NCBI GenBank assembly: GCA_009873655.1
Contig: WAIB01000001.1
Span: 119,676 to 183,675, forward strand
Direction: 5' to 3'
Origin: Nitrospinota bacterium
GTDB taxonomy: Bacteria; Nitrospinota; Nitrospinia; Nitrospinales; VA-1
Length of the DNA stretch: 64,000 bases
The position numbers were made by a program, and so were the translations under genes. The notes below the pieces were generated by a model. The model was not told where the DNA came from. It was given only the letters and a program-made list of their open reading frames with translations, and made no database searches. Shown in pieces: positions 1 through 64,000 of the stretch. Each line of letters starts with the position of its first letter. Position 1 is the stretch's first letter.

Positions 1-474
1 ACCGAATATCAAATCAGAAATGTCAAATCAGCGGCACGACTCCATGAGTTGGGCATCGTGGCCATGCCGACCCTTGAAAAAAGAAAAGAAGCCACCAACG
101 ACGAGCAATTGGATGATATCAGGGAAAAGCCAAAAACCAATCATCCCCTTGTAGGAGAAATGCTGTTAAAAGAGTTTCCCGGATTTGAAATGGTCGCGGA
201 AATAATCCGACATCTCCATGAAAATGTCGATGGTACAGGAACCCCTGACGGAATGTATGGCGACCGTATCCCAATGGGTTCGCGCATTGTTTCTGCGGCA
301 AGCTATTACGACCACAATAAGATGGCCAATCCCAACCAAACGAAAGATGAGATTTGGGCGAAAATGGATGAAAAAACAGGAATTAATTTTGATGAGGCGG
401 TCATGAGTGCGTTACATGATTATGTTGAGGAGCAGATAAACACTAAAGAGGTTCCGAACATGGAATGCCGGTAA
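1..474 (+). CDS. HD-GYP-like domain protein, C-terminal part (cut by window edge)
   Basis: The frame is open from base 1 to the TAA at 472-474, so the start lies outside the window. The visible part resembles the second half of an HD-GYP domain, the fold of cyclic-di-GMP phosphodiesterases: a His-x-x-Gly segment, a helix ending in NHPLVGE, then HLHENVDGTGTPDG and a DxxRIP-like stretch (GDRIPMGSRIVSAASYYD). Hallmark residues differ from the active family: the HD pair reads His-Glu (LHELG), and the GYP triplet reads Gly-Thr-Pro. Such changes often accompany loss of hydrolase activity, so a binding or regulatory role is possible. An OmpA-type gene follows almost immediately. Confidence 0.6.
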   Translation, partial: TEYQIRNVKSAARLHELGIVAMPTLEKRKEATNDEQLDDIREKPKTNHPLVGEMLLKEFPGFEMVAEIIRHLHENVDGTGTPDGMYGDRIPMGSRIVSAASYYDHNKMANPNQTKDEIWAKMDEKTGINFDEAVMSALHDYVEEQINTKEVPNMECR

Positions 475-481
475 ATCTCGA

Positions 482-829
482 ATGACGGTTGCGGGTAACA
501 ATATTATCAAACAGGTTTTCGAATTATTACATCAATTCAACTACGATGTTAAGATTGAAGGTCACACGGACAATGCTCCTATTAGAACAGAGCGGTTCCC
601 TTCAAACTGGGAACTGTCAGCTGCACGCGCTGCTGAAGTAGCCCGTGAATTAGTGGAAGCGGGTTTTCCACCCACCCAATTGTCAATAGAAGGTTTTGCT
701 CAGTATCGCCCCAAAGTCCCCAATGACAGCCCGCAGGCCCGGGCTACGAACCGTAGAATTGAAATTGTTTATCAGCGCGGCAGCGTTCGAAAACACATGG
801 TTGATGTTCTCCGACGCAATAACCGATAG
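482..829 (+). CDS. OmpA/MotB-type peptidoglycan-binding domain protein, short
   Basis: This 115-residue product is essentially one OmpA C-terminal (OmpA/MotB) domain. It has EGHTDNAPI, the NWELSAARA helix, GFAQYRP and the closing NRRIEIVY strand, which bind diaminopimelate of peptidoglycan in this family. MotB-like relatives normally carry an N-terminal membrane helix or signal peptide, and none is visible here. The frame is open upstream only to about base 440, and the residues before the ATG (GKSRMTVAG) still look like the first strand of the domain. The true N-terminus may therefore be upstream in another frame, lost through a frameshift or deletion. The exact start is uncertain. Confidence 0.65.
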   Translation: MTVAGNNIIKQVFELLHQFNYDVKIEGHTDNAPIRTERFPSNWELSAARAAEVARELVEAGFPPTQLSIEGFAQYRPKVPNDSPQARATNRRIEIVYQRGSVRKHMVDVLRRNNR

Positions 830-864
830 AAGCCTTCGCGTTATTATTCCCTTGAATTAAAAAT

Positions 865-1959
865 ATGAATAATCCATTTATGCTCAGGGCCCTGGAATTA
901 GCTCGTAAGGGAAAGACGGCTCCCAACCCAATGGTTGGAGCGGTGCTTGTCAAAAAAGATAAAATCATCGCGGAAGGATTTCATCCCTACGCTGGTGGAC
1001 CGCATGCCGAGATTGCAGCGCTTAAAAAAGCCGGAAATAAAGCAAAAGGGGCAGACCTTTATGTAAATCTTGAACCCTGCTGTCATACAGGAAGAACACC
1101 GCCCTGCACCGATGCTATTATCCAGTCGGGTGTCCGCAGGGTGTTTGCGGGAATGAAAGATCCGAACAAACTGGTGCAGGGCAAAGGGGTCCGTGCTTTA
1201 AAAGCAGCGGGCATTCAAGTTTCTGTAGGTCTGATGGGAAAGGATTGCAGAAAATTAAACGAGGTGTTCGTCAAGGTGATGAACACCGGGATGCCGTTTG
1301 TTACTATAAAAACGGCGATGTCTCTCGATGGAAAAATCGCTACCCGAAAAGGCGATTCAAAATGGATATCCGGTGTTAAGTCACGCAATTTTGTTCATGA
1401 ATTGAGAAATCAGAATGATGCTGTTTTGGTGGGGACGGATACCATTCTGAAAGACAACCCGCAATTAACATGTCGATTAAAAAGAAAGAGGGTGTCGCAT
1501 CCCGCACGAATTGTCTTGGATCGCGAAAACAAAATCCCTCTCAAGGCGAAAGTTTTTGCCAACAGTAAAGCGCAACGAGTGATTTATGTTTCAGGCCCGG
1601 GACTTTCGGCTAAAAGAGAAAAAATTTTGGCTGAAAAAAAAATTGAAGTTATTCATGGTAAAACAGGAAAATCCGGGTTTGACCTGAAACATTTGATGGA
1701 ATTGCTGCTGCAAAAAGACCTGACCTCCATCCTGATGGAAGGGGGAAGTGAAATCAATAGCAGTGCGTTTTCTTCCGGAATCGTTGACAGGGTCTACGCA
1801 TTTATTTGCCCGGTTCTTATCGGTGGGAGGAGCGCTCCCGGTCCCATTGGCGGTTTGGGTGTTGATAAAATCGCAAAGGCTTTGCGTTTAAAAAATATGA
1901 AAGTTGTTCAATTGGGAGAGGATTTGATGGTGGAGGCCGAACCATGTTCAGTGGAATAA
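865..1959 (+). CDS. ribD: Bifunctional riboflavin deaminase/reductase RibD
   Basis: Converts the GTP cyclohydrolase II product by deamination and then NADPH-dependent side-chain reduction, giving the ribitylamino-uracil phosphate. The N-terminal deaminase domain (about residues 1-145) has the zinc signature H47-A-E49 and PC72-C...PPC81, matching E. coli RibD spacing. The C-terminal reductase domain (about 150-364) shows KTAMSLDGKIAT and the MEGGSEINSSAF segment. At 364 residues it is full length. It opens the cluster ribD-ribE-ribBA-ribH, and its end overlaps ribE by 16 bases, which implies translational coupling. Only 35 bases separate it from the OmpA-type gene, so there is no room for an FMN riboswitch. 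Confidence 0.95.
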   Translation: MNNPFMLRALELARKGKTAPNPMVGAVLVKKDKIIAEGFHPYAGGPHAEIAALKKAGNKAKGADLYVNLEPCCHTGRTPPCTDAIIQSGVRRVFAGMKDPNKLVQGKGVRALKAAGIQVSVGLMGKDCRKLNEVFVKVMNTGMPFVTIKTAMSLDGKIATRKGDSKWISGVKSRNFVHELRNQNDAVLVGTDTILKDNPQLTCRLKRKRVSHPARIVLDRENKIPLKAKVFANSKAQRVIYVSGPGLSAKREKILAEKKIEVIHGKTGKSGFDLKHLMELLLQKDLTSILMEGGSEINSSAFSSGIVDRVYAFICPVLIGGRSAPGPIGGLGVDKIAKALRLKNMKVVQLGEDLMVEAEPCSVE

Positions 1960-2591
1960 TTGAATCGCAGGGGTTAATACGTGAATTCGCTCACGGTCAG
2001 GAAAGCGCGACCATGGTTGTCGAGACGGAAAAAAATTTTTCCAACCTGGAAGATGGAGAGAGTATTGCTGTAAACGGGGTTTGTCTCACGGTTGTCGAGT
2101 TCGATGGAGCTACCTTTAAGATGGATTTGGGGACCGAAACCTTGAGTAAAACCAGTTTTAAAAATTCTAAAGCCGGGGACCGGGTTAACCTTGAAAGGTC
2201 GTTAACCCCTTCTTCAAAAATCAGCGGTCATTTTGTCAGCGGCCATGTCGACCAGGTAGGAGAGGTGTTGAATATTGAAGAGAAACCAGGTGAAGTTTTG
2301 TTTCAATTTTCGCATCCCGAATCACTCAGTCCTTTTATCATGGAAAAAGGTTCCATCGCATTGGATGGAATCAGCCTGACTGTTTTTAATTGTAAGGACA
2401 ATCGATTTAATGTGTCCATCATACCCTTTACCTGGGAGCATACAAACCTGAGTACCCGGAAAATAGGGGATTTAATAAATATCGAATGTGATATGATTGG
2501 TAAATACGTATACAAAGCGTGTGAAACTCTGATTAACCCGGAAGCAACCGGGCCTGTTTTGGAATTTTTACGTCAACAAGGGAAAAAATAA
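1944..2591 (+). CDS. ribE: Riboflavin synthase alpha chain
   Basis: Catalyses dismutation of two 6,7-dimethyl-8-ribityllumazine molecules to riboflavin and the pyrimidine intermediate. It starts with the typical MFSGIIE and contains two lumazine-binding repeats: the first holds NGVCLTVV and the second DGISLTVF, with [11 protein letters not shown] between them. Length (215 residues) is usual for the trimeric enzyme. It overlaps the end of ribD and abuts ribBA with no gap (TAA then ATG), so the three genes are probably co-translated. Confidence 0.95.
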
Positions 2592-3803
2592 ATGGAAAAA
2601 GTTTTTAGCTCCATAGAAGAAGCTGTTGAAGATGTCAGACAAGGAAAAATGATCATCATTGTTGACGATGAAGATCGGGAAAATGAAGGTGACTTGATGG
2701 TGGCCGCGGAAAAGGCGACCCCTGAGTTCATCAATTTTATGGCCCGGTTCGGGCGGGGCCTGATCTGCCTTACCCTGACCGGGGAGAGAACCCGGGAATT
2801 AGGGCTTTCCATGATGGTTGAGGACAACCAGTCGGCTTTTGAAACCCCGTTCACCGTCTCGATTGATGCGCGGCAGGGAGTCACAACAGGCATATCCGCC
2901 GCAGACAGGGCTCACACCATCAAAGTTGCCATTGATCCCGAAACCGTCAAGACGGACCTGGTTAAACCCGGACACATATTTCCTCTGAGGGCAAAAGACG
3001 GAGGGGTGCTGGTAAGGATGGGACAAACGGAAGCCTCGGTTGATATTGCCCGGATTGCCGGATTAAATCCCTATGGCGTCATTTGTGAAATCATGAATGA
3101 AGATGGAACCATGGCGCGTGTCCCCCATCTTACGAAGTTTGCCGAAGAACACGGTCTCAAAATGATCACGGTTAAAGATCTTGCTGAGTATCGGCTCATG
3201 AAGGAGGCACTGGTAGAAGAGGTCACCTCGACCATTTTGCCAACGCATTCGGGGGAGTTTCAATCTGTCGCTTTTAAAAATTTGTTGGATGATCAAATCC
3301 ATATAGCCCTGGTTAAAGGTGAAATAAATAAAGAAGAACCGACCCTGGTTCGTGTTCACTCCCAATGTTTAACGGGCGATGTCTTCGGATCCTTCCGTTG
3401 CGATTGTGGAGAACAGCTGAAAGTCTCCATGGATATGATTGAACAGGAGGGAAAAGGGGTCTTGCTGTATCTTTATCAGGAAGGTAGAGGCATCGGCATC
3501 GTAAATAAACTAAAGGCATACGCGTTGCAGGATGAAGGAAAAGACACGGTTCAAGCGAATGAGGCACTGGGCTTTAAACCCGACCTCAGGGATTATGGAA
3601 TTGGTGCCCAGATCCTTCGCAAACTCGGCCTGGGAAAAATACGCATTATGACAAATAACCCAAGAAAAATTGTAGGACTGGAAGGCTATGGGCTCCAGTT
3701 AGTCGAGCGGGTTCCCATAGAAGTCCAGGCGAAGAAAGATAATTTGAAATATCTCCGTACCAAGCAGAAAAAACTGGGTCACATGTTTCAGAATATCAAG
3801 TGA
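2592..3803 (+). CDS. ribBA: Bifunctional DHBP synthase / GTP cyclohydrolase II
   Basis: Makes both riboflavin precursors. The N-terminal domain (about residues 1-200) converts ribulose 5-phosphate to 3,4-dihydroxy-2-butanone 4-phosphate and shows [11 protein letters not shown] and the [10 protein letters not shown] substrate segment. The C-terminal GTP cyclohydrolase II domain has zinc ligands C259, C270 and C272 ([14 protein letters not shown]) and the [10 protein letters not shown] loop. At 403 residues both halves are complete. It sits directly behind ribE, and ribH follows 9 bases later. Confidence 0.95.
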
Positions 3804-3812
3804 GCCCAAAAA

Positions 3813-4277
3813 ATGATTGAAACGTTTGAGGGAGATCATAATGCAAAAGGTTTGAGGTTCGGGGTAGTGGTCAGTCGATTTAACGATTTTATCACGAGCA
3901 ATCTTTTAACCGGGGCCCTGGAAGGTTTCAAGGAATCTGGAGTCGAAGAAACCGACTTGAAAATTCTTAAAGTTCCCGGTGCATTCGAAATCCCTCAGGC
4001 GGCAAAAAAATTGTGCTCAACTGAAAGTTTTGATGCCATTGTCTGTTTGGGTGCCGTCATTCGAGGAGATACCCCGCATTTCGATTATATATGTGCGGAA
4101 ACCAGCCGCGGGATAGGACAGGTGGGACTGGATTTTAATATCCCGGTACTTTTTGGTGTTTTGACAACAGAAAATCTGGAACAGGCGGTAGCCCGTTCGG
4201 GTTCAGGGTCGTCGAACAAGGGTAGGGAAGCAGCCCTGGCTGCAGTGGAAATGGCAACCATGTATAAAAAACTTTAA
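3813..4277 (+). CDS. ribH: 6,7-dimethyl-8-ribityllumazine synthase
   Basis: Condenses the ribitylamino-uracil with dihydroxybutanone phosphate to lumazine, the penultimate riboflavin step. Family marks are VVSRFNDFIT, VPGAFEIP, GAVIRGDTPHFDY (with the catalytic His) and FGVLTTENLEQA. Length of 154 residues is normal for the icosahedral enzyme. It is followed after 7 bases by nusB, an order common in many bacteria. Confidence 0.95.
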   Translation: MIETFEGDHNAKGLRFGVVVSRFNDFITSNLLTGALEGFKESGVEETDLKILKVPGAFEIPQAAKKLCSTESFDAIVCLGAVIRGDTPHFDYICAETSRGIGQVGLDFNIPVLFGVLTTENLEQAVARSGSGSSNKGREAALAAVEMATMYKKL

Positions 4278-4284
4278 GGGAAAA

Positions 4285-4698
4285 ATGGGAAAACGCCGGG
4301 CAGCAAGAGAATTGGCTTTGAAATTTTTGTACCAGACCGAGTTTAACTCGGATAGTCCGGATTCGGAACTTGCCCCCTTTTTTGAAAGGGCAAATGTCAG
4401 TGAGGAAGTCCAAAATTTCACTGAGGCCCTGATTAAAAAACTTTTGTTCCATGAAAAGGAAGTAGACGAGCTGTTAAAAAAAATCAGTGCCAATTGGGCT
4501 CCGGACCGAATGGCAGTGATTGATAAAAATATTCTGCGCTTGGGAATTTGCGAACTCCTTTTTGACTCAACAACGCCTCCTAAAGTGGTGATCAATGAAG
4601 CGGTTGAAATTGCAAAAAAATTTGGAACCGATGAATCCCCGGATTTTATAAACGGAATATTGGATAAAATTTTCAGGGATTCCAAGGTGGCCCAATAA
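4285..4698 (+). CDS. nusB: Transcription antitermination factor NusB
   Basis: NusB binds boxA RNA with ribosomal protein S10 and supports rRNA antitermination. The protein begins GKRRAARELALKFLYQTEF, typical of the N-terminal arginine-rich helix, and its C-terminal half has the conserved DKNILRLGICELLF and NEAVEIAKKFGTDESPDFINGILDKI segments. Length 137 residues is usual. It is the fifth gene of the riboflavin run and precedes a phosphoesterase by 10 bases. Confidence 0.93.
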   Translation: MGKRRAARELALKFLYQTEFNSDSPDSELAPFFERANVSEEVQNFTEALIKKLLFHEKEVDELLKKISANWAPDRMAVIDKNILRLGICELLFDSTTPPKVVINEAVEIAKKFGTDESPDFINGILDKIFRDSKVAQ

Positions 4699-4708
4699 AT
4701 CCCTAAAA

Positions 4709-5437
4709 ATGCGTTATATTATATTTTCAGATCTTCACAGCAACCTCGAATCCTTAAACCAGTTTGAAAAAGAAATTTCTTCAATCCCCCACGACCAGCT
4801 TGTTTGTCTCGGAGATATAGTCGGTTATGGGGCCGATCCCAACCCTTGCATTGACTGGGTGAGAAAAAATGCGGATTTCACACTGGCCGGAAATCACGAC
4901 TTTGCCGTAGTCGGACAGACAGACACTTCCTATTTCAATTTTTATGCGCAGGAAGCGTGTGAATGGACCCGGGAAAGGCTTACGGCTGAAAATAAAGATT
5001 TTCTGGAGTCATTGCCCATGGATAAGGAAGAGGAAGGCATCTATTGGGTGCATGCTTCTCCCTATCAGCCTAAAAGGTGGCATTATATTTACGATAAAAG
5101 GGGAGCCGAAAAGCACTTTTCGAGTTTCAATGCCCCGATTTGCTTTGTGGGCCATTCTCACAGGCCCGTTATTTTGGAACAAACCCCTGAAGGAGAGATA
5201 AACGATTATGTATCGGATATCTGGGATATCGAGCCCCAGAACCGATATATATTTAATGATGGAAGTTTGGGGCAACCCCGTGATGGCGACCCGAGACCCG
5301 CTTTTATCCTGTACGATTCAAAAGAGTGTACGGTGGAGTTCAAAAGGTTCGATTATGACCTTTCGCAGGCGCAGAGCAAAATAATTGAAAATGGCCTCCC
5401 GTCCTACCTCGCTGAACGCCTTTCCCTGGGAAAATAA
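4709..5437 (+). CDS. Calcineurin-like metallophosphoesterase
   Basis: A 242-residue dimetal phosphoesterase of the YfcE/diadenosine-tetraphosphatase-like type. The motif series is clear: SDLHSNLESL near residue 7, GDIVGYGADP near 36, GNHDFAV near 60 and VGHSHRP near 147. Together these supply the ligands of the two metal ions. The substrate cannot be read from sequence; relatives act on phosphodiesters or nucleotides. No signal peptide is seen, so it is cytosolic. It lies close behind nusB and is probably in the same transcript. Confidence 0.8.
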   Translation: MRYIIFSDLHSNLESLNQFEKEISSIPHDQLVCLGDIVGYGADPNPCIDWVRKNADFTLAGNHDFAVVGQTDTSYFNFYAQEACEWTRERLTAENKDFLESLPMDKEEEGIYWVHASPYQPKRWHYIYDKRGAEKHFSSFNAPICFVGHSHRPVILEQTPEGEINDYVSDIWDIEPQNRYIFNDGSLGQPRDGDPRPAFILYDSKECTVEFKRFDYDLSQAQSKIIENGLPSYLAERLSLGK

Positions 5438-5605
5438 CAGAAAATATCCCGTTTCATTGGCGAGAATTCCCCCATATTCCGTTAAGTAAAGGAAATGCTC
5501 TATTGACCCACAAAGGGGGAAATGGTATATTTGAATCAAGAAACTTCAATAAAATTAATGACTTAACTGGATATTCCTCCTCTTTTTTTTGGTGAATGGG
5601 CGGGT

Positions 5606-7180
5606 ATGCGCTATCTGATTTCAAAACTTTGTAAGGCACTGGCTGTATTTGGCTTTCTTTTTTTTCAGGCCAACACAGCCATGGCGGCTTCCGCTGGCGA
5701 TCTGTATTTTCAGGCTCAAAAGTCTTATTACCAGCTCATGGCTTCTGCGGAAAAGAAGAAATACAGGCATCACTGGATGAAAACAATCAAGCTGTTTTCA
5801 AAGGTGGTAGATCGTTATCCCGAAAGCAATGAAGCCTACCGGGCGGAGTTTACTACTGGAAAGTTGTTTGAAGGTTTAAACGCCGTTTCCAGGAATTCAA
5901 AGGACCTCGACCAGGCCGTACAACACTATCAAAGAGTCTCTGCAAGCTATCCCACTGGAAACCTGTCCGATGATGCTTTATTTCGGGTCGCAGAAATTTA
6001 TTTGGAAAGAAAGAATTTGGCGTCCGCCTCTCAGACATTTAAAAAAATAGTTGAGGGTTACCCAAAAGGCGACCAGGCAAATAAAGCCCGGCAAAAATTT
6101 AAAAGCATAAAAGTCACTGCGAGTAAAAAGGTCACGAACCCGGTCCCGGTTTCCAAATCCCAAAAAACCATTCAAAAAATTCTTAAACCAAAGCCACCGA
6201 TTGTGGTTGCTAAAAAAGAATTTGATTTGAAAAAGGTGTCTTCTGTTGTTGAAGATTCGGACAAGAAAAAGGTTGTTGCAGATTTTAAGAAAAAAATAAA
6301 AGAAGATAAGGCAAGGAAACCGAGAGCCCAGGTAGCAAAAAATATCCCCGTCCCAGCTAAACCTTCAAATAAACCCATAAAGAAGGTTAAAAAAGAAATA
6401 GCGGAAAAAGCTCCTGTCCATAAGAAGAAGGTGAAAATAAAAGATGGGTTTGGGCGGGGTTATTTGTTCGCTCCAAAAGCAAGAAATTCAACGCACTCTC
6501 CATTGGTGGTGGTGGATGCCGGTCATGGTGGCAAGGATGATGGGGCTAAGAGTGCTTCAGGTCTCAAGGAAAAAGATGTTAATTTGAAGATCGCAAAACA
6601 TGTCAAAACGATTCTGGTAAATCGATATAAATATCGGGTCGTGATGACGCGAAAAGACGATACGTTTATTCCTTTGAAGGACAGGAGTAAAATTTCCAAC
6701 CAGCGCAATGCAGACCTTTTTGTTTCAATACACGCCAATGCGGCAAAAAGAAGGTCGGCTCATGGTGTTGAAACCTATTTTCTGGGAACGTCTCACAACA
6801 AACAAGCCCTGGAAACAGCCGCTCGCGAAAATGGAGAGTTGGTCAGATCGGTCAGCGATGATCAGGTTCAGCAGATCCTTGCAAGTTTGATCACAACAAC
6901 AAAAATCAATGATTCTTCCAGGCTGGCGGGCCGGGTTCAGGAAAACCTTTACCGGTCCTGTAAAAAGGCAAACCGCCACATGAAAAACCTGGGTGTCAAA
7001 GAGGGACCCTTTTACGTACTTCATGGTGCCGACATGCCAAGCATTCTCGTTGAGGTGGGTTTTTTAACCAACCGGAAGGAAGCCAAAATGCTTTCGCAAC
7101 CGGAATATCTATACCGCCTGGCTTCCTCTATTGCTGAAGGCATACACAAGTACTTGCAGGATAAAGGACCCTCCATTTAA
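5606..7180 (+). CDS. N-acetylmuramoyl-L-alanine amidase with TPR-like N-terminal region
   Basis: A 524-residue periplasmic cell-wall hydrolase. A signal peptide (ending near ANTAMAAS) is followed by tetratricopeptide-like helices (about 30-170) with YPESNEAYRAEF and YPKGDQANKARQKF, then a long Lys/Pro/Val-rich linker (about 170-285). The C-terminal Amidase_3 domain has VVVDAGHGGKDDGA, SIHANA and VEVGFLTN, the zinc and catalytic signatures of the AmiC family that cut between MurNAc and the stem peptide. The tethered TPR region may target it to a partner. It is followed 6 bases later by der. Confidence 0.88.
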   Translation: MRYLISKLCKALAVFGFLFFQANTAMAASAGDLYFQAQKSYYQLMASAEKKKYRHHWMKTIKLFSKVVDRYPESNEAYRAEFTTGKLFEGLNAVSRNSKDLDQAVQHYQRVSASYPTGNLSDDALFRVAEIYLERKNLASASQTFKKIVEGYPKGDQANKARQKFKSIKVTASKKVTNPVPVSKSQKTIQKILKPKPPIVVAKKEFDLKKVSSVVEDSDKKKVVADFKKKIKEDKARKPRAQVAKNIPVPAKPSNKPIKKVKKEIAEKAPVHKKKVKIKDGFGRGYLFAPKARNSTHSPLVVVDAGHGGKDDGAKSASGLKEKDVNLKIAKHVKTILVNRYKYRVVMTRKDDTFIPLKDRSKISNQRNADLFVSIHANAAKRRSAHGVETYFLGTSHNKQALETAARENGELVRSVSDDQVQQILASLITTTKINDSSRLAGRVQENLYRSCKKANRHMKNLGVKEGPFYVLHGADMPSILVEVGFLTNRKEAKMLSQPEYLYRLASSIAEGIHKYLQDKGPSI

Positions 7181-7186
7181 CTTAGA

Positions 7187-8509
7187 ATGTCATCCCCCAT
7201 CATCGCTATCGTGGGTAGGGCCAACGTTGGCAAGTCCACCCTGTTCAACAAGCTCACTCATAGTCGATCCGCAATTGTTAATGATACCCCCGGAGTGACC
7301 CGTGACCGGATTTACGGTTCAGCCGATTTCGGAAGCCGGTCGGTCATGATTGTAGACACGGGAGGGGTTGATGTGGACCAGAGTAATCCCATAGAACTTC
7401 AGGTGGTTGAACAGGGAAAATGGGCAAGAAATGAAGCAGACTGCGTCATTGTTGTCGTTGATAACAGGCAGGGTCTTGTTCCCCATGACCAGGAAATGGT
7501 GGATGAAATCCGAAAATCGGGCAAACCCTTTGTGCTGGCGATCAACAAAGTAGATTCCCCTTCCCAACATTATATTCTCCCGGAATTTAATACATTGGGT
7601 GTAAAAAATATGTTGCCGGTCTCAGCGGAACATGGTCATGGAATTTTTGAGTTGATTGAGGCGGTATCTGGTCTTCTTCCCGAAAGAGTCGAACCTGAAA
7701 CAGAGAGTAAAGCGATACGAATTGCAGTCATTGGAAAACCCAATGTGGGTAAATCGTCTTTAATAAATAAACTGTTGGATTCGGACCGCTGTATTGTTTC
7801 AAATATTCCAGGGACAACCCGGGATTCGATTGATACCTTCCTGAAGGTAAACGATCAGGATTTTGTGCTGGTGGACACGGCGGGGATTCGCAGGAAAGGA
7901 AAGACCAGACAGGTTTTGGATAAATTCAGTGTGATCATGGCCCTGAAGGCCCTGGATCGCTGTGATGTTGCCATCCTTTTGCTGGATGCCATGGAACAGG
8001 TCGCAGACCAGGATGCGACTATTGCAGGGTATGCGTTGGACAGGGGCAAGGCTTGTATCATTATTGGGAATAAATGGGATTTGATGCGCGAAAAAGAAAT
8101 CACTTTTGAAGAGTTTGAAGAAAGGGTTCGCTACAAATTAAAATTTCTGGAGTTCGCCCCCATCATGACCGTTTCAGCAAAATCGGGAATGAGAGTGGAT
8201 AAAATTTTACCCAAAGTAGAACAAGTTTTTGAAGAATACTCCCGGAATATATCTACCGGACCCTTGAACGATTGTTTTGAAAAGGCAATTCAAAGAAATC
8301 CCATGAGCAGTTACCGTGGAAAATTCGTGAAAATGTTTTATGCCACTCAGGTTAAAAATAAACCGCCCACCTTCAAGTGTTTTTTGAATTTTCCAGAGGC
8401 GATCCATTTTTCATATAAGCGGTATTTAATAAACAGTATTCGGAAATCATTTGGTTTGACGGGGACTCCGGTTCGATTGATTTTATCCGGAAAAAAAGAG
8501 GAGTCCTGA
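7187..8509 (+). CDS. der: Ribosome-assembly GTPase Der (EngA)
   Basis: An essential double GTPase that assists 50S subunit maturation. It has two complete G domains: the first with GRANVGKSTLFN, DTPGVTRD and NKVD, the second with GKPNVGKSSLINK, TPGTTRDS-like DTAGIRRKG and NKWDLM. A C-terminal KH-like domain (about residues 345-440) closes the protein. Its length of 440 residues is standard. It closes the plus-strand run from ribD; a 301-base gap with no gene follows. Confidence 0.95.
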   Translation: MSSPIIAIVGRANVGKSTLFNKLTHSRSAIVNDTPGVTRDRIYGSADFGSRSVMIVDTGGVDVDQSNPIELQVVEQGKWARNEADCVIVVVDNRQGLVPHDQEMVDEIRKSGKPFVLAINKVDSPSQHYILPEFNTLGVKNMLPVSAEHGHGIFELIEAVSGLLPERVEPETESKAIRIAVIGKPNVGKSSLINKLLDSDRCIVSNIPGTTRDSIDTFLKVNDQDFVLVDTAGIRRKGKTRQVLDKFSVIMALKALDRCDVAILLLDAMEQVADQDATIAGYALDRGKACIIIGNKWDLMREKEITFEEFEERVRYKLKFLEFAPIMTVSAKSGMRVDKILPKVEQVFEEYSRNISTGPLNDCFEKAIQRNPMSSYRGKFVKMFYATQVKNKPPTFKCFLNFPEAIHFSYKRYLINSIRKSFGLTGTPVRLILSGKKEES

Positions 8510-8810
8510 TATTTCCCGGGTGTTTGATACCGGGCACTTTCATGCAGGGGATAAATGGGCTCCATTTGCTTTAACCTCAATAAAATGAATTGTGTAAACC
8601 CGTTATTACGAATTTTATCCCTTTCCGCTTTTCCAGGTTTCCCCTAAGTCCCCAAATTTAATCGGTTTTTTTATACGATCCCGTCCCATAAACCTTTGAC
8701 TTTTGCCTTGAAGTTTGGAATGGTTAGGGTTCATAAATTTATTGGATTTGGATTTTTGTGGTGTTTTTATTCCTTTTGAACAGGTTGAAACATTTACCAA
8801 GCGAGGAAAT
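8510..8810. other. Gene-free stretch between der and the EF-G-like gene
   Basis: No gene or RNA is recognised in this 301-base stretch. It contains a small CCCGG/CCGGG inverted repeat just after der (near 8516-8539) without a U-run, and a TTGACT hexamer at 8696-8701 whose downstream -10 match is poor. The last bases hold a GAGGA Shine-Dalgarno sequence before the ATG at 8811. An in-frame upstream extension of the next gene exists, but its sequence does not look like the family. Confidence 0.4.
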
Positions 8811-10901
8811 ATGAAGCAATACAAACTTCAGGATATCCGCAATATAGGGATTGTAGGACATGGGGGATCGGGTAAAACGTCTTTGGCAGAGTCGATGTTA
8901 TTTCTGACCGGGGTTTCGGATCGATTAGGCAAAGTCGGCGATGCTTCCTCAGTTATGGATAATGATCCTGATGAAATCAAACGCGGGCATTCATTAAGTT
9001 CCTCACTTGCCTATTGTGAATTCAATTCTACCAAGATAAATCTAATTGACACCCCGGGAAGCAGTAATTTTATTTCAGATACCCCTGCGGTTTTAAGAGT
9101 GGTTGACGGGTTGGTGTTTGTAGTCAGTGCTCCCGAAGGATTGCAGTTTTATACCGAAAAAATCTGGAAATGGGCAGATGAGTGGGAACTTCCGCGAATT
9201 ATCTTTTTAAACAAAATGGACCATGAGCGTGCCAATGCCGGTCCAGTTATAGATGCAATTAAAACTAAATTTAAAAAGACACCTGTTTTTATACACCTTC
9301 CACAAGGAACTGGAGAGAATTTTTCAGGGATTGTCGACCTGATCGAGAACAAGTATTTTTCCTACAATAAGGGGGGCGATGGAAAAGGAAAACAGGGGGA
9401 GGTTCCTGCTGAAGTTTCCGAGGAAATGGAAATCAGTCATGCAGAGCTGATGGAAGCGGTGGCAGAAGTAGATGATGAACTGATAGAAAAATATCTCGAA
9501 AGCGGTGAATTGACCGAGGAAGAATTTTCACGAGGTTTGAAAGAGGGAATTGAAAACGGGCAACTGATACCGGTTTTGTGCGGTTCGGCTTTGCAAAATA
9601 TTGGAACCGATCTTTTGTTGGAGGCGGCTGTTAAATATCTTCCTTCTCCTGAAAACCGGGTTCCGGTTACAGCCAGGAAAGCAGATGATGATTCAGAAAT
9701 AAAACGGTCCGCAGGGGGAGGTGATCCAACTTCCGCATTAGTATTCAAAACTGTCGCCGATCCCTATGCGGGAAAGTTAACTCTTTTCAGGACCTTTTCC
9801 GGCGCAATAAAAGGAGACTCCTCCATATACAATACAACCCAGGGGGTTTCCGAAAGGGTAGGTCAACTCTATATGCTGCAGGGAAAGAAACAGGTGCCTG
9901 TAGCGGAAGTCCCGGAAGGGGAAATCGGTACGGTTGCCAAACTCAAACAGACCGTAACGGGAGACACTTTCTCAGATTCCGACGAAAAGGTAATTTTTAA
10001 TCCCATCCAATTTCCACTGCCGGTTTTCTCCAGGGCGCTTTTGCCAAAGACCCGGGCAGACGAAGAAAAAATCAGCCAGGCACTGCAAAGACTCACTGAA
10101 GAAGACCCTACCCTGAAGGTAGAAAGAAATTCCCAGACCGGAGAATTGCTCATTTCAGGGTTGGGACAGGTCCATTTCGATGTTTCCCTGGAAAAATTAA
10201 AGGCCCGGTTCGGGGTGGAAGTTGATGTAAAAGCTCCACAAATTCCTTATCGTGAGGCAATAAAAGGGACGACTAAGGTTCAAGGGAAATATAAAAAACA
10301 AACCGGTGGTAAGGGCCAGTTTGGCGATACCTGGATCGAAATTTCTCCATTGAAAAGAGGGGAGGGGTTTGTTTTCGAAAACAAGATTGTGGGGGGTGCC
10401 ATCCCGAAAACATATATTCCAGCCGTTGAAAAGGGAATTCAGGAAGCCATGGCAGGTGGAATCATCGCTCATTATCCCATGGTTGATGTGAAGGTGAGCT
10501 TGTATGACGGTTCTTACCACAATGTAGATTCCTCGGAAATGGCATTTAAAATTGCCGGGTCACTGGGGTTTAAAAAAGGAGTTCCCGATTGCAGACCCAT
10601 ACTCATTGAACCGATAATGAATATGGAGATTGTGGTTCCGAATGACCAGGTGGGGGATGTTATGGGAGATTTGAATGCCAAGCGCGGGAAAATTCAGGGG
10701 ATTGATCCGGGTGAGGATACACAGACCATTCGTGCCCATGTTCCCATGGCAGAAGTTTTGAATTATGCTGCTGACATTACCTCGCTGACAGGGGGACGGG
10801 GTATGTTTGTTATGGAGTTTGACCACTATGAGGACGTCCCCGATCACCTTATGAAAAAAATTATTGATGAAGCCAATCAAAACTTTGAAGAGAAACATTG
10901 A
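8811..10901 (+). CDS. Elongation factor G-like GTPase
   Basis: A 696-residue translational GTPase. The order is G domain (GHGGSGKTSL near residue 13, DTPGSSNF, NKMDHERA), domain II, and domains III-V with the EF-G fold. It belongs by appearance to the EF-G-like/EF-G-II branch, not canonical FusA: switch I is divergent (GHSLSSSLA in place of the usual RGITI pattern). Members can act in translocation or ribosome recycling, or have unknown roles. The ATG at 8811 is preferred because GAGGA lies 5-9 bases upstream. No rpsG/rpsL/tuf neighbours are present, which fits a paralogue. Confidence 0.85.
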   Translation: MKQYKLQDIRNIGIVGHGGSGKTSLAESMLFLTGVSDRLGKVGDASSVMDNDPDEIKRGHSLSSSLAYCEFNSTKINLIDTPGSSNFISDTPAVLRVVDGLVFVVSAPEGLQFYTEKIWKWADEWELPRIIFLNKMDHERANAGPVIDAIKTKFKKTPVFIHLPQGTGENFSGIVDLIENKYFSYNKGGDGKGKQGEVPAEVSEEMEISHAELMEAVAEVDDELIEKYLESGELTEEEFSRGLKEGIENGQLIPVLCGSALQNIGTDLLLEAAVKYLPSPENRVPVTARKADDDSEIKRSAGGGDPTSALVFKTVADPYAGKLTLFRTFSGAIKGDSSIYNTTQGVSERVGQLYMLQGKKQVPVAEVPEGEIGTVAKLKQTVTGDTFSDSDEKVIFNPIQFPLPVFSRALLPKTRADEEKISQALQRLTEEDPTLKVERNSQTGELLISGLGQVHFDVSLEKLKARFGVEVDVKAPQIPYREAIKGTTKVQGKYKKQTGGKGQFGDTWIEISPLKRGEGFVFENKIVGGAIPKTYIPAVEKGIQEAMAGGIIAHYPMVDVKVSLYDGSYHNVDSSEMAFKIAGSLGFKKGVPDCRPILIEPIMNMEIVVPNDQVGDVMGDLNAKRGKIQGIDPGEDTQTIRAHVPMAEVLNYAADITSLTGGRGMFVMEFDHYEDVPDHLMKKIIDEANQNFEEKH

Positions 10902-10927
10902 TCTTCATTTTTTTTGGGGAAATTATT

Positions 10928-11257
10928 TTGAATAAAGCAGACTCGAATGGGACCCTGGTAAAGGCGGATATTGTTGACCTTGTCTATGAAAAGGTAGGGT
11001 TTACCCGGCAGGAAGCGGCTCAAGCAGTGGATATTTTATTTGAGGAAATTAAAAATCGTTTGGCACAGGGGGAGAACGTTCGTATTTCAAGGTTTGCCAG
11101 CTTTATTTTGCGAAAAAAAAATGCCCGGAATGCGCGAAACCCCAAAACCGGAGAATCGATAAGAATAAGCCCTCGTACGGTCTTAACTTTTAAACCAAGT
11201 AAACAACTTCTCGCTTCTACAAACCAGGAAACTCATGAAGACACCTCCAATTCCTGA
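10928..11257 (+). CDS. ihfA: Integration host factor alpha subunit
   Basis: A DNA-bending HU/IHF-family protein. The sequence [42 protein letters not shown] and [15 protein letters not shown] matches IHF-alpha, including the beta-ribbon arm with its proline. The likely start is the TTG at 10928, which has GGGGA 6-11 bases upstream and gives about 109 residues; a longer TTG start at 10898 would overlap the EF-G-like gene and add an unlikely IFIFFGEII stretch. The 3' end overlaps the MerR-type gene by 23 bases, a linkage often seen for ihfA and merR-like genes. Confidence 0.88.
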
Positions 11258-11594
11258 CAAGCTGTTTTTTAAAATTGGTGAAGTGGCTGAGCTGGCAGGA
11301 ATAGAGCAACATGTTCTCAGATATTGGGAAGAAGAAATAGAAGCCCTCAAACCTAAAAAAAATAAATCCGGTCAACGGTTGTACCAGAAAAAGGATGTTG
11401 AGCTGATCTTCGAGATCAAGCAATTGCTTTATGCGGAAAAGTTTACTGTTGCCGGCGCCAGGAAAAAGTTAAAGCAAAGTAAGAAAAAGGAAACTCAGTT
11501 GAACATTGCATTTGACCGTGACGATTTCGTTGAATTGAAAGAGGAAATGAAAAAGGACCTGGAGTCAATTTTAAATATCCTTGATAAAAAATAA
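11235..11594 (+). CDS. MerR-family transcriptional regulator
   Basis: A 119-residue MerR-type DNA-binding protein. The winged-helix region (about residues 10-80) has [23 protein letters not shown] and [14 protein letters not shown], followed by a short coiled-coil dimerisation helix rich in Lys and Glu. No effector domain or metal-binding Cys cluster is present, so the signal it senses cannot be inferred. Its start lies inside ihfA, implying coupled translation. It ends at a strong hairpin shared with the convergent redoxin gene. Confidence 0.85.
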
Positions 11595-11616
11595 TCTGAA
11601 GAGAATGGGGGAAATA

Positions 11617-11652
11617 TTCACCCCCCCTGCCTGAATGACAAGGGGGGGTGAA
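11617..11652. terminator. Bidirectional hairpin between convergent genes
   Basis: A perfect 12-bp inverted repeat (TTCACCCCCCCT at 11617-11628 pairing with AGGGGGGGTGAA at 11641-11652, 12-base loop) sits between the MerR-type gene ending at 11594 and the redoxin gene ending at 11667 on the other strand. The seven-C/seven-G core makes it very stable. No long U-run follows on either strand, so termination by the stem itself or attenuation of read-through is the likely role. Confidence 0.6.
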
Positions 11653-11666
11653 AATAGAGAGCTATT

Positions 11667-12140
11667 TTAGGAAAAAGCTTTTTTGGCGACATCCAACAGC
11701 GCGTCCACGGTTCTGCAGCCTAAAAGTTGCGCATCTTCTCTGGCCACTTCTTCGCCATTTGCATCCACCGCAATTACCGCACGGTTAAGATAACGGCTTT
11801 TTACACCTTCCAAAGTCAGCTTATTGGCATTACCAAATCCCTGGCTTACATCCTGAAGGAGATTGGGTAAGCCTCTTCCAGCATTGGACAGGATATCTGT
11901 TCCCACTACGACAATGACTTCATCGGCACCGGCTGCTTTGAACTTGTCCTCATTTTCTTTAACCAGGTCAAACTCTTTATTGCAAAAACCACCAGCGCCC
12001 GGCAGGGTGATTATGAGTCTCTTCCCCTTAAAATCATCAATAGACAATTCCTGTTCCAGAGGAGTGGAAGCCGCATTTTCGACGGACCATTCCGGGTTTA
12101 ATTTAATCATTTTCACATCACTGCCAGCCAATTTTGCCAT
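11667..12140 (-). CDS. Peroxiredoxin-like redoxin (Prx5-type) with altered active site
   Basis: A 157-residue thioredoxin-fold protein of the redoxin/Prx5 kind. It has the LSIDDFKGKRLIITLPGAGGFC segment, the DEVIVVVGTDI strand and the NRAVIAVDANGEEV strand. In typical peroxiredoxins the motif is P-x3-T-x2-C; here P47 is followed by GAGGF and then C53, one residue short and without the Thr. A second Cys, C142 near the C-terminus, could act as a resolving residue. The protein may reduce peroxides, but the motif change makes this uncertain. An AGGAGG-like site precedes the ATG. Confidence 0.7.
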   Translation of the reverse strand: MAKLAGSDVKMIKLNPEWSVENAASTPLEQELSIDDFKGKRLIITLPGAGGFCNKEFDLVKENEDKFKAAGADEVIVVVGTDILSNAGRGLPNLLQDVSQGFGNANKLTLEGVKSRYLNRAVIAVDANGEEVAREDAQLLGCRTVDALLDVAKKAFS

Positions 12141-12343
12141 GTAGAAACCTCCTGTTTTTGGGTTTTAATAGAGACCTGTGTTAGATGTGTAACCGCATAT
12201 AAGGATGCGAAAATTGTACAAAAAAATTCGACCTTCCATTAATTTATAAATTATTGAATTTATTAAGCAAACCAATTATGGCTAAAGACTCCCATATTTG
12301 TTAACCTTTTAAAGATAGGAATAGGTTTGGGAGCAAGTCTAAT

Positions 12344-13924
12344 ATGTCAAAAAGAACGGGAGTTGCAATTTTATGTGGTTTTTTTGCCATTTGTTTTTTC
12401 ACCGGGTCCGCATGGGGGCAGGAATCAAAGCGACCTTACTATGAGTATCCGGGTAATTATCGAGATGAAATCAATCAGCTGAAAGCGGATTTTAAGAAAC
12501 AGTTCGGCTACGAACTGATTGATCTGGAGCACGAATGGCGACCCTGGGAAATTAAAAAGCTGGCCACGGCTTTCTCTAAATTGCCGGATTCCTTTCTTGG
12601 AATAAAAGGCCTTAAAGGGTTTTACCACCTCACCCAGTTTCGCGGAGGGCCCGAAGGGATGCCCGTGGATGAAATTCCGGCAGCCACATTTCCCAGTTTT
12701 CAACCCGTTTATAGAGGTTCCAGAATGTCCTATCAAATAGAGTTGGGAAATCAGGAACCTCGAGTTGAGTTTTACTCCAAGCTTTTTTATGCAGACCAGG
12801 AAAACCTGAGCAATATCGTCCAGCATGAAATGGCCCATATTTATGATATGTTCAAGGGCTATCTCTCTTTTTCCAATGAATGGCTGGAAATCACAAAATT
12901 TAAATTGATCCATCTTCCGGCGCTGGATTCCAGACCCGGAGATGACTATTTATTCACCCTTTTGAACGAACCTGAAGAGATTCATTATGCTCCTGTCTCT
13001 TCCATCCAACTTCCGACTTATTCCAGGCAAAATCCCCAGGAAGATTTTGCCAATTCAGTAGCCGCCTATATCAATTATCCGTATTTTCAATTCAGTCACC
13101 CTGAGAGATACCAGTTTCTGAAGGAAAAAGTGTTTGGGGGAAAGGTATATTTCCCGGAAGAAAAAACCGGGTTCAAGGAAAAAGTAACCGCTGATTTTAT
13201 ACAGGCAATAGAAAATAAAAACTGGGAAAAGGTTGTAGAAATTGCCAAAGAAGCTTCCAGAGATTATTACCCGGATTTGGAGGTAGAGCTGGTTCGGCGA
13301 CTGGAAAGCGTCCTTGCGAAGACCCCGGATTCGACCCGAGATGTTAAATTTGCCCTGGCCAGCTGTTACCTGGTTGACCCGGGTGCATTAAAAATACGAA
13401 AAAATCTGATTCGCAAAAAACGCGTTTCATTGCAAGTGCTCCTGGAGAACCATCGGTGCTCTTTAATGGCCCGGCGATCCTTTGAAAAGGAACTTGGAAT
13501 ATGGTCCATGCGCAATATTTACTTTTACCAAAGCAAAGGAAAATCCTATATTCAATTCCTCGATCCTGTTTCTTTGACATCAAGGGCCAGAGGGTTTGAT
13601 TCCCGCTATATGTGGAAGATTTTTTACGAAGGAAGTAATGTCCATTTAGCCGAAGGAAGTTATATCCAGGAGGGGATAAAAACAGGTTCCATCAAAATTG
13701 ATCTTGGTGAGACTGCTGTGGGAAACCTGAACATTCCCCATGGTAAACCGCTGATTCTGGAACTGGGGGTCCAGCGGGTGCATCCGATTGAGTTTAAAAG
13801 GTTAAAATCAAAAACGGCAAAGATCCGCTTTGTTATTCCTCCAGGGTTTAATTATGAGGGCTTGAAGAAGCCTCAAATAAAAACGGTTTATCCTTTACGT
13901 CCTGAATTTAAAGGCCTGTACTGA
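12344..13924 (+). CDS. Secreted HExxH zinc-metalloprotease-like protein
   Basis: A 526-residue protein with a clear signal peptide (cleavage near SAWGQ, residue 26). It contains an HExxH zinc-binding motif, H161-E-M-A-H165, inside an amphipathic helix (NIVQHEMAHIYDMF). About 70 residues on, the segment QE233DFANSVAAY resembles the Glu-containing third-ligand helix of gluzincins. The C-terminal half (about 280-526) has a region of helices and then a beta-rich stretch, unrecognised. No close family can be named. It stands alone, 200 bases after the redoxin gene on the other strand, and converges with the DUF1566 gene at a 3-base gap. Exported peptidase is the best inference. Confidence 0.65.
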   Translation: MSKRTGVAILCGFFAICFFTGSAWGQESKRPYYEYPGNYRDEINQLKADFKKQFGYELIDLEHEWRPWEIKKLATAFSKLPDSFLGIKGLKGFYHLTQFRGGPEGMPVDEIPAATFPSFQPVYRGSRMSYQIELGNQEPRVEFYSKLFYADQENLSNIVQHEMAHIYDMFKGYLSFSNEWLEITKFKLIHLPALDSRPGDDYLFTLLNEPEEIHYAPVSSIQLPTYSRQNPQEDFANSVAAYINYPYFQFSHPERYQFLKEKVFGGKVYFPEEKTGFKEKVTADFIQAIENKNWEKVVEIAKEASRDYYPDLEVELVRRLESVLAKTPDSTRDVKFALASCYLVDPGALKIRKNLIRKKRVSLQVLLENHRCSLMARRSFEKELGIWSMRNIYFYQSKGKSYIQFLDPVSLTSRARGFDSRYMWKIFYEGSNVHLAEGSYIQEGIKTGSIKIDLGETAVGNLNIPHGKPLILELGVQRVHPIEFKRLKSKTAKIRFVIPPGFNYEGLKKPQIKTVYPLRPEFKGLY

Positions 13925-13927
13925 CCT

Positions 13928-14344
13928 TTAATCCGTTTCCCGAACCATGCGATAAGCCATATTTAAATGAGCATATTTTGAGGGCCATACTTTCATTCCA
14001 TCCTCATACTGGATAACCAGTGCGGAAGAATCTTTTTCTTCATTGGTCCATGTGGTTCCCGCGCTCCCCGGCTCAAAAATAGAAGGGAGGTAAATTTCGT
14101 CCCCATATTTGTCAGTATTTTTAAATTTGAGATCAAAAAGCGACCATGCTTCATCCTGTTTGGGATAACGCCAGTCATCATATCCCGCTAATTTTTCCAG
14201 GTTGGCGATTTCTACGTAATCCTGGCCCTTAAACCAGTTCATCCATTTTTGTGTGTCCTGGAATGAATCTGTTTTTCGCCAAATTAATTTCAATTCGTTG
14301 TCCGTAATGGTTCCGTTACCATTATCGATAAATCTATCAGCCAT
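13928..14344 (-). CDS. DUF1566 (Lcl C-terminal-type) protein
   Basis: A 138-residue protein of the DUF1566 family. It begins RFIDNGNGTITDNELKLIWRK, the typical opening (dnGdGTVtD..TGLmW), and continues with NLEKLAGYDDWRYPKQDE, matching the family's GyddWRlPt motif, and a closing YRMVR strand. No signal peptide is visible. The biochemical function of the family is unknown; a C-type-lectin-like fold has been proposed. It lies downstream of the small gene at 14409 on the same strand. Confidence 0.7.
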   Translation of the reverse strand: MADRFIDNGNGTITDNELKLIWRKTDSFQDTQKWMNWFKGQDYVEIANLEKLAGYDDWRYPKQDEAWSLFDLKFKNTDKYGDEIYLPSIFEPGSAGTTWTNEEKDSSALVIQYEDGMKVWPSKYAHLNMAYRMVRETD

Positions 14345-14408
14345 ATTTTGTTCTCAATTATTTCTTATATTTAAATGCAAGTTTTGAATGGTAAAAGTTA
14401 ATTCCTGC

Positions 14409-14639
14409 TTACCATCCTTGCCCCTTGACACCGTAGTTGCGACTGCCTGATTGAGCTTTTTTCAAATAGCTTTCCAGGCTGTCTTTCTCTTCAGATGAAT
14501 CTTTGCTGTTAATCGGACTTAATTTTTCCTTAAGGGTTTGAGCTACATAATCCCGAATGGCATTTTCATCACCCTTACATATTTCTTTTAATTGAAGGAA
14601 TACTTCCTCCTCCAGTTCGATTTTAAAATTTCGTGCCAT
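14409..14639 (-). CDS. Small hypothetical protein, ribbon-helix-helix-like
   Basis: An acidic-to-basic protein of about 76 residues; the ATG at 14639 (MARNFKIEL) is preferred over an upstream in-frame ATG four codons earlier. The N-terminal FKIELEEEVFLQLKEICKGDENAIRDYVAQTLKEKL reads as one strand and two helices, similar in pattern to ribbon-helix-helix antitoxin-like DNA-binding proteins. The C-terminal part is a charged tail. No toxin gene is adjacent, and assignment is by pattern only. Confidence 0.45.
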   Translation of the reverse strand: MARNFKIELEEEVFLQLKEICKGDENAIRDYVAQTLKEKLSPINSKDSSEEKDSLESYLKKAQSGSRNYGVKGQGW

Positions 14640-14712
14640 AAAACAGTTCAAATAATAAATGGTTTGCTTATTGTAAAAGATTTAGACCTTGAATGAAAGG
14701 AAAGCATTGGAT

Positions 14713-17022
14713 TTATGCAATATCAGAAAAAGATTTGGACAGGGTGTCTTTTACTTCCAGGGTGGTTTGCGAATAGGGCAGCTCAATAATAAACGTGGTG
14801 CCTTTGGGATAATTGTCTTGAACTTTGATCGTTCCATTGTGGTCAATTACAATTCGATTGACAATTGCCAGTCCCAGTCCGGTGCCCCGTTTTTTGGTTG
14901 TAAAATGGGGTAAAAATAATTTTTCCCGGTCGGCCGATGAAATACCAGCTCCATTGTCAGAAAATTCTATCCGGACCATCTTTTTTCCTTCCAGGATTTT
15001 TGTCTGAATTTGTATGGTTCCTCCTTCATCAATTGCATCCGTGGCATTTTCGAACAGGTTTATTAGGACACGCCGTATTTGTTCAGGATCAATAACCAAT
15101 TGAGCTAAATTGGGGTCGAAATTCTTTTTTATTTGAATGTTCTTTTCGTGTTCGGAATAAGAAATAAGAATATCCTCAATGATTTTGTGTAACGAAGTTA
15201 ATTTCGGGTTTGGGGTCGGCATTCTGGAAAACCTGAGGAATTCGTTTAGAAGCTCTTTCATGCCTTCCACTTCCTGAGAAATAATATTTATACTTTCATC
15301 AAATACCCGTGCAAAATCATCGCGGTTTTCATGATATTTCTTTTTCAATCGCTGGGTGTTTAGTTGTATCGGGGTAAGGGGATTTTTTATTTCGTGTGCT
15401 ATTCCCTGCGCGACCTCTTTCCACGCTGCGATCTTCTGGGTTTTAATCAGCTGGGTCAGGTCTTCAAAAACGATAACCATTCCCCTGTATTTGTTTGATA
15501 CTCCTGCCAGAACCTGAATATTGACAAGAAGGGTGACATTGTTTTCCTTAACACGCAGGTCAATCTGCTCTTCAATATAATTTTGATTTTGTGCAATCAT
15601 TTTTTGGATCAATTTTCTGATGGGTTCGTGGTAAGAATAATCAAATGCATCCCTGTAATTTGATCCAAATATATTTTTATGTTTTATGTGCAGAATGCTT
15701 TCTGCGGCTTTATTGAAGGTCGTGATTCTCCCCTTTTTGTCAATTGAAATCACACCCGCCCCAATATTATCCAGAATTGTTTCAATATAATTTCTTCTAC
15801 GGTCAAGTTCTATATTGGTTTTTTTAAGGTTTTCATTTGCCTGCTGGATATCGATTCTGCTTTCATTCAGTTGCTCGGTCATGGTGTTGAAAGAATCCAC
15901 CAGAAGGGCAATTTCATCGGTTGCATGGACTCCTATTTTGAAATTTAAATCGCCTTCCGCAATTCGTCGGGTTCCTGCTGCTAATTGTTGGATGGGAACG
16001 GTTATTCCGCGGGCCATGTAAAACCCAAGCCAGATAGCTGAAAATAAAATTAATAAGGTTATCAAAAGAAACGTAATATAGTAGTTTGCGCTTACGGGAA
16101 GCTGAAGGAACCTTTGTTGTTTGTAATCCTGGTAGGTATTTTTAATGACTTCGACTTTGTTTAGGGAAGCTTTATATGCAGGTGATAAGGTGAGTATGTA
16201 ACCCCAGATGGATATCTCCTTGTCCACTGTTTCCGTCAGTGGGACGACAACTACCATGATGCTTCTACCATGAGCCATCTGGATTTCCGTTACACCCTCC
16301 CCGTCGATGCTTTTTTGAATCAAATTCCCATAGTTGAGTTCAGAGGTCTCGGAAAGCATAGACGAATTTATCTCGGAGGCTATTTGCTTTAAATTATTGT
16401 CGTAAATAATAATCCCTGCCAGGTTGTATTCCGCTACCTTGTTCTGAATTAAAGTGTTTAATGCCTCACGGTTTGCTTTCAGATACAGATTCCTGCTTTT
16501 TACAAAATTTTCTATGTTTTTTGTTTTTGAAAGGGCTCTTTTTTCGAATTCAGAATAGTAATCTCTGGCAATGTCCATCGAGTACTGTAAGGTTTGTTCC
16601 GTTCGCAGGTTAAACCAGCTTCCTATGCTGAAGGTGAACAGCTTGCTGGCAACCATGAACAACAGGATGGATGGGACCAGGGCCAGAATTAAAAATGCAA
16701 TAATAAGCTTGGTTTGAAATTTGGATCCAATGATTTTGCTTTTGCGTTCATTATAAACTTTTACAAGATTGCGGGTGATTAGGATAATAAGAACGAAAAG
16801 CAGAATGATTATGATATTGAATACGGCTAATATAAGGATGTTATTTGCTATGGAGGTATTTGCCTCGGCCTGCAGAAAATAACTTTCGACCAGGGTTGAA
16901 ACGATAAGAGCCGCTATTACACCAAAGATGGTATAAGTTGTACGTTTGCGTTTCTGTTTTAGCTGTTCTTCAGTTGGAAGTGAATTAAGAGGGGGGCTAC
17001 TGGTTGAAGGATCGGATGACAT
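14713..17022 (-). CDS. ntrY: NtrY-type membrane sensor histidine kinase
   Basis: A 769-residue kinase with the NtrY layout. There are three membrane helices within residues 30-130, a periplasmic region of about 180 residues, a fourth helix near 315-340, then HAMP, a PAS domain (ETILDNIGAGVISIDKKGRI), the HisKA box with phospho-acceptor H543 (GIAHEIKNPLTP) and a HATPase with LFENATDAI, DNGAGIS and GTGLGLAIV. The family responds to nitrogen or redox state and phosphorylates NtrX. No NtrX or other response regulator is nearby. Its start overlaps the DUF4390 gene by 26 bases. Confidence 0.85.
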   Translation of the reverse strand: MSSDPSTSSPPLNSLPTEEQLKQKRKRTTYTIFGVIAALIVSTLVESYFLQAEANTSIANNILILAVFNIIIILLFVLIILITRNLVKVYNERKSKIIGSKFQTKLIIAFLILALVPSILLFMVASKLFTFSIGSWFNLRTEQTLQYSMDIARDYYSEFEKRALSKTKNIENFVKSRNLYLKANREALNTLIQNKVAEYNLAGIIIYDNNLKQIASEINSSMLSETSELNYGNLIQKSIDGEGVTEIQMAHGRSIMVVVVPLTETVDKEISIWGYILTLSPAYKASLNKVEVIKNTYQDYKQQRFLQLPVSANYYITFLLITLLILFSAIWLGFYMARGITVPIQQLAAGTRRIAEGDLNFKIGVHATDEIALLVDSFNTMTEQLNESRIDIQQANENLKKTNIELDRRRNYIETILDNIGAGVISIDKKGRITTFNKAAESILHIKHKNIFGSNYRDAFDYSYHEPIRKLIQKMIAQNQNYIEEQIDLRVKENNVTLLVNIQVLAGVSNKYRGMVIVFEDLTQLIKTQKIAAWKEVAQGIAHEIKNPLTPIQLNTQRLKKKYHENRDDFARVFDESINIISQEVEGMKELLNEFLRFSRMPTPNPKLTSLHKIIEDILISYSEHEKNIQIKKNFDPNLAQLVIDPEQIRRVLINLFENATDAIDEGGTIQIQTKILEGKKMVRIEFSDNGAGISSADREKLFLPHFTTKKRGTGLGLAIVNRIVIDHNGTIKVQDNYPKGTTFIIELPYSQTTLEVKDTLSKSFSDIA

Positions 17023-17680
17023 TTCTGGAAACCTCTCCTTTTCTTGCCTTGGACTTCGCGGCTTGTTTGGAAAGCTCTAAATCCGGGTCGATGGACAAGG
17101 GGGAGGTCTGCGCCCAGGACGTTTCGAAGTCACTGAAGGGAACGAAAAAGAAAATATAATTAAAGGGAAACCAGAAGCGGTCTGTTTCCAAATCCGCTTT
17201 TACTCTAACATAATATTTTTCGTTTGGGTCCAAATGAAAAATAGGTGCAATGGGAATATCCTTCAAGGTCAGCATAAGCTTTTTAAACCGTGAAGTTTTT
17301 CGCGTTATCACTTTCCTGCGAACCTTTTTCCCTACCTCCGAAAATCGATATGCTTTTTTAAGGGAATCATATTGAATTTTATGCCTGATTGTATTTGAGC
17401 TTACCAGGCTGTCGACCCAGGCTGTATTTTCTTTTCTCAATTCAATTTCGAAGGTGAAACCCATTGGCACACCGCTTTCAATTGCTTCCAGTATTTTTTC
17501 GGTGAATCCATCAATCAGTCGGGCGTTCATCACCACATATTTTCCTTTTGTGGAGACACCAACATTTACGATATTAGGAGAGGCGGCAAAAACGGGAGAG
17601 GTGTTGGTAAAAATAAAAACCCCTATCAGTAAAAATGCGCTAAGAAGTTTTATTTTTGAAATAATCGAATGTTTCAACAA
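16997..17680 (-). CDS. DUF4390 exported protein
   Basis: A protein of about 227 residues with an N-terminal signal segment (IKLLSAFLLIGVFIF, cleavage near PVFAAS), followed by a beta-rich domain with NARLIDGFTEKILEAIESGVP and GFTFEIELRKENTAWVD, typical of DUF4390. The function is unknown, but family members commonly precede ntrY, as here. The likely start is a TTG at 17680 or 17677, directly behind a GGAGGAAGG Shine-Dalgarno sequence. A longer in-frame ATG at 17716 would put that site inside the gene. It overlaps the epimerase end by about 40 bases. Confidence 0.65.
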   Translation of the reverse strand: MLKHSIISKIKLLSAFLLIGVFIFTNTSPVFAASPNIVNVGVSTKGKYVVMNARLIDGFTEKILEAIESGVPMGFTFEIELRKENTAWVDSLVSSNTIRHKIQYDSLKKAYRFSEVGKKVRRKVITRKTSRFKKLMLTLKDIPIAPIFHLDPNEKYYVRVKADLETDRFWFPFNYIFFFVPFSDFETSWAQTSPLSIDPDLELSKQAAKSKARKGEVSRNVIRSFNQ

Positions 17681-18563
17681 GACCTTCCTCCAGAGAAACA
17701 CAAGGTTCCCAGCCAAATCGTTCCAGGAATTTTCTGCTATTGATCGAGCTTCTTCTTTGTTCCCCGTTTCTAGCGGGGTTATATTCTGTTTTTGCGTCTA
17801 TTCCGGAAACTTTAATAAGACCTTTGGTCAAAAAGTTAACGCTTGTTTCTTTTCCGGTCCCTACATTAAAAACTCCCTTGCATTCCGGGTCCAGGGCAAT
17901 GGTATTGGCTTTAGCAACGTCTCTAACGGATATAAAATCTCTTGTTTGCTCCCCATCCCCAAAAATTACCGGGGGCAGGCCCTTCATTAAACGCTGGCAA
18001 AAAATAGCCACCACACCCGCTTCCCCATGCGGATTCTGGTGTGGACCATAAACATTGCTGTAACGAAGTACGGTGGTATTCAATCCGTGCTCCGTTCCAA
18101 AATAATTTATATAATTTTCCGCGCACAGCTTGGAAATTGCATACGGGCTCAAAGGCTGGCACGGATGATCTTCGCTGGCGGGAAAGGATTTTTGTTCTCC
18201 ATACATTGCTCCCCCCGTCGATGCAAAGATAAATTTTTCAATGCCCAAGGATACAGCATTTTGCAGAAGTTGTAAAGTACCAATAATATTGGAGTTAGCG
18301 TCAAACAGAGGATCGGCGACGGATTCTGTGACGGATATCTGGGCTGCGTGGTGATTGATGGCCGAAATTTTTTCTTTTTCCAGAACATTTTTCACCTCGG
18401 GAGAATGGATATCCAGTTTGTAAAAAGTGGCTTCAGGGTTTACCAGCTGCATTTCTCCGGTGGACAGGTCGTCGATTATGGTTACCGAATGTCCTGCTTC
18501 AATATATGTGTTCACAATATGCGAGCCTATGAACCCCGCTCCCCCCGTTACCAGAATATTCAT
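17640..18563 (-). CDS. NAD-dependent epimerase (UDP-glucose 4-epimerase-like)
   Basis: A 307-residue extended short-chain dehydrogenase. It has the NAD-binding VTGGAGFIGSHIV near residue 5, the HHAAQISVTES segment, the S-T-G active-site serine region and Y-x3-K (YAISK), then VGTGKETSVNFL. The pattern is that of UDP-glucose or UDP-GlcNAc 4-epimerases feeding surface polysaccharide. The exact sugar cannot be fixed. It starts inside the last codons of mutS (ATGA overlap), so it is translated from the same message. Confidence 0.88.
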   Translation of the reverse strand: MNILVTGGAGFIGSHIVNTYIEAGHSVTIIDDLSTGEMQLVNPEATFYKLDIHSPEVKNVLEKEKISAINHHAAQISVTESVADPLFDANSNIIGTLQLLQNAVSLGIEKFIFASTGGAMYGEQKSFPASEDHPCQPLSPYAISKLCAENYINYFGTEHGLNTTVLRYSNVYGPHQNPHGEAGVVAIFCQRLMKGLPPVIFGDGEQTRDFISVRDVAKANTIALDPECKGVFNVGTGKETSVNFLTKGLIKVSGIDAKTEYNPARNGEQRRSSINSRKFLERFGWEPCVSLEEGLVETFDYFKNKTS

Positions 18564-21217
18564 TTACCGTGTTCCTTCAAAATTTTAGATAATTCGAAAA
18601 GGGCATCCAGTGCCTGCTTTGGAGTCATTTCGTTGGGATCTATCTGGCTCAGTTTCTGAATCAAGGGGTTTTCGGGTTCGGGAAATAACCCCAGCTGTCC
18701 TGAACCAGGCAAGTTATCTTCTTTATCGGATCGGGATATCTTGGGTACCCCAACTTCATCAAACTCACTTTGTTCTAAATTGAAAAGAACTTCATGGGCC
18801 CGGTCGAGAACCCGTTTAGGCAGGCCCGCCAAACGTGCTACCTGGATTCCATAACTTTTATCTGCGCCTCCGGGAATGATTTTCCTTAAAAAGATGATTT
18901 CATCATTCCATTCTTTGACTTGAATGTTGTAGTTTTTAACACCCGGCAGAACATGGGCTAAATCCGTCAATTCATGATAATGGGTAGCAAATAAGGTTTT
19001 GGGACCTCCCTCCTGGCCGGTTCCGTGTAAATACTCGACGATCGACCAGGCAATGCTTATTCCATCAAAGGTGCTTGTTCCTCTTCCAATTTCATCCAGA
19101 ATGATCAAGCTTTTAGGAGAGGCATTGTTAAGAATATTTGCTGTTTCATTCATCTCAACCATAAACGTCGATTGACCTTTCAGTAAATGGTCCTGTGCAC
19201 CCACTCGAGAGAAAATCCGGTCGGTTATCCCCATTTCAACTTTTTCTGCCGGGACAAAGCTACCCATTTGCGCCATCAGGCAGATCAAGGCGACCTGTCT
19301 TAAATAGGTGGATTTACCCGCCATATTGGGGCCAGTGATAATCATGATTTGCTGATCTTGAGTATTGAGGCTGGTATCATTTGGGATGAAACGGGTCCCC
19401 GGATCAATTTGCTCGACCAACGGATGCCGACCATTGGAAATTTCCAGACGCGAGTCCTCAAGGATTTCAGGATGGCAATAATTATTCCGGTGAGCCACTT
19501 CTGCAAAAGAAACCAGGGCATCAATTTCACTTATAATCCCGGCCATTTTTTGAATCCGGTGACCCTCCGATGAGATTTTTGATCGGATCTCTTCAAATAA
19601 ACTTTGCTCCAGTTCAATGATTTTCTCTTCAGCCTGCGTGACTTCCTCTTCATATTTTTTTAATTGGGGAGAGATAAACCTTTCTGCATTCACCAAAGAT
19701 TGTTTTCTTATGTAATCATCAGGAACCCGTTCGGCGTGCTTTTTTGTGACCTCGATATAGTAACCATAGATTTTATTAAAACCTATTTTCAATACGGGGA
19801 TACCCGTCTTTTCCTTTTCCTTGGATTCAAGCGAAGCAATCCAGCTTTTTCCCTCGCGGGAAATACTCTTGAGTCGATCCAATTCGTTATTGCAGCCGGG
19901 TTTAAACAGATTCCCTTCTTTCAAGCCGGGCGGGGGATCATCAACAATATTCTTTTCAATAAGATCGTACAGACTTTCAATATTATCCCAGTCTTTCAGG
20001 TAGCCGGTCAGTTGAGAGGTTTTGTACTTTTCCAAAGCCTTATATAGACTCGGAAAAGTTCCAAGCGAATTTTTTAAACTGATCAAATCTCTGGCATTAC
20101 AGACTGAAAGTGTGATTTTTCCCAGTAATCTTTCCAGGTCAAAAATCTTTTCTAATAATTCGCGGGTTTCCTGCCTGTTCAGGGGAAAGGATTTGAATTC
20201 GGAGACAATGTCCAGACGTGATTTGATTTTCTCCTTGTCCACCAGGGGTTTGATTATCCAATCTCTGATACGCCTGGCTCCCATGGGTGTGCAGGATTCA
20301 TCAAGAAGATTTAAGAGAGAATTTTTTCGTGAGCCATCACTTGACTGAATCAGCTCAAGGCTGGATACCGTAGTTTGGTCCAGCGCCATATAATCATGAA
20401 TAAAAAAGGGAGTGATCGAGTTTATATGTTCCAGTGCCGATTTCTGGGTTTCATGAAGATAATGAATCAGGGCACCTGCAGCCGAGACAGCCTGATTCAT
20501 GTTTTCGCATCCGAAACCTTCCAGGGATTGTGTTTTAAAATGATTCAAAAGGCTTTTAACCGCTTCACTATGGGAATAGGTCCAATCTTCCCAACTATGG
20601 AGAAACGCGTTTCCTAACGGCAACCAGGGTTTGGGTTGTTCAACCAGGTTTTCAGGAATCAGGATTTCTTTTGGGTCTAATTTTTGCAACTCATCCGCCA
20701 GCTGTGATCCTGTCTCATCATCTTTGAATTGGGTTACTTTAAAGGCCCCGGTAGAGACATCCAGGGCTGCCAATCCAGTCTCGTTTTTAAAAATGGAAAG
20801 TGAAACTATAAGCTGGTCTGATTTGGGATCCAGCATATTGTCATCCAGAGCAGTCCCGGGAGTTATAATGCGAACCACCTCTCTCTTAACCAGACCTTTG
20901 GCAAATTTGGGGTTTTCTGTTTGTTCGCAGATGGCTACTTTTTTACCGGCTTTTAAAAGTTTCGTAATATACAGATTGGATGAGTGATGAGGCACACCGC
21001 ACATCAAAACCGGGTTGGATTGGTTTTTATTCCTTGATGTGAGGGTAATTTGAAGGATTTTTGAAGCGGTTTTTGCATCTTCATTAAACATTTCATAAAA
21101 ATCACCCATTCGAAAAAACAAAATAGAGTCTGGATGATCTTTTTTGATCCCGTAGTATTGCTGCATCATAGGAGTTTCCTCCTGTTTGACACGTTGACTT
21201 TTTGCCGATACGACCAT
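18560..21217 (-). CDS. mutS: DNA mismatch-repair protein MutS
   Basis: Recognises mismatches and recruits MutL. Visible landmarks are the mismatch-reading loop FFRMGDFYEMF (Phe-x-Glu), the connector and lever regions, the Walker A GPNMAGKSTYLRQ, the Walker B LIILDEIGRGTSTFDG and the ATHYHEL signature. At 885 residues it is full length. The start at 21217 is preferred because TPMMQQY is already a conserved MutS segment; an AGGAGG just ahead of an internal ATG at 21169 offers a shorter alternative. MutL is encoded in this same window at 49145. Confidence 0.96.
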   Translation of the reverse strand: MVVSAKSQRVKQEETPMMQQYYGIKKDHPDSILFFRMGDFYEMFNEDAKTASKILQITLTSRNKNQSNPVLMCGVPHHSSNLYITKLLKAGKKVAICEQTENPKFAKGLVKREVVRIITPGTALDDNMLDPKSDQLIVSLSIFKNETGLAALDVSTGAFKVTQFKDDETGSQLADELQKLDPKEILIPENLVEQPKPWLPLGNAFLHSWEDWTYSHSEAVKSLLNHFKTQSLEGFGCENMNQAVSAAGALIHYLHETQKSALEHINSITPFFIHDYMALDQTTVSSLELIQSSDGSRKNSLLNLLDESCTPMGARRIRDWIIKPLVDKEKIKSRLDIVSEFKSFPLNRQETRELLEKIFDLERLLGKITLSVCNARDLISLKNSLGTFPSLYKALEKYKTSQLTGYLKDWDNIESLYDLIEKNIVDDPPPGLKEGNLFKPGCNNELDRLKSISREGKSWIASLESKEKEKTGIPVLKIGFNKIYGYYIEVTKKHAERVPDDYIRKQSLVNAERFISPQLKKYEEEVTQAEEKIIELEQSLFEEIRSKISSEGHRIQKMAGIISEIDALVSFAEVAHRNNYCHPEILEDSRLEISNGRHPLVEQIDPGTRFIPNDTSLNTQDQQIMIITGPNMAGKSTYLRQVALICLMAQMGSFVPAEKVEMGITDRIFSRVGAQDHLLKGQSTFMVEMNETANILNNASPKSLIILDEIGRGTSTFDGISIAWSIVEYLHGTGQEGGPKTLFATHYHELTDLAHVLPGVKNYNIQVKEWNDEIIFLRKIIPGGADKSYGIQVARLAGLPKRVLDRAHEVLFNLEQSEFDEVGVPKISRSDKEDNLPGSGQLGLFPEPENPLIQKLSQIDPNEMTPKQALDALFELSKILKEHGK

Positions 21218-21226
21218 TTGAGCGAA

Positions 21227-21715
21227 TTATAATGTCAGATTTTTAAAGTGCGGAAGCAGTTTTTCGTAGGTGGCTCTCAGATGTTCGGGGTGGACCTTAA
21301 CTTCACCCAGTACAGGCATGAAATTGGTATCACCTGACCATCTTGGAACAATATGACAATGAATGTGCTCGTCAAAACCCGCCCCTGCGGCTTTGCCGAT
21401 GTTGTAGCCAACATTAAAACCATCAGGGCCGATAACCCTGTTTAATATGTTGATGCATTCATGAGTCAATTGGGTGACTTCTTTTTGTTCGGATTCGTTT
21501 TGCGCGGTTATACAATCTATATGCCGGAAAGGGGAAACCATGAGATGGGCACAGTTATAAGGGAAGATATTCATGATTACAAAGGAATGCGTTCCTTTGA
21601 ATAAAATATGATTTTTTTCATCATCGTTGGCAGCGGGAAGAATGCAAAAAATACATCCCTCCGTTTTATCGCTTTTAATATAATCCATCCTCCACGGTGC
21701 CCAAAGTTGTTTCAT
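21227..21715 (-). CDS. HIT-family nucleotide hydrolase/transferase
   Basis: A 162-residue histidine-triad protein. The triad reads HIHCHIVPRW near residue 115, preceded by MNIFPYNCAHLMVSPFRHI and GYNIGKAAGAGFDEH. A CIFC motif near residue 20 suggests a zinc-type Ap4A-phosphorylase-like HIT protein. It would act on dinucleoside polyphosphates or nucleoside phosphoramidates. It lies 9 bases ahead of mutS and behind ybeY. Confidence 0.9.
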   Translation of the reverse strand: MKQLWAPWRMDYIKSDKTEGCIFCILPAANDDEKNHILFKGTHSFVIMNIFPYNCAHLMVSPFRHIDCITAQNESEQKEVTQLTHECINILNRVIGPDGFNVGYNIGKAAGAGFDEHIHCHIVPRWSGDTNFMPVLGEVKVHPEHLRATYEKLLPHFKNLTL

Positions 21716-21734
21716 AGCGAGTTTATTTTAAAGG

Positions 21735-22205
21735 CTAATAATTGCATGTATCCGCAAGAATTTGTTCCGGGAAAGTCAATTTGAATAATTCACGGGTTTT
21801 GCTTCTCATTTTCTTGTCTTCCTGCTCGGATACCTCGTGATCATATCCCAGCAAATGTAAAATACCATGAATCAGCAAAAGAACGATTTCTTCTTTTAAA
21901 GCCAAGCCGTGCTCAGAGGCCTGGGTTTTGGCGGTGTCCAGGGAAACCGCAATATCGCCTAAAAATTTTTCTCCGGGAATGGACGGGTCTTCATCCGGAT
22001 TTTGCGGAAAAGATAAAACATCAGTGGGTTGGTCGATATCCCTGAACTCCTTATTTAAACCTTGAATTTCCTTGTCTCCCGTCAAAAGTATGCTGACTTC
22101 CGTATCCTGGCAATCGAGGTGGTCCATGACTTTCCCAATCTTATTCTCTATATCCTTGCAGTCAATATTAATATCAGGATGGTCCTTTCGCAGCAAAACA
22201 CTCAT
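21735..22205 (-). CDS. ybeY: Endoribonuclease YbeY
   Basis: A metal-dependent RNase that acts in 16S rRNA 3' maturation and ribosome quality control. The zinc motif HGILHLLGYDHE near residue 115 is complete, and the N-terminal half has LNKEFRDIDQPTDVLSFP and the LGDIAVSLDTA strand. At 156 residues it is typical. It follows the phoH-like gene by 29 bases, the usual ybeZ-ybeY pairing. Confidence 0.94.
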   Translation of the reverse strand: MSVLLRKDHPDINIDCKDIENKIGKVMDHLDCQDTEVSILLTGDKEIQGLNKEFRDIDQPTDVLSFPQNPDEDPSIPGEKFLGDIAVSLDTAKTQASEHGLALKEEIVLLLIHGILHLLGYDHEVSEQEDKKMRSKTRELFKLTFPEQILADTCNY

Positions 22206-22234
22206 CTTTTTTTACCTTGCCTTTGAGCGGTTTT

Positions 22235-23209
22235 CTAGTCTGATGTTTCCACTTTAGGATCTGACTGGTCATAAGCCTTGATGATCTTTTTTACCAGCTC
22301 ATGGCGGACAACGTCTTTTTCTGTAAAGTAGACGAATTGAATTCCTTCGACCTGTTTCAGCATGGTATTAACCTGGATCAGGCCCGAGTCGCCTTTGTGG
22401 AGAAGGTCAATTTGCGTGATATCGCCGGTGACAACCATTTTTGAGCGAAAACCCAACCGGGTCAAAAACATTTTCATCTGCTCCCGGGTTGCGTTCTGGG
22501 CCTCATCAAGAATGATAAACGCATCGCTTAAAGTCCGGCCTCGCATATATGCAAGGGGGGCGATTTCTATTGCTCCATCTTCAATGAGATGGCGAACCTG
22601 GTTCTCCTCCATCATGTGATTGAGGGCATCATACAGAGGCATCAGGTAGGGGTGAATCTTTTCTGCAATATCTCCCGGAAGAAACCCCAGTTTTTCCCCC
22701 GCTTCAACGGCAGGACGCACCAGTACAATTTTTTTGAAACGGCGTTTTAACAGGCCTTCAACCGCCATTGCTACGGCAAGAAATGTTTTGCCCGTTCCGG
22801 CCGGTCCTATGGAGAGAACAATATCATCCGCCTTGATGGACTGTATGAATTTGTGCTGGGAGGGCCCCTTGGGTGTTATAAATCCTCTTTTAGGGGAAAC
22901 GGCAATCCGCTCTGAAAAAATAGTTTTTAAATCTGCCTGTGGATTTTCGGCCATAAGGCGGATAGCGAATTTAATGTCCCCATTTTCTACAGGTTGGTCT
23001 GCAGCATGCAAACTTTCAAGTTGGTGAAAAAGATTTTCTACGGATTCCAGAGAGGAAGGTTCACCTTTAATAGAGATTTGGTTTTCCCGAGTGGTAATAC
23101 GAACATTGAATTTCTTCTCTATGAGTTTAAGGTTTAGGTCCTGGGTCCCAAAAATTTCCGGAATGACTTGATTGTTTTCTAGAACTAATTGTTTTGTGGA
23201 GGAACTCAA
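22235..23209 (-). CDS. ybeZ: PhoH-like ATPase (YbeZ)
   Basis: A 324-residue PhoH-family P-loop ATPase. The N-terminal KH-like region precedes the ATPase core, which has GPAGTGKTFLAVAMAVE (Walker A) and FIILDEAQNAT (Walker B), plus TGDITQIDL. The family partners YbeY in rRNA processing and RNA metabolism. It is placed directly upstream of ybeY on the same strand. Confidence 0.93.
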   Translation of the reverse strand: MSSSTKQLVLENNQVIPEIFGTQDLNLKLIEKKFNVRITTRENQISIKGEPSSLESVENLFHQLESLHAADQPVENGDIKFAIRLMAENPQADLKTIFSERIAVSPKRGFITPKGPSQHKFIQSIKADDIVLSIGPAGTGKTFLAVAMAVEGLLKRRFKKIVLVRPAVEAGEKLGFLPGDIAEKIHPYLMPLYDALNHMMEENQVRHLIEDGAIEIAPLAYMRGRTLSDAFIILDEAQNATREQMKMFLTRLGFRSKMVVTGDITQIDLLHKGDSGLIQVNTMLKQVEGIQFVYFTEKDVVRHELVKKIIKAYDQSDPKVETSD

Positions 23210-23241
23210 ATAATTCTCTTTAAAGTAGGTTGGAAATTAAA

Positions 23242-23799
23242 TCACTTTCTTGTTCCTTGTGGAGGAATCAAGCTTAAAAATTCCCCGCGAGTTCTGGCAT
23301 CTTCCTTGAATGAGCCGAGCATCGAACTGGTGGTTGTGTAGGAGTTTTGCTTGGAAACGCCACGCATGCACATGCATAAATGCAGGGCTTCGATTACCAC
23401 TCCTACTCCCATTGGTTTGAGTATTTTATCCAGACAATTGGCTATCTGGGTTGTCAATCGTTCCTGAACCTGTAATCTTCTGCTATACGCGTCGATAATT
23501 CTGGGAACTTTGCTGAGCCCGATTATTTTTCCTTTGGGTAAATAGGCAACATGGCATTTGCCGATAAACGGCAGCATATGATGCTCGCACATGCTGAAAA
23601 GGTCGATATCTTTGACAATGACCATTTCATCGTAGTCCTCCTGAAACAGGGCATCGTTGACCAGTTCTTCAATGTTAACCCAATATCCGCTGGTTAAAAA
23701 TTTGAGAGACTTCTCTACTCTTTCAGGAGTGTTTTGCAATCCTTCACGGGAGGGATCCTCGCCAATTTCCTGTAATATTTTTTTAACTAGGTCTTTCAA
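23242..23799 (-). CDS. folE: GTP cyclohydrolase I
   Basis: Opens GTP to dihydroneopterin triphosphate, the entry step for folate and queuosine. It has [19 protein letters not shown], the [22 protein letters not shown] segment and the zinc-binding LHLCMCMRG. Full length is about 185-192 residues. Two TTG starts compete: 23799, with a GGAG 6 bases upstream, is chosen; 23820 gives seven more residues without a clear ribosome site. The gene overlaps the end of queD, so the two are probably translated together. Confidence 0.93.
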
Positions 23800-24208
23800 C
23801 AGAGGCTCCGTGGTAGACAACGTAATTGCGTTCGGATTCGAAGAGCTTCACTTCATGCAGCTCACCACTTTCAATCTTGGGTTCCAGAATGTTCCAGAAA
23901 TGGATCGCTATATTTTCTGCGGTAGGTATGACCCCTTTTAAAAAATCCACATCAACGTTCAGGTTCTTGTGGTCTACCTTATTTACGATTTCTTCATTGA
24001 TGAGTTTTTTAAGAGCTTTTAAATCGAGCACCATTCCGGTTTGCGGGTCGACTTCGCCTCTTACGGTGACTTCCAGGACGTAATTGTGACCGTGCCCGTT
24101 TGGGTTATTACAAAGCCCAAATACTGCTTCGTTTTTGTCGTCAGAAAATTCCGGATTATACAAGCGGTGGCTTGCGCAGAACTCAAGGCGGCGAGTGATA
24201 TAAATCAT
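23783..24208 (-). CDS. queD: 6-carboxy-5,6,7,8-tetrahydropterin synthase QueD
   Basis: Turns dihydroneopterin triphosphate, the FolE product, into 6-carboxytetrahydropterin on the way to queuosine. Family marks are the zinc ligands in FCASHRLYN and [14 protein letters not shown], and the VDHKNLN segment. The 141-residue length is usual. It overlaps folE, which makes its substrate, a sensible functional pairing. No queC, queE or queF is in the window. Confidence 0.92.
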
Positions 24209-24217
24209 GGAGGTTAT

Positions 24218-24409
24218 CTATTTTAGATATTTTCGTTTATTGTCCGTGGAATAAAACCCGGGACCGTATAAGTGGAAGTTCATTGAATTGAACAGTTTTT
24301 CCACCTTTCCCCCGCATTTTTCGCACTTCGTCAGTGGGTCGTCACTCACCTTTTGCAAAACTTCAACAACCTCTTTGCATTTTTCACATTGATATTCATA
24401 GACAGGCAT
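24218..24409 (-). CDS. FmdB-family zinc-ribbon protein
   Basis: A 63-residue protein with two CxxC knuckles (YQCEKCKE and TKCEKCGGK) characteristic of the FmdB/CxxC_CXXC_SSSS putative regulatory family. The opening MPVYEYQCEKC is highly typical. Its role is unknown; a nucleic-acid or metal-binding function is proposed for the family. A GGAGG site precedes the ATG. It leads the minus-strand run and sits 9 bases ahead of queD. Confidence 0.85.
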   Translation of the reverse strand: MPVYEYQCEKCKEVVEVLQKVSDDPLTKCEKCGGKVEKLFNSMNFHLYGPGFYSTDNKRKYLK

Positions 24410-24429
24410 AAAATTGCCTCCGGATCATA

Positions 24430-24969
24430 CTAGTTTGAATAAGTTACTCTGTTAGACATTATATTATATTTCGGCCTGGAAGAAAAATTAGCATGGTAAA
24501 GCTTTTTTTGAAGCTTCAAATGCGTTTGGCGCCTGCGGTTAGGCCCTCTGAAGACGTTTAATGTCTTGGGAATGTTTTGTCGTATGGTTTCCATTTCAAC
24601 AATGGCAGAGGGCAAAGTGAGGCCCCATTCGGGATCATAAACTCCCACCAACATGCTCATGGAATCAAGAATCTGGATAACTACAAATTTTTCAATGGAA
24701 AGCCTTTTTTGCACCTCCATTGGCATCATGTAGGTCGCATTCTCATTTTTGGTTCCATGGCGCATCACCGCCTCCCCCGATTCGGCAAATTCGAAAGGAA
24801 TGGAAAGCAGGTAGTTTTCAAGTTCCTCGAACATGAACTTTTTGGGGAACACCACAATGCCGTAGTTTTCGGAATTTTTATAGAGCTTATATTCATAGCC
24901 TGAATCCGCAAGGGCGGGAAAAGGAGAACTTAAAAAAGCAACAACAAGGGTGGTGACAAGGTATCTCAT
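24430..24969 (-). CDS. Hypothetical exported protein
   Basis: A 179-residue protein with a signal peptide (LVTTLVVAFLSSPFPALADS, cleavage near residue 22). The mature part starts with a YKLYKNSENYGIVVFPKKF strand pattern and ends in a basic, Arg/Lys-rich tail (GPNRRRQTHLKLQKK). No family is recognised. It lies between ndk and the FmdB gene on the same strand, with a 29-base gap to ndk, and may share that transcript. Confidence 0.55.
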   Translation of the reverse strand: MRYLVTTLVVAFLSSPFPALADSGYEYKLYKNSENYGIVVFPKKFMFEELENYLLSIPFEFAESGEAVMRHGTKNENATYMMPMEVQKRLSIEKFVVIQILDSMSMLVGVYDPEWGLTLPSAIVEMETIRQNIPKTLNVFRGPNRRRQTHLKLQKKLYHANFSSRPKYNIMSNRVTYSN

Positions 24970-24998
24970 ATTTAAGTGAATTCAGGCGGATAAGACCT

Positions 24999-25412
24999 TT
25001 AAAGGATTTCCAGTTCGCTGAAAAAATAGGATATTTCAAAAGCTGCATTTTCGGCAGAATCAGATCCATGTGTGGAGTTTTTTTCAATATTAACTGCAAA
25101 ATCTTTGCGGATCGTTCCTTCGTCGGCTTCTTCAGGGTTGGTTGCTCCCATAAGATCTCGCCAGGCAGTAATTGCATTTTCTTTTTCAAGGACAAGGAGG
25201 ATTACCGGACCCGAACACATGAACTCGGTCAGGCTGCCGAAAAAAGGTCGTTCTTTATGTACATAATAAAAACCTTCAGCTTGAGGTTTGGTTAACAGCG
25301 CTTTTTTCATGGCAGCAATTTTGAAACCGTTGGATTCAACTCGCTCCAGAATTTTACCGATTAAATTACGTTCGACCGCATCAGGCTTTAGAATTGCAAA
25401 AGTTCTTTCCAT
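24999..25412 (-). CDS. ndk: Nucleoside diphosphate kinase
   Basis: Transfers the gamma-phosphate between nucleoside triphosphates and diphosphates. It starts with the standard [21 protein letters not shown] and has the active-site His in [12 protein letters not shown], within a 137-residue chain. It is separated from the ferredoxin oxidoreductase operon by a strong hairpin, so it is probably transcribed separately. Confidence 0.95.
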
Positions 25413-25452
25413 TTTACTATTTTCGTTTTTAGATTGATGTTTTTAATTGCAC

Positions 25453-25491
25453 AAAAAAAGGTATTTGGGCTGAATTGCCCAAATACCTTTT
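25453..25491 (-). terminator. Rho-independent terminator after the ferredoxin oxidoreductase operon
   Basis: A 15-bp inverted repeat (AAAAGGTATTTGGGC at 25456-25470 pairing with GCCCAAATACCTTTT at 25477-25491, six-base loop) is followed, on the minus strand, by a run of seven U. It lies 16 bases beyond the stop of the ferredoxin gene, so it terminates that operon ahead of ndk. Confidence 0.85.
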
Positions 25492-25507
25492 GTTAAACTC
25501 AAATGAA

Positions 25508-25771
25508 TTACCGTAAAACAACTCCGGTTTTTTTAATGACAAAACCTTCATTCAGGTCGTCAATCCATTTCATTTTGATGGCGTCATTTTTAGCGATGTC
25601 CGAACAGATATAGACACAGATCTCACATGCCTTGCACCGATCTACAGATACATAAGCGGACTTGTCTGATTCGCTATAGTTGATACAGTTTGATTCAGGA
25701 CAATACTGAGTGCATAGATGGCAGTTTTTAGCAGAACAAATGTCCTTATCAACTTCAGCAATGTAATACAT
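25508..25771 (-). CDS. 4Fe-4S ferredoxin-type subunit of 2-oxoacid:ferredoxin oxidoreductase
   Basis: An 87-residue ferredoxin-like delta subunit. It carries two cysteine clusters, CSAKNCHLCTQYC-PESNC and CKACEICVYIC, which fit two 4Fe-4S centres though the first is unusually spaced. In the family this subunit carries electrons between the catalytic core and soluble ferredoxin. It is the last gene of the minus-strand operon alpha-beta-gamma-delta and is followed by a terminator. Confidence 0.85.
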   Translation of the reverse strand: MYYIAEVDKDICSAKNCHLCTQYCPESNCINYSESDKSAYVSVDRCKACEICVYICSDIAKNDAIKMKWIDDLNEGFVIKKTGVVLR

Positions 25772-25793
25772 ATTTTCTCCAGTTTAATAAACG

Positions 25794-26501
25794 TTACGCT
25801 GTGGCTTTAGCGGGTTTTTCTGCTTCTGACCAGCCTTGATCAATGGTGTATTGGTAAGCTGCCTCAAGTACCTTCTGGTTTGCTTCAAGAAGCTTCTGTT
25901 TTTTAGCAAACTTTTTCTCAATAGCACTGTCCAAGGCGGCGGTACCACCTGACACTACAATACCCTTTCCAATAAATCTGTCTTTTACTGATTCCGCCAG
26001 CGACTTCAGATCAGGCAGACCAAAAATTCCGGAAATGGCACCGCACATAGCCATGTTTGTAGCCAGCTCTGTTTTTGCGAGGTCATTTGCCATCTCGGTG
26101 GCTGGCAGATAGTAGATACGCGCTTCAGATTCTTCCAGCTCTTTTTCCTCGTCTCTGGAGAATGGGATCGGGGTCCTGCTGTTTATGAGAATGATCCCCT
26201 TCTGTTTCAAGCCCGTATAAAACGGCATGGTGTAAGACTTGCCCAGAGTGATAACTGAGGGATGGAATATCATGAGAACGTTTGGAAAAATGATTTCCCC
26301 GATCTCATAAATTGTAGCGTTGGAAATCCGAACGTAACTTTCAACAGGAGCGTTCCGTTTTTCCGATCCGAAAAAAGGCACCAGGGAACTGAAACCGCCT
26401 GAGATTACCACTCCATTACTTACGATATGGGATGCGGTTACGACGCCCTGACCTCCCAGACCCGCCATTCGAATGTTGTAGCGCTTTACTACTTCTGTCA
26501 T
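25794..26501 (-). CDS. 2-oxoacid:ferredoxin oxidoreductase gamma subunit
   Basis: A 235-residue gamma (PorC/KorC-type) subunit. It opens with IRMAGLGGQGVVTASHIV, the typical glycine-rich start, and contains SFFGSEKRNAP-like FFGSEKRNAPVESYVRIS, which marks the domain that helps bind coenzyme A and close the active site. It sits 18 bases after the beta gene and 22 before the ferredoxin gene. Ala/Lys-rich C-terminal residues follow the domain. Confidence 0.9.
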   Translation of the reverse strand: MTEVVKRYNIRMAGLGGQGVVTASHIVSNGVVISGGFSSLVPFFGSEKRNAPVESYVRISNATIYEIGEIIFPNVLMIFHPSVITLGKSYTMPFYTGLKQKGIILINSRTPIPFSRDEEKELEESEARIYYLPATEMANDLAKTELATNMAMCGAISGIFGLPDLKSLAESVKDRFIGKGIVVSGGTAALDSAIEKKFAKKQKLLEANQKVLEAAYQYTIDQGWSEAEKPAKATA

Positions 26502-26519
26502 TTTTGTTTTCTCCTCGCT

Positions 26520-27413
26520 TTACTTGTCTGATTTTTTCTTTTTAGGTTTTTTCTCAATTTCATCGAGATACTCTTTAGCTCGAGGTGAAATGATTTCTTC
26601 AAAACCATATCTTTCTTTCTCAATTTCAAAAGCATCTTTCATAACATCTGGGGTCGGAATTGAGTATTCAATATTACAAGAAGTGTAAGCCTGGATGTAG
26701 GAACTACCGACTTCCCGGGCAACCATGATGGCCCTGCGAACCGTACGTGCCACACGTGATGGATTGGTCGGCGCAAGGCGGGCAATATAGTCAACGCCTG
26801 CGACCTTTGCCAGACCGAGAGCGTCCACTTTTTCTCCAAACTTGCCGCGTGGAGCCATTTTGAGGACTTTTCCCTGGTTGGTCATACCGCTTTCCTGTCC
26901 GCCGGTATTTCCATAAACCTCGTTGTCGAGCATGATGGTCGTGAATTTTTCGTGACGGAACCAGCTGTGCATCAGTCCCTGGAAACCAATGTCGATCAAC
27001 CCGCCGTCACCCGCCATGACGATAACGTCTTTTTTCTGATTGGGATAGCGCACTTCCAAACCCCTTTTCAGTCCGGATGCTACCGCGTTGGTGTCGCCAT
27101 AGTTACCATAAATAAAGGGCACAGAGGCCTGGGATATTGCCAGACGTCCACATCCTGCCGTTCCCACAATAATGGTATGCTCGGGATTGGGCATTCCAAT
27201 GTAGGTGAGGCGAATGAACAGGGTCATTGCACATCCTGCACACATGGGATGTTCTTCAATAACTTCCTTGAATTTCCCCATATCCGTAACTTTTACGGTC
27301 TGGTGTTCTTTTCCATTTCGATTATTGTACGGACCATGTTCGACTAGATCTTTGTACTCCGTTGGCAAAAAATCCTGCATTGCCGGGGAAGGTCGTAAGG
27401 TTTCAAGAGACAT
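26520..27413 (-). CDS. 2-oxoacid:ferredoxin oxidoreductase beta subunit (TPP-binding)
   Basis: The 297-residue catalytic subunit that binds thiamine diphosphate and a 4Fe-4S cluster. Cysteines occur in MCAGCAMTL and TAGCGRLAI, with a further one in TSCNIEYSI. The TPP motif is GDGGLIDIGFQGLMHSW followed by NEVYGNTGGQ. A Lys-rich tail closes the protein. Together with the alpha subunit it forms the active site for reductive carboxylation or oxidation of a 2-oxoacid. A 114-base AT-rich spacer separates it from alpha. Confidence 0.92.
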   Translation of the reverse strand: MSLETLRPSPAMQDFLPTEYKDLVEHGPYNNRNGKEHQTVKVTDMGKFKEVIEEHPMCAGCAMTLFIRLTYIGMPNPEHTIIVGTAGCGRLAISQASVPFIYGNYGDTNAVASGLKRGLEVRYPNQKKDVIVMAGDGGLIDIGFQGLMHSWFRHEKFTTIMLDNEVYGNTGGQESGMTNQGKVLKMAPRGKFGEKVDALGLAKVAGVDYIARLAPTNPSRVARTVRRAIMVAREVGSSYIQAYTSCNIEYSIPTPDVMKDAFEIEKERYGFEEIISPRAKEYLDEIEKKPKKKKSDK

Positions 27414-27527
27414 AATTTATATCCTTATAATAAAAAATCTTATTAGTATAAAAATTTTATATAAACAGGTTTAATAACCTAGTGTTTATTATACCTGATT
27501 ACTCAAACCAAACCAAAAAACAAACTT

Positions 27528-28760
27528 TTATTTTACTTCTTTACGGAACTCTGCCAGGGTTTCGAGAATCATCTCCGTTGGCATGGTCATGCCGCCATAA
27601 ACCCGCGGTCCGTCTTTAATAACACCCTTTGTTCGTCCATAAAGAACAGAACAAAGTTCTTTATGCAGCCAGCCCGCCTGATTGAATTCCGGTACCAGGA
27701 TCCGCTTGGCTCCTTTAAGCGCTTCGTAAATATCTTCCGTTGGGAAAGGACGAATGGTTTTGATTTTAACCAGGCCAACCTTGCGCCCTGCCTCTCCTTC
27801 CTGCCGGACGGCTTCACGAGCCTGTGAAACAGCACAGCCAGAGGCAACAATAAAGTCTTCCGCGCCAGGGTTGACAACTTCAACCAGACCGCCAAGATAA
27901 GCGTGGAAATATTTTGCCGACCGCTGTACTGCGGCAAACACTTCCTGTTGCCAGCTGGAATGCATGTGGTAGCTGATGAAGTTACTTTTTTGAATTGGTG
28001 CGTCCCGGGAAATACGTGCAGGTGGATTTTCGTTATCCATTGCGGGCACCGCTGAACGCCAGCCATCCCGAGGCGGCAGTTTATATTCCTCCGGGGTGAT
28101 CATTACTGGACCGCGTGCATGCGTGCAGAAAAAACCATCCACAGAAACCACTGCTGGCAAGGTGACATCGACCTGTTCGGAAGCACAGATTGCAGCCAGT
28201 GGGAAATCGTAGAAGTCTTGCTGGTTTTCAGCATGGAGCATGAGTATTCCTGTATTCAGCATGAATGACATTTCAATGTTGTCGGGCTGAATAGCCAGAG
28301 GGGTATTGATGACCCGGCACATGTTCAGCATGATGATGGGCGTTCTTGCACCCGGCCAGGAACTGATCGCTTCCATACCGCGCATCAGGCCAGGGCCTGA
28401 AGTGGCTGTCAGGCTGCGAACCCCTGCGCGCGAAGCACCGGAAATAGCGGAGAACGTGCCGATCTCTTCTTCTGCCCGGTAATACTCTTTAATGTACCCT
28501 TCATCGTAAAGGTACCCGGCTTGCTGCATGGATTCACTCTGCGGCGTGATGGGGTACGCAATTGCAATATCTATGTTTGCCCTCCGCATGGATTCTCTAG
28601 CCGCTTCACTACCCGTGATAAATTGCATTTCCCGCGGAAGCTCATGAAACATCTTCATGGGATCGACTACTTTTTGCCTTTCACCCCCAGGTACCCAATC
28701 TGCGGGTTTGCCTTCATCCGCAGCCGTTCTACAAACTGCAGCGCCAACAACATTAGCCAT
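27528..28760 (-). CDS. 2-oxoacid:ferredoxin oxidoreductase alpha subunit
   Basis: A 410-residue alpha subunit with AYPITPQSESMQQA, the diagnostic YPITP motif of the pyrimidine-binding domain, and SGPGLMRGMEAISSW. The N-terminal 40 residues are an extension before that domain. It may use pyruvate or 2-oxoglutarate; sequence alone cannot decide, but the adjacent sucCD genes favour 2-oxoglutarate. It leads the operon and has a good AGGAG site before ATG. The four-gene layout is like the multi-subunit enzymes of autotrophs using the reductive TCA cycle. Confidence 0.92.
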   Translation of the reverse strand: MANVVGAAVCRTAADEGKPADWVPGGERQKVVDPMKMFHELPREMQFITGSEAARESMRRANIDIAIAYPITPQSESMQQAGYLYDEGYIKEYYRAEEEIGTFSAISGASRAGVRSLTATSGPGLMRGMEAISSWPGARTPIIMLNMCRVINTPLAIQPDNIEMSFMLNTGILMLHAENQQDFYDFPLAAICASEQVDVTLPAVVSVDGFFCTHARGPVMITPEEYKLPPRDGWRSAVPAMDNENPPARISRDAPIQKSNFISYHMHSSWQQEVFAAVQRSAKYFHAYLGGLVEVVNPGAEDFIVASGCAVSQAREAVRQEGEAGRKVGLVKIKTIRPFPTEDIYEALKGAKRILVPEFNQAGWLHKELCSVLYGRTKGVIKDGPRVYGGMTMPTEMILETLAEFRKEVK

Positions 28761-28989
28761 GATTAACTCCTTTATTTCAAAATATCAGTCCTCAGAATCC
28801 CAAGGATTCCGGGTGAAAAATACAATAATTTAATAAATTAAGCTGGTCGCAAGATGATCCTCCACCTCCCGAAACTCACCAGCGTGATTCCCAAGAAAAG
28901 ACGTACATATTAGAAATATTAAGGTGAACTGTCAAGCCTTAAGCCCATAAAAAATGTGCTTTTAAATGGGTTTTGCCCTCAGGATTTCC

Positions 28990-29313
28990 CTAGGGCTCCT
29001 GAGGTAACATTTTCTCCAGTGAATCCAACTCCTCGAGGTATGGAAATGCTTTTTCCAGGAACTCATTTAAGGATTTGTCGCTGTAAAATTTCAGCGTTTT
29101 ATTGGCGAGTTCCGTGGTATGGCAGATCTCAAAACTGGCTTTATTTTCATTGCTAAATTTGACAATGTCGACTTCCCAGTGGATCATGGAAATTTCTTCC
29201 TGAGGTCGGCTGACTGCTGCCAACCCATAGCTTTTGAGGCGGTATATTAGCTGAGTCCCACCCTGGCCTGAAGGGTCTGAACGGGTCAATATAAGGTTAT
29301 CCTGTTTAATCAT
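28990..29313 (-). CDS. Hypothetical small protein
   Basis: A 107-residue protein with no recognised domain and no signal peptide or membrane helix. It alternates strands (LTRSDPSGQGGTQLIYRLKSYGL, WEVDIVKFSNEN) and ends in an acidic helix (AFPYLEELDSLEKML). It stands between the ferredoxin oxidoreductase operon (230 bases away) and the plus-strand gene at 29497. It is probably real, because of a sensible start context and coding composition, but function is unknown. Confidence 0.5.
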   Translation of the reverse strand: MIKQDNLILTRSDPSGQGGTQLIYRLKSYGLAAVSRPQEEISMIHWEVDIVKFSNENKASFEICHTTELANKTLKFYSDKSLNEFLEKAFPYLEELDSLEKMLPQEP

Positions 29314-29496
29314 TTTTATCTCAATTCAGGTTTGTTTTTCACGACTCTTCCTGAAAGCTTTGAAGAGTAAATTGCATATGGTAATATACCCGAAATAAAG
29401 AGGCTATTCCATAACCTGAACTGTAAAATAAGATTTATCAGCCAAACCTATCCCTGATATTCTAAATTCAACTAACTTTGTAATTTAAAAAAAACC

Positions 29497-29781
29497 ATGC
29501 AACCTATTGAAATGAATGACCCTGCAAAAATTGAAGAATTTCTCAGCAAAATCAGCCTTTCCGGGAGAGGTTTTACCACGGATTGTCTCCTGATGGATGC
29601 TTATGATGCGGGGCTGGATTACCCGGATTATTTGAAGGCGGAGGGGGAAGACCCCGATGCCAGTTATGAAGGGAAATCGCCGGCCTGGGCGAAATACCAC
29701 ATGCGTCAGGGCAAACGCGTTTTTATGGTATATGGTGAAAAGGAAAAAGACCGAAGGACGCATTTCTCCGAAACGCCCTGA
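29497..29781 (+). CDS. Hypothetical small protein
   Basis: A 94-residue soluble, acidic protein (MQPIEMNDPAKIEEFLSKI), rich in Asp, Glu and Tyr. The middle contains a YPDYLKAEGEDPDASY stretch and the C-terminal part WAKYHMRQGKRVFMVYG. No family is recognised. It lies 65 bases before the DUF1841-like gene on the same strand, and the two may be a transcriptional unit. Confidence 0.5.
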   Translation: MQPIEMNDPAKIEEFLSKISLSGRGFTTDCLLMDAYDAGLDYPDYLKAEGEDPDASYEGKSPAWAKYHMRQGKRVFMVYGEKEKDRRTHFSETP

Positions 29782-29845
29782 CCCGCCAAAGCATCTTATT
29801 TTTGGAATTAAAAGATAAAAATAAACTTCTATTCGAGTTCTGATT

Positions 29846-30289
29846 GTGCAATTTGATAAAGAAACCCAAACCCGTATTTTAAGAGTCGCCTCAGACAGGC
29901 AGCAAGGACGCTCCCTTGAAGAGTTGGACGAACGTATTTCCCATGTCATGGATCTTCATCCCGAGTTTGATGAGGTCTGGACTATGGGGGAAATGGCGGC
30001 TTATCCGCAGGAGATAAACGGGGAGATCGTCAGCCCTTTTGTCCACACGGTATTACATACCATTGTGGACAGCCAGCTTCGTACTGAACAGCCTGAATTT
30101 GTTGTTCAGACTTTTAAACGGTTACGCGATCAGGGGATGGAAGAGCATGATACGCTTCATGCCATCATTGCGGTTTATGCGGACATTCATTTTGCGAGCT
30201 TCAGACAAGGGAAACCCTTTGACCAGCTCGATTACGAAAGCCGACTGGATTACTTGTCTTTTGAAGAATCGGACGGAGGCTCGGAATAG
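29846..30289 (+). CDS. DUF1841-like protein
   Basis: A 147-residue all-helical protein beginning with a GTG. The core VSPFVHTVLHTIVDSQLRTEQPEFV and EEHDTLHAIIAVYADIHFASFRQGKPFD matches the spacing of DUF1841 (HlglH...H...L...W), with several conserved His residues in a pattern that could bind a metal. The function of the family is not known. It is convergent with sucD, with 46 bases between them. Confidence 0.6.
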   Translation: MQFDKETQTRILRVASDRQQGRSLEELDERISHVMDLHPEFDEVWTMGEMAAYPQEINGEIVSPFVHTVLHTIVDSQLRTEQPEFVVQTFKRLRDQGMEEHDTLHAIIAVYADIHFASFRQGKPFDQLDYESRLDYLSFEESDGGSE

Positions 30290-30335
30290 CTAGGGCCCAG
30301 GCGGGATACTCACACCCGAATTTTATCTTCCCTCT

Positions 30336-31205
30336 TTAGAGAGCCTTTTTGATGGTTTTGCCAAGGTCGGCAGGACTTTTCACCACTTTAATTCCGCAAC
30401 GTTTCATTACTTTCATTTTTTCTTCAGCGGTGCCTTGTCCGCCGGAGATAATGGCACCTGCATGTCCCATACGACGTCCGGGAGGCGCCGTTTGTCCTGC
30501 AATGAACCCGACAACGGGTTTGGTCACATGTTTTTTTATGTAGTAGGCGGCTTCATCTTCTGCTGTTCCGCCGATCTCACCAATCATACAGATTGCTTTT
30601 GTGCCGCGGTCTTTCTGGAAAAGCTGGAGCACATCAATATAACGTGTGCCAATGATGGGGTCCCCCCCGATTCCTACACAGGTGGACTGCCCAATGCCGA
30701 GGGCTGTCAGCTGGCCGACACACTCATAGGTGAGTGTTCCACTGCGGGAAATGATTCCGACATTTCCTTTTTTATGGATGTGTGCGGGCATGATTCCGAT
30801 TTTTGCCTTGCCGGGTGAAATCACTCCGGGACAATTGGGTCCCACCAGTCTGCTGTTGGTTCCCTGCAGATATTTATAGACATTGACCATGTCAGAAACA
30901 GGAATTCCCTCGGTGATACAAATGATAAGCTCAATTCCCGCATCGGCCGCTTCCAGAACCGCGTCCGCCGCAAATGGAGGAGGAACAAATATCATGGTGG
31001 CATTGGCTTTGGTTTTCTTTACCGCATCACGCACGGTGTTAAATACGGGAACCTTGCCTAAAACGGTTTGTCCGCCTTTGCCGGGAGTCACTCCACCAAC
31101 CACTTTTGTTCCATACTTCATGGATTGTTCTGTATGAAACATTCCTTCCCGGCCGGTGATGCCTTGAGTAATCAGTCTGGTTTTTTCGTCAACAAGTATG
31201 CTCAT
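30336..31205 (-). CDS. sucD: Succinyl-CoA synthetase alpha subunit
   Basis: Forms succinyl-CoA from succinate (or the reverse) with SucC. The 289-residue chain has the CoA-binding [16 protein letters not shown], the [19 protein letters not shown] segment and the phosphohistidine loop [17 protein letters not shown]. It overlaps sucC by four bases (ATGA). Length and start exclude the longer citryl-CoA synthetase small subunit. Adjacent to the 2-oxoacid oxidoreductase, it would feed that enzyme succinyl-CoA in a reductive cycle. Confidence 0.95.
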
Positions 31206-32362
31206 TTTATTGCCTTGACCACCTTTTGGGCTCCATCTTTCATTCCATCGCCAATGAGGAAATTAAGACCCGAGTCTTTGAGAATTTGATGTCCTTCTTC
31301 CATATTGGTCCCTTCCATGCGAACGACTACGGGGATTTTAATATGGAGTTTTTTAGTTGCAGCAACCACTCCCCGTGCAAGAACATCGCATCGAAGAATG
31401 CCGCCAAAGATATTAATGAATATTCCTTTTACGGACTTGTCAGAGATAAGAATCCGGAAACCATTTTCAATCATTTCTTCATCGGCTCCCCCTCCCACAT
31501 CGAGGAAGTTTGCAGGTTCCCCACCCGATAACTTGATGATGTCCATCGTTGCCATTGCCAGTCCTGCTCCATTGACCATGCAGCCAATATTGCCATCGAG
31601 TTTGATGTAATTGAGATGAAACTTGCTGGCTTCTACTTCCGTGGGATCTTCTTCGTCCAGATCCCGGTAAGTTTGAGTGTCTTTATGCCGGTACATCGCA
31701 TTGTCATCAATATCTACTTTTGCATCCAATGCAAGAACGCGGTCATCAGAGGTGATCACCAGAGGATTGATTTCAAGCATCGAGCAATCTTCTTTTACAA
31801 AAGCATCATACAGATTGATGATAAACGGGATGATCGCTTTTAAAGCGGCCCCTTCCAGATTCAATGCGAAGGCGATTTTCCGCGCCAGATAAGGCTGAAC
31901 CCCGGTAACCGGGTCTACTGTTTCTTTGATAATTTTTTCGGGCGTGGCTGCGGCGACTTCTTCTATTTCCATTCCGCCCGCTTCAGAAGCCATGATCAGG
32001 ACCTGGCTGGATTCGCGGTCCACAAGAATTCCCATATAAAGTTCTTTGGCAATCGACATGCCTTCTTCAATCAGAACCTTCTTGACCAGTCTGCCTTCAG
32101 GCCCTGTTTGCGGGGTCACCAGCGTCATGCCAATAATGTCACCGGCATGTTTTTCGGCTTCCTGCGGACTTTTAGCGAGCTTAACTCCGCCCCCTTTTCC
32201 TCGACCTCCTGCGTGAATCTGCGCTTTTACAACGACAACATCGGTGCCCACTTTTTTAGCGGCTTCTGCAGCTTTTGATTTGCTTGAAATCAAAACTCCG
32301 CTGGGCACAGCAACGTTATATTTTCTAAGAATTTCTTTGGCCTGATATTCGTGGATCTTCAT
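31202..32362 (-). CDS. sucC: Succinyl-CoA synthetase beta subunit
   Basis: The ATP-grasp, nucleotide-binding partner of SucD. It starts [17 protein letters not shown], has the [16 protein letters not shown] glycine loop, the LEINPLV acidic segment and [13 protein letters not shown] near the C-terminus. At 386 residues it is full length. It is the first gene of the sucCD pair, preceded by a GGAG site; upstream is a 513-base gene-free gap. Confidence 0.95.
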
Positions 32363-32592
32363 AAATTTCGTTTAATTTTGGAGTAAAAGGAAGCCGACTT
32401 TTAACACAGGAAAAAGAACATTGTCAAAAAAATAAGAGGTCCTCTTTTAATTTTTTATTTTTATGCGGGTTTTTGAACATGAAAACCCACAAAAGATATC
32501 CAGAGAACGAAATTCCCATCTTCCTGTCTTTATAGACTTTGTGTGCAACTTCAATTAAATCAACACTGGTTTTCCATTTGTTTGGTTCTCCG

Positions 32593-32618
32593 ATAATATA
32601 TATTCGACAATATATTAT
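32593..32618. repeat. AT-rich inverted repeat, possible operator
   Basis: The arms ATAATATAT (32593-32601) and ATATATTAT (32610-32618) are perfect reverse complements around an eight-base centre. It lies midway between the divergent sucC and HDOD genes. It could be an operator, but AT-rich palindromes also arise by chance in AT-rich spacers. Confidence 0.3.
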
Positions 32619-32817
32619 TTTTAAAAGTGTTAAGTACTTTTCTCCGGGAAAATAGTGGAATAAAAGCTTTTTAAATTAAATCTTTAATAATAATGGAGTG
32701 TTGACCAAACACATTTTGGGCGCGCCTAAACAATATTCTGAATTCTTGAGGGAAAAGATGGGAGGTTAATAAAATCATTTCTGGACGAGAAATATGAAAG
32801 CATAAATTTAAAATTTT

Positions 32818-32843
32818 TCCCGGAATTGGAAAAAATTCCGGGA
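32818..32843 (+). promoter_or_regulatory. Leader hairpin upstream of the HDOD gene
   Basis: TCCCGGAATT (32818-32827) pairs perfectly with AATTCCGGGA (32834-32843), with a six-base GGAAAA loop. It ends 18 bases before the AGGGGGAAA Shine-Dalgarno region and 32 bases before the ATG at 32876. It has no U-run, so it is more likely a 5'-UTR stabiliser or protein/RNA-binding structure than a terminator. Confidence 0.45.
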
Positions 32844-32875
32844 TGCAAACTAAAGAAATATAGGGGGAAAGTCTT

Positions 32876-33715
32876 ATGCTGCTAACTTTGCAAAAACTGC
32901 ATACAACAGAATTTGCTTCTCCTCCCGGTGTCTATTTCCAATTGGAGAAAGTGTTGAACAATAAAGATGGAACTTTCGAGGAAATAATCCAGGTTATTGA
33001 AAATGATCCTCCGCTGGCTGCGAGACTTCTTAAAATGGTGAACTCTCCCTCTTATGGATTGATGGGGAAAGTAGAAACCATATCTCATGCCGTGGGTATA
33101 ATCGGAAAGGAAAACTTGGCTGACCTGGCGCTGGCTACTGCGGCAATGGCAAAGTTTGATGCTATTCCAAAAGAGGTTTTTAATATGAGAGAGTTTTGGT
33201 GTCATAGCCTGGCTTGCGGTTTTGCGGCTCAGTTGGTGGCAAAACATAGAAATTATCCGCAACCCGAGCAATTGTATGTTGCGGGAATGCTGCACGACCT
33301 CGGGCAATTGGTTGTTTTGCAAAATGATCCGGAGTTGTATTCGAAAATATGTATGATCGCGAAAAACTCATTGGATCCATCTTTGATAAAAGCCGAAAAG
33401 GAGGCTTTGGGTTTCGATCATGCTCAAATTGGCGGAATATTACTTAAGGAGTGGAGGCTGCCAGCAAGTATCTATACCCCTGTGGCACATCACCATGAAC
33501 CTTTAAAGGCGCAAACCTGCAAGGAGGAATCTTTAATATTGCATGTCGCTGAAATAATGGCCTATGAAGTCGGGTTTGGGAAAAGTAGTGAGCCTGCTTT
33601 ACCAATCCTGCATAAGGAAGCGAGAAAAATCCTCAATCTCAATTTGGACTTTGTTTATGAAGTCCGTGACCAAATTAAAGAAAGAGCGGAAGAGGCTTTC
33701 TGCACCCTTTTCTGA
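32876..33715 (+). CDS. HDOD-domain signalling protein
   Basis: A 279-residue HDOD protein, a HD-related output domain without a required catalytic dyad in many members. It has the region DPPLAARLLKMVNSPSYGL, SHAVGIIGKENLADLALA, and AGMLHDLGQLVVL, followed by HAQIGGILLKEWRLP and HHHEPL. The HD residues survive in this copy. The family takes part in regulation by cyclic nucleotides, chemotaxis and stress. A ribosome site AGGGGGAAA precedes the ATG. It converges with fliS. Confidence 0.85.
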   Translation: MLLTLQKLHTTEFASPPGVYFQLEKVLNNKDGTFEEIIQVIENDPPLAARLLKMVNSPSYGLMGKVETISHAVGIIGKENLADLALATAAMAKFDAIPKEVFNMREFWCHSLACGFAAQLVAKHRNYPQPEQLYVAGMLHDLGQLVVLQNDPELYSKICMIAKNSLDPSLIKAEKEALGFDHAQIGGILLKEWRLPASIYTPVAHHHEPLKAQTCKEESLILHVAEIMAYEVGFGKSSEPALPILHKEARKILNLNLDFVYEVRDQIKERAEEAFCTLF

Positions 33716-33736
33716 GTTTGCAGGGCATCCCCATGT

Positions 33737-34165
33737 TCAGCATTTTGAAGCAATGTTTTTAGGTTGCGCGGCTTCGTCCTGGCCGGCGTTGGTGGAGGCT
33801 TCGTAAAGTTGAGTCCAGGCCTCCAGAAGGGGATTTAAAATATTGAGTACGGCTTGGAGTGGTTTTTTGTCGGACTTGATATTGGCCAGGGTCAACTGGC
33901 TCAGGGCAAACTGGTAAAGAGATTCCAGCCGGGGGGCGACATCGCCGCCTTTCTTGAAATCCAACGCCAGGGAAAGTTCGTTGACGATGTCATGGGCTTT
34001 TTGTATGTACTTGCCCTGGTTGGCCATATCACCTTTAGCCATGCTATCCAAGGCAAGTGTGGTGAACTTGATGGCACCTTCATACATCATTAAAATAAGA
34101 CGGCCTTGACTGGAAGTCGAGATCTGGTTTTTTCTGTACTGATCGTGATATCTGGATGGAACCAT
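33737..34165 (-). CDS. fliS: Flagellar chaperone FliS
   Basis: A 142-residue all-helical export chaperone that binds flagellin. The family marks are YRKNQISTSSQGRLILMMYEGAIKF and the AHDIVNELSLALDFKKGGD, with LLEAWTQLYE. It lies directly downstream of fliD on the same strand (38-base gap), the usual order. Other flagellar genes are outside the window. Confidence 0.93.
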   Translation of the reverse strand: MVPSRYHDQYRKNQISTSSQGRLILMMYEGAIKFTTLALDSMAKGDMANQGKYIQKAHDIVNELSLALDFKKGGDVAPRLESLYQFALSQLTLANIKSDKKPLQAVLNILNPLLEAWTQLYEASTNAGQDEAAQPKNIASKC

Positions 34166-34203
34166 TTTATATTTTACTCTGAAAAATAAAGTTGATTTTC
34201 TTT

Positions 34204-35835
34204 TTAGTTGCCATTTTTTCCTGAGAACAGGGCCTGAATTCCCGCAATGGAGTTGTCAAAGGCTTCCCTTTGCGAATTCAACCTTCCTAAAACAACTTCC
34301 AGGTTAGTGAATCGATCGCGCAAATTGGACTCAAATAACACAAGCCTCTCTTCCAGCTCTAGTATAGTTTCATCAAATTCATCGATGGTTTCGTTGGCAC
34401 TGTCTATTTCGGCTTCAAGAGGGCCTTCCAGCGACGCGTCCGTCAATCTGGCTAATACTCGATTGGTTATCTGCGCCACACCCACTGAAAGGATGATTTC
34501 TCCATAGTTCCCGTCAGAAAGGTTGCCTATGCGAAAGTTGAGTCCTTCTGCATCTGTGCCTGTCGCTCCCGCATAAAAGTTGCCGTTACCCACCGCATCC
34601 GTAAAGGTAGTCGTTCCTGAAGCGGCAAGTTGGGGAACCCCGTTTGTCACTTTTACACTGTAGGTACCGGGTACGGTATTATCCGTAAAACCTACAAATG
34701 TAACCGTAGAGTTGGTTGTCCTTCCTGTACTTGAGAATAATTGTGTGACGTTTTCGATATTGGTGGCTATGGCAGTGCTAAGGTCTCCATCGTCGATAGT
34801 CAGCGTGCCATCAGATTGGGTCTTTATTCCTATTTGCGATAGATAACTGAAATCTCCTGTTACGCCTTGAACCTGATCTGTAATGGTTTCGCGCAAAGTC
34901 TGCTGCAGGTTTTGAACGGTAAAGTTGGCAAATAAAATCCCCGTTTCTCCAGTGGACTCGGTCAAAGCCAATTCGGAGTTCAAGTGGACCATGAGTTCGT
35001 TAAATCCATCCACATAATTCTGAATTTTTTCTTTTATGGCATCTTCATCGGGACTTAAAGTAATGATACCCGATCCTGCTGACTCCAATTGCAGGGTAGT
35101 CCCGGTGATGACATCAGTGACGGTGTTGTCAGCTTTTGTAACGGATACGCCATCCAAAACAAAACTGGCGTTCTGGGCCGCCTGGGTTTCCGAAAAAGTG
35201 ATAGGGGTTTCCTGACCAAACCCAAACAGAGTGTTGGAAGCAGTTATGGAAACGGCGTTATCACTTCCTGTCTCCGTTCCGGATATAACGAGTTTAACCG
35301 GATTGGAGGCACTCCCATCGTTCAGAAAATTGGCCTGAACATTAGCTCCTGAATTGTTGATAGCAAGCCGGAGGCCGTCCAGGGTGTTGTTGCTTTCGTT
35401 GATAGTGATCTCTGTGACAGAGGTTCCAACTGTAATGGAAACCGTGCCATTGTTAAGAGTGCTGGATGTGTCTGCAAAACCCGTCGACAACAGTTTGGTT
35501 TCACGAGCAAGATTGTTTACAACCAGGGAAAAGGTTCCGGATGTGGCTGAACTGGAAGTGGTCAGGGTAGCGACTTTGTTGGTATCGGTCGCACTCTTAT
35601 TTGAAAACACTCCCTCGGTGGTAAGAAAGCGGGACTCGGTATTTAAAGTATTGACGATACTTTTGAAGTTTTGCAGACGGTCCTTGAGGTCTTGAAAGCT
35701 TAGCAGTTTGGCTTCTTCTAAAGCCCGCTTTGCTTCTACGATGGTAATGGGTTGGCGTTGGAGGGTAACCAGGTTATCAATGATCCCACTTGTGTCCAAG
35801 TTGGAATTGATACCAAATATTGCATTTTCAGCCAC
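34204..35835 (-). CDS. fliD: Flagellar filament cap protein FliD
   Basis: A 543-residue hook-associated protein 2 that caps the filament. It starts (GTG) with the FliD_N region GINSNLDTSGIIDNLVTLQRQPI, has repeated Ser/Thr-rich beta segments with an INNSGANVQANFLNDG flagellin-type motif, and closes with a coiled coil (TIDEFDETILELEERLVLFESNLRDRFTNLEVVLGRLN), the typical FliD_C end. FliS follows. Confidence 0.92.
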   Translation of the reverse strand: MAENAIFGINSNLDTSGIIDNLVTLQRQPITIVEAKRALEEAKLLSFQDLKDRLQNFKSIVNTLNTESRFLTTEGVFSNKSATDTNKVATLTTSSSATSGTFSLVVNNLARETKLLSTGFADTSSTLNNGTVSITVGTSVTEITINESNNTLDGLRLAINNSGANVQANFLNDGSASNPVKLVISGTETGSDNAVSITASNTLFGFGQETPITFSETQAAQNASFVLDGVSVTKADNTVTDVITGTTLQLESAGSGIITLSPDEDAIKEKIQNYVDGFNELMVHLNSELALTESTGETGILFANFTVQNLQQTLRETITDQVQGVTGDFSYLSQIGIKTQSDGTLTIDDGDLSTAIATNIENVTQLFSSTGRTTNSTVTFVGFTDNTVPGTYSVKVTNGVPQLAASGTTTFTDAVGNGNFYAGATGTDAEGLNFRIGNLSDGNYGEIILSVGVAQITNRVLARLTDASLEGPLEAEIDSANETIDEFDETILELEERLVLFESNLRDRFTNLEVVLGRLNSQREAFDNSIAGIQALFSGKNGN

Positions 35836-36052
35836 TTATTTACCTTTCGGTTGATTCGCTGGGACTGTTTGACCGATCTGTCTAAAGATTTATCGGTCTA
35901 AAAAAATGGAAACTTTAACGTTTTAAAGGCTTAAGGGCACTTTGGGGCATTTGTTTTTTCGACCCATCGGTTCAGCAAAAACTTTCCTCATAAATGTAAT
36001 TAAGATAAGGGTTTAATAAATTATTTTTGATTTGGGCTATAAGGATGATAAA

Positions 36053-36712
36053 TTGAAAAAAATCCTTAAATCAACCCGTGGTTTTATGTCTGAACAACTC
36101 GGTCTATTTGGCGAATCTGAGGATCAAGAACCCGTCAAAACAACAAAACTGCAAACAGGGCCTCGTATCCAATATTTTGATTTGGAAACCCAAAAAAGCG
36201 CCGATGAGGTAGGTGGATGGGGCAATATCCACAAAATGGGATTGGCAGTAGGAGTGGTCTGGGACAGTTTGGATCAGGACTATTTCGTCTATGAAGAAAA
36301 AGACGCAAAAAAACTGGTGGAAAAGCTCCGAACGGCGGATTTAGTTGTTGGTTTTAATGTTATTGGATTTGATTATACCGTTCTGCAGCCATACTCCGAT
36401 TTTGATCTGCAGGAGATCAATACCTTCGACATGCTTGTCGATATCAAGAAACTCCTGAACTTTCGTTTAAGCCTCAATCATTTGGCACAACATACGTTGA
36501 ATGCTAAAAAGTCGGCCGATGGCCTGGTCTCATTGCAATGGTATAAGGAAGGGAAAATTGACAAGATCATCCACTACTGCAAACAGGATGTTGAAATTAC
36601 CCGCGATCTTTTTCTATTCGGAGAAGAGAACGGCTACGTCAATTACCAAAGCCGATCCGGCAACCCCCTTCAGTTGGAAGTGAACTGGAAAACAGGGAAC
36701 CTGGTCTCCTGA
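36053..36712 (+). CDS. RNase H-fold 3'-5' exonuclease, YprB-like
   Basis: A soluble protein of about 219 residues with an exonuclease core: YFDLETQKSADEVGGW (first Asp/Glu pair), VGFNVIGFDYTVLQ (second Asp), NTFDMLVDI and HYCKQDVEITRDLFLF (terminal Asp pair), matching the DEDD superfamily and YprB-type RNase H-like domain. The likely start is a TTG at 36053 with AAGGA seven bases upstream; ATG at 36086 is an alternative, and an in-frame TTG lies at 36032. No partner helicase is adjacent. Confidence 0.7.
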   Translation: MKKILKSTRGFMSEQLGLFGESEDQEPVKTTKLQTGPRIQYFDLETQKSADEVGGWGNIHKMGLAVGVVWDSLDQDYFVYEEKDAKKLVEKLRTADLVVGFNVIGFDYTVLQPYSDFDLQEINTFDMLVDIKKLLNFRLSLNHLAQHTLNAKKSADGLVSLQWYKEGKIDKIIHYCKQDVEITRDLFLFGEENGYVNYQSRSGNPLQLEVNWKTGNLVS

Positions 36713-36719
36713 CCCGCTT

Positions 36720-38060
36720 TTAAAGTTTTTCTGAATTGATGAATTTTTTCAGGAAGGGGAACATGGCGCCGCGTTTTTCAATCATTTCTTCCCGCGACTT
36801 TTTCACAACGGCTTCGTCAATGATTCGTATATTACGTTCGGCTGCAAATTTTTCTATTCCTTTTACAACCATTCCACGTGCGAAAGAGGGTATCCGTTCT
36901 AAACGGCCCTTTGCTTCCGGGGTCCATTGAGTCTGGAACTCAACTTCCAGTCCAAGCGTGTCTTCCACTTTTAGAGTTATCGCCTGTCCGCCATATTTCC
37001 CCGGTTCGTAATCGCAAGAGGGGTCCGGGTCCATATAGTTTCCGGTCTCTGCAAATGCCCTTGCACGACAGCCGGAACACATCGCGGAAAATTCGCAGCT
37101 GCCGCATTTCCCATCGAGTTCCTTGCGGTCTCGTAACTGGACCATAAGCGGGGCGTTTTCCCACAGGTCTTTAAAGGAACGCGATTTGAGATTTCCAACC
37201 GATTCTTCAATAAAAGGGCATGGGGTCAGATTGCCTTCGGGGGATATGCGGCTGTAATGGGTTGCGGCGGGACAACCTCCGGAATAGGTCCGGGTATAAA
37301 CCGACTCAGGGTCATTCTCATAAACCACCCGTTTGTATTGGGGGGCACATTTTGAGTTGATCATCAATTTGCCTTTGTATTTCATTTGCTGCTCATAAAG
37401 AAGTTTCAAAGCCTCTTCGTAGGCGGCATTTGATATATCTGTATTCCCTTGACCCCGACCGGTACAAACCAGAAAATAGAGATTGAACGCAATCGCACCT
37501 ATTTTTTCTGTGAATTCCACCACCTCGGGAATCTCTTTGTAGTTCATGTCTGAGACGGACATTTGAACGAGAAAATCAACACCTACCTCATTCAAAATAT
37601 CGAACGCTTCCATCGAATGTTCCCAGGCTTTTTCCACCCCGCGAAACTTGTTGTGCTTATCCGGATTCATAGAGTCAATACTGATTCCGACTCCATGTGC
37701 CCCGGCTGCTTTTATTTTTTCAGCGTTGACGCGATTGATCATGGTGCCGTTGGTGCCAAGCACGACCATGAACTTTTTATTCGCCGCGTAACGAATGATG
37801 TCGTAGATGTCGGGTCTTAAAAGGGGTTCCCCGCCTGTAAGGATTAAAAACGCGTTGGGATTTACCTCTGCGATTTGATCAATGACACGGAAACATTCCT
37901 CTGTATTCAGTTCATCGGTTTTAATTCCACCCCGAAACTCCGCATCGAGATAGCAATGGTCACAATTAAGATTGCATCGCTTGGTGAGATTCCAGGATAT
38001 GGAATAAGCGCGAAAATCCATCTTTTCAGGACTGAGTGAGAGGGTAGGCGTCGGTTCCAT
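36720..38060 (-). CDS. Radical SAM/SPASM protein with PCP_red-like C-terminal domain
   Basis: A 446-residue enzyme with three parts. The radical SAM core (about 20-220) has CNLNCDHC (Cx3Cx2C) and LTGGEPLLRPD. The SPASM region (about 240-360) has CP, CPF, CGSC, CSGC and a further C, binding auxiliary Fe-S clusters. The C-terminal 70 residues (WTPEAKGRLERIPSFARGM and GIEKFAAERNIRIIDEAVV) look like the PCP_red domain of light-independent protochlorophyllide reductase. Relatives modify porphyrins/haem or peptides; the substrate here is unknown. It is divergent from the haem lipoprotein gene at 38147. Confidence 0.8.
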   Translation of the reverse strand: MEPTPTLSLSPEKMDFRAYSISWNLTKRCNLNCDHCYLDAEFRGGIKTDELNTEECFRVIDQIAEVNPNAFLILTGGEPLLRPDIYDIIRYAANKKFMVVLGTNGTMINRVNAEKIKAAGAHGVGISIDSMNPDKHNKFRGVEKAWEHSMEAFDILNEVGVDFLVQMSVSDMNYKEIPEVVEFTEKIGAIAFNLYFLVCTGRGQGNTDISNAAYEEALKLLYEQQMKYKGKLMINSKCAPQYKRVVYENDPESVYTRTYSGGCPAATHYSRISPEGNLTPCPFIEESVGNLKSRSFKDLWENAPLMVQLRDRKELDGKCGSCEFSAMCSGCRARAFAETGNYMDPDPSCDYEPGKYGGQAITLKVEDTLGLEVEFQTQWTPEAKGRLERIPSFARGMVVKGIEKFAAERNIRIIDEAVVKKSREEMIEKRGAMFPFLKKFINSEKL

Positions 38061-38146
38061 ATTAAATTAAAAGCTAAGCGGTCTCAGTTTAATTCGTTTA
38101 TAGTAAGTGTTTGAAAACTTTTATTTATAATAGAGGGTTTTAATAG

Positions 38147-38971
38147 GTGAAACAAATATATTGCGGGATAATGGCAATTTTTTTCCTGTTTTGTGTATCT
38201 TGTGCGCCAAAAAAGGAAAAAGTAACGGGAATTGGTTCGCAAAATGTTTATCGTATCACCCTGTCTGACCCCTTTGGTCGGGTTTCTTCCGAATTCTGGA
38301 CCGCTCAAAAATTGACAGCTCTGGGCGCCAGGAAAATGCCCAGTTCTTTTTTTGACAGGGCCATGAAATATAGCGGAACTCAATTTGAGGCTGTTTCTCT
38401 TTTAAGAATTATAAGCCAGTTTAAATTGAAAAATGGGGAAGACGCTGTTTTGCTGAACTGTTTTGATGATTACCAGGGCTTTCTTCCCATTTCAGAAATC
38501 CTGAAATACGATTTGTACCTGGCAACCCGGATCGAGTTGGAATCTGGCTCTGACAAACCCGGCTGGTTGAACCCGCTTATCATCCTTGTGCCGGATGGAA
38601 AATCACCCCCGTTTGGAGAACGATTTCTGACCGCGAATATAAGGGAGCTCAAGTTTGTGCGGTCGAGCGATTATTATGGTCCTATCAGACAAATCGCGAA
38701 TACTTCAAAAGATGCGGAGCGTGGGTTTGAAGTTTACAAGCGCAATTGCCTGTTTTGCCATAGTCAACAAGGTAGGGGAGGGGATAAGGGGACGCGTTTA
38801 AATAATAAATACCCGCTTTCCAGTGATGCGGAAAAGAAAAAGTTCCTCGATGATTTCAAAAGTTTCCATGGCAAAGACAATGCCGACAAACAAGACGTGG
38901 AACAATTTGTCAGCGACGATGAACTGAATTCAGTGATGGAATTTCTGCTGGCGTTAAAGAAGGGTGGTTAA
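38147..38971 (+). CDS. Lipoprotein with C-terminal c-type haem domain
   Basis: A 274-residue exported protein starting with GTG. A short hydrophobic leader ends at C19 (VSCAPKK), a likely lipidation site though the -3 position is Cys instead of Leu. Residues 30-190 form an unrecognised domain, loosely like molybdopterin-binding sulfite-oxidase folds (FDDYQGFLPI, NPLIILVPDG). A single haem-binding CLFCH (C201-C204-H205) occurs in a cytochrome c-type segment. It may pass electrons in the periplasm. It is divergent from the radical SAM gene. Confidence 0.75.
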   Translation: MKQIYCGIMAIFFLFCVSCAPKKEKVTGIGSQNVYRITLSDPFGRVSSEFWTAQKLTALGARKMPSSFFDRAMKYSGTQFEAVSLLRIISQFKLKNGEDAVLLNCFDDYQGFLPISEILKYDLYLATRIELESGSDKPGWLNPLIILVPDGKSPPFGERFLTANIRELKFVRSSDYYGPIRQIANTSKDAERGFEVYKRNCLFCHSQQGRGGDKGTRLNNKYPLSSDAEKKKFLDDFKSFHGKDNADKQDVEQFVSDDELNSVMEFLLALKKGG

Positions 38972-38983
38972 AACTGAACGGGC

Positions 38984-39226
38984 TTAGGATTGGGGTGGTT
39001 GGATCCCTTTAGACTGAAGGAACTCGGTAAAGGTCGGGTCATTGAGAATATGGGGAGAGATCGGCATGTTAGCCGGCAAACCTTGGAAGTTAGGGCCGAA
39101 CATGTTTTTCACGTTTTGCGGAAGCGCAATGCCCTTAGATTTGAAAAAAGTTAAAACTCCCGGTTCAAAAAGAATATGGGGAGGCAAATCTTCAATTCGG
39201 AGCGAGGCCCTGGTTACCGGGGCGGG
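38984..39226 (-). pseudogene. In-frame C-terminal continuation of the STN-like gene, beyond a TAA
   Basis: This reading frame runs on in the same frame as the gene ending at 39227, starting directly after that gene's TAA codon, and ends at TGA/TAA near 38984. It encodes about 80 residues with a repeated motif: PPHILFEPGVLTFFKSKGIALPQ and SPHILNDPTFTEFLQSKGIQPPQ. The repeat argues for real coding. A TTG at 39187 could start a separate protein, but no good ribosome site precedes it. It is most simply the tail of a protein split by one stop codon. Confidence 0.55.
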
Positions 39227-39787
39227 TTAAGGAACCGATGCCGAAGCAGGGGCAGGGCGGAAACGCTGTTTTTGTACCCCTGGTTTGGACCGTGGTTCTG
39301 CAGCCTGACGGCTCAAACGAATTTCTCCATCACGTTTAAAGTCTCCCTGCTGAACCTCTTGCCCTGATAAAACCCATACCCGACTTGATTCAAGGTTGTC
39401 GGTCCAAACCTCTATGCGACTGAAATCTTTTAGCAATTCCTTGACGGCTGCTTCCCAGTTTTCTGCCTGAATGGTGGCGCTGAAAGGAACGGTTTCCATT
39501 TCAGGGGAGATGGAGAAAAAGATTCCGGTTTCTTCCTGGATATTTTGCAGAACATTTATCAGGGAAAGATTCTCAAAACGAAGACTGATACTTTTGGATT
39601 CGACCTCCGTGCTGTAACTGGTACTAGGGGGTAGGGGTGTCGGGGAAGAATTGTTCTTAGGGACAGTTGCTGGACTGACAGGGACCTGTTCCTGTTTTTT
39701 TAGATCGAGAAAGCGCGCGTCAGCCGACACTTGCCACAAGCCAATGGCTAAAACAATTCCCAGAGTTGTCTTTATCCAGTGCTTCAT
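39227..39787 (-). CDS. Secreted STN/secretin-N-like protein, probably truncated
   Basis: A 186-residue exported protein starting at ATG 39787, which has GGAGG six bases upstream. A signal peptide (TTLGIVLAIGLWQVSADA) leads into a Pro/Ser-rich linker, then an STN-type (secretin/TonB N-terminal) domain: ISLRFENLSLINVLQNIQEETGIFFSISPE and AENWEAAVKELLKDF. A charged, Pro-rich tail ends at TAA 39227, and the frame then continues as coding-like sequence for about 80 residues. The stop therefore looks like an interruption. Role unknown; a part in an outer-membrane or pilus-type assembly is possible. Confidence 0.65.
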   Translation of the reverse strand: MKHWIKTTLGIVLAIGLWQVSADARFLDLKKQEQVPVSPATVPKNNSSPTPLPPSTSYSTEVESKSISLRFENLSLINVLQNIQEETGIFFSISPEMETVPFSATIQAENWEAAVKELLKDFSRIEVWTDNLESSRVWVLSGQEVQQGDFKRDGEIRLSRQAAEPRSKPGVQKQRFRPAPASASVP

Positions 39788-39956
39788 CCCGATCCTCCAC
39801 CCGTCGAGAAATACTAACTGAATTATAGTCAATTGGCAGGATGAAAGGAAGTTTGCTTTTGTCTTATTTGCGTGGAAGGTTTTTCTCTTTTCGGCAAGGA
39901 AGCATCATGATATGGTTAAATAATTCGTTATTTTCAGCTTAACTCGGGGGTTTTTA

Positions 39957-40355
39957 ATGTTTTTGCCGGTCACCGCTTTTTTTGCAATAGGAACGGGGGT
40001 TGAACTTTATGGCCTTAAATTGGTGAGTCAATCTATCAGTATTATCAATACCGTTTCATTAATCATGTTTTCATTTCTGGTGGGAATTGTTGTCAGCCGG
40101 AGTTATGGAAACGAATGTTTTGAAAGAATCCAGCGTTCCCTCAAATCGCGGGAATCTCCTTCAGATGAGGTGCTTAATGGAGCGGTTATGAGTCTTTGCA
40201 GTATGTTGCTCATAACTCCGGGTGTCGTAACGGATACGATTGGGTTGCTCATAATGATTCCCGCCACCCGGGGAATATTTAAAGGAATAGCGTTGAACCT
40301 CACACGTAAAAGAATTCAGACGGGACAGCAATATTTTTTCTTTCCAGACCACTAG
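39957..40355 (+). CDS. fxsA: FxsA-family membrane protein
   Basis: A 132-residue polytopic membrane protein of the FxsA family, named for suppression of F exclusion of phage T7. The two membrane spans near the N-terminus (FFAIGTGVELYGLKLV, SLIMFSFLVGIVV) and the signature ITPGVVTDTIGLLIMIPATRGIFK are typical. The biochemical role is unknown. It stands alone between the STN-like gene and the methyltransferase. Confidence 0.85.
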   Translation: MFLPVTAFFAIGTGVELYGLKLVSQSISIINTVSLIMFSFLVGIVVSRSYGNECFERIQRSLKSRESPSDEVLNGAVMSLCSMLLITPGVVTDTIGLLIMIPATRGIFKGIALNLTRKRIQTGQQYFFFPDH

Positions 40356-40513
40356 GCGTGGGGTCTGTGATGAATCGACCAGGCTTTTACCCGTTCCGGG
40401 AATGAAGGCAAAGGTAGAACATCACGTATGCCGTGCAGGGGTAAAGCGATGCCCATAAAGGAGACAATTGCTAGTTCCTTTAATTTTTCCTGTTCCGGCG
40501 GAGGGCCTACGCT

Positions 40514-41230
40514 GTGAAATCGTTTTTTTTTCCACCCAGAAACCTCCGGGATGAATTGCTGGATCTGGATGAAGCCCCTTACGAGGAGGTCCGTGACAGC
40601 CTGAACGATGTAGCTACGGTCAACAGGTATTTAAGCGGTTACCGGGTTCTTCTCCACCATGCGGAAAAATATTTGAGAGGACATAAAGAAGCCCGGCCCT
40701 TTAAGGTTCTGGATGCGGCAACAGGTTCTGCAGACCAGCCAATCGAACTTGCCAGGCTTGCCCGGAAAATGGGTGTCCCTATTCAAATCACTGCAATTGA
40801 CATCAATTCCAAAATGTTAAAGATGGCAAAAGAAGAAATTCGACAATATCCGGAAATCAGTCTGGTTCAATGCGATGTTCTTGCTTTACCTTTCAGGGAT
40901 GAAGGGTTTGACCTGGCAATCAACAACCTTTCCCTGCACCATTTCAGTTGGGAAAACGCAGTAGCTATAATAAAGTCCATTTATAATTCGGCTCGATTAG
41001 GTTTTCTGATCAACGATCTGCATCGTAGCCGGATTGCACACGCAGCCATATTTTTAATGACCCGGATATTTACCCGGAATCGTCTCACCCGGTATGATGC
41101 ACCTGTATCTGTTATGAATGCTTTCACTCCTTCAGAATTTTGTGAGCTGGCCCGGCAGGCAAAAATCGAAACTTTTGAAATTCATCGTCACTTTCCATAC
41201 CGAATTGCTTTTCTAGGCCGCAAAAAATGA
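40514..41230 (+). CDS. Class I SAM-dependent methyltransferase
   Basis: A 238-residue methyltransferase starting with GTG. It has the glycine-rich motif I VLDAATGSADQPIELA (near residue 75), ITAIDINSKMLKMAK, and the FDLAINNLSLHHFSWENAV motif IV. C-terminal YRIAFLGRKK resembles that of polyketide or quinone-type methyltransferases. Its end overlaps the next gene by four bases, and that gene is a geranylgeranyl-reductase-type flavoprotein, so the pair probably acts on a common lipid or quinone-like substrate. A GGAGG site lies 10 bases before the start. Confidence 0.85.
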   Translation: MKSFFFPPRNLRDELLDLDEAPYEEVRDSLNDVATVNRYLSGYRVLLHHAEKYLRGHKEARPFKVLDAATGSADQPIELARLARKMGVPIQITAIDINSKMLKMAKEEIRQYPEISLVQCDVLALPFRDEGFDLAINNLSLHHFSWENAVAIIKSIYNSARLGFLINDLHRSRIAHAAIFLMTRIFTRNRLTRYDAPVSVMNAFTPSEFCELARQAKIETFEIHRHFPYRIAFLGRKK

Positions 41231-42474
41231 TGAATAAAAAAGATGTCATTGTGATTGGGGGTGGGCCGGCGGGTTGCACAGCTGCAATGGGCCTTGCCCG
41301 GCTTGGATACAAGGTGGTTCTCTGTGATCAAGCACAGTTTCCGCGCGATAAGGTTTGTGGTGAATTCATCAGTCCCGCTGCAGACCCGATTCTTGCCAGG
41401 TTGGGAATCCTGCATCGAATTGAAGCGATGAATCCAAAAAGATTGAAGGGGGTCGCAATATCTTCTTACGGGGGGAAAGAGCTTTTAATTGATTACCCAA
41501 AGCTGCCGGGCATGGAAGCGAAACCGACCAGCTTGTCTGTGCCATGAGATAAGCTGGATTACCTGTGAATAGAGGAAACAAAAAGTGCGGGTGTGGAGGT
41601 TAGGGAACAATACAAGGTCACGGATTTTTTGTTTGAAAACAATTGTGTCGTCGGCGTTAAGGGCTGGGATTCGAACAAAAAGGCTTTTTCCATACGTGCT
41701 CCTTTGGTCATTGATGCTGGGGGAAGAAATGCGTTCTCTTTGAAAAAATTTAGCTTAAAGCAGGAACCCGCAGGAAAAGTCAAGATTGCTCTGGCTGCCC
41801 ATTGGAAAGGAGCTAAAATTACAGACGATTATTGTTATATGCATGTTTCTGATCCCGGCTACACAGGTATTTCCAGTATAGGGAAAGACCATGCCAATGT
41901 TGTGCTGGTGGTCAATCGGGAATCAATGAATGGGGAAAAGCCTCATAAGTTTTATTTGGATATATTGATGAAGAACCCGCTCCGCAGAAAAATTTTGCAA
42001 GACGCCGAATGTGTTGAATCCGCAAGGGGTGTTGAATCATTAGCTTTTTCTGTTAAACCCTTGCCTTGTGGCGGTTTGCTAATGGTGGGAGATGCAATGG
42101 GTTTCATTGACCCTTTTACAGGTGAAGGGATTTATCTTTCTTTAAGAAGTTCTGAAATTGCAGTGGAAGTTGCTGAAAAGGCTTTGAAGGAAAATAATTT
42201 TTCCAGAGATTTTCTGAAAGGGTATGAGACAAGGAGAAAACAGGAATTTGATAAAAAATTTTTATTAAGCCGGATTTTGCAGAAGCTCATTTACAATCCA
42301 TTTTTTTGTGATCGAGTTGTGAACAGATTAAATGCGGATCGAAATCTGGCGGAGACCCTGGTGGGGGTCATAGGAGACATGCTTCCAGCGGAGACTGTGG
42401 TTTCGTTCAAGTTTTTATTTCAATTGATTGGGATAAGCCCATCTATTGTGGATCTGGTGCGGAAAAGAGCCTAG
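41227..42474 (+). pseudogene. Geranylgeranyl-reductase-family flavoprotein interrupted by two in-frame TGA codons
   Basis: The region encodes one FAD-dependent oxidoreductase of about 415 residues in a single frame, broken by TGA at 41545-41547 and TGA at 41566-41568. The upstream part has the dinucleotide-binding GGGPAGCTAAMGLARLG and FPRDKVCGEFISP; the downstream part has GDAMGFIDPFTGEGIYLSL and a C-terminal domain. Between the stops lies DKLDYL, matching the family's R-x-x-LD-x-L segment, followed by SAGVEV. The frame stays intact through both stops, so this is nonsense damage or sequencing error, not a frameshift. Its operon partner is the methyltransferase. Confidence 0.75.
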
Positions 42475-43331
42475 TTTCCCTTGAGAATGGCCTGTGCTGC
42501 TTCCAACCCTTCTTTGGTGTTTTCGATGAAAATTTCAAGGTCATCATAATCAAGTTCAAGTTTGTCCAGCACACCATATTCCAGAGTGGCTGCGTCTTCA
42601 GGGACGATGCCATTTCCAAAACCGTTCTGGTTTGCAAGCAGATTTGCGGTTGTCAGTAGATGGGCAATGTGTTTTACATTGCCGTCACTTCCTGTGTCGT
42701 CGTGATGCCTTCCAATCGCCTGAACCATATCGGGGGATACGGGCCACCACTTTTCTATGAATCTTTTCCCGAGTTCCGCATGGTTGATTCCAAAAGTTTC
42801 TTCCTCGTGCTCGGCTAACGTGCGGTCTGTGGATTTGATTTTTTGAAGAAATTCGGTGTATTCATCGGGGATGAGATGGTCAAAAACCAGAATGCCGACG
42901 TCATGCATCAACCCACACAAATAAGCAAATTCAATTTCTTCAGGACTGATTTTTACCATGTATGCCAGCGAACGGGTGAGATAGGCCACACCCAAAGAAT
43001 GAGTCCAGAAGTCGAACTGGTTGAATCCCTTTGGTTTTTTAAAGGCTCCGGGAAGCGATATGGTGTAAGCGAGGTCCAGAACCATTTTGATGCCCAGCCT
43101 CATAACAGAGTCTTCGACATCAACGGATTTTTCCCGTCCCCCTCCGAACAGAACGCTGTTGGAAAGTTTGATTAAACGGCCAGAGAGAACCGGTTCTGTC
43201 TCAATGATTGCAGAAACTTCCAGAATATCGCAATCGGGGTCATTGACACGTTTTTCAAGATTGATAAGAACTTCAGGAATGGGGGGAAGATCTCCCTTGG
43301 TCTCAACAAGGGAGATCAATTCATCTCTCAT
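42471..43331 (-). CDS. HDOD-domain signalling protein
   Basis: A second HDOD protein, 286 residues. It has PPIPEVLINLEKRVNDPDCD, EPVLSGRLIKLSNSVLFGG, YLCGLMHDVGILVFDHL and HAELGKRFIEKWWPVSP with GRHHDD. It belongs to the same family as the copy at 32876 but is not a recent duplicate, as the motifs differ. It ends overlapping the convergent flavoprotein gene by four bases. Upstream on the same strand are the DUF465 gene and tsaB, probably one operon. Confidence 0.85.
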   Translation of the reverse strand: MRDELISLVETKGDLPPIPEVLINLEKRVNDPDCDILEVSAIIETEPVLSGRLIKLSNSVLFGGGREKSVDVEDSVMRLGIKMVLDLAYTISLPGAFKKPKGFNQFDFWTHSLGVAYLTRSLAYMVKISPEEIEFAYLCGLMHDVGILVFDHLIPDEYTEFLQKIKSTDRTLAEHEEETFGINHAELGKRFIEKWWPVSPDMVQAIGRHHDDTGSDGNVKHIAHLLTTANLLANQNGFGNGIVPEDAATLEYGVLDKLELDYDDLEIFIENTKEGLEAAQAILKGN

Positions 43332-43348
43332 ATGTTTCCAGGTCCGGG

Positions 43349-43576
43349 TTAGTGGGTGCTTGATTGGTATTCTTTCAGGATTTCTTCCATCCGATCTTTG
43401 AGGCTCAGTTTTTGTTTCTGGTGCTTTTTCTTTTCAATTTCCTGTTGAGGTGTGATGATCTTCATTTTGTTTAACTCCTCAACTTTTTGTTTGAGCGTGT
43501 AGTGCTCTTTATAAAGTCCGCGGAATTCTTCATTTTCTTTTTGGACTTTTTCGAGCAACTCTGTATTGATATCCAT
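43349..43576 (-). CDS. DUF465 (YdcH-like) coiled-coil protein
   Basis: A 75-residue, highly charged helical protein. The pattern LYKEHYTLKQKVEELNKMKIIT and LKDRMEEILKEY matches DUF465/YdcH, small cytosolic coiled-coil proteins of unknown role that commonly carry the KLxLKD motif, here KLSLKDRM. It lies between tsaB and an HDOD gene with short spacers on the minus strand. Confidence 0.65.
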   Translation of the reverse strand: MDINTELLEKVQKENEEFRGLYKEHYTLKQKVEELNKMKIITPQQEIEKKKHQKQKLSLKDRMEEILKEYQSSTH

Positions 43577-43587
43577 TTAATCCTCCT

Positions 43588-44283
43588 TTATTTAGATACT
43601 GCCCTAGAATAATTTAATTCTGCTTCTGAGGGGCGAACATAATTAATTGTTAACGAGTCCAGGTCGTAACTCATGTTTTCCTTTATGTTTCGCAAGGCAA
43701 TTAAACACGCACTGGCAGCGACCGTGATGTTTTTGACCTGTACATCGTGAATAAAGTTTTTCTTTAGACTGGATGAAAGGATTTCTTTATAAACCTCCAA
43801 TCCATTTCCCACGAAAGCGGTGGGTTGCTTTATTTGTCCGCATAAACCTTTTGGTGAGATTGCCTGGTCTGATGTTTCCCTAATGCATAAATCGTTTTTA
43901 GAACTGTATAAAGCGGTATAGACCTGTTTTTTCCTGGCATCCAATACGGGACAAATTGCATAAGGTCCGGGTTTTACTGTTTCCGCATAAGCATCCAGAG
44001 TGTTTACTGAGACAAAGGGTTTCTCAACCGCCAGTATCAACCCTTTCAGCAAACTCATTCCTACCCTTAGCCCGGTGAATGAACCTGGACCCTTGGTTAT
44101 AACAAATCCACCTAATTCATTTAATTTTGTTTTGGAACGATTGAGTACCCCATCTACCTCTTTTAGTAACTTGTCTGAATAAGCCGGAGAACTATCGAGT
44201 AATGATTCTGAAACCACCAGACCATTATCCAAGAGAGCAACACTTCCTGATGGTGAGGATGTGTCTATTCCCAATATTTTCAT
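43588..44283 (-). CDS. tsaB: tRNA threonylcarbamoyladenosine biosynthesis protein TsaB
   Basis: Scaffold partner of TsaD in adding threonylcarbamoyl to A37 of ANN-decoding tRNAs. The N-terminal actin-like fold has ILGIDTSSPSGSVAL and GFVITKGPGSFTGLRVGMSLLKGLIL; the following VCPVLDARKKQVYTALY is typical. Length of 231 residues is normal. TsaD and TsaE are not in the window. Confidence 0.93.
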   Translation of the reverse strand: MKILGIDTSSPSGSVALLDNGLVVSESLLDSSPAYSDKLLKEVDGVLNRSKTKLNELGGFVITKGPGSFTGLRVGMSLLKGLILAVEKPFVSVNTLDAYAETVKPGPYAICPVLDARKKQVYTALYSSKNDLCIRETSDQAISPKGLCGQIKQPTAFVGNGLEVYKEILSSSLKKNFIHDVQVKNITVAASACLIALRNIKENMSYDLDSLTINYVRPSEAELNYSRAVSK

Positions 44284-44580
44284 TGTTTCTCAGTCGAGAA
44301 AGAAGGTGTGGGCGGAACAGAGAACTTCGCCGAAGCCCTCCGCAAAATTTAATTTAAACATAGGGGATGCAATGGGGAAAGTCAATGAAAAACCGGGACT
44401 TTTAATATTTCAGAGGGGATTAGTATGGGCCTTAAAAATCAATAGTTTAGATCTAAGAAACGGATGAAAATAGAGGCTGTTTTAGCTAACATTTTGAAAA
44501 GAAACTCGTTGGTATTTTCTGGTGTTATTTTGCCTCTTAAGGGAAATTCAGGGGAAATATTAAGAATGTTGTTGTATATA

Positions 44581-44640
44581 TAAGTTTAACTATTGAAATA
44601 ATTAGACTTATTTTCTTGACAAAATAAATAATTAAACTTA
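44581..44640. repeat. Inverted repeat flanking the -35 box, possible operator
   Basis: TAAGTTTAA (44581-44589) and TTAAACTTA (44632-44640) are perfect 9-bp reverse complements with about 42 bases between, and a partial copy (TTAGACTTA) occurs between them. The predicted -35 box lies inside and the -10 touches the right arm. The arrangement would suit a regulator binding two sites, but the arms are AT-rich, so chance cannot be excluded. Confidence 0.35.
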
Positions 44641-44644
44641 AGGT
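44616..44644 (+). promoter_or_regulatory. Sigma-70-type promoter for the small gene at 44738
   Basis: A consensus TTGACA at 44616-44621 is followed after 17 bases by TAAGGT at 44639-44644. The -35 is perfect and the -10 keeps TA and the final T. Transcription from here would give a leader of about 85 bases before the AGGAGG at 44721 and the ATG at 44738. Confidence 0.5.
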
Positions 44645-44737
44645 TAATGTGTTTTGCAGGGTAAATCTTGTTTTTAAGTACGTTTATCTTCTTCAAAAAC
44701 AAGGTATTGAGAACATTTTTAGGAGGCAAGGCTCGTT

Positions 44738-44929
44738 ATGTTCTACGAGGTGAAGATTTTCGACGCCAAAGGTGAGCTCAAAAAAGTACTATCCCCAAAA
44801 AAACTAAGTAACCGGTTTTGGAAAAAAGGGGAGCAAAATTTAATTGATTTTACGGATAAAGAAAGCAGTGGCCCAACGATAGACAACAAGGTTTATAATA
44901 AAGACGAATTCCAATTAGAAGACAGTTGA
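44738..44929 (+). CDS. Small hypothetical protein, monocistronic
   Basis: A 63-residue charged protein (MFYEVKIFDAKGELKKVLSPKKLSNRFWKKGEQN) with no Cys, signal peptide or membrane segment. Reading support is good: a perfect AGGAGG (44721-44726) with 11-base spacing, a plausible promoter 94 bases upstream and a strong terminator 28 bases after the stop, so it is a self-contained transcription unit. The N-terminal strand pattern YEVKIFDAKGELKK could form a beta-hairpin. No family is recognised. Confidence 0.65.
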   Translation: MFYEVKIFDAKGELKKVLSPKKLSNRFWKKGEQNLIDFTDKESSGPTIDNKVYNKDEFQLEDS

Positions 44930-44956
44930 GCCGAGTAGTTCGATAACTAACTGATT

Positions 44957-44998
44957 TAAAAAAAAGCACAGCGATCTGGTCGCTGTGCTTTTTTTTTG
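44957..44998 (+). terminator. Rho-independent terminator after the small gene
   Basis: The 10-bp stem AGCACAGCGA (44965-44974) / TCGCTGTGCT (44980-44989) with a five-base TCTGG loop is flanked by eight A on the left and nine T on the right. The A- and T-tracts extend the stem and supply the U-run. Because of that symmetry it could work on both strands, but only the plus-strand gene ends next to it. Confidence 0.9.
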
Positions 44999-45107
44999 AC
45001 AGGCAGATTCGTGGTATTAGCTCTACCCAACTTAAAAATAATCTCATATAATCAAAACTTTGTAGGATTTGCTGAATTTGGAGTTTTAGTTCCTCAATTA
45101 AGGGTTC

Positions 45108-46271
45108 ATGTATATAACATCTCCGGATCAACTAAAGGAATTTTGCCAGAGCCTGGAGTCTTCTGATGTTCTTGCCGTAGACACCGAGTTTGTCAGGGAA
45201 AGAACCTATTTCCACCGTGTTGGGCTCATTCAGGTCGCGGGAAAAGAAGGCTGTGCTGCGATTGACCCGATTCTTTTAGATGACTTGACTCCACTTTTGG
45301 AAGTTTTAAAAGATTCCCGGAAGTTAAAAATTTTTCACGCTGCCCGTCAGGATTTGGAAATTCTGGTGCGCCTTTGTGGCCAGGTGATTCCGCCCATTTT
45401 TGATACTCAGGTTGCCGCAGCACTCGTGGGCTGGGGATCGCAAATTTCTTTTGCAAAGCTGATCCAGAAGGCTTTGGGGAAACGAATCCATAAATCTGAA
45501 ACTTATACCGATTGGTGTCGGCGTCCTTTGAGTGAGAACCAGATCATATATGCATTGGATGATGTTCGCTATCTCCTGCCGGCTTATGAAAAACTCCTCG
45601 AAAGGTTAAAGCAGCTAAAAAGAGAGGGCTGGGTTGCAGGAGAGGTCAAAATCTGGGAAGACCCTTCCACCTTCGCTCTGCCTGACCCCCAAACCCGGTT
45701 TTTAAAAATAAAAAGCTTAAGAAGTCTGAAACCCAGGAGCCTGGCCGTTCTGAAAGAACTGGCTGCCTGGAGGGAAAACCTGGCCGTCTCCCGGGACTGC
45801 CTGGCAAAATCCATTGTACGCGATGAGACCTTGTTGGAAATTTCCAGAAAAATCCCCAGGGATACTAAAGAACTTTCCGCAGTAAGGGGATTTCATCATA
45901 AGGAAGTTGGAAGAAGCGGGACGGCCATCATAAATGCTGTCAAGAAAGCATTTGAAATTCCTGAAGATGAATTGCCACAACTACCCGAGTCTGATGGTTA
46001 TTCAACCACCCGCGGCATTGAAGAGTTGTTGTCTGCTTTTGTTCAAATCCGTTCAGAAGAATTGAAGATTGAACCCAGCGTTCTGGCTGACCGAAGGAGA
46101 ATTCACTGTTTTGCCACCCACTTTGAGCAAAAATGGAATATGGATGAAAATTTTCTTCTGCAAGGCTGGAGAAAAGAATGCATCGGAGAGCCTATGTTGA
46201 GGCTGCTTAACGGGGAGGTTGGTTTGAAAATCAACCCATCGGGTCAGGTTACGTTGATTCCCATCGAGTAA
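45108..46271 (+). CDS. rnd: Ribonuclease D
   Basis: A 387-residue 3'-5' exoribonuclease involved in tRNA 3' maturation. The DEDDy exonuclease domain is clear: VLAVDTEFVRERTYF, KIFHAARQDLEIL, FDTQVAAALVGWG and YALDDVRYLLPAYE. An HRDC domain follows (LAVLKELAAWRENLAVSRDCLAKSIV). It converges with the TPR gene at 46273, one base apart. Confidence 0.93.
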   Translation: MYITSPDQLKEFCQSLESSDVLAVDTEFVRERTYFHRVGLIQVAGKEGCAAIDPILLDDLTPLLEVLKDSRKLKIFHAARQDLEILVRLCGQVIPPIFDTQVAAALVGWGSQISFAKLIQKALGKRIHKSETYTDWCRRPLSENQIIYALDDVRYLLPAYEKLLERLKQLKREGWVAGEVKIWEDPSTFALPDPQTRFLKIKSLRSLKPRSLAVLKELAAWRENLAVSRDCLAKSIVRDETLLEISRKIPRDTKELSAVRGFHHKEVGRSGTAIINAVKKAFEIPEDELPQLPESDGYSTTRGIEELLSAFVQIRSEELKIEPSVLADRRRIHCFATHFEQKWNMDENFLLQGWRKECIGEPMLRLLNGEVGLKINPSGQVTLIPIE

Positions 46272-46272
46272 A

Positions 46273-46872
46273 TCAGATATTTAAAGTTTGCGCCCAGGTT
46301 TTATATTCTACCGACTGCCTGAGATTTTCAAGATCCGGGTCTGTTTCAATTTGCTTGAATTGGCCAAATCCAAATTCAATCGCTTCCTTTAATTTTTCCA
46401 GGCTGGTTCCAGGCTGTCCCATTAAAGAATAATAGCAGGCATAGTTGTAGTGAATATGGGGGTTTTTCGGGTCCAGCATCATTCCCTTTTGTAATGTTTT
46501 CAGGGCGGCGTCGAAGTCAGAATTTTTCATGTAGGCTGTGCTCAGGTTTATGGTGGCCTCTTTAAAATTTTTATTATGATGAAGGGCTTTTTTGTAATTG
46601 ATAATGGCCTCTTCAAACTGTCCGGCCTTGAAATTTTTGTTGCCTTCGTTGTAGTGAAAAATTCCCATCCTTTTTTCCTTTTCTTCCTGGGATAGAGCTT
46701 TGCCCTTGCTACCTTCTTCATGGCTTCCTTCATGGTGACTCCCTTCCTCAACAGGGCCCGAATTTTTTTTGGCAATGGAAGGAGTTTTCGAAACAAAGGA
46801 TGAGGTATCAGTCATTAAGAATGCAATCAAAGCGATGAGGCTTAAGTGAGGAAGAAATTTTAATTTTTTCAT
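46273..46872 (-). CDS. Exported TPR protein with His/Glu-rich segment
   Basis: A 199-residue protein with an N-terminal signal or anchor segment (LSLIALIAFLMT), then a low-complexity His/Glu/Ser-rich stretch (EEGSHHEGSHEEGS) and three tetratricopeptide repeats (GNKNFKAGQFEEAIINYKKAL; LSTAYMKNSDFDAALKTLQKG; YACYYSLMGQPGTSLEKLKEA). The TPRs likely scaffold protein contacts in the periplasm; the His-rich stretch could bind metal. It lies 9 bases downstream of the DUF115 gene on the same strand. Confidence 0.7.
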   Translation of the reverse strand: MKKLKFLPHLSLIALIAFLMTDTSSFVSKTPSIAKKNSGPVEEGSHHEGSHEEGSKGKALSQEEKEKRMGIFHYNEGNKNFKAGQFEEAIINYKKALHHNKNFKEATINLSTAYMKNSDFDAALKTLQKGMMLDPKNPHIHYNYACYYSLMGQPGTSLEKLKEAIEFGFGQFKQIETDPDLENLRQSVEYKTWAQTLNI

Positions 46873-46881
46873 TTTTGATAT

Positions 46882-48300
46882 CTATACCAGCCAGCGTTTC
46901 AGTTCGCTTATCGAATTCAGCGGGTTTACCCCTTCAATCGCGGCGCCTCGTGAACACAAATTGAAAATTTGCGTGTTTTTATTTTGTTTTGCGATTTGTT
47001 CAAGATTGCGTAAATAGCTGTACATCACCTGGTCGGTCAACAAATCCAATCCATACGTGTTTTTTATTTTAACCGGGGTTTTTTCGTTGAACTTGGCCTG
47101 ATGAAGCTGGTCAAGCTGCCTTGATTCGGAAATGTTAGAAACGAGTAACTGGTTAAACCGGGTACTTTTTGAATAGTAGCGGTTGTCAGTCAGGGCGCAA
47201 TCTTGCCCTACCAGGAAAACAGGATTGCATCCAAATTGAATTAAAGCATCAAGACCGAGGCAGGAAACGGACCCCCCGGCCTGTGTGACGCCTTTTTGTT
47301 CTAATTCCTGCGGTTGTGAGAAAATATGGCCTTCTTTGTAAACCACGAAACATTCTCCGGGGAAATTTTTTAAGACATCGTGATTTGCGGTGGCTGTGAA
47401 AATGAGTTTAGTCGAACCGTTTTTATAATCCACGAAGTAAAGAGCGCTCTCAGATTGCGGGTCTAAGGAAAAAACATATTCAGGCTGTATCCCGGCCTGG
47501 AGGAGAACGGGAAAAGCCGTATCTACACAGGTAATCAGGAAATCATTCTGAATGTATTTGAGGTATGGCAAAGCGGTGTCGAGAGAAGGGCCCGCGCTCA
47601 CCACAATGCCTGGTTTACCCGAATGTATATTTTTTAAGGAATTGATGCCCCTGGATTCTTTTATTTTAATTTCGTTTAGTGAGTAATTGGCCTGTTCCAG
47701 ACCTCCAAATACAGCCGGAAATGTGCGTTCCATCAGCAAGATTTCCAATGCATTTTTTAAGGCAGGGAACTTTTTGGGAAAACATTTGAAAGAAGGAGAA
47801 TGAAAAAGAACCTCAAGATTGTCAGAGCCTGATTCTGACAGTTTTTCCATCTCTCGAGAAATTTCGTTGGATACCCGGGCTTCTTCATTCCCGTAAATCA
47901 ATTTGAAACAGTTGCTTTTAAAAAGCTGGCTGTGGTCTTTTAATTTCAGGGCTGTGACCAGTATGTCTTTATTCAGCTCTATGACAAGCAAAAAACCCGT
48001 TGAACCGACTTTTTCCAGCAAGGGAGCCAAATGGTAGCCCAGGCCAAAACCATACAAGCACAACCGACTGCCCGGTTTGATATTTTTGGCAAAATCAAAA
48101 CCCTCTTTCTCCGGATCGTATTTGCTATGTAATAAGATATTTTCGTATTCGGCTGTGGGCAATCCAGATTTTGAGTTGAGAAGTGTGACCTTTTTCGGTA
48201 ATTCCTCGGAAAGATCCACGGGGCCTGAGGTATGGTTCTTTAATAAACCCAGATTTTTTTCGAAGAGAAGATTGTCCAACGAGGGGTCTCCAGATGGCAT
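46882..48300 (-). CDS. DUF115 (MAF/MptE-like) protein, motility-linked
   Basis: A protein of about 472 residues with the DUF115 core: GKPGIVVSAGPSLDTALPYL, the Rossmann-type stretch FLITCVDTAFPVLLQAGIQPEYVFSLDP, and GGSVSCLGLDALIQFGCNPVFLVGQD. Members (Maf, motility accessory factors) act in flagellin glycosylation, apparently with nonulosonic-acid donors. The ATG at 48300 is chosen; a TTG two codons earlier is possible. The fliD/fliS genes about 12 kb away fit a flagellar link, but no sugar genes are next to it. Confidence 0.75.
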   Translation of the reverse strand: MPSGDPSLDNLLFEKNLGLLKNHTSGPVDLSEELPKKVTLLNSKSGLPTAEYENILLHSKYDPEKEGFDFAKNIKPGSRLCLYGFGLGYHLAPLLEKVGSTGFLLVIELNKDILVTALKLKDHSQLFKSNCFKLIYGNEEARVSNEISREMEKLSESGSDNLEVLFHSPSFKCFPKKFPALKNALEILLMERTFPAVFGGLEQANYSLNEIKIKESRGINSLKNIHSGKPGIVVSAGPSLDTALPYLKYIQNDFLITCVDTAFPVLLQAGIQPEYVFSLDPQSESALYFVDYKNGSTKLIFTATANHDVLKNFPGECFVVYKEGHIFSQPQELEQKGVTQAGGSVSCLGLDALIQFGCNPVFLVGQDCALTDNRYYSKSTRFNQLLVSNISESRQLDQLHQAKFNEKTPVKIKNTYGLDLLTDQVMYSYLRNLEQIAKQNKNTQIFNLCSRGAAIEGVNPLNSISELKRWLV

Positions 48301-48576
48301 CTTCAACCATCATATCACCAATTTATGTAAAATATATGACCATTTCCCAACCCGGAATCAGGATGCAATGATCCTATTTAGTTTAAAAAAATCAAATATA
48401 TAACTACTGGGAATTTGAAAGGGGGCGACACCTTGATTCAGCGGAAAACAGCACCCGGCCGTTTCCGATTCATTTTGTTTTTATAATAGCATCCTCTTTG
48501 TCTTTTTTTCTGATATTATAAGAGGCTTACCAAAACATTATTAGATAACTTTATATATTATTTTCTGGATGACATT

Positions 48577-49092
48577 ATGAAAAGGATTGAAAAAATTTCA
48601 TTAGCCTCGACCCTGTTTTTTTTAACTAGTTTTTTATTTTTGGCGGTCATGGCACATGCGCAATCAGCACCAGGTGTGACCCAGGTTGCAATGGAGAATG
48701 GAAATTGTGCGCAAATCACAAAAAAACTGAAGGTGCCATTGAATAAAGCCTTGATGGTTCATAAAGGAATGAAAAATACACTCAACAGCGACCAGCCTAT
48801 CGACAAATATAATCGCCATGTCAACATTCTGGTGGGTAACCTTGAAGTGGAAGCGGGCAGGATGGAAAGGTTGCTGGGTACCGCAGAGCAAAATGGATGC
48901 AACAAGCTGGTTCAGTTGATGCGCGGTCATGTCCAAAATACCAAGAATATTTTTCAAAACATGATGGCAACGATTCAATTGCCGGCACCAAAGAAACCTC
49001 TTGCAAAGCAAAACGAGGAACTCAAGTCTGAATTAGACAATCTAATGGAAGCCCATCGGAAGCTGTCCTCCTCTCTGAAAAGCAAAACCTAA
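48577..49092 (+). CDS. Hypothetical exported helical protein
   Basis: A 171-residue protein with a signal peptide (FFLTSFLFLAVMAHAQS, cleavage near residue 29). The mature part is predicted all-helical, with two Cys (NGNCAQITK and NGCNKLVQLM) that could form a disulfide and a charged C-terminal coiled coil (KQNEELKSELDNLMEAHRKL). No family is recognised. It stands alone between the DUF115 gene and mutL; the 270 bases ahead contain no gene and no clear regulatory element. Confidence 0.6.
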   Translation: MKRIEKISLASTLFFLTSFLFLAVMAHAQSAPGVTQVAMENGNCAQITKKLKVPLNKALMVHKGMKNTLNSDQPIDKYNRHVNILVGNLEVEAGRMERLLGTAEQNGCNKLVQLMRGHVQNTKNIFQNMMATIQLPAPKKPLAKQNEELKSELDNLMEAHRKLSSSLKSKT

Positions 49093-49144
49093 GAGCCGAT
49101 TTGGGGTCCCACCCTTCCCATTTTGAGCTCAACACCTAGAGCCT

Positions 49145-50974
49145 GTGGAAAAACATAAATCTTCAATTCGAGTTCTTTCTGAAGATCTGGCGAACCAGAT
49201 CGCGGCGGGGGAGGTGGTTGAGCGTCCTGCCTCTGTTGTAAAGGAGTTGGTGGAAAATTCCATAGATGCAGGTGCTACCCTCATTCGACTTGATATCGAA
49301 GGGGGAGGAAAAACGAAAATCCGCATCATGGATAATGGCATGGGAATGTTGCCGGAAGAATGCAAAATTGCTTTTTCCAGGCATGCTACCAGCAAAATTT
49401 CCGAATTCAGCGACCTTGAAACCATTCAGTCTCTGGGGTTTCGCGGCGAAGCCCTGCCCAGTATTGCCTCTGTGGCAAAAGTCCGATGCACCAGCGCCCG
49501 AGATGAAGAGCAAGGGGGAAAACGGATTGTTGTGGAGGGAGGAGAACTGATAGAAGAAAAAGATTTTGCCTGCCCTCAAGGAACAACCATAGAAGTCGCG
49601 CATTTGTTTTATAGCACCCCGGCTCGCAGTAAATTTTTGAAAGGGGATTCAACAGAATTTTCTCACATAACCCAGGTGGTCACTCAGCAGGCTTTAGCCT
49701 ATCCCGCTATTCAGTTTCAATTAACACATAATGGCCGTGAGGTAATACAGACTCTGCCCACCGACCAGGTTCATTACCGGATCGCTGAACTTTTTGGTGC
49801 AGACCTTGCCAAATCACTGGTTCAAGTCAACTCCAGTTCTGGTGATTATAAACTGGAAGGTTATGTTTCCAATCCCGTTTACACCCGTTCGAATCGATCC
49901 GCGCAATTCTGTTTTATTAACGGCCGTTTTGTTCGCGATAAAGTGATTCTCCATGCAACCCAGCAAGGTTACAGCCATTTGTTGCCTAAAGGTCAGCATC
50001 CCGCTCTTTTTTTATATCTGACAATGGATCCGAAATTACTGGATGTAAATGTTCATCCTTCTAAAGCAGAGGTGCGTTTTGCATTCCAGCAGGATGTCCA
50101 TCAATTCGTGTCTCGCAGCATTCTCGAAGCGCTTGAGAAAAATACGCAGACACCCGTAGAAAAGCCACAGTCTGTCGACGACGATATCCCGATTAACACC
50201 CCTTATGAAAAACCGTTTTATAAATCGGAGGTCCCTTCATGGGCAGTGAAACAGGAACCAGGTGCGCCATACCAGCAAGGGAACCTGTCGGAAGCGCTGG
50301 GGAAAATGGGGCATGGTTTCGATTTGCAAACGCCTTCTTTACCGCAGCAAGTAATGGGGTTCGATAAGGTTCCGGTTCCCGTTTCCAATCTGATTTATTC
50401 CGAGTTTGAACCTTTGGGGCAATTGGAAAATTCTTTCATTGTCATGCAGGGAAAAAAGGGTTTGCTGGTGGTCGATCAGCATGTAGCGCACGAGAGGATT
50501 TTATACGAAAGGTTCCGCGAAGCCGCGAAAGATAAAAAGATAGAAGTGCAAAACCTTTTATTCCCGGAAACCATCGAGTTTTCCCCTGCTGAAACTGAAA
50601 TTTTGATCCCGCACATCGATCGTTTGAAAGAATTAGGGTTGGAACTCGAAGCATTTGGAAAAAACGGATTTCTTTTGCGGTCGGTACCCGCCATTTTGAA
50701 AAATACGGATAACGAAAAACTTCTGCGCGATACGATAGAGCTTTTACCTAAAGGTGGAAATGAGGACATTCTGCATGATAAATATGAAGATGTTCTCATC
50801 ATGATGTCCTGCCGCAATGCTATCAAGGTCAACCATCCTTTGAACCTCGACCAGATTCGTAAACTGATTTCCGATCTGGAACAAACCAGCATGCCTTTCA
50901 CCTGTCCTCACGGAAGACCCATTTCACTCCTCTTCGATATAGACGATATCCTGAAAAAATTTTTACGAAAGTAG
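49145..50974 (+). CDS. mutL: DNA mismatch-repair protein MutL (endonuclease type)
   Basis: A 609-residue MutL starting with GTG. The GHKL ATPase N-terminal domain has LANQIAAGEVVERP, ELVENSIDAGA, RIMDNGMGM and SLGFRGEALPSIASV. After a linker, the C-terminal domain has VVDQHVAHERILYERF, matching the metal-binding endonuclease motif DQHA(x)2E(x)4E with Val for Ala, and FTCPHGRP. It is therefore likely a nicking MutL, as in bacteria lacking MutH. The mutS gene is also in this window. Confidence 0.93.
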   Translation: MEKHKSSIRVLSEDLANQIAAGEVVERPASVVKELVENSIDAGATLIRLDIEGGGKTKIRIMDNGMGMLPEECKIAFSRHATSKISEFSDLETIQSLGFRGEALPSIASVAKVRCTSARDEEQGGKRIVVEGGELIEEKDFACPQGTTIEVAHLFYSTPARSKFLKGDSTEFSHITQVVTQQALAYPAIQFQLTHNGREVIQTLPTDQVHYRIAELFGADLAKSLVQVNSSSGDYKLEGYVSNPVYTRSNRSAQFCFINGRFVRDKVILHATQQGYSHLLPKGQHPALFLYLTMDPKLLDVNVHPSKAEVRFAFQQDVHQFVSRSILEALEKNTQTPVEKPQSVDDDIPINTPYEKPFYKSEVPSWAVKQEPGAPYQQGNLSEALGKMGHGFDLQTPSLPQQVMGFDKVPVPVSNLIYSEFEPLGQLENSFIVMQGKKGLLVVDQHVAHERILYERFREAAKDKKIEVQNLLFPETIEFSPAETEILIPHIDRLKELGLELEAFGKNGFLLRSVPAILKNTDNEKLLRDTIELLPKGGNEDILHDKYEDVLIMMSCRNAIKVNHPLNLDQIRKLISDLEQTSMPFTCPHGRPISLLFDIDDILKKFLRK

Positions 50975-50994
50975 CCCACTGGCGTGGGAGGCAA

Positions 50995-51023
50995 CGGACC
51001 CTTTTGGGGACCGAGGTTTTTTT
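50995..51023 (+). terminator. Probable terminator after mutL
   Basis: CGGACCC (50995-51001) and GGGACCG (51007-51013) form a seven-bp stem with one internal mismatch, followed by AGG and a run of seven T (51017-51023). It lies 20 bases after the mutL stop. The short, imperfect stem lowers confidence. Confidence 0.4.
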
Positions 51024-51105
51024 GCAGCAAGCCTCTGTCCAGAAGCTTGAGGGTAATTGTATCGCTAAATAAGGAATGTCCTTATTGCCTCCGGGCGTTG
51101 CCCGG

Positions 51106-51660
51106 TTAGCCACGGACGGTGATTTTTTTGATGGACTTCGCCAGTTTTCTGAGTTTGACCGCTGTTTTGGCTTTTTCTTCTTTACGGGGAATTTTTTTGG
51201 GTTTGCGGTAGCGGGCAGATTTTCGAGTGTTGGTGTAAACCCATTCCGCATCGAGTAAAAATTTTTCCCTGCTTGTGGGGTTCATTTTACGGAACAGGGT
51301 GAGAAGCTTTTGCTCTTCTTTGTTTGTGCTGATGAGATGGTCGCCCAACAGCCCTTTGAACATCAGGCGTCCTTCTTCCAGGCCTCCGCTGGTGACTTCC
51401 AGGGGAGCTTTTGAAGCAGGGAGTTTTTCTTTGTCGGGTGTTTGTAAGTCTTCGGTTAAAATTTTTGTGGTTAACAACCGGTCAAGAGATACATTTCCCA
51501 ACCGTGCAAGTTTAACGAGGACAGAAACCGGGGCATCTCTTTCACCTGCTTCATAACGCACATAGGTTCTGAATCCGATTTCCAGAACTTCAGACAAGGC
51601 CATCTGTGTGCAGTTGAGCTTTTTGCGGATTGTTTTTAAATTGTCTGAGAGAACAGTCAT
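51106..51660 (-). CDS. XRE-family helix-turn-helix protein
   Basis: A 184-residue protein with an N-terminal Cro/C1-type HTH (LKTIRKKLNCTQMALSEVLEIGFRTYVRYEAGERDAPVSVLVKLA). The region after it (about 65-130) contains LMFKGLLGDHLISTNKEEQKLLTLFRKMNPTSREKFL, an unrecognised helical segment, and the end is strongly basic (RKPKKIPRKEEKAKTAVKLRK). Its target is unknown. It follows a TPR gene on the same strand and may belong to the panBCD transcript. Confidence 0.75.
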   Translation of the reverse strand: MTVLSDNLKTIRKKLNCTQMALSEVLEIGFRTYVRYEAGERDAPVSVLVKLARLGNVSLDRLLTTKILTEDLQTPDKEKLPASKAPLEVTSGGLEEGRLMFKGLLGDHLISTNKEEQKLLTLFRKMNPTSREKFLLDAEWVYTNTRKSARYRKPKKIPRKEEKAKTAVKLRKLAKSIKKITVRG

Positions 51661-51682
51661 TGTGCCTCGCCAAACAGAATAT

Positions 51683-52450
51683 TTAAGCTAATTCGATCCC
51701 ATTCTTTCTTAAGTATTTATAGGCTTCATCTATCCAGAACCGCTCTTTTTCTAATTTATAATCGGGCAGGTCTTTTGAGGAGCCGACAATGCTTTTCATA
51801 TAGTCAATGGCTTCGTTCTTCTTGCCATTTTTATCCAGCAAACGGGCGTAGTGGTAATAGGCCTTGAAGAAATGGAAGGAGTTAATGACTTCACCATAAG
51901 CGGCCAACGCTTTTTCATCATTTCCTCCCAGGCGGTAGCATTCTGCGAGGCCGAAAATGGCATTGCCATAATCGTATTTTTTATCGATCGCGGTCAGTTT
52001 TTCCAAAACGGTAGCGGCTTCATCATATCGTTTCAGACCATGAAGGCATTTGGCGAGACCGTACCTGGCTTCCAGCATTTCCGGATCGCGTTGAATAGCT
52101 TCTTCAAAGTTGGCAATGGCAGATTCATAGTTTTTCTGCTCGACATAGGCCTGTCCCAGCTTTTCATAATGGTAGGCTTTTTGATATTTTCCAATCAACT
52201 CTTTGAGTTGAAGGGTTTCTTCGGTTTCAACCTCTCTTTTTTCAGATTTGCCAAACGGAATAATGGTGCCCCCGGAGGTGGCTGCGCCGCTGCTGGCCCG
52301 GTTTTTTATGGCGAAAAAATAGGCCACCGCCCCGATAGGCGGAAGTAAAATAATTATGATTATCCAGACAAAATGCTCACGCCTTTGGATGCAGTCCATA
52401 CACATCCACAACATGAATCCGATTGCCAGGTAATTGAATATTTCTGCCAA
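51683..52450 (-). CDS. Membrane-anchored TPR protein with PLDc_N-like segment
   Basis: A 255-residue protein starting with TTG behind a GAGGTTAAG site. The first 50 residues hold two membrane spans resembling the PLDc_N (phospholipase D nuclease N-terminal) domain: FMLWMCMDCIQRREHFVWIIIIILLPPIGAVAYFF. The rest has TPR repeats (YEKLGQAYVEQKNYESAIANFEEAI; YGLAKCLHGLKRYDEAATVLEKL; YYHYARLLDKNGKKNEAIDYMKS). The fusion suggests an inner-membrane scaffold. It follows panD by 51 bases. Confidence 0.75.
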   Translation of the reverse strand: MAEIFNYLAIGFMLWMCMDCIQRREHFVWIIIIILLPPIGAVAYFFAIKNRASSGAATSGGTIIPFGKSEKREVETEETLQLKELIGKYQKAYHYEKLGQAYVEQKNYESAIANFEEAIQRDPEMLEARYGLAKCLHGLKRYDEAATVLEKLTAIDKKYDYGNAIFGLAECYRLGGNDEKALAAYGEVINSFHFFKAYYHYARLLDKNGKKNEAIDYMKSIVGSSKDLPDYKLEKERFWIDEAYKYLRKNGIELA

Positions 52451-52501
52451 CTTAACCTCTGATTTTCTGGAGCAATAAAAATGCTTGCCCGGTTTTTAAA
52501 A

Positions 52502-52855
52502 CTAGGAATCCTCAACCACCTTATTTGAGGCGTCGAGAAGTAGTACCTTTGGCTGATGTTTTTCTTTATCGGTATCTATATTACCATAAGCAGCAACAAT
52601 GATGCGATCATTTATCTGGGCCAGGCGGGCGGCAGCTCCGTTGATTGAAAACGTCCCGGAACCTCTTTCGGCAGATATTACATAAGTAATAAAGCGGCTC
52701 CCCGAGTTGATATTGTATATGTGAACTTGTTCGTAGGGCCGAATATCCACGCGTTCGAGCAATTCCTCATCAATGGCGATGCTGCCTTCATAGTCAATTT
52801 CCGTGGCAGTCACACAGGCCCGGTGCAGCTTTGATTTCAACATTATTCTTTGCAA
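52502..52855 (-). CDS. panD: Aspartate 1-decarboxylase
   Basis: Makes beta-alanine for pantothenate. The pro-enzyme self-cleaves at G24-S25 (DYEGSIAID) to form the pyruvoyl group, and residue numbering matches E. coli exactly if translation starts at the TTG of 52855 (MQRIMLKSKLHRA aligns with MIRTMLQGKLHRV). A later ATG at 52843 is possible but would shift that register. The 117-residue chain is complete. It is the third gene of panB-panC-panD. Confidence 0.93.
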   Translation of the reverse strand: MQRIMLKSKLHRACVTATEIDYEGSIAIDEELLERVDIRPYEQVHIYNINSGSRFITYVISAERGSGTFSINGAAARLAQINDRIIVAAYGNIDTDKEKHQPKVLLLDASNKVVEDS

Positions 52856-52858
52856 TTT

Positions 52859-53722
52859 TTAATCCTCAATGATGCAATTATCGATAAGTCGGGCAGGCCC
52901 GATTTTTACTGCCAGAGCAATCAACGTCCGGCCTTTTATTATTTCCTTTTCTTCTAAACTTACGGGATCGCAGATCGAAATATAATCGATCTGGGTGCCG
53001 GGTTCAGCCGAAATTATGTTTCTTATGTTCTGGCGCAACTCTTTAGAAGAAATAATCCCTTGTTGGATTTTTTCTTTTGAATCTTTAAGAGATCTTGAAA
53101 GTGATAGAGCCTGCTTTCTTTCCTCAGGAGATAAGTTGCTGTTGCGTGAACTCATGGCAAGTCCATCGGGTTCGCGCATTAACGGGACCCGATGAATTTC
53201 GACATCCATATTTAAATCACGGGTCATTGTTTCTATCACCGCCAGTTGCTGCCAGTCCTTTTCACCAAAAAATGCATATTGGGGACGGACAATATTAAAT
53301 AATTTTAAAACCACCGTTGCGACCCCCTTGAAAAATTGAGGCCGGCTTTTTCCACACAGATTCCGGGTGATTTCATCAACCTGAACATGGGTTTTGAAAC
53401 CCTCAGGGTAAATCGTCTGCCGGTCCGGATTAAAAACCACGTCAACCGAGAGGGATTCAAGTTTTTCCAAATCACCTGACAGGTCTTGAGGATAAATATC
53501 CAGATCTTCTTTAGGACCGAACTGCCTTGGGTTGACGAAAATACTTACCACGGTATGGTCGCATTTTTCCAGGGATTGTTTTACCAGGCTCAAATGGCCT
53601 TCGTGCAAATATCCCATGGTGGGAACCAAACCCAGGGTTTGACCCCGGAATGATTCGGATATTTTTCTCATTTCGTCAATGGTTGAAACCACGACAGTCT
53701 GTTGTTTTAGCTCAGTGGTCAT
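52859..53722 (-). CDS. panC: Pantothenate synthetase
   Basis: Joins pantoate and beta-alanine with ATP. The 287-residue protein has LVPTMGYLHEGHLSL (HIGH-like), VSIFVNPRQFGPKEDLDIYP, FFGEKDWQQLAVI and REPDGLAMSSRN (KMSKS-like). Its start overlaps panB by 11 bases, and panD follows three bases after its stop. All three pantothenate genes are thus co-translated in order. Confidence 0.95.
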   Translation of the reverse strand: MTTELKQQTVVVSTIDEMRKISESFRGQTLGLVPTMGYLHEGHLSLVKQSLEKCDHTVVSIFVNPRQFGPKEDLDIYPQDLSGDLEKLESLSVDVVFNPDRQTIYPEGFKTHVQVDEITRNLCGKSRPQFFKGVATVVLKLFNIVRPQYAFFGEKDWQQLAVIETMTRDLNMDVEIHRVPLMREPDGLAMSSRNSNLSPEERKQALSLSRSLKDSKEKIQQGIISSKELRQNIRNIISAEPGTQIDYISICDPVSLEEKEIIKGRTLIALAVKIGPARLIDNCIIED

Positions 53723-54557
53723 TTTTTACCTGTTTGAGGGAACCTTTTTTCAAATTATAACTATGTTCGGGACCTGGAAAGGTTTCGCTGCAGACCTCAT
53801 CGACGAACTCGCTGACAGCATTTTGAATGACAGCCGACAATTGAGCATATCGTTTGACAAACTTTGGCGTAAAGTCGGGGTTCAATCCCAGCAGGTCATG
53901 TATCACTAAAATCTGTCCATCGCATTGAGACCCGGCACCGATCCCGATGGTTGGAATTTCCAGATCCCGGGTGATCTCGGCAGCAAGTTCTTCTGGCATT
54001 CCCTCGAGGACCAGGGAAAAAGCTCCTGCTTTCTGCAGATCTTTGGCGTCCTGTTTGATTTGTTTTGAGTCGAGAAAGGTTTTTCCCTGAACCTTGTATC
54101 CTCCGAACTGATGGACCGATTGCGGGGTCAAGCCGACGTGTCCCATAACTGGAATTCCGGCTTGAACTATGGTGCGGACCTGGTCAGCAACTCGTGCACC
54201 CCCTTCAAGTTTCACGGCGGCCGCACCTCCCTCCTGTACCAGACGACCGGCATTGGTGACGGCCTGTTCTGCTGAAACCTGGTACGACATGAACGGCATG
54301 TCGGCCACTACCAGTGCCCGATTCGCCCCACGCTTCACGGAGCGGGTGTGGTAGATCACATCTTCCAGAGTCACGGAAAGGGTGTTTTCGTGGCCCTGTG
54401 AAATCATTCCCAATGAGTCGCCTACGAGCAAAATATCGATTGCAGTCGCATCCAGCAATTTTGAAAAGCTGTAATCGTAGGCCGTCAGGGCGGTTATTTT
54501 TTTCCCTGAATTTTTCCTTGCTGCGATGGCAGGAACCGTTACAGGCTGATTTTTCAT
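53712..54557 (-). CDS. panB: 3-methyl-2-oxobutanoate hydroxymethyltransferase
   Basis: Adds a hydroxymethyl group to 2-oxoisovalerate, the first pantothenate step. The 281-residue chain has KKITALTAYDYSFSKLLDA, DILLVGDSLGMISQGHENTLSVTLEDVIYHT, KLEGGARVADQV and GIGAGSQCDGQILVIHDLLGL. It heads the pan gene run, about 196 bases after the deoxynucleoside kinase gene. Confidence 0.95.
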   Translation of the reverse strand: MKNQPVTVPAIAARKNSGKKITALTAYDYSFSKLLDATAIDILLVGDSLGMISQGHENTLSVTLEDVIYHTRSVKRGANRALVVADMPFMSYQVSAEQAVTNAGRLVQEGGAAAVKLEGGARVADQVRTIVQAGIPVMGHVGLTPQSVHQFGGYKVQGKTFLDSKQIKQDAKDLQKAGAFSLVLEGMPEELAAEITRDLEIPTIGIGAGSQCDGQILVIHDLLGLNPDFTPKFVKRYAQLSAVIQNAVSEFVDEVCSETFPGPEHSYNLKKGSLKQVKNDH

Positions 54558-54753
54558 TTTAATCTAAATGTTGTGGCTGGGAGCCGGACAGGAAGGAGCG
54601 GAAGACCGGAACTATACGAACCGATCTCCCTCGGCAGTTGCCGAAAGAGAAGCAGTATGACTTTTCAAACGTGAACTAAAACTTGAAGCCCTTAAGAGTC
54701 TTCGTGTTTTAAACGTTTGTTTGTCCGTTTTAAGCTTTCTCCGTCCCGGTCCG

Positions 54754-55404
54754 TCAGGATCCAAGCGGATTGTAATATTCTCGGCCTATTTTATGGCTGT
54801 TGATCTTGTTTATCAACTCCTCAAGGTCACATTTTTTTTCAACAAAGTCGATCTCATTGGTATTTATGACCAAAAGCGGTGTTTCAGAGTAATAAAAAAA
54901 GAAATTATTGAAGGCTTTGTTTACAGAATCGAGGTAATCCGGGTCCATAAAAGCTTCGTATTCCCGTCCCCGTTTGGCGACTCTTTCCTGCAAAACTTCG
55001 GTGCTGGCTTGCAAATAGATGACCAAGTCCGGTTTTGGAGCTTTTGCGTCGATCAGGCTGAAAATCTGCTCGTATAGATTATATTCATGGTCTTCAAGGT
55101 TGAGACGGGCAAAAACCTTGTCCCGCTGGAATAAATAGTCAATGACAACGACTGAATCGAACAGGTCTCTTTGTGCCAGTTGCATATATTGGTTGTACCG
55201 GCTCAGTAAAAAAAAAACCTGGGTTTGAAAGGAATAGGCCTCTTTATCTTCATAAAATTTGGATATGAAAGGATTAGACTCCGTATCTTCAAGGATCAGC
55301 CGTGCGCCATATTGTTCTCCCAGAAGATTGACGAGAGAGGTCTTGCCGGCGCCAATTGCCCCTTCGATAGCTATGAATCGAGGTTCGATTGTGGGTTTGA
55401 TCAT
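54754..55404 (-). CDS. Deoxynucleoside kinase
   Basis: A 216-residue deoxyadenosine/deoxyguanosine/deoxycytidine kinase-like protein. It has the P-loop IAIEGAIGAGKTSLVNLL, the FQTQVFFLLSRYNQYMQ segment, VVIDYLFQRDKVFA and DLVIYLQASTEVLQERVAKRGREYE (the LID/DRY-like region). It salvages deoxynucleosides. The preferred base cannot be assigned. Confidence 0.88.
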   Translation of the reverse strand: MIKPTIEPRFIAIEGAIGAGKTSLVNLLGEQYGARLILEDTESNPFISKFYEDKEAYSFQTQVFFLLSRYNQYMQLAQRDLFDSVVVIDYLFQRDKVFARLNLEDHEYNLYEQIFSLIDAKAPKPDLVIYLQASTEVLQERVAKRGREYEAFMDPDYLDSVNKAFNNFFFYYSETPLLVINTNEIDFVEKKCDLEELINKINSHKIGREYYNPLGS

Positions 55405-55423
55405 GGTCGTTTTACCCCTGGCG

Positions 55424-55768
55424 TCACCCTAAAGTTTCTTTTATGGTCCACTTCAAATCGTTTTGATCCCCCGCTTTTACGACTTTCACTTCAGAGGCCC
55501 ATAATGGAAAACTCATTTTATCTTTTCCCCATTCTGAACAAAGTATGACGGGAGTATTTTGGCCTTTAATCTTTTTTATTAAATTTATATGGCCTTCACG
55601 GTTTAATTTTAAGTTCAGAATAATGAGCTCCGGTTTATTTTCGGTTTTTAGAGCGTCTTCTACGGAGCTTTGAACAGAGATTGCGAAACCTTCTTTTTCG
55701 AGTTCTTTGTAGCAGGACTGATTGTGACCGTTGGAATCTTCAATTAATAGGATATTTTTTGAAGTCAA
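55424..55768 (-). CDS. Stand-alone receiver-like protein lacking the phospho-acceptor Asp
   Basis: A 114-residue CheY-like fold with a normal acidic pocket (LLIEDSNG, residues 8-13) but an Asn where the phosphorylated Asp should be (LIILN52LKL). A Ser after strand 4 (VILCSEWG) and a Lys in strand 5 (VKVVKAG) are kept. The protein may bind phosphorylation-independently or regulate through protein contacts. TTG is the likely start. It is upstream of the deoxynucleoside kinase gene on the same strand. Confidence 0.7.
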   Translation of the reverse strand: MTSKNILLIEDSNGHNQSCYKELEKEGFAISVQSSVEDALKTENKPELIILNLKLNREGHINLIKKIKGQNTPVILCSEWGKDKMSFPLWASEVKVVKAGDQNDLKWTIKETLG

Positions 55769-55876
55769 AATCAGAATAATGATTGAGTGTTAAAAAAAAT
55801 AAATTAGCGCGGAAAAAGGCTCCAGAGTATCCCCGCGCGTTTAGTTTTTATAATAATCAGGCTTTTATTGCAACGT

Positions 55877-57319
55877 TTAATGGTTTTTGGCGGATTTCTG
55901 AATTTCCTGGTAAAGGCTGGAATATTGACGGGCAGAATTATCCCAACTGAAATCCATAGCCATCCCATTATTTATCAAACGTTCCCAGAGGTTTTGATCG
56001 GCAAAACAGTCAAAGGTTTTCTGGAGAGCTTTCTTAAAGGATTTTTGATCATTGGGTGAAAATTTAAACCCCGTTCCTGCTTTTCCCTCAAATTCCCGGA
56101 TGGAATCATCGAGCCCGCCCACCGAGCTTACTATAGGAACCGTTCCGTATTTCAGAGCATACATTTGTGTGAGTCCGCAGGGTTCGTAGATAGAAGGCAT
56201 CAATAAAATGTCGCTTCCTGCGAGAACCTGATGAGCGAGTGCGTCATCGAAGGTAAAGGAGGTTGCAAACTGGTCGGGCCTGGTCTTGGCCAATTGACTG
56301 AAAAAATCTTCGTATTTTGCCTCCCCTTGTCCTAAAACGATCAGACCCATATCATAATCCTTCAGATCTGCCTGCATTAAAAGATCAATCCCTTTCTGGC
56401 TGGAAAGCCGGGTGATCATGCAAAGTAATGGGGTGTGGTTTTCCAGTGTAAGAGAGAACATCTTTAAGAGTTCATCCCGGCATTTTTTCTTATTGGAGAG
56501 GGGACCGTATTTTTCTACAATTAAATCGTCCGTGGCGGGATTCCAGACAGAATAATCCACTCCATTTAAAATTCCGCAAAGGGAGTCTGATCGCTCCTGC
56601 AAGATGCCTTCCATGCCAAACCCCAGCCCGGCGGTCTGTATTTCTTTGCAGTAATTGGGGCTGACTGTATTCAAGGCATCAGAATATATTAACCCTGATT
56701 TTAAAAGACTTATTTGGTCATAAAATTCTATTCCCTCGGGTCCCCAAAAAGAATCGGGGAGGCCTGTGACAGGGAATTCATCCATTGGATAATTCCCCTG
56801 GTAACCGAGGTTATGAATAGAAAATAAAGTATTTATCCTGGAAAACCAGGAATCTTCGGAGTAGACAGACTTGAGATAGGCGGGAATCAGGCCTGCATGC
56901 CAATCGTTGCAATGGATCAGGCCGGGTTGAAAGTCCAAAGCCTGGCAGGTTTCCAAAACAGCCTGGCAGAAGAATGCAAACCGCTCTACATTGTCCTGAT
57001 ATTCCGACTCAGGGGTTCCATACAAATGTTCGCGTTTGAAGTATTCATCGTTTTCTACAAGATAGACAGGAACGTCTTCAGGTAATTTGCCCTCAAAAAG
57101 GCGCGCCTTTTTTTTGCTGACCCTGCTTTCTATTTCCAGGTTCAGCGAATTCACGGGATGCGATTTTGTGCAGGTATATTTTGGAAGTATGGCGCGAACC
57201 TCCAGTCCCAGCTTTTTAAGAGCAGGGGGGAGCGATCCGCCAACGTCCGCCAATCCCCCGGTTTTAGCGAAGGGGAAAATCTCAGATCCTACCCATAATA
57301 TTTTTAAAGGCGAATTCAT
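55877..57319 (-). CDS. glgA: Glycogen synthase (GT5)
   Basis: Transfers glucose from ADP-glucose to the growing glycogen chain. It opens with KILWVGSEIFPFAKTGGLADVGGSLP, containing the KTGGL ADP-glucose motif, and has IHNLGYQGNYP, TVSPNYCKEIQT and the EPCGLTQMYALKYGTVPIV C-terminal active-site loop. Length 480 residues is standard. No glgB or glgC is present in the window. Confidence 0.94.
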   Translation of the reverse strand: MNSPLKILWVGSEIFPFAKTGGLADVGGSLPPALKKLGLEVRAILPKYTCTKSHPVNSLNLEIESRVSKKKARLFEGKLPEDVPVYLVENDEYFKREHLYGTPESEYQDNVERFAFFCQAVLETCQALDFQPGLIHCNDWHAGLIPAYLKSVYSEDSWFSRINTLFSIHNLGYQGNYPMDEFPVTGLPDSFWGPEGIEFYDQISLLKSGLIYSDALNTVSPNYCKEIQTAGLGFGMEGILQERSDSLCGILNGVDYSVWNPATDDLIVEKYGPLSNKKKCRDELLKMFSLTLENHTPLLCMITRLSSQKGIDLLMQADLKDYDMGLIVLGQGEAKYEDFFSQLAKTRPDQFATSFTFDDALAHQVLAGSDILLMPSIYEPCGLTQMYALKYGTVPIVSSVGGLDDSIREFEGKAGTGFKFSPNDQKSFKKALQKTFDCFADQNLWERLINNGMAMDFSWDNSARQYSSLYQEIQKSAKNH

Positions 57320-57440
57320 AAGATTTGCACCTTATGAAATGCAGGATCAAAAGTCAATCCGAACGGATTGACTGCCAAAATAATTGATTGAATGGGAATT
57401 AATAACTATAATCGAAACACCAATAATTAATTTCAATCCC

Positions 57441-58634
57441 ATGAAAAACAAAAAAATCGCGCTGGCCGTTTCGGCTGGGATAGCCGCTTATAAAGCGGTG
57501 GAATTATTACGAATGCTGGTGAAAGAGGGGGCCGATGTGCGGGTTGTGATGAGCGCCAACGCCGGACAGTTTGTAACCCCCTTGACCTTTGAAAGCCTTT
57601 CTGGAAACCCGGTTTACCATCAGCTTTTTAATTCGGAAAGATCCGCGGATATGGAACATATTCGCGTTGCGGAAAACGCGGACCTGATGCTGGTGGTCCC
57701 TGCCACTGCTTCCACTCTCGGGAAAATGGCCAACGGACTGGCGGATGATGCTTTGAGCAATTTATACCTGGCCTTCAAAGGCCCCGTTATGGCAGCGCCT
57801 GCCATGAACGAGGGCATGTGGGGAAACCTTGCGGTCCGGAAAAATATCGAACAGCTGAAATCGCGAGGAGTTGAATTCATAGAACCGGAAGAGGGTGAGC
57901 TTGCCTGTGGAACGACGGGTCCCGGCCGGCTTGCCGACCTCGACAGGATTTTTAGCCGGGTTAAAAGCCGCTTTGAAAAACTTCAGGATTTGCGTGGAAT
58001 TAAAATACTGGTAACAGCCGGGCCGACTCACGAGCCATTGGACCCGGTTAGATACCTTTCCAACCCTTCTTCAGGAAAAATGGGCTATGCGATTGCCGGG
58101 CAAGCTCAAGCACGGGGGGGCGAGGTCGTTTTGATCAGCGGACCGACTCACTTAAAACCCCCCACCGGGGTGGGTTTCAAGTCTTGTAAAACGGCAGAAG
58201 AAATGAATCAACTGGTCCAGGAATTTTTGCCTGAATGCGATGCGCTGATCATGTCAGCCGCAGTTGGGGATTTCACCGCTGAAAAACTGGAAAAGGAAAA
58301 AATCAAAAAACAAAGCGGGGAAGGCCGGACCCTCAACCTTGTTCCCACTAAAGATATTTTGATGGAAGTTTCCAAGGTCAAGACGCACCAGTTCGTGGTG
58401 GGTTTCGCGGCGGAAACGCAGAACCTGGTACAAAGCGCGTTGGAAAAACTACGAAATAAGAAACTGGACTTGATTGTCGCCAACGATATCAGCGCACCCG
58501 GTATTGGGTTTCAATCGGATAACAACCAGGTGACCCTGATTGATGCCGATGAAAAAATTGAAAACCTGCCGAGGATGAGCAAGAAAGAAATAGCGGATAT
58601 TTTATTAGATAAAATACCGGGCCATGCCCGGTGA
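57441..58634 (+). CDS. coaBC: Phosphopantothenoylcysteine decarboxylase/synthetase CoaBC
   Basis: Bifunctional coenzyme A enzyme (Dfp). The N-terminal flavin-dependent CoaC domain (about residues 1-180) has KIALAVSAGIAAYKAVELLR, LVVPATASTLGKMANGLADD and APAMNEGMW with the downstream ELACGTTGPGR Cys motif; the C-terminal CoaB domain has GIKILVTAGPTHEPLDPVRYLSN. Full length is about 397 residues from the ATG at 57441. A longer frame to 57384 adds residues with no family match. It joins panBCD 3-5 kb away in one pathway. Confidence 0.94.
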   Translation: MKNKKIALAVSAGIAAYKAVELLRMLVKEGADVRVVMSANAGQFVTPLTFESLSGNPVYHQLFNSERSADMEHIRVAENADLMLVVPATASTLGKMANGLADDALSNLYLAFKGPVMAAPAMNEGMWGNLAVRKNIEQLKSRGVEFIEPEEGELACGTTGPGRLADLDRIFSRVKSRFEKLQDLRGIKILVTAGPTHEPLDPVRYLSNPSSGKMGYAIAGQAQARGGEVVLISGPTHLKPPTGVGFKSCKTAEEMNQLVQEFLPECDALIMSAAVGDFTAEKLEKEKIKKQSGEGRTLNLVPTKDILMEVSKVKTHQFVVGFAAETQNLVQSALEKLRNKKLDLIVANDISAPGIGFQSDNNQVTLIDADEKIENLPRMSKKEIADILLDKIPGHAR

Positions 58635-58690
58635 GAACAGGTCGATGCTGGTCAACCAGCAAATTATTCTAAGGCCTTTTGCCTCCCGCT

Positions 58691-59470
58691 CTAGCGGGCG
58701 CAGCGAAAGCCGATAGCAAGGGAACGGTTTCTGGGAGTGGTGGCGTTTCTATATACCAGATCCACGTCGTCGGCGTTATTTCTCCAGCTGCCACCCCGAA
58801 TGACTTTGTACTGGCCTTTTTCCGGCCCTGGGGGATTTTCCTTCGGGGAAAAAAGATAGTATTCAGGAAAATGCCAGTCGCTCACCCATTCGGAGGCATT
58901 TCCGGAAAGATCATAAACCCCATAATCGGATTTTCCACTTTCATAGGATCCCACGGCCGTGGTTTTATTCACTTCCTCGTTGTAGTTTAATTTGCTCGAA
59001 TCGGGAGATGTATTTCCCCAGGGATATCTTACGGAACGTTTTCCCCGAGCGGCTTTTTCCCATTCCGCTTCTGTGGGTAGCCGCTTATTTTGCCACTGGC
59101 AAAATTTCAAAGCCTCTTTCCAGGAGACTCCCACAACAGGCTGCTGGGGGCCGTTGAAGTCCGGGTCATTCCACCCTTTGGGTTTTTTAGCTCCTGATTT
59201 CTTTATGAAATTTCCATAGGCCTCGTTGGTGACTTCATAAACATCTATATAAAAACTGTCCAGATAGACTTCATGTGCAGGATTTTCAGGGCCCAGTGTG
59301 TGCCGGTCTGTGTTGAACAAATCATGCGGTTTTAACTCCAGCATGGACTTTTTGCTTCCCATCATGAAAGGTCCTTTTTCAATCAATACCATGCCATCTG
59401 GCGGTGAGTTTTCAGCTTGGGCGGAAACTGCGAAAAAGACAGAAAATACAAATAAAAATAAGGGCTTCAT
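58691..59470 (-). CDS. Formylglycine-generating-enzyme-like protein (exported)
   Basis: A 259-residue protein with a signal peptide (FLFVFSVFFAVSAQAEN, cleavage near residue 19) and a SUMF1/FGE-sulfatase fold: DGMVLIEKGPFMMGSK, DVYEVTNEAYGNFI, NKRLPTEAEWEKAARGKRSVRYPWGN, GVYDLSGNASEWVSDW and GGSWRN...AIGFRCAR. Members convert Cys to formylglycine in sulfatases or serve as lectin-like binding modules. No sulfatase gene is adjacent, so substrate activation is unproven. Confidence 0.82.
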   Translation of the reverse strand: MKPLFLFVFSVFFAVSAQAENSPPDGMVLIEKGPFMMGSKKSMLELKPHDLFNTDRHTLGPENPAHEVYLDSFYIDVYEVTNEAYGNFIKKSGAKKPKGWNDPDFNGPQQPVVGVSWKEALKFCQWQNKRLPTEAEWEKAARGKRSVRYPWGNTSPDSSKLNYNEEVNKTTAVGSYESGKSDYGVYDLSGNASEWVSDWHFPEYYLFSPKENPPGPEKGQYKVIRGGSWRNNADDVDLVYRNATTPRNRSLAIGFRCAR

Positions 59471-59702
59471 GAAGTGTAATTATTATTTTTTAAGATCGGA
59501 TTATAGAAAAAACCGGGGAGGTTGGCAATTGCGAAAATTTGTCTCCGGCCTCGTTTTTTGAGTGCGGAAGATCAAAAACCCAGGATCAATGCCAATTGAC
59601 AGTTTGGTCCAATAGTAATAAAATTCCTCATTCTTGCTTTAAAAAGGTATTTTAAACTTATTTGGCGGGTCAACCGATAAGGCTTGAAAACCTGGAGAGA
59701 CT

Positions 59703-60110
59703 ATGGACGATCCTAAAAAAGAACCCATCACTTTAAGCGGTGATCAGGACACAAAATTGTGCCTGAATTGTGGTTTCCCCAATCGCAATTCGGATAGCCA
59801 ATGTATGTATTGCCGAACCAGCCTCGTAGAAGAAGGTGGGTTGATAAACTGGATCCGACAAACTTATTTTGTTCTTAAATGGCGATGGCAACTCAAACAA
59901 AAACGAGACGGAATAGAAAAGCCAGTTGCCAAAACCCCTTTTTATAGAACCGCCGGGTATTTTTTTCTTGGACTGGTTTTAAGCGGGATTGGAGTTTTTG
60001 TCTTCACCAGTGCAGTCGGTCAAAATTCTTTTTCCAGCGGTCTGATCGCCTTGCTGTTAATCGGATACGGTTTTTTTACTTTAAAAACCCTGGTCAGTAA
60101 TAAAAAATAG
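59703..60110 (+). CDS. Zinc-ribbon membrane protein, hypothetical
   Basis: A 135-residue protein with an N-terminal zinc ribbon (CLNCGFPN...CMYC, residues 23-43) and two adjacent C-terminal membrane helices (FFLGLVLSGIGVFVFTSA; GLIALLLIGYGFFTL). The middle part is basic and Trp-rich. The role is unknown; such small zinc-ribbon membrane proteins are often accessory factors. A GGAGA site precedes the ATG. Confidence 0.6.
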   Translation: MDDPKKEPITLSGDQDTKLCLNCGFPNRNSDSQCMYCRTSLVEEGGLINWIRQTYFVLKWRWQLKQKRDGIEKPVAKTPFYRTAGYFFLGLVLSGIGVFVFTSAVGQNSFSSGLIALLLIGYGFFTLKTLVSNKK

Positions 60111-60275
60111 CTCGCATTTATTCCGGTCGTTCTTTTCCTTTTGACTCTTTCCCCCTTCTTTCACATATTTCTGGATTGATATCTTGTTTTTTTTAAATTT
60201 AAGTCTTATTTAAAGATCAGGACTCTCTGAAAAAGGTGTACCCTGAACAAGAAAAATGGGCTTATTCTATAAGTA

Positions 60276-62750
60276 ATGCGAGACGTGATATCTGAAAAAA
60301 AAGAAACGATTTCCCTGGCCATTAAGGGTATGAGTTGCGCCAGTTGCTCAGCACGGATTGAAAAGAAAGTCGGGGGATTGGAGGGCGTTTCTTCCGCAAA
60401 AGTGAATTTTGCCTCAGAGACCGCTACGGTTGAGTTTAATCCCGAAATAATCCAGGCCGAACAATTTCCGGAGGAGATTAAAAAACTCGGATTTGAAGTT
60501 CCTTTCACACGCCAGGTTTTTCCTGTAGGAGGAATGACCTGCGCCTCATGTGTTTCCAGAGTGGAAAACAAATTATCTTCCCTTCCCGGAGTTTCAGACG
60601 TCCAGGTGAACCTCGCTGCTGAACAAGTGTCTGTCGAATACCTTCCCACTCTTATTAGCTTCGATGATCTTAAAGAGACTTTGTCGCAGGTGGGCTACCA
60701 GTTGTTTCCAGCAAAACAAGAGGAGGATTTGTCTTTCAAGGAGGAAATTCGACAGCTCAAGGAACAGTCCATTTTAAAACGGAAACTTGTCTTAAGCGGG
60801 GTTTTCAGTATTTTAGTGATGTTCCTGAGTATGAAAGGGGATGGCATTTCCCTTCCGGTCCCTTTGAACCTGCTGCTGTTTATATTGGCTACCCCCGTCC
60901 AGTTTTATTGCGGTTGGCAGTTTTACCAGGGCACGTGGAATGGTATTCGCCACGGGTATGCTGATATGAACACATTAATAGCCGTAGGAACTTCCGCAGC
61001 CTATATCTATAGCGCCATAGCTGCCGCTTCTCCTTCCTTGTTCCACATTGAGAATGAAAAAGTTCCGGTATATTTCGACACTTCGGTGATGATCATTGCG
61101 CTGGTTTTATTGGGAAGATGGCTGGAGTCACGTGCAAAAAGAAATGCTTCCAATGCTATTAAGAAGTTGATGCAACTGCAGCCGAAAACGGCGAAAGTTG
61201 AAAGACAGGGAGAGGAAAAGGAGGTCCCTATTTCTGAACTGGTCTTGGAAGATCGCGTTTTTGTCCATCCTGGAGAACAGATTCCTGTAGATGGTAAAAT
61301 TTATGAAGGCAGCTCCTCTGTTGATGAGTCCATGTTGACAGGTGAAAGTGTCCCGATAGAAAAGAAGGAGGGGGATGAAGTTTTCGGCGCCACCTTGAAT
61401 AAAACCGGGTTTTTTAAAATGAAGGTAACGCGGGTGGGGAAAGACACGACTCTTGCGCAGATTATTAAACTGGTGGAGGAAGCGCAGGGGTCAAAAGCAC
61501 CTGTTCAAAAACTTGCAGATAAAATTGCCGGAATTTTTGTGCCGTCGGTTATTGGTGTTGCGGTTGTCTCTTTTCTTTTCTGGTTGATATTTGGAAACTC
61601 CGTCGCTGAAATTCCAGTCTCACTATTTACCTTTGCTCTTATGACTTTCATTTCTGTTCTGATCATTGCCTGTCCTTGTGCGTTGGGCCTTGCCACACCG
61701 ACGGCAATCATGGTAGGCACTGGACTGGGTGCGAAACTAGGTGTTTTGATAAAAGGGGGAGAAGCTTTAGAACGGATCGAACGGATTGACACCATCGTTT
61801 TTGATAAAACAGGAACGCTGACTTACGGAAAACCTGAGGTTGCCGATGTTCTTCTTGTACCTGGAACCCAGTGGAATGTTGAACAATTGCTCACTTTTGC
61901 AGGGTCTTTAGAAAAAGGTTCGGAGCACCCGCTGGGAATAGCGGTAACTGCAGAAGCTAAAAGGAGAGGACTCAAACTCAGTACGCCAAATGATTTTCGT
62001 GCCCTGCCCGGGTTTGGAGTCGAAGGGGTGGTCAATGAAAAGAGGGTGTTGTTGGGAAATAAAGGATTGATGGAGGAAAACCGGATAGATATATCATCTG
62101 TAGATAACCAGCTGCCCAAACTGACAGAGAACGGCAAAACCCCGATGATTGTTTGTATTGATGGGCGGGTGGCGGGGCTCATAGCCACGACCGATGCCTT
62201 GAAACCGCATGCAAAGGAAAATGTATTGCAGTTGAAGCAAAAGGGACTGGAAGTTGTCATGTTGACAGGAGACAACACCAAAACGGCGCAGGCTGTGGCG
62301 GAACAGTTGGGGATTGACCGGGTCGTTTCTGAAGTGCTCCCTTCAGAAAAGGTAGCTGAAATTAAAAAAATTCAAGATTCCGGACATTGCGTGGCGATGG
62401 TGGGTGACGGCATCAATGACGCTCCGGCCCTTGCATCCGCTGATATTGGTATCGCAATGGGAAGCGGTACCGATGTGGCCATGGAAGCTTCTGATATTAC
62501 GCTAGTGGGATCGAACCTTAAATCGGTTGTGCAATCCATAGAATTGAGCCGAGCTACCATGTTAAAAATCAGACAAAATTTATTCTGGGCATTTATATAT
62601 AATGTTTTGGGCATCCCTCTTGCGGCGGGCGTATTATATCCCGCGTATGGAATTTTATTGCAGCCTGTATTCGCTGCTGCAGCCATGTCTTTAAGTTCTG
62701 TTTCTGTGGTTGGCAATTCCCTTTTATTGAATAAATCAATTAATACGTAG
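60276..62750 (+). CDS. copA: Copper-exporting P1B-type ATPase CopA
   Basis: An 824-residue heavy-metal P-type ATPase. Two HMA domains each carry a CxxC (GMSCASC near residue 23, GGMTCASC near 91), then eight membrane segments with the transport CPC in [15 protein letters not shown]. The phosphorylation site is DKTGTLTYG, preceded by LTGESVPIE and followed by [20 protein letters not shown]. The pair of HMA domains and CPC indicate Cu(I). It follows the zinc-ribbon membrane protein gene by about 165 bases and is probably copper-regulated, but no CueR or CsoR site is identified. Confidence 0.95.
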
Positions 62751-62761
62751 CTCATTCGTTT

Positions 62762-63922
62762 GTGGAGACACAGACCCCGGTGAAACCCCTTCGACCTTTC
62801 ATATTTTCCACAATCATTGTGCTGATTTTTTTTGGTTTTCTGGAAACGGTTTTGCGTTTTTCCGGGTTTCAACCAACCATTCGCTTTAAAAAGTATGACT
62901 TTCCTGCCTGGATGGAAGAACTGGATCCTTTAGTGCTGGCAAAATATCAGGGCTTTGTTGTTGAGCGGGGTTTTGTCAATGAGGATGCGTATGCCTATAA
63001 ACCGGATTTGCGTTATGGATATTTGCTGAAACCCAATCTTGATTTAACCGTTTCAAACTACTCTTCAACGGTGTTTGTAGACAAACTTCCACCCTGGAGG
63101 ATTGAATCGGATTCACAGGGAAATCGCATTTCCAAACGGGGCGCGGTTAATCCTGTTGGGGAGTCCATGGCCATTCATGTGCTTGGAGATTCCAGCAGCT
63201 TTGGCTGGGGTGTCGATTATGAAGATTCTTATCCGCAGCAACTCGCAAAAATATTAAATGATTCTCCCTCTTTATTGAAGGTTATCGTAAAAAACCACTC
63301 GACCCCGGGCTTCACTTCTTTTCAGGGGAGGTTGCTGCTTGAAGACAAAGTGAAAATTAAAAAAGGGGATATTGTTTTAGTTTCCTTTGGGTTCAACGAT
63401 TCCTATTCCTCCAGAAACTCAGACCGATCGCGCTTTGAAGCCCGCAACTCAACGGCCGGAAAATTAATATGGGCTTTAAACCGCCTGTTAATATTTAAAG
63501 GATTGCGAACCCTGATTCACAATTTGCCGGATCTAAAAACTTCCAAAACAAAAATTACCCGGGTTTCGTTAAAAGAATACCAGGAAAATCTCGGCATTAT
63601 TTTTAAAACGATTCTAAATAAAAAAGGAAAACCTCTTTTTTTAAATATATGCAATGGAGAAAAATACCGGGATGCAGCTGAAAAAACTGCGAAAGTCTTG
63701 AACATTCCATTTTTTAATATCCCTGAAGAATTCAAACAGCATTTATCGCAGGCACACACTATTTATCCGGATAAATTTGTAGATTATTTTGAAGCTTACG
63801 GGGAAATGATGGAAAAAGAACCTCGACTTGCATTTTTGTTTCCTGACTATTGCCATCCCAATGCAACTGGACACCGGTTAATAGCTGAAACTCTCTATAA
63901 AGAGAGCAGAATATTAAAATAA
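62762..63922 (+). CDS. Membrane-anchored SGNH/GDSL hydrolase-like protein
   Basis: A 386-residue protein starting with GTG. One N-terminal membrane segment (FIFSTIIVLIFFGFLETVL) anchors an SGNH-fold domain: HVLGDSSSFGWGVDYED supplies the catalytic Ser, LVSFGFNDSYSS the Asn, and FPDYCHPNATGHRLIAETLY the closing Asp-x-x-His. The fold resembles acyltransferase-associated or cell-surface esterases. It is preceded by copA by 11 bases, though function is unrelated as far as can be seen. Confidence 0.75.
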   Translation: METQTPVKPLRPFIFSTIIVLIFFGFLETVLRFSGFQPTIRFKKYDFPAWMEELDPLVLAKYQGFVVERGFVNEDAYAYKPDLRYGYLLKPNLDLTVSNYSSTVFVDKLPPWRIESDSQGNRISKRGAVNPVGESMAIHVLGDSSSFGWGVDYEDSYPQQLAKILNDSPSLLKVIVKNHSTPGFTSFQGRLLLEDKVKIKKGDIVLVSFGFNDSYSSRNSDRSRFEARNSTAGKLIWALNRLLIFKGLRTLIHNLPDLKTSKTKITRVSLKEYQENLGIIFKTILNKKGKPLFLNICNGEKYRDAAEKTAKVLNIPFFNIPEEFKQHLSQAHTIYPDKFVDYFEAYGEMMEKEPRLAFLFPDYCHPNATGHRLIAETLYKESRILK

Positions 63923-63935
63923 AATTGAATGTGGG

Positions 63936-64000
63936 TTATCGATCAAACCCGGATACCAGGACCTCTCTGTTATAGGCGGCTACCACCTCACCTCGATTGA
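63936..64000 (-). CDS. C-terminal fragment of a gene entering from the right edge
   Basis: On the minus strand the frame is open from the window edge to TAA at 63936-63938 and reads EVVAAYNREVLVSGFDR, which looks coding rather than random and converges with the SGNH gene. Only about 21 residues are visible, so family cannot be given. Confidence 0.35.
   Translation of the reverse strand, partial: NRGEVVAAYNREVLVSGFDR

What the first reader, a model, noticed from the sequence alone, without database searches (positions are those of the whole stretch)
12344..13924. Exported HExxH protein with gluzincin-like third-ligand helix
A signal peptide, H161-E-M-A-H165 and E233-D in QEDFANSVAAY form a plausible zinc site, yet no known peptidase family is evident. 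The long C-terminal region is unassigned. It stands alone, suggesting an independent function in the periplasm or outside.
Basis: partly seen in the sequence, partly recalled or inferred. Interest (0 to 1): 0.5.

Follow-up and report, generated by a model that had tools for sequence, protein, structure and literature searches.

The report
Exported lethal-factor-fold zinc protease of Nitrospinaceae
Bacteria of the Nitrospinaceae and their order carry one copy of an exported, very probably zinc-dependent protease whose catalytic core belongs to the same wide superfamily as Pro-Pro endopeptidases, MtfA and anthrax lethal factor, but which forms a separate, uncatalogued family with a tail of its own.

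Summary
In detail: a 526-aa exported ORF (12344-13924 +) with H161-E162-x-x-H165 and E233. Y226 lies exactly seven residues before E233, the YX6E arrangement described for MtfA, lethal factor (LF) and PPEP-3 (passages). A profile search and a weak template-free model place residues ~43-267 among ATLF/PPEP/MtfA-like gluzincins. 'No known peptidase family' holds at family level: this protein reaches no Pfam or NCBIfam cut-off. The gene is single copy and an order core gene: 28 of 28 good genomes of the order, 0 of 13 genomes of the phylum outside it. In the genomes searched its C-terminal half (276-526), with an invariant Cys pair, occurs only here. It is its own transcription unit but fixed in position, tail-to-tail with an Lcl_C gene in 30 of 30 loci. 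Best reading: an envelope zinc endopeptidase with a housekeeping role; substrate unknown. New family of a known kind; moderate interest.

The parts
12344..13924 (+). ORF, 526 aa, exported YX6E-type gluzincin
   Evidence: orthologues
12344..12418 (+). signal peptide, residues ~1-25
   Evidence: hydropathy of 47 sequences; cleavage site inferred
12476..13168 (+). peptidase domain, residues ~45-275
   Evidence: A1 vs A3 hhalign Prob 99.7 over 52-274; four short relatives (315-318 aa) end just after this domain; VIA Z 10.5 to PPEP-3 over model 16-240, i.e. window residues 43-267
12824..12838 (+). H161-E162-M-A-H165: two zinc ligands and general base
   Evidence: H161, E162, H165 invariant 64/64
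13019..13021 (+). Y226, predicted oxyanion-hole tyrosine
   Evidence: invariant 64/64, seven residues before E233 in 64/64; equivalent Tyr190/Glu197 in PPEP-3
13040..13051 (+). E233-D-F-A: third zinc ligand and its helix
   Evidence: invariant 64/64 (in 15 of these rows partly by selection); column aligned with the Glu of the LF YX6E motif, position 735 by my count (Glu735 is a zinc ligand)
13172..13492 (+). C-terminal helical region, residues 277-383, with invariant C341 (13364-13366) and C372 (13457-13459)
   Evidence: pLDDT 68-89 in the blocks 281-360 of the full model; Cys invariant 47/47; the only Cys after the signal peptide
13502..13843 (+). C-terminal beta-rich region, residues 387-500, fold not assigned
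   Evidence: secondary structure; VIA best Z 6.0, not informative
11667..12140 (-). divergent neighbour: redoxin-family protein (context)
   Evidence: PF08534 27.8 bits, cut-off 26.6; adjacent and divergent in 21 of 30 loci
13928..14344 (-). convergent neighbour: Lcl_C-domain protein (context)
   Evidence: PF07603 56.4 bits, cut-off 34.9; tail-to-tail in 30 of 30 loci

Best explanation
It is an exported zinc endopeptidase of the YX6E gluzincin superfamily (ATLF/PPEP, MtfA, Mx1 and relatives) and the founder of a family confined, in the genomes searched, to the order of Nitrospinaceae. Proposed working: the signal peptide sends it across the inner membrane (inferred). H161, H165 and E233 hold zinc, E162 activates the water and Y226 stabilises the oxyanion (conservation shown, chemistry inferred from homology). 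C341 and C372 form a disulfide in the periplasm (inferred). The C-terminal helical plus beta-rich half (276-526) positions the enzyme or selects its substrate (inferred). Single copy, purifying selection, order-wide presence and fixed position point to a housekeeping processing or quality-control task on an envelope protein rather than a toxin or an acquired effector (inferred; substrate unknown). My probability is about 0.88 that it is a zinc metallopeptidase of this superfamily and about 0.5 for the envelope-housekeeping role.
For: Ligands, base and tyrosine invariant in 47/47 sequences of the order, and in 64/64 when 15 proteins of another (unnamed) phylum and 2 cyanobacterial plasmid proteins are added. 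Y-to-E spacing of 7 in 64/64; H161-to-E233 distance of 72 in 47/47. Published YX6E core for MtfA and LF; His153/Glu154/His157, Tyr190 and Glu197 in PPEP-3. Profile A6 against PDB: LF 1.6e-6, PPEP 8e-4, MtfA 0.016, Mx1 lipoprotein 0.065. Foldseek: 19 of 28 rows are LF, PPEP or certhrax; VIA Z 10.5 PPEP-3, 9.6 Zmp1, 9.5 LF. hhalign against 10 relatives of another phylum Prob 99.7, reversed-sequence control 0.2; against 7 phage-contig relatives 96.8, reversed 0.1. One of those 10 relatives, L108, is itself over the MtfA/M90 Pfam cut-off (27.4 of 26.2 bits). 28 of 28 good genomes of the order. dN 0.049 against dS 0.504.
Against: This protein reaches no Pfam or NCBIfam cut-off; among the other 17 members scanned the best Pfam E is 3.7e-4, for DUF7103, at 21 of 27 bits. 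A profile of the order's sequences alone finds no peptidase in PDB (protein A, urease, bacterioferritin and others, taken as chance). The A6 profile that does has 7 phage-contig rows of 11, which may drive the match; its best single LF stretch has i-Evalue 7.9e-4 and covers only the YX6E part, not HExxH; it also lists a ribosomal protein (0.14) and a mitochondrial processing peptidase (0.94). Models are weak (pLDDT 45.5 and 48.1), no Foldseek row has E <= 0.001, 9 of 28 rows are photosystem II chains, and the tool warns that middling Z is common. One relative outside the order has lost HExxH. Zinc content and activity are untested.
Confidence: 0.85

Rival explanations
1. A substrate-trap, adaptor or structural protein that binds zinc but no longer cleaves, as other ATLF domains have become.
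For: One relative outside the order lacks HExxH. PMC12943098 (passages) describes a Leptospira domain of this fold without the zinc ligands and says that the protective-antigen-binding ATLF domain of LF lacks HExxH.
Against: The general base E162 and Y226, which are not zinc ligands, are invariant in 47/47.
Confidence: 0.07
2. A gluzincin of unrelated origin that converged on HExxH plus EDFA; the ATLF-like match is an artefact of the motif.
For: Low-confidence models; no Pfam cut-off reached by this protein; an order-only profile finds no PDB peptidase.
Against: hhalign covers residues 52-274 against relatives of another phylum at Prob 99.7, reversed control 0.2; conserved positions outside the motif (P81 62/64, W180 60/64, Y256 63/64, F264 64/64); Y-x6-E spacing exact in 64/64.
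Confidence: 0.05
3. A secreted effector or exoenzyme used against other cells or for scavenging, not an envelope housekeeper (same chemistry, different role).
For: PPEPs are extracellular (passage); relatives sit on plasmids and in viral contigs.
Against: Single copy, order core gene, same chromosomal neighbourhood in 30 loci, dN well below dS.
Confidence: 0.3

Closest known systems
Pro-Pro endopeptidases (PPEP-1/Zmp1, PPEP-2, PPEP-3; ATLF domain PF07737)
   Same: exported; HExxH; tyrosine seven residues before the Glu ligand (Tyr190/Glu197 in PPEP-3); best structural rows (Z 10.5 and 9.6)
   Different: PF07737 not listed for any of 18 members at E <= 1; 72 residues from first His to Glu against 44 in PPEP-3 (153 to 197); extra C-terminal half; residue after EDFA is N in 47/47; Pro-Pro specificity untested
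Catalytic domain of anthrax lethal factor (M34)
   Same: HExxH + E + Y with YX6E; A6 profile match E 1.6e-6 with the E233 column on the YX6E Glu
   Different: a single-copy core gene of an environmental order; no sequence match to the toxin's other domains was seen in the searches made
MtfA (M90, PF06167)
   Same: YX6E core; weak Pfam and PDB matches; the relative L108 passes the M90 cut-off
   Different: this protein is below cut-off (12.7 of 26.2 bits); exported; long C-terminal half
Peptidase_Mx1 / substrate import-associated zinc metallohydrolase lipoproteins (PF15890, TIGR04549)
   Same: exported gluzincin; in-register match of the A3 relatives to 9urd and 4l7a
   Different: below cut-off (12.5 of 25.6 bits); no lipobox seen; none of the seven neighbour proteins scanned is a SusC/D-type protein
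Uncatalogued exported relatives in an unnamed phylum (L096-L110) and plasmid proteins of cyanobacteria (P0001, P0002)
   Same: same domain with Y-x6-EDFA and the Y256/F264 motif
   Different: EDFAE or EDFAD instead of EDFAN; different or no C-terminal half; His-to-Glu distance 50-112; 1 of 10 scanned passes a Pfam cut-off (M90)

Membership tests
YX6E gluzincin superfamily (ATLF/PPEP/MtfA-like) | HExxH on a helix | tested here: met
   64/64; helix predicted at window residues 152-170 in the domain model (low confidence)
YX6E gluzincin superfamily (ATLF/PPEP/MtfA-like) | Glu third ligand with Tyr seven residues before it | tested here: met
   E233 and Y226, spacing 7 in 64/64; motif as published
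YX6E gluzincin superfamily (ATLF/PPEP/MtfA-like) | common core fold | tested here: inconclusive
   VIA Z 10.5 to PPEP-3 (161 aligned, rmsd 4.3), 9.5 to LF, 7.5 to Mx1 4l7a, but model pLDDT 48.1 and no Foldseek E <= 0.001
YX6E gluzincin superfamily (ATLF/PPEP/MtfA-like) | zinc binding and peptidase activity | not testable with these tools
   needs purified protein
PF07737 ATLF / M34 / PPEP | Pfam gathering score 27.4 bits | tested here: not met
   not listed for any of 18 members at E <= 1; relatives come closer: P0002 22.8 bits, L112 23.7 bits
PF07737 ATLF / M34 / PPEP | Pro-Pro cleavage (PPEPs) | not testable with these tools
   needs a peptide assay
PF06167 Peptidase_M90 (MtfA) | Pfam gathering score 26.2 bits | tested here: not met
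   12.7 bits; a distant relative, L108, scores 27.4
PF15890 Peptidase_Mx1 | Pfam gathering score 25.6 bits | tested here: not met
   12.5 bits in own genome; 16.7 bits for L046
PF15890 Peptidase_Mx1 | lipoprotein signal (as in TIGR04549) | tested here: not met
   by eye on the N-termini printed: no lipobox in the window protein and no Cys shared by the 47; no predictor was run
PF10263 SprT-like | Pfam gathering score 25.6 bits | tested here: not met
   14 bits, only 138-167 around HExxH

The most novel reading that the evidence does not exclude
The order of Nitrospinaceae carries, as a core gene, an exported lethal-factor-fold protease with an order-specific C-terminal targeting module. A wide set of mostly uncatalogued EDFA-type proteases in another phylum, on cyanobacterial plasmids and in viral contigs would then be the environmental background of the superfamily from which the better-known PPEPs and toxin enzymes are specialised offshoots.
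Probability: 0.3. Interest if true: 0.6.

Novelty: new variant of a known kind. Interest (0 to 1): 0.4.

Why it matters
Nitrospinaceae are abundant marine nitrite oxidisers (recalled, not from a call). An envelope protease present in all 28 good genomes of the order that were searched points to an unknown envelope process that they do not give up. It also suggests that the ATLF/MtfA-like superfamily is wider than the catalogues: three groups of relatives (another phylum, cyanobacterial plasmids, viral contigs) share Y-x6-EDFA, and of the 19 of them scanned (10, 2 and 7 domain stretches) one passes a cut-off of a peptidase family in Pfam.

Tried and rejected
Family searches: SprT, M90, M76 and M91 match weakly around HExxH, all below cut-off; over the 18 members SprT (12 members, best E 0.0019), M90 (11), Mx1 (6), M91 (5), M76 (4), Mx (2) and DUF7103 (1, E 3.7e-4, 21 of 27 bits) appear. 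NCBIfam: LIC13305_lipo in 11 of 18, best E 0.003, not followed further; Rpb4-like NF011550, E 0.066, taken as chance. PDB phmmer hits to capsid proteins (E 0.0049) and A1 hits to protein A, urease and others: taken as chance. Phage tblastn hits at E 3-5 in 33 records, 20 listed, many annotated as dNMP kinase: taken as chance. PHROGs and PADLOC: none for this protein. Viral contigs with A1 or P0001: no relative; L112 and L113 as queries returned only themselves. PF15887 in the own genome: none. Full-length AF2 model with 4 rows: pLDDT 45.5, not usable for the active site; its PDB matches (many Ig-type folds, best VIA Z 6.0) are not informative. Alignment A5 misplaced HExxH in three phage-contig rows and was replaced by A6. 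(A1 against A6) is not informative because A6 contains the window; one search repeats it without those rows and with reversed sequences as control. C-terminal half: no fold assigned; it was not modelled alone.

Literature, all in the one held library: 'Nitrospina + metallopeptidase' (2 papers, listing only, no sign of this protein), 'Nitrospina/secreted/protease/proteome/Nitrospinae' (20 papers, 12 listed, listing only), 'Bdellovibrio/lethal factor/metalloprotease/HExxH' (32 papers, 8 listed), 'Nitrospinae + ATLF' (none), 'Nitrospinota + metalloprotease' (none). So no report of this family was found by those searches. Searches were for PPEP, MtfA and LF; of those papers I saw passages of PMC12943098, PMC5668564, PMC6356308, PMC12828418 and PMC9266454 (the last not used); PMC3841139 held none of the terms sought.

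Limits: the 15 proteins of the other phylum were picked out by a regular expression for an EDFA-like motif, so conservation of E233-A236 in that group is partly by selection. Each of the 15 loci L096-L110 gave one such ORF, so none of the 15 was dropped, but most other matching genomes (53 of 191 matched) were not read; G206's protein, which lacks the site, is not among the 64 rows. From 56 ORFs 9 were left out of the 47-row alignment: three duplicates (L001-L003), four fragments (L021, L029, L053, L055), L014 (start at the contig edge) and L035 (very similar to L034). L004 is the window's own copy.

Full report
OBSERVATION. The ORF at 12344-13924 (+) is intact, 526 aa, ATG start. The window lies in a 2.53-Mb genome in 59 contigs; the nearest named relatives are Nitrospinaceae MAGs with 74-75% identical orthologues.

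DISTRIBUTION. A protein search finds it in 39 of 46 genomes of the family and 54 of 77 of the phylum. All 54 lie in the same order (54 of 64 there); 0 of the 13 genomes outside the order have it. Among genomes at least 90% complete and at most 5% contaminated it is in 28 of 31, and the three without it (G046, G047, G067) are outside the order. The ten misses inside the order have completeness 59-84%. It is single copy; G015 and G037 give two pieces each. G015's lie on two contigs. G037's are two places far apart on one contig, and one of them (L053) reads through a run of X; both were left out of the alignment. A profile search of 291 genomes adds one genome, G206; in the phylum of G206, 53 of 191 genomes match at E <= 0.01.

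CONSERVATION. In 47 full-length sequences (the window's own included), 45 positions are invariant, among them H161, E162, H165, D168, W180, Y226, E233, D234, F235, A236, C341 and C372; 14 of the 45 lie in 226-250. With 15 relatives of the other phylum and two cyanobacterial plasmid proteins added (64 rows), H161, E162, H165, Y226, E233, D234, F235, A236 and F264 are still 64/64, and Y226 is always seven residues before E233. H161-E233 is 72 residues in 47/47, against 50-112 in the others. The position after EDFA is N in 47/47 here, E in 15/15 and D in 2/2 of the others. For L002 against L003, the closest pair of four sequences compared, dN is 0.049 and dS 0.504; most other pairs are saturated at synonymous sites.

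WHAT IT IS. This protein reaches no Pfam or NCBIfam cut-off. The link to known enzymes comes in steps. hhalign of the order's profile (A1) with ten relatives of the other phylum (A3) gives Prob 99.7 over residues 52-274, reversed control 0.2; with seven phage-contig relatives 96.8, reversed 0.1. One of the ten A3 proteins, L108, passes the Pfam cut-off of M90/MtfA (27.4 of 26.2 bits); the other nine pass none of those listed, nor do the seven phage-contig stretches or the two plasmid proteins. Profile A3 finds Mx1 lipoproteins, PPEPs, LF and MtfA in PDB at E 0.014-0.8. Profile A6 (window domain, three orthologues, seven phage-contig relatives) finds LF at 1.6e-6, PPEP at 8e-4, MtfA at 0.016; the best single LF stretch has i-Evalue 7.9e-4 and covers the YX6E part only. 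In the printed LF alignments the E233 column falls on the Glu of the YX6E motif; counting along the stretch 710-771 given for 1j7n puts it at 735, and Glu735 is a zinc ligand of LF (PMC5668564, passages). PMC6356308 (passages) describes the shared MtfA/LF core as HEXXH + E + Y with a YX6E motif. PMC12828418 (passages) gives His153, Glu154, His157, Tyr190 (oxyanion hole) and Glu197 (third ligand) for PPEP-3: the same spacing of seven. The A6 model is weak (pLDDT 48.1, pTM 0.49), yet 19 of 28 Foldseek rows are LF, PPEP or certhrax, the other 9 photosystem II chains with probability up to 0.04 (none with E <= 0.001). VIA gives Z 10.5 for PPEP-3 (161 aligned, rmsd 4.3), 9.6 for Zmp1, 9.5 for LF, 7.5 for Mx1 4l7a; it realigns Foldseek's own rows and is not a separate search, and AlphaFold was trained on PDB.

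ARCHITECTURE. Signal-like N-terminus; peptidase domain about 45-275, whose end is supported by 315-318-aa relatives that stop just after it (L099, L103, L107, L109); helical region 277-383 with the only two cysteines of the chain after the signal peptide, both invariant; beta-rich region 387-500. A search of 195 genomes with the C-terminal half alone (A7) finds 54, all in the order, the same 54 as. Its fold is not assigned.

CONTEXT. In 30 loci examined (those with longer flanks; the other orthologue loci were not used), an Lcl_C-domain gene lies downstream on the opposite strand in 30, at 12-273 bases by the alignment ends, and a redoxin gene upstream and divergent in 21; IHF/HU- and MerR-type genes lie upstream on the same strand in 22 each, EF-G in 21, and an NtrY-type kinase downstream in 28. 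So it is its own transcription unit in an old, fixed neighbourhood. Whether the Lcl_C pair is functional or only inherited is open.

MECHANISM. Shown: conservation, spacing, distribution, architecture. Inferred: export, zinc binding, catalysis, disulfide, role. I commit to an envelope zinc endopeptidase with a housekeeping task; a secreted effector or exoenzyme is the main rival for the role, and a non-cleaving protein the main rival for the chemistry. A homologue that lost HExxH exists outside the order (G206), as is described for other ATLF domains (PMC12943098, passages), so loss of activity happens in the superfamily; in the order it has not in any of the 47 sequences aligned.

NOVELTY. 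A new family within a known superfamily, with an order-specific C-terminal half: a new variant of a known kind. Interest 0.4.

Noticed in passing
L096-L110: An unnamed phylum (53 of 191 genomes at E <= 0.01) holds many HExxH...Y-x6-EDFAE proteins, 315-657 aa in the 15 read, with signal-like N-termini in most; several genomes have two or three matches. One of 10 scanned passes a Pfam cut-off (M90).
   Followed up: partly
L086:3465-5279 (G206): An exported-looking 604-aa relative with the same N-terminal stretch but no HExxH and a changed third-ligand motif: a natural pseudo-site.
   Followed up: partly
L057:2566-3282, L058:2659-3378: Small plasmid proteins of Anabaena and Planktothrix with the same Y-x6-EDFA metallopeptidase domain, near DUF87 and DUF692 genes.
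   Followed up: partly
L112, L113, L115, L117, L118, L120, L122: Viral contigs encode the same domain, in L112, L113, L115, L117 and L120 near the C-terminal end of long proteins (reading frames of 525-845 codons).
   Followed up: partly
window 13928-14344 (-): Lcl_C-domain gene without an obvious signal peptide (by eye), tail-to-tail with the protease gene in 30 of 30 loci; the gap here is 3 bases.
   Followed up: partly
window 12141-12343: Divergent region of 203 bases shared with a redoxin gene; the arrangement is kept in 21 of 30 loci; not searched for motifs.
   Followed up: no
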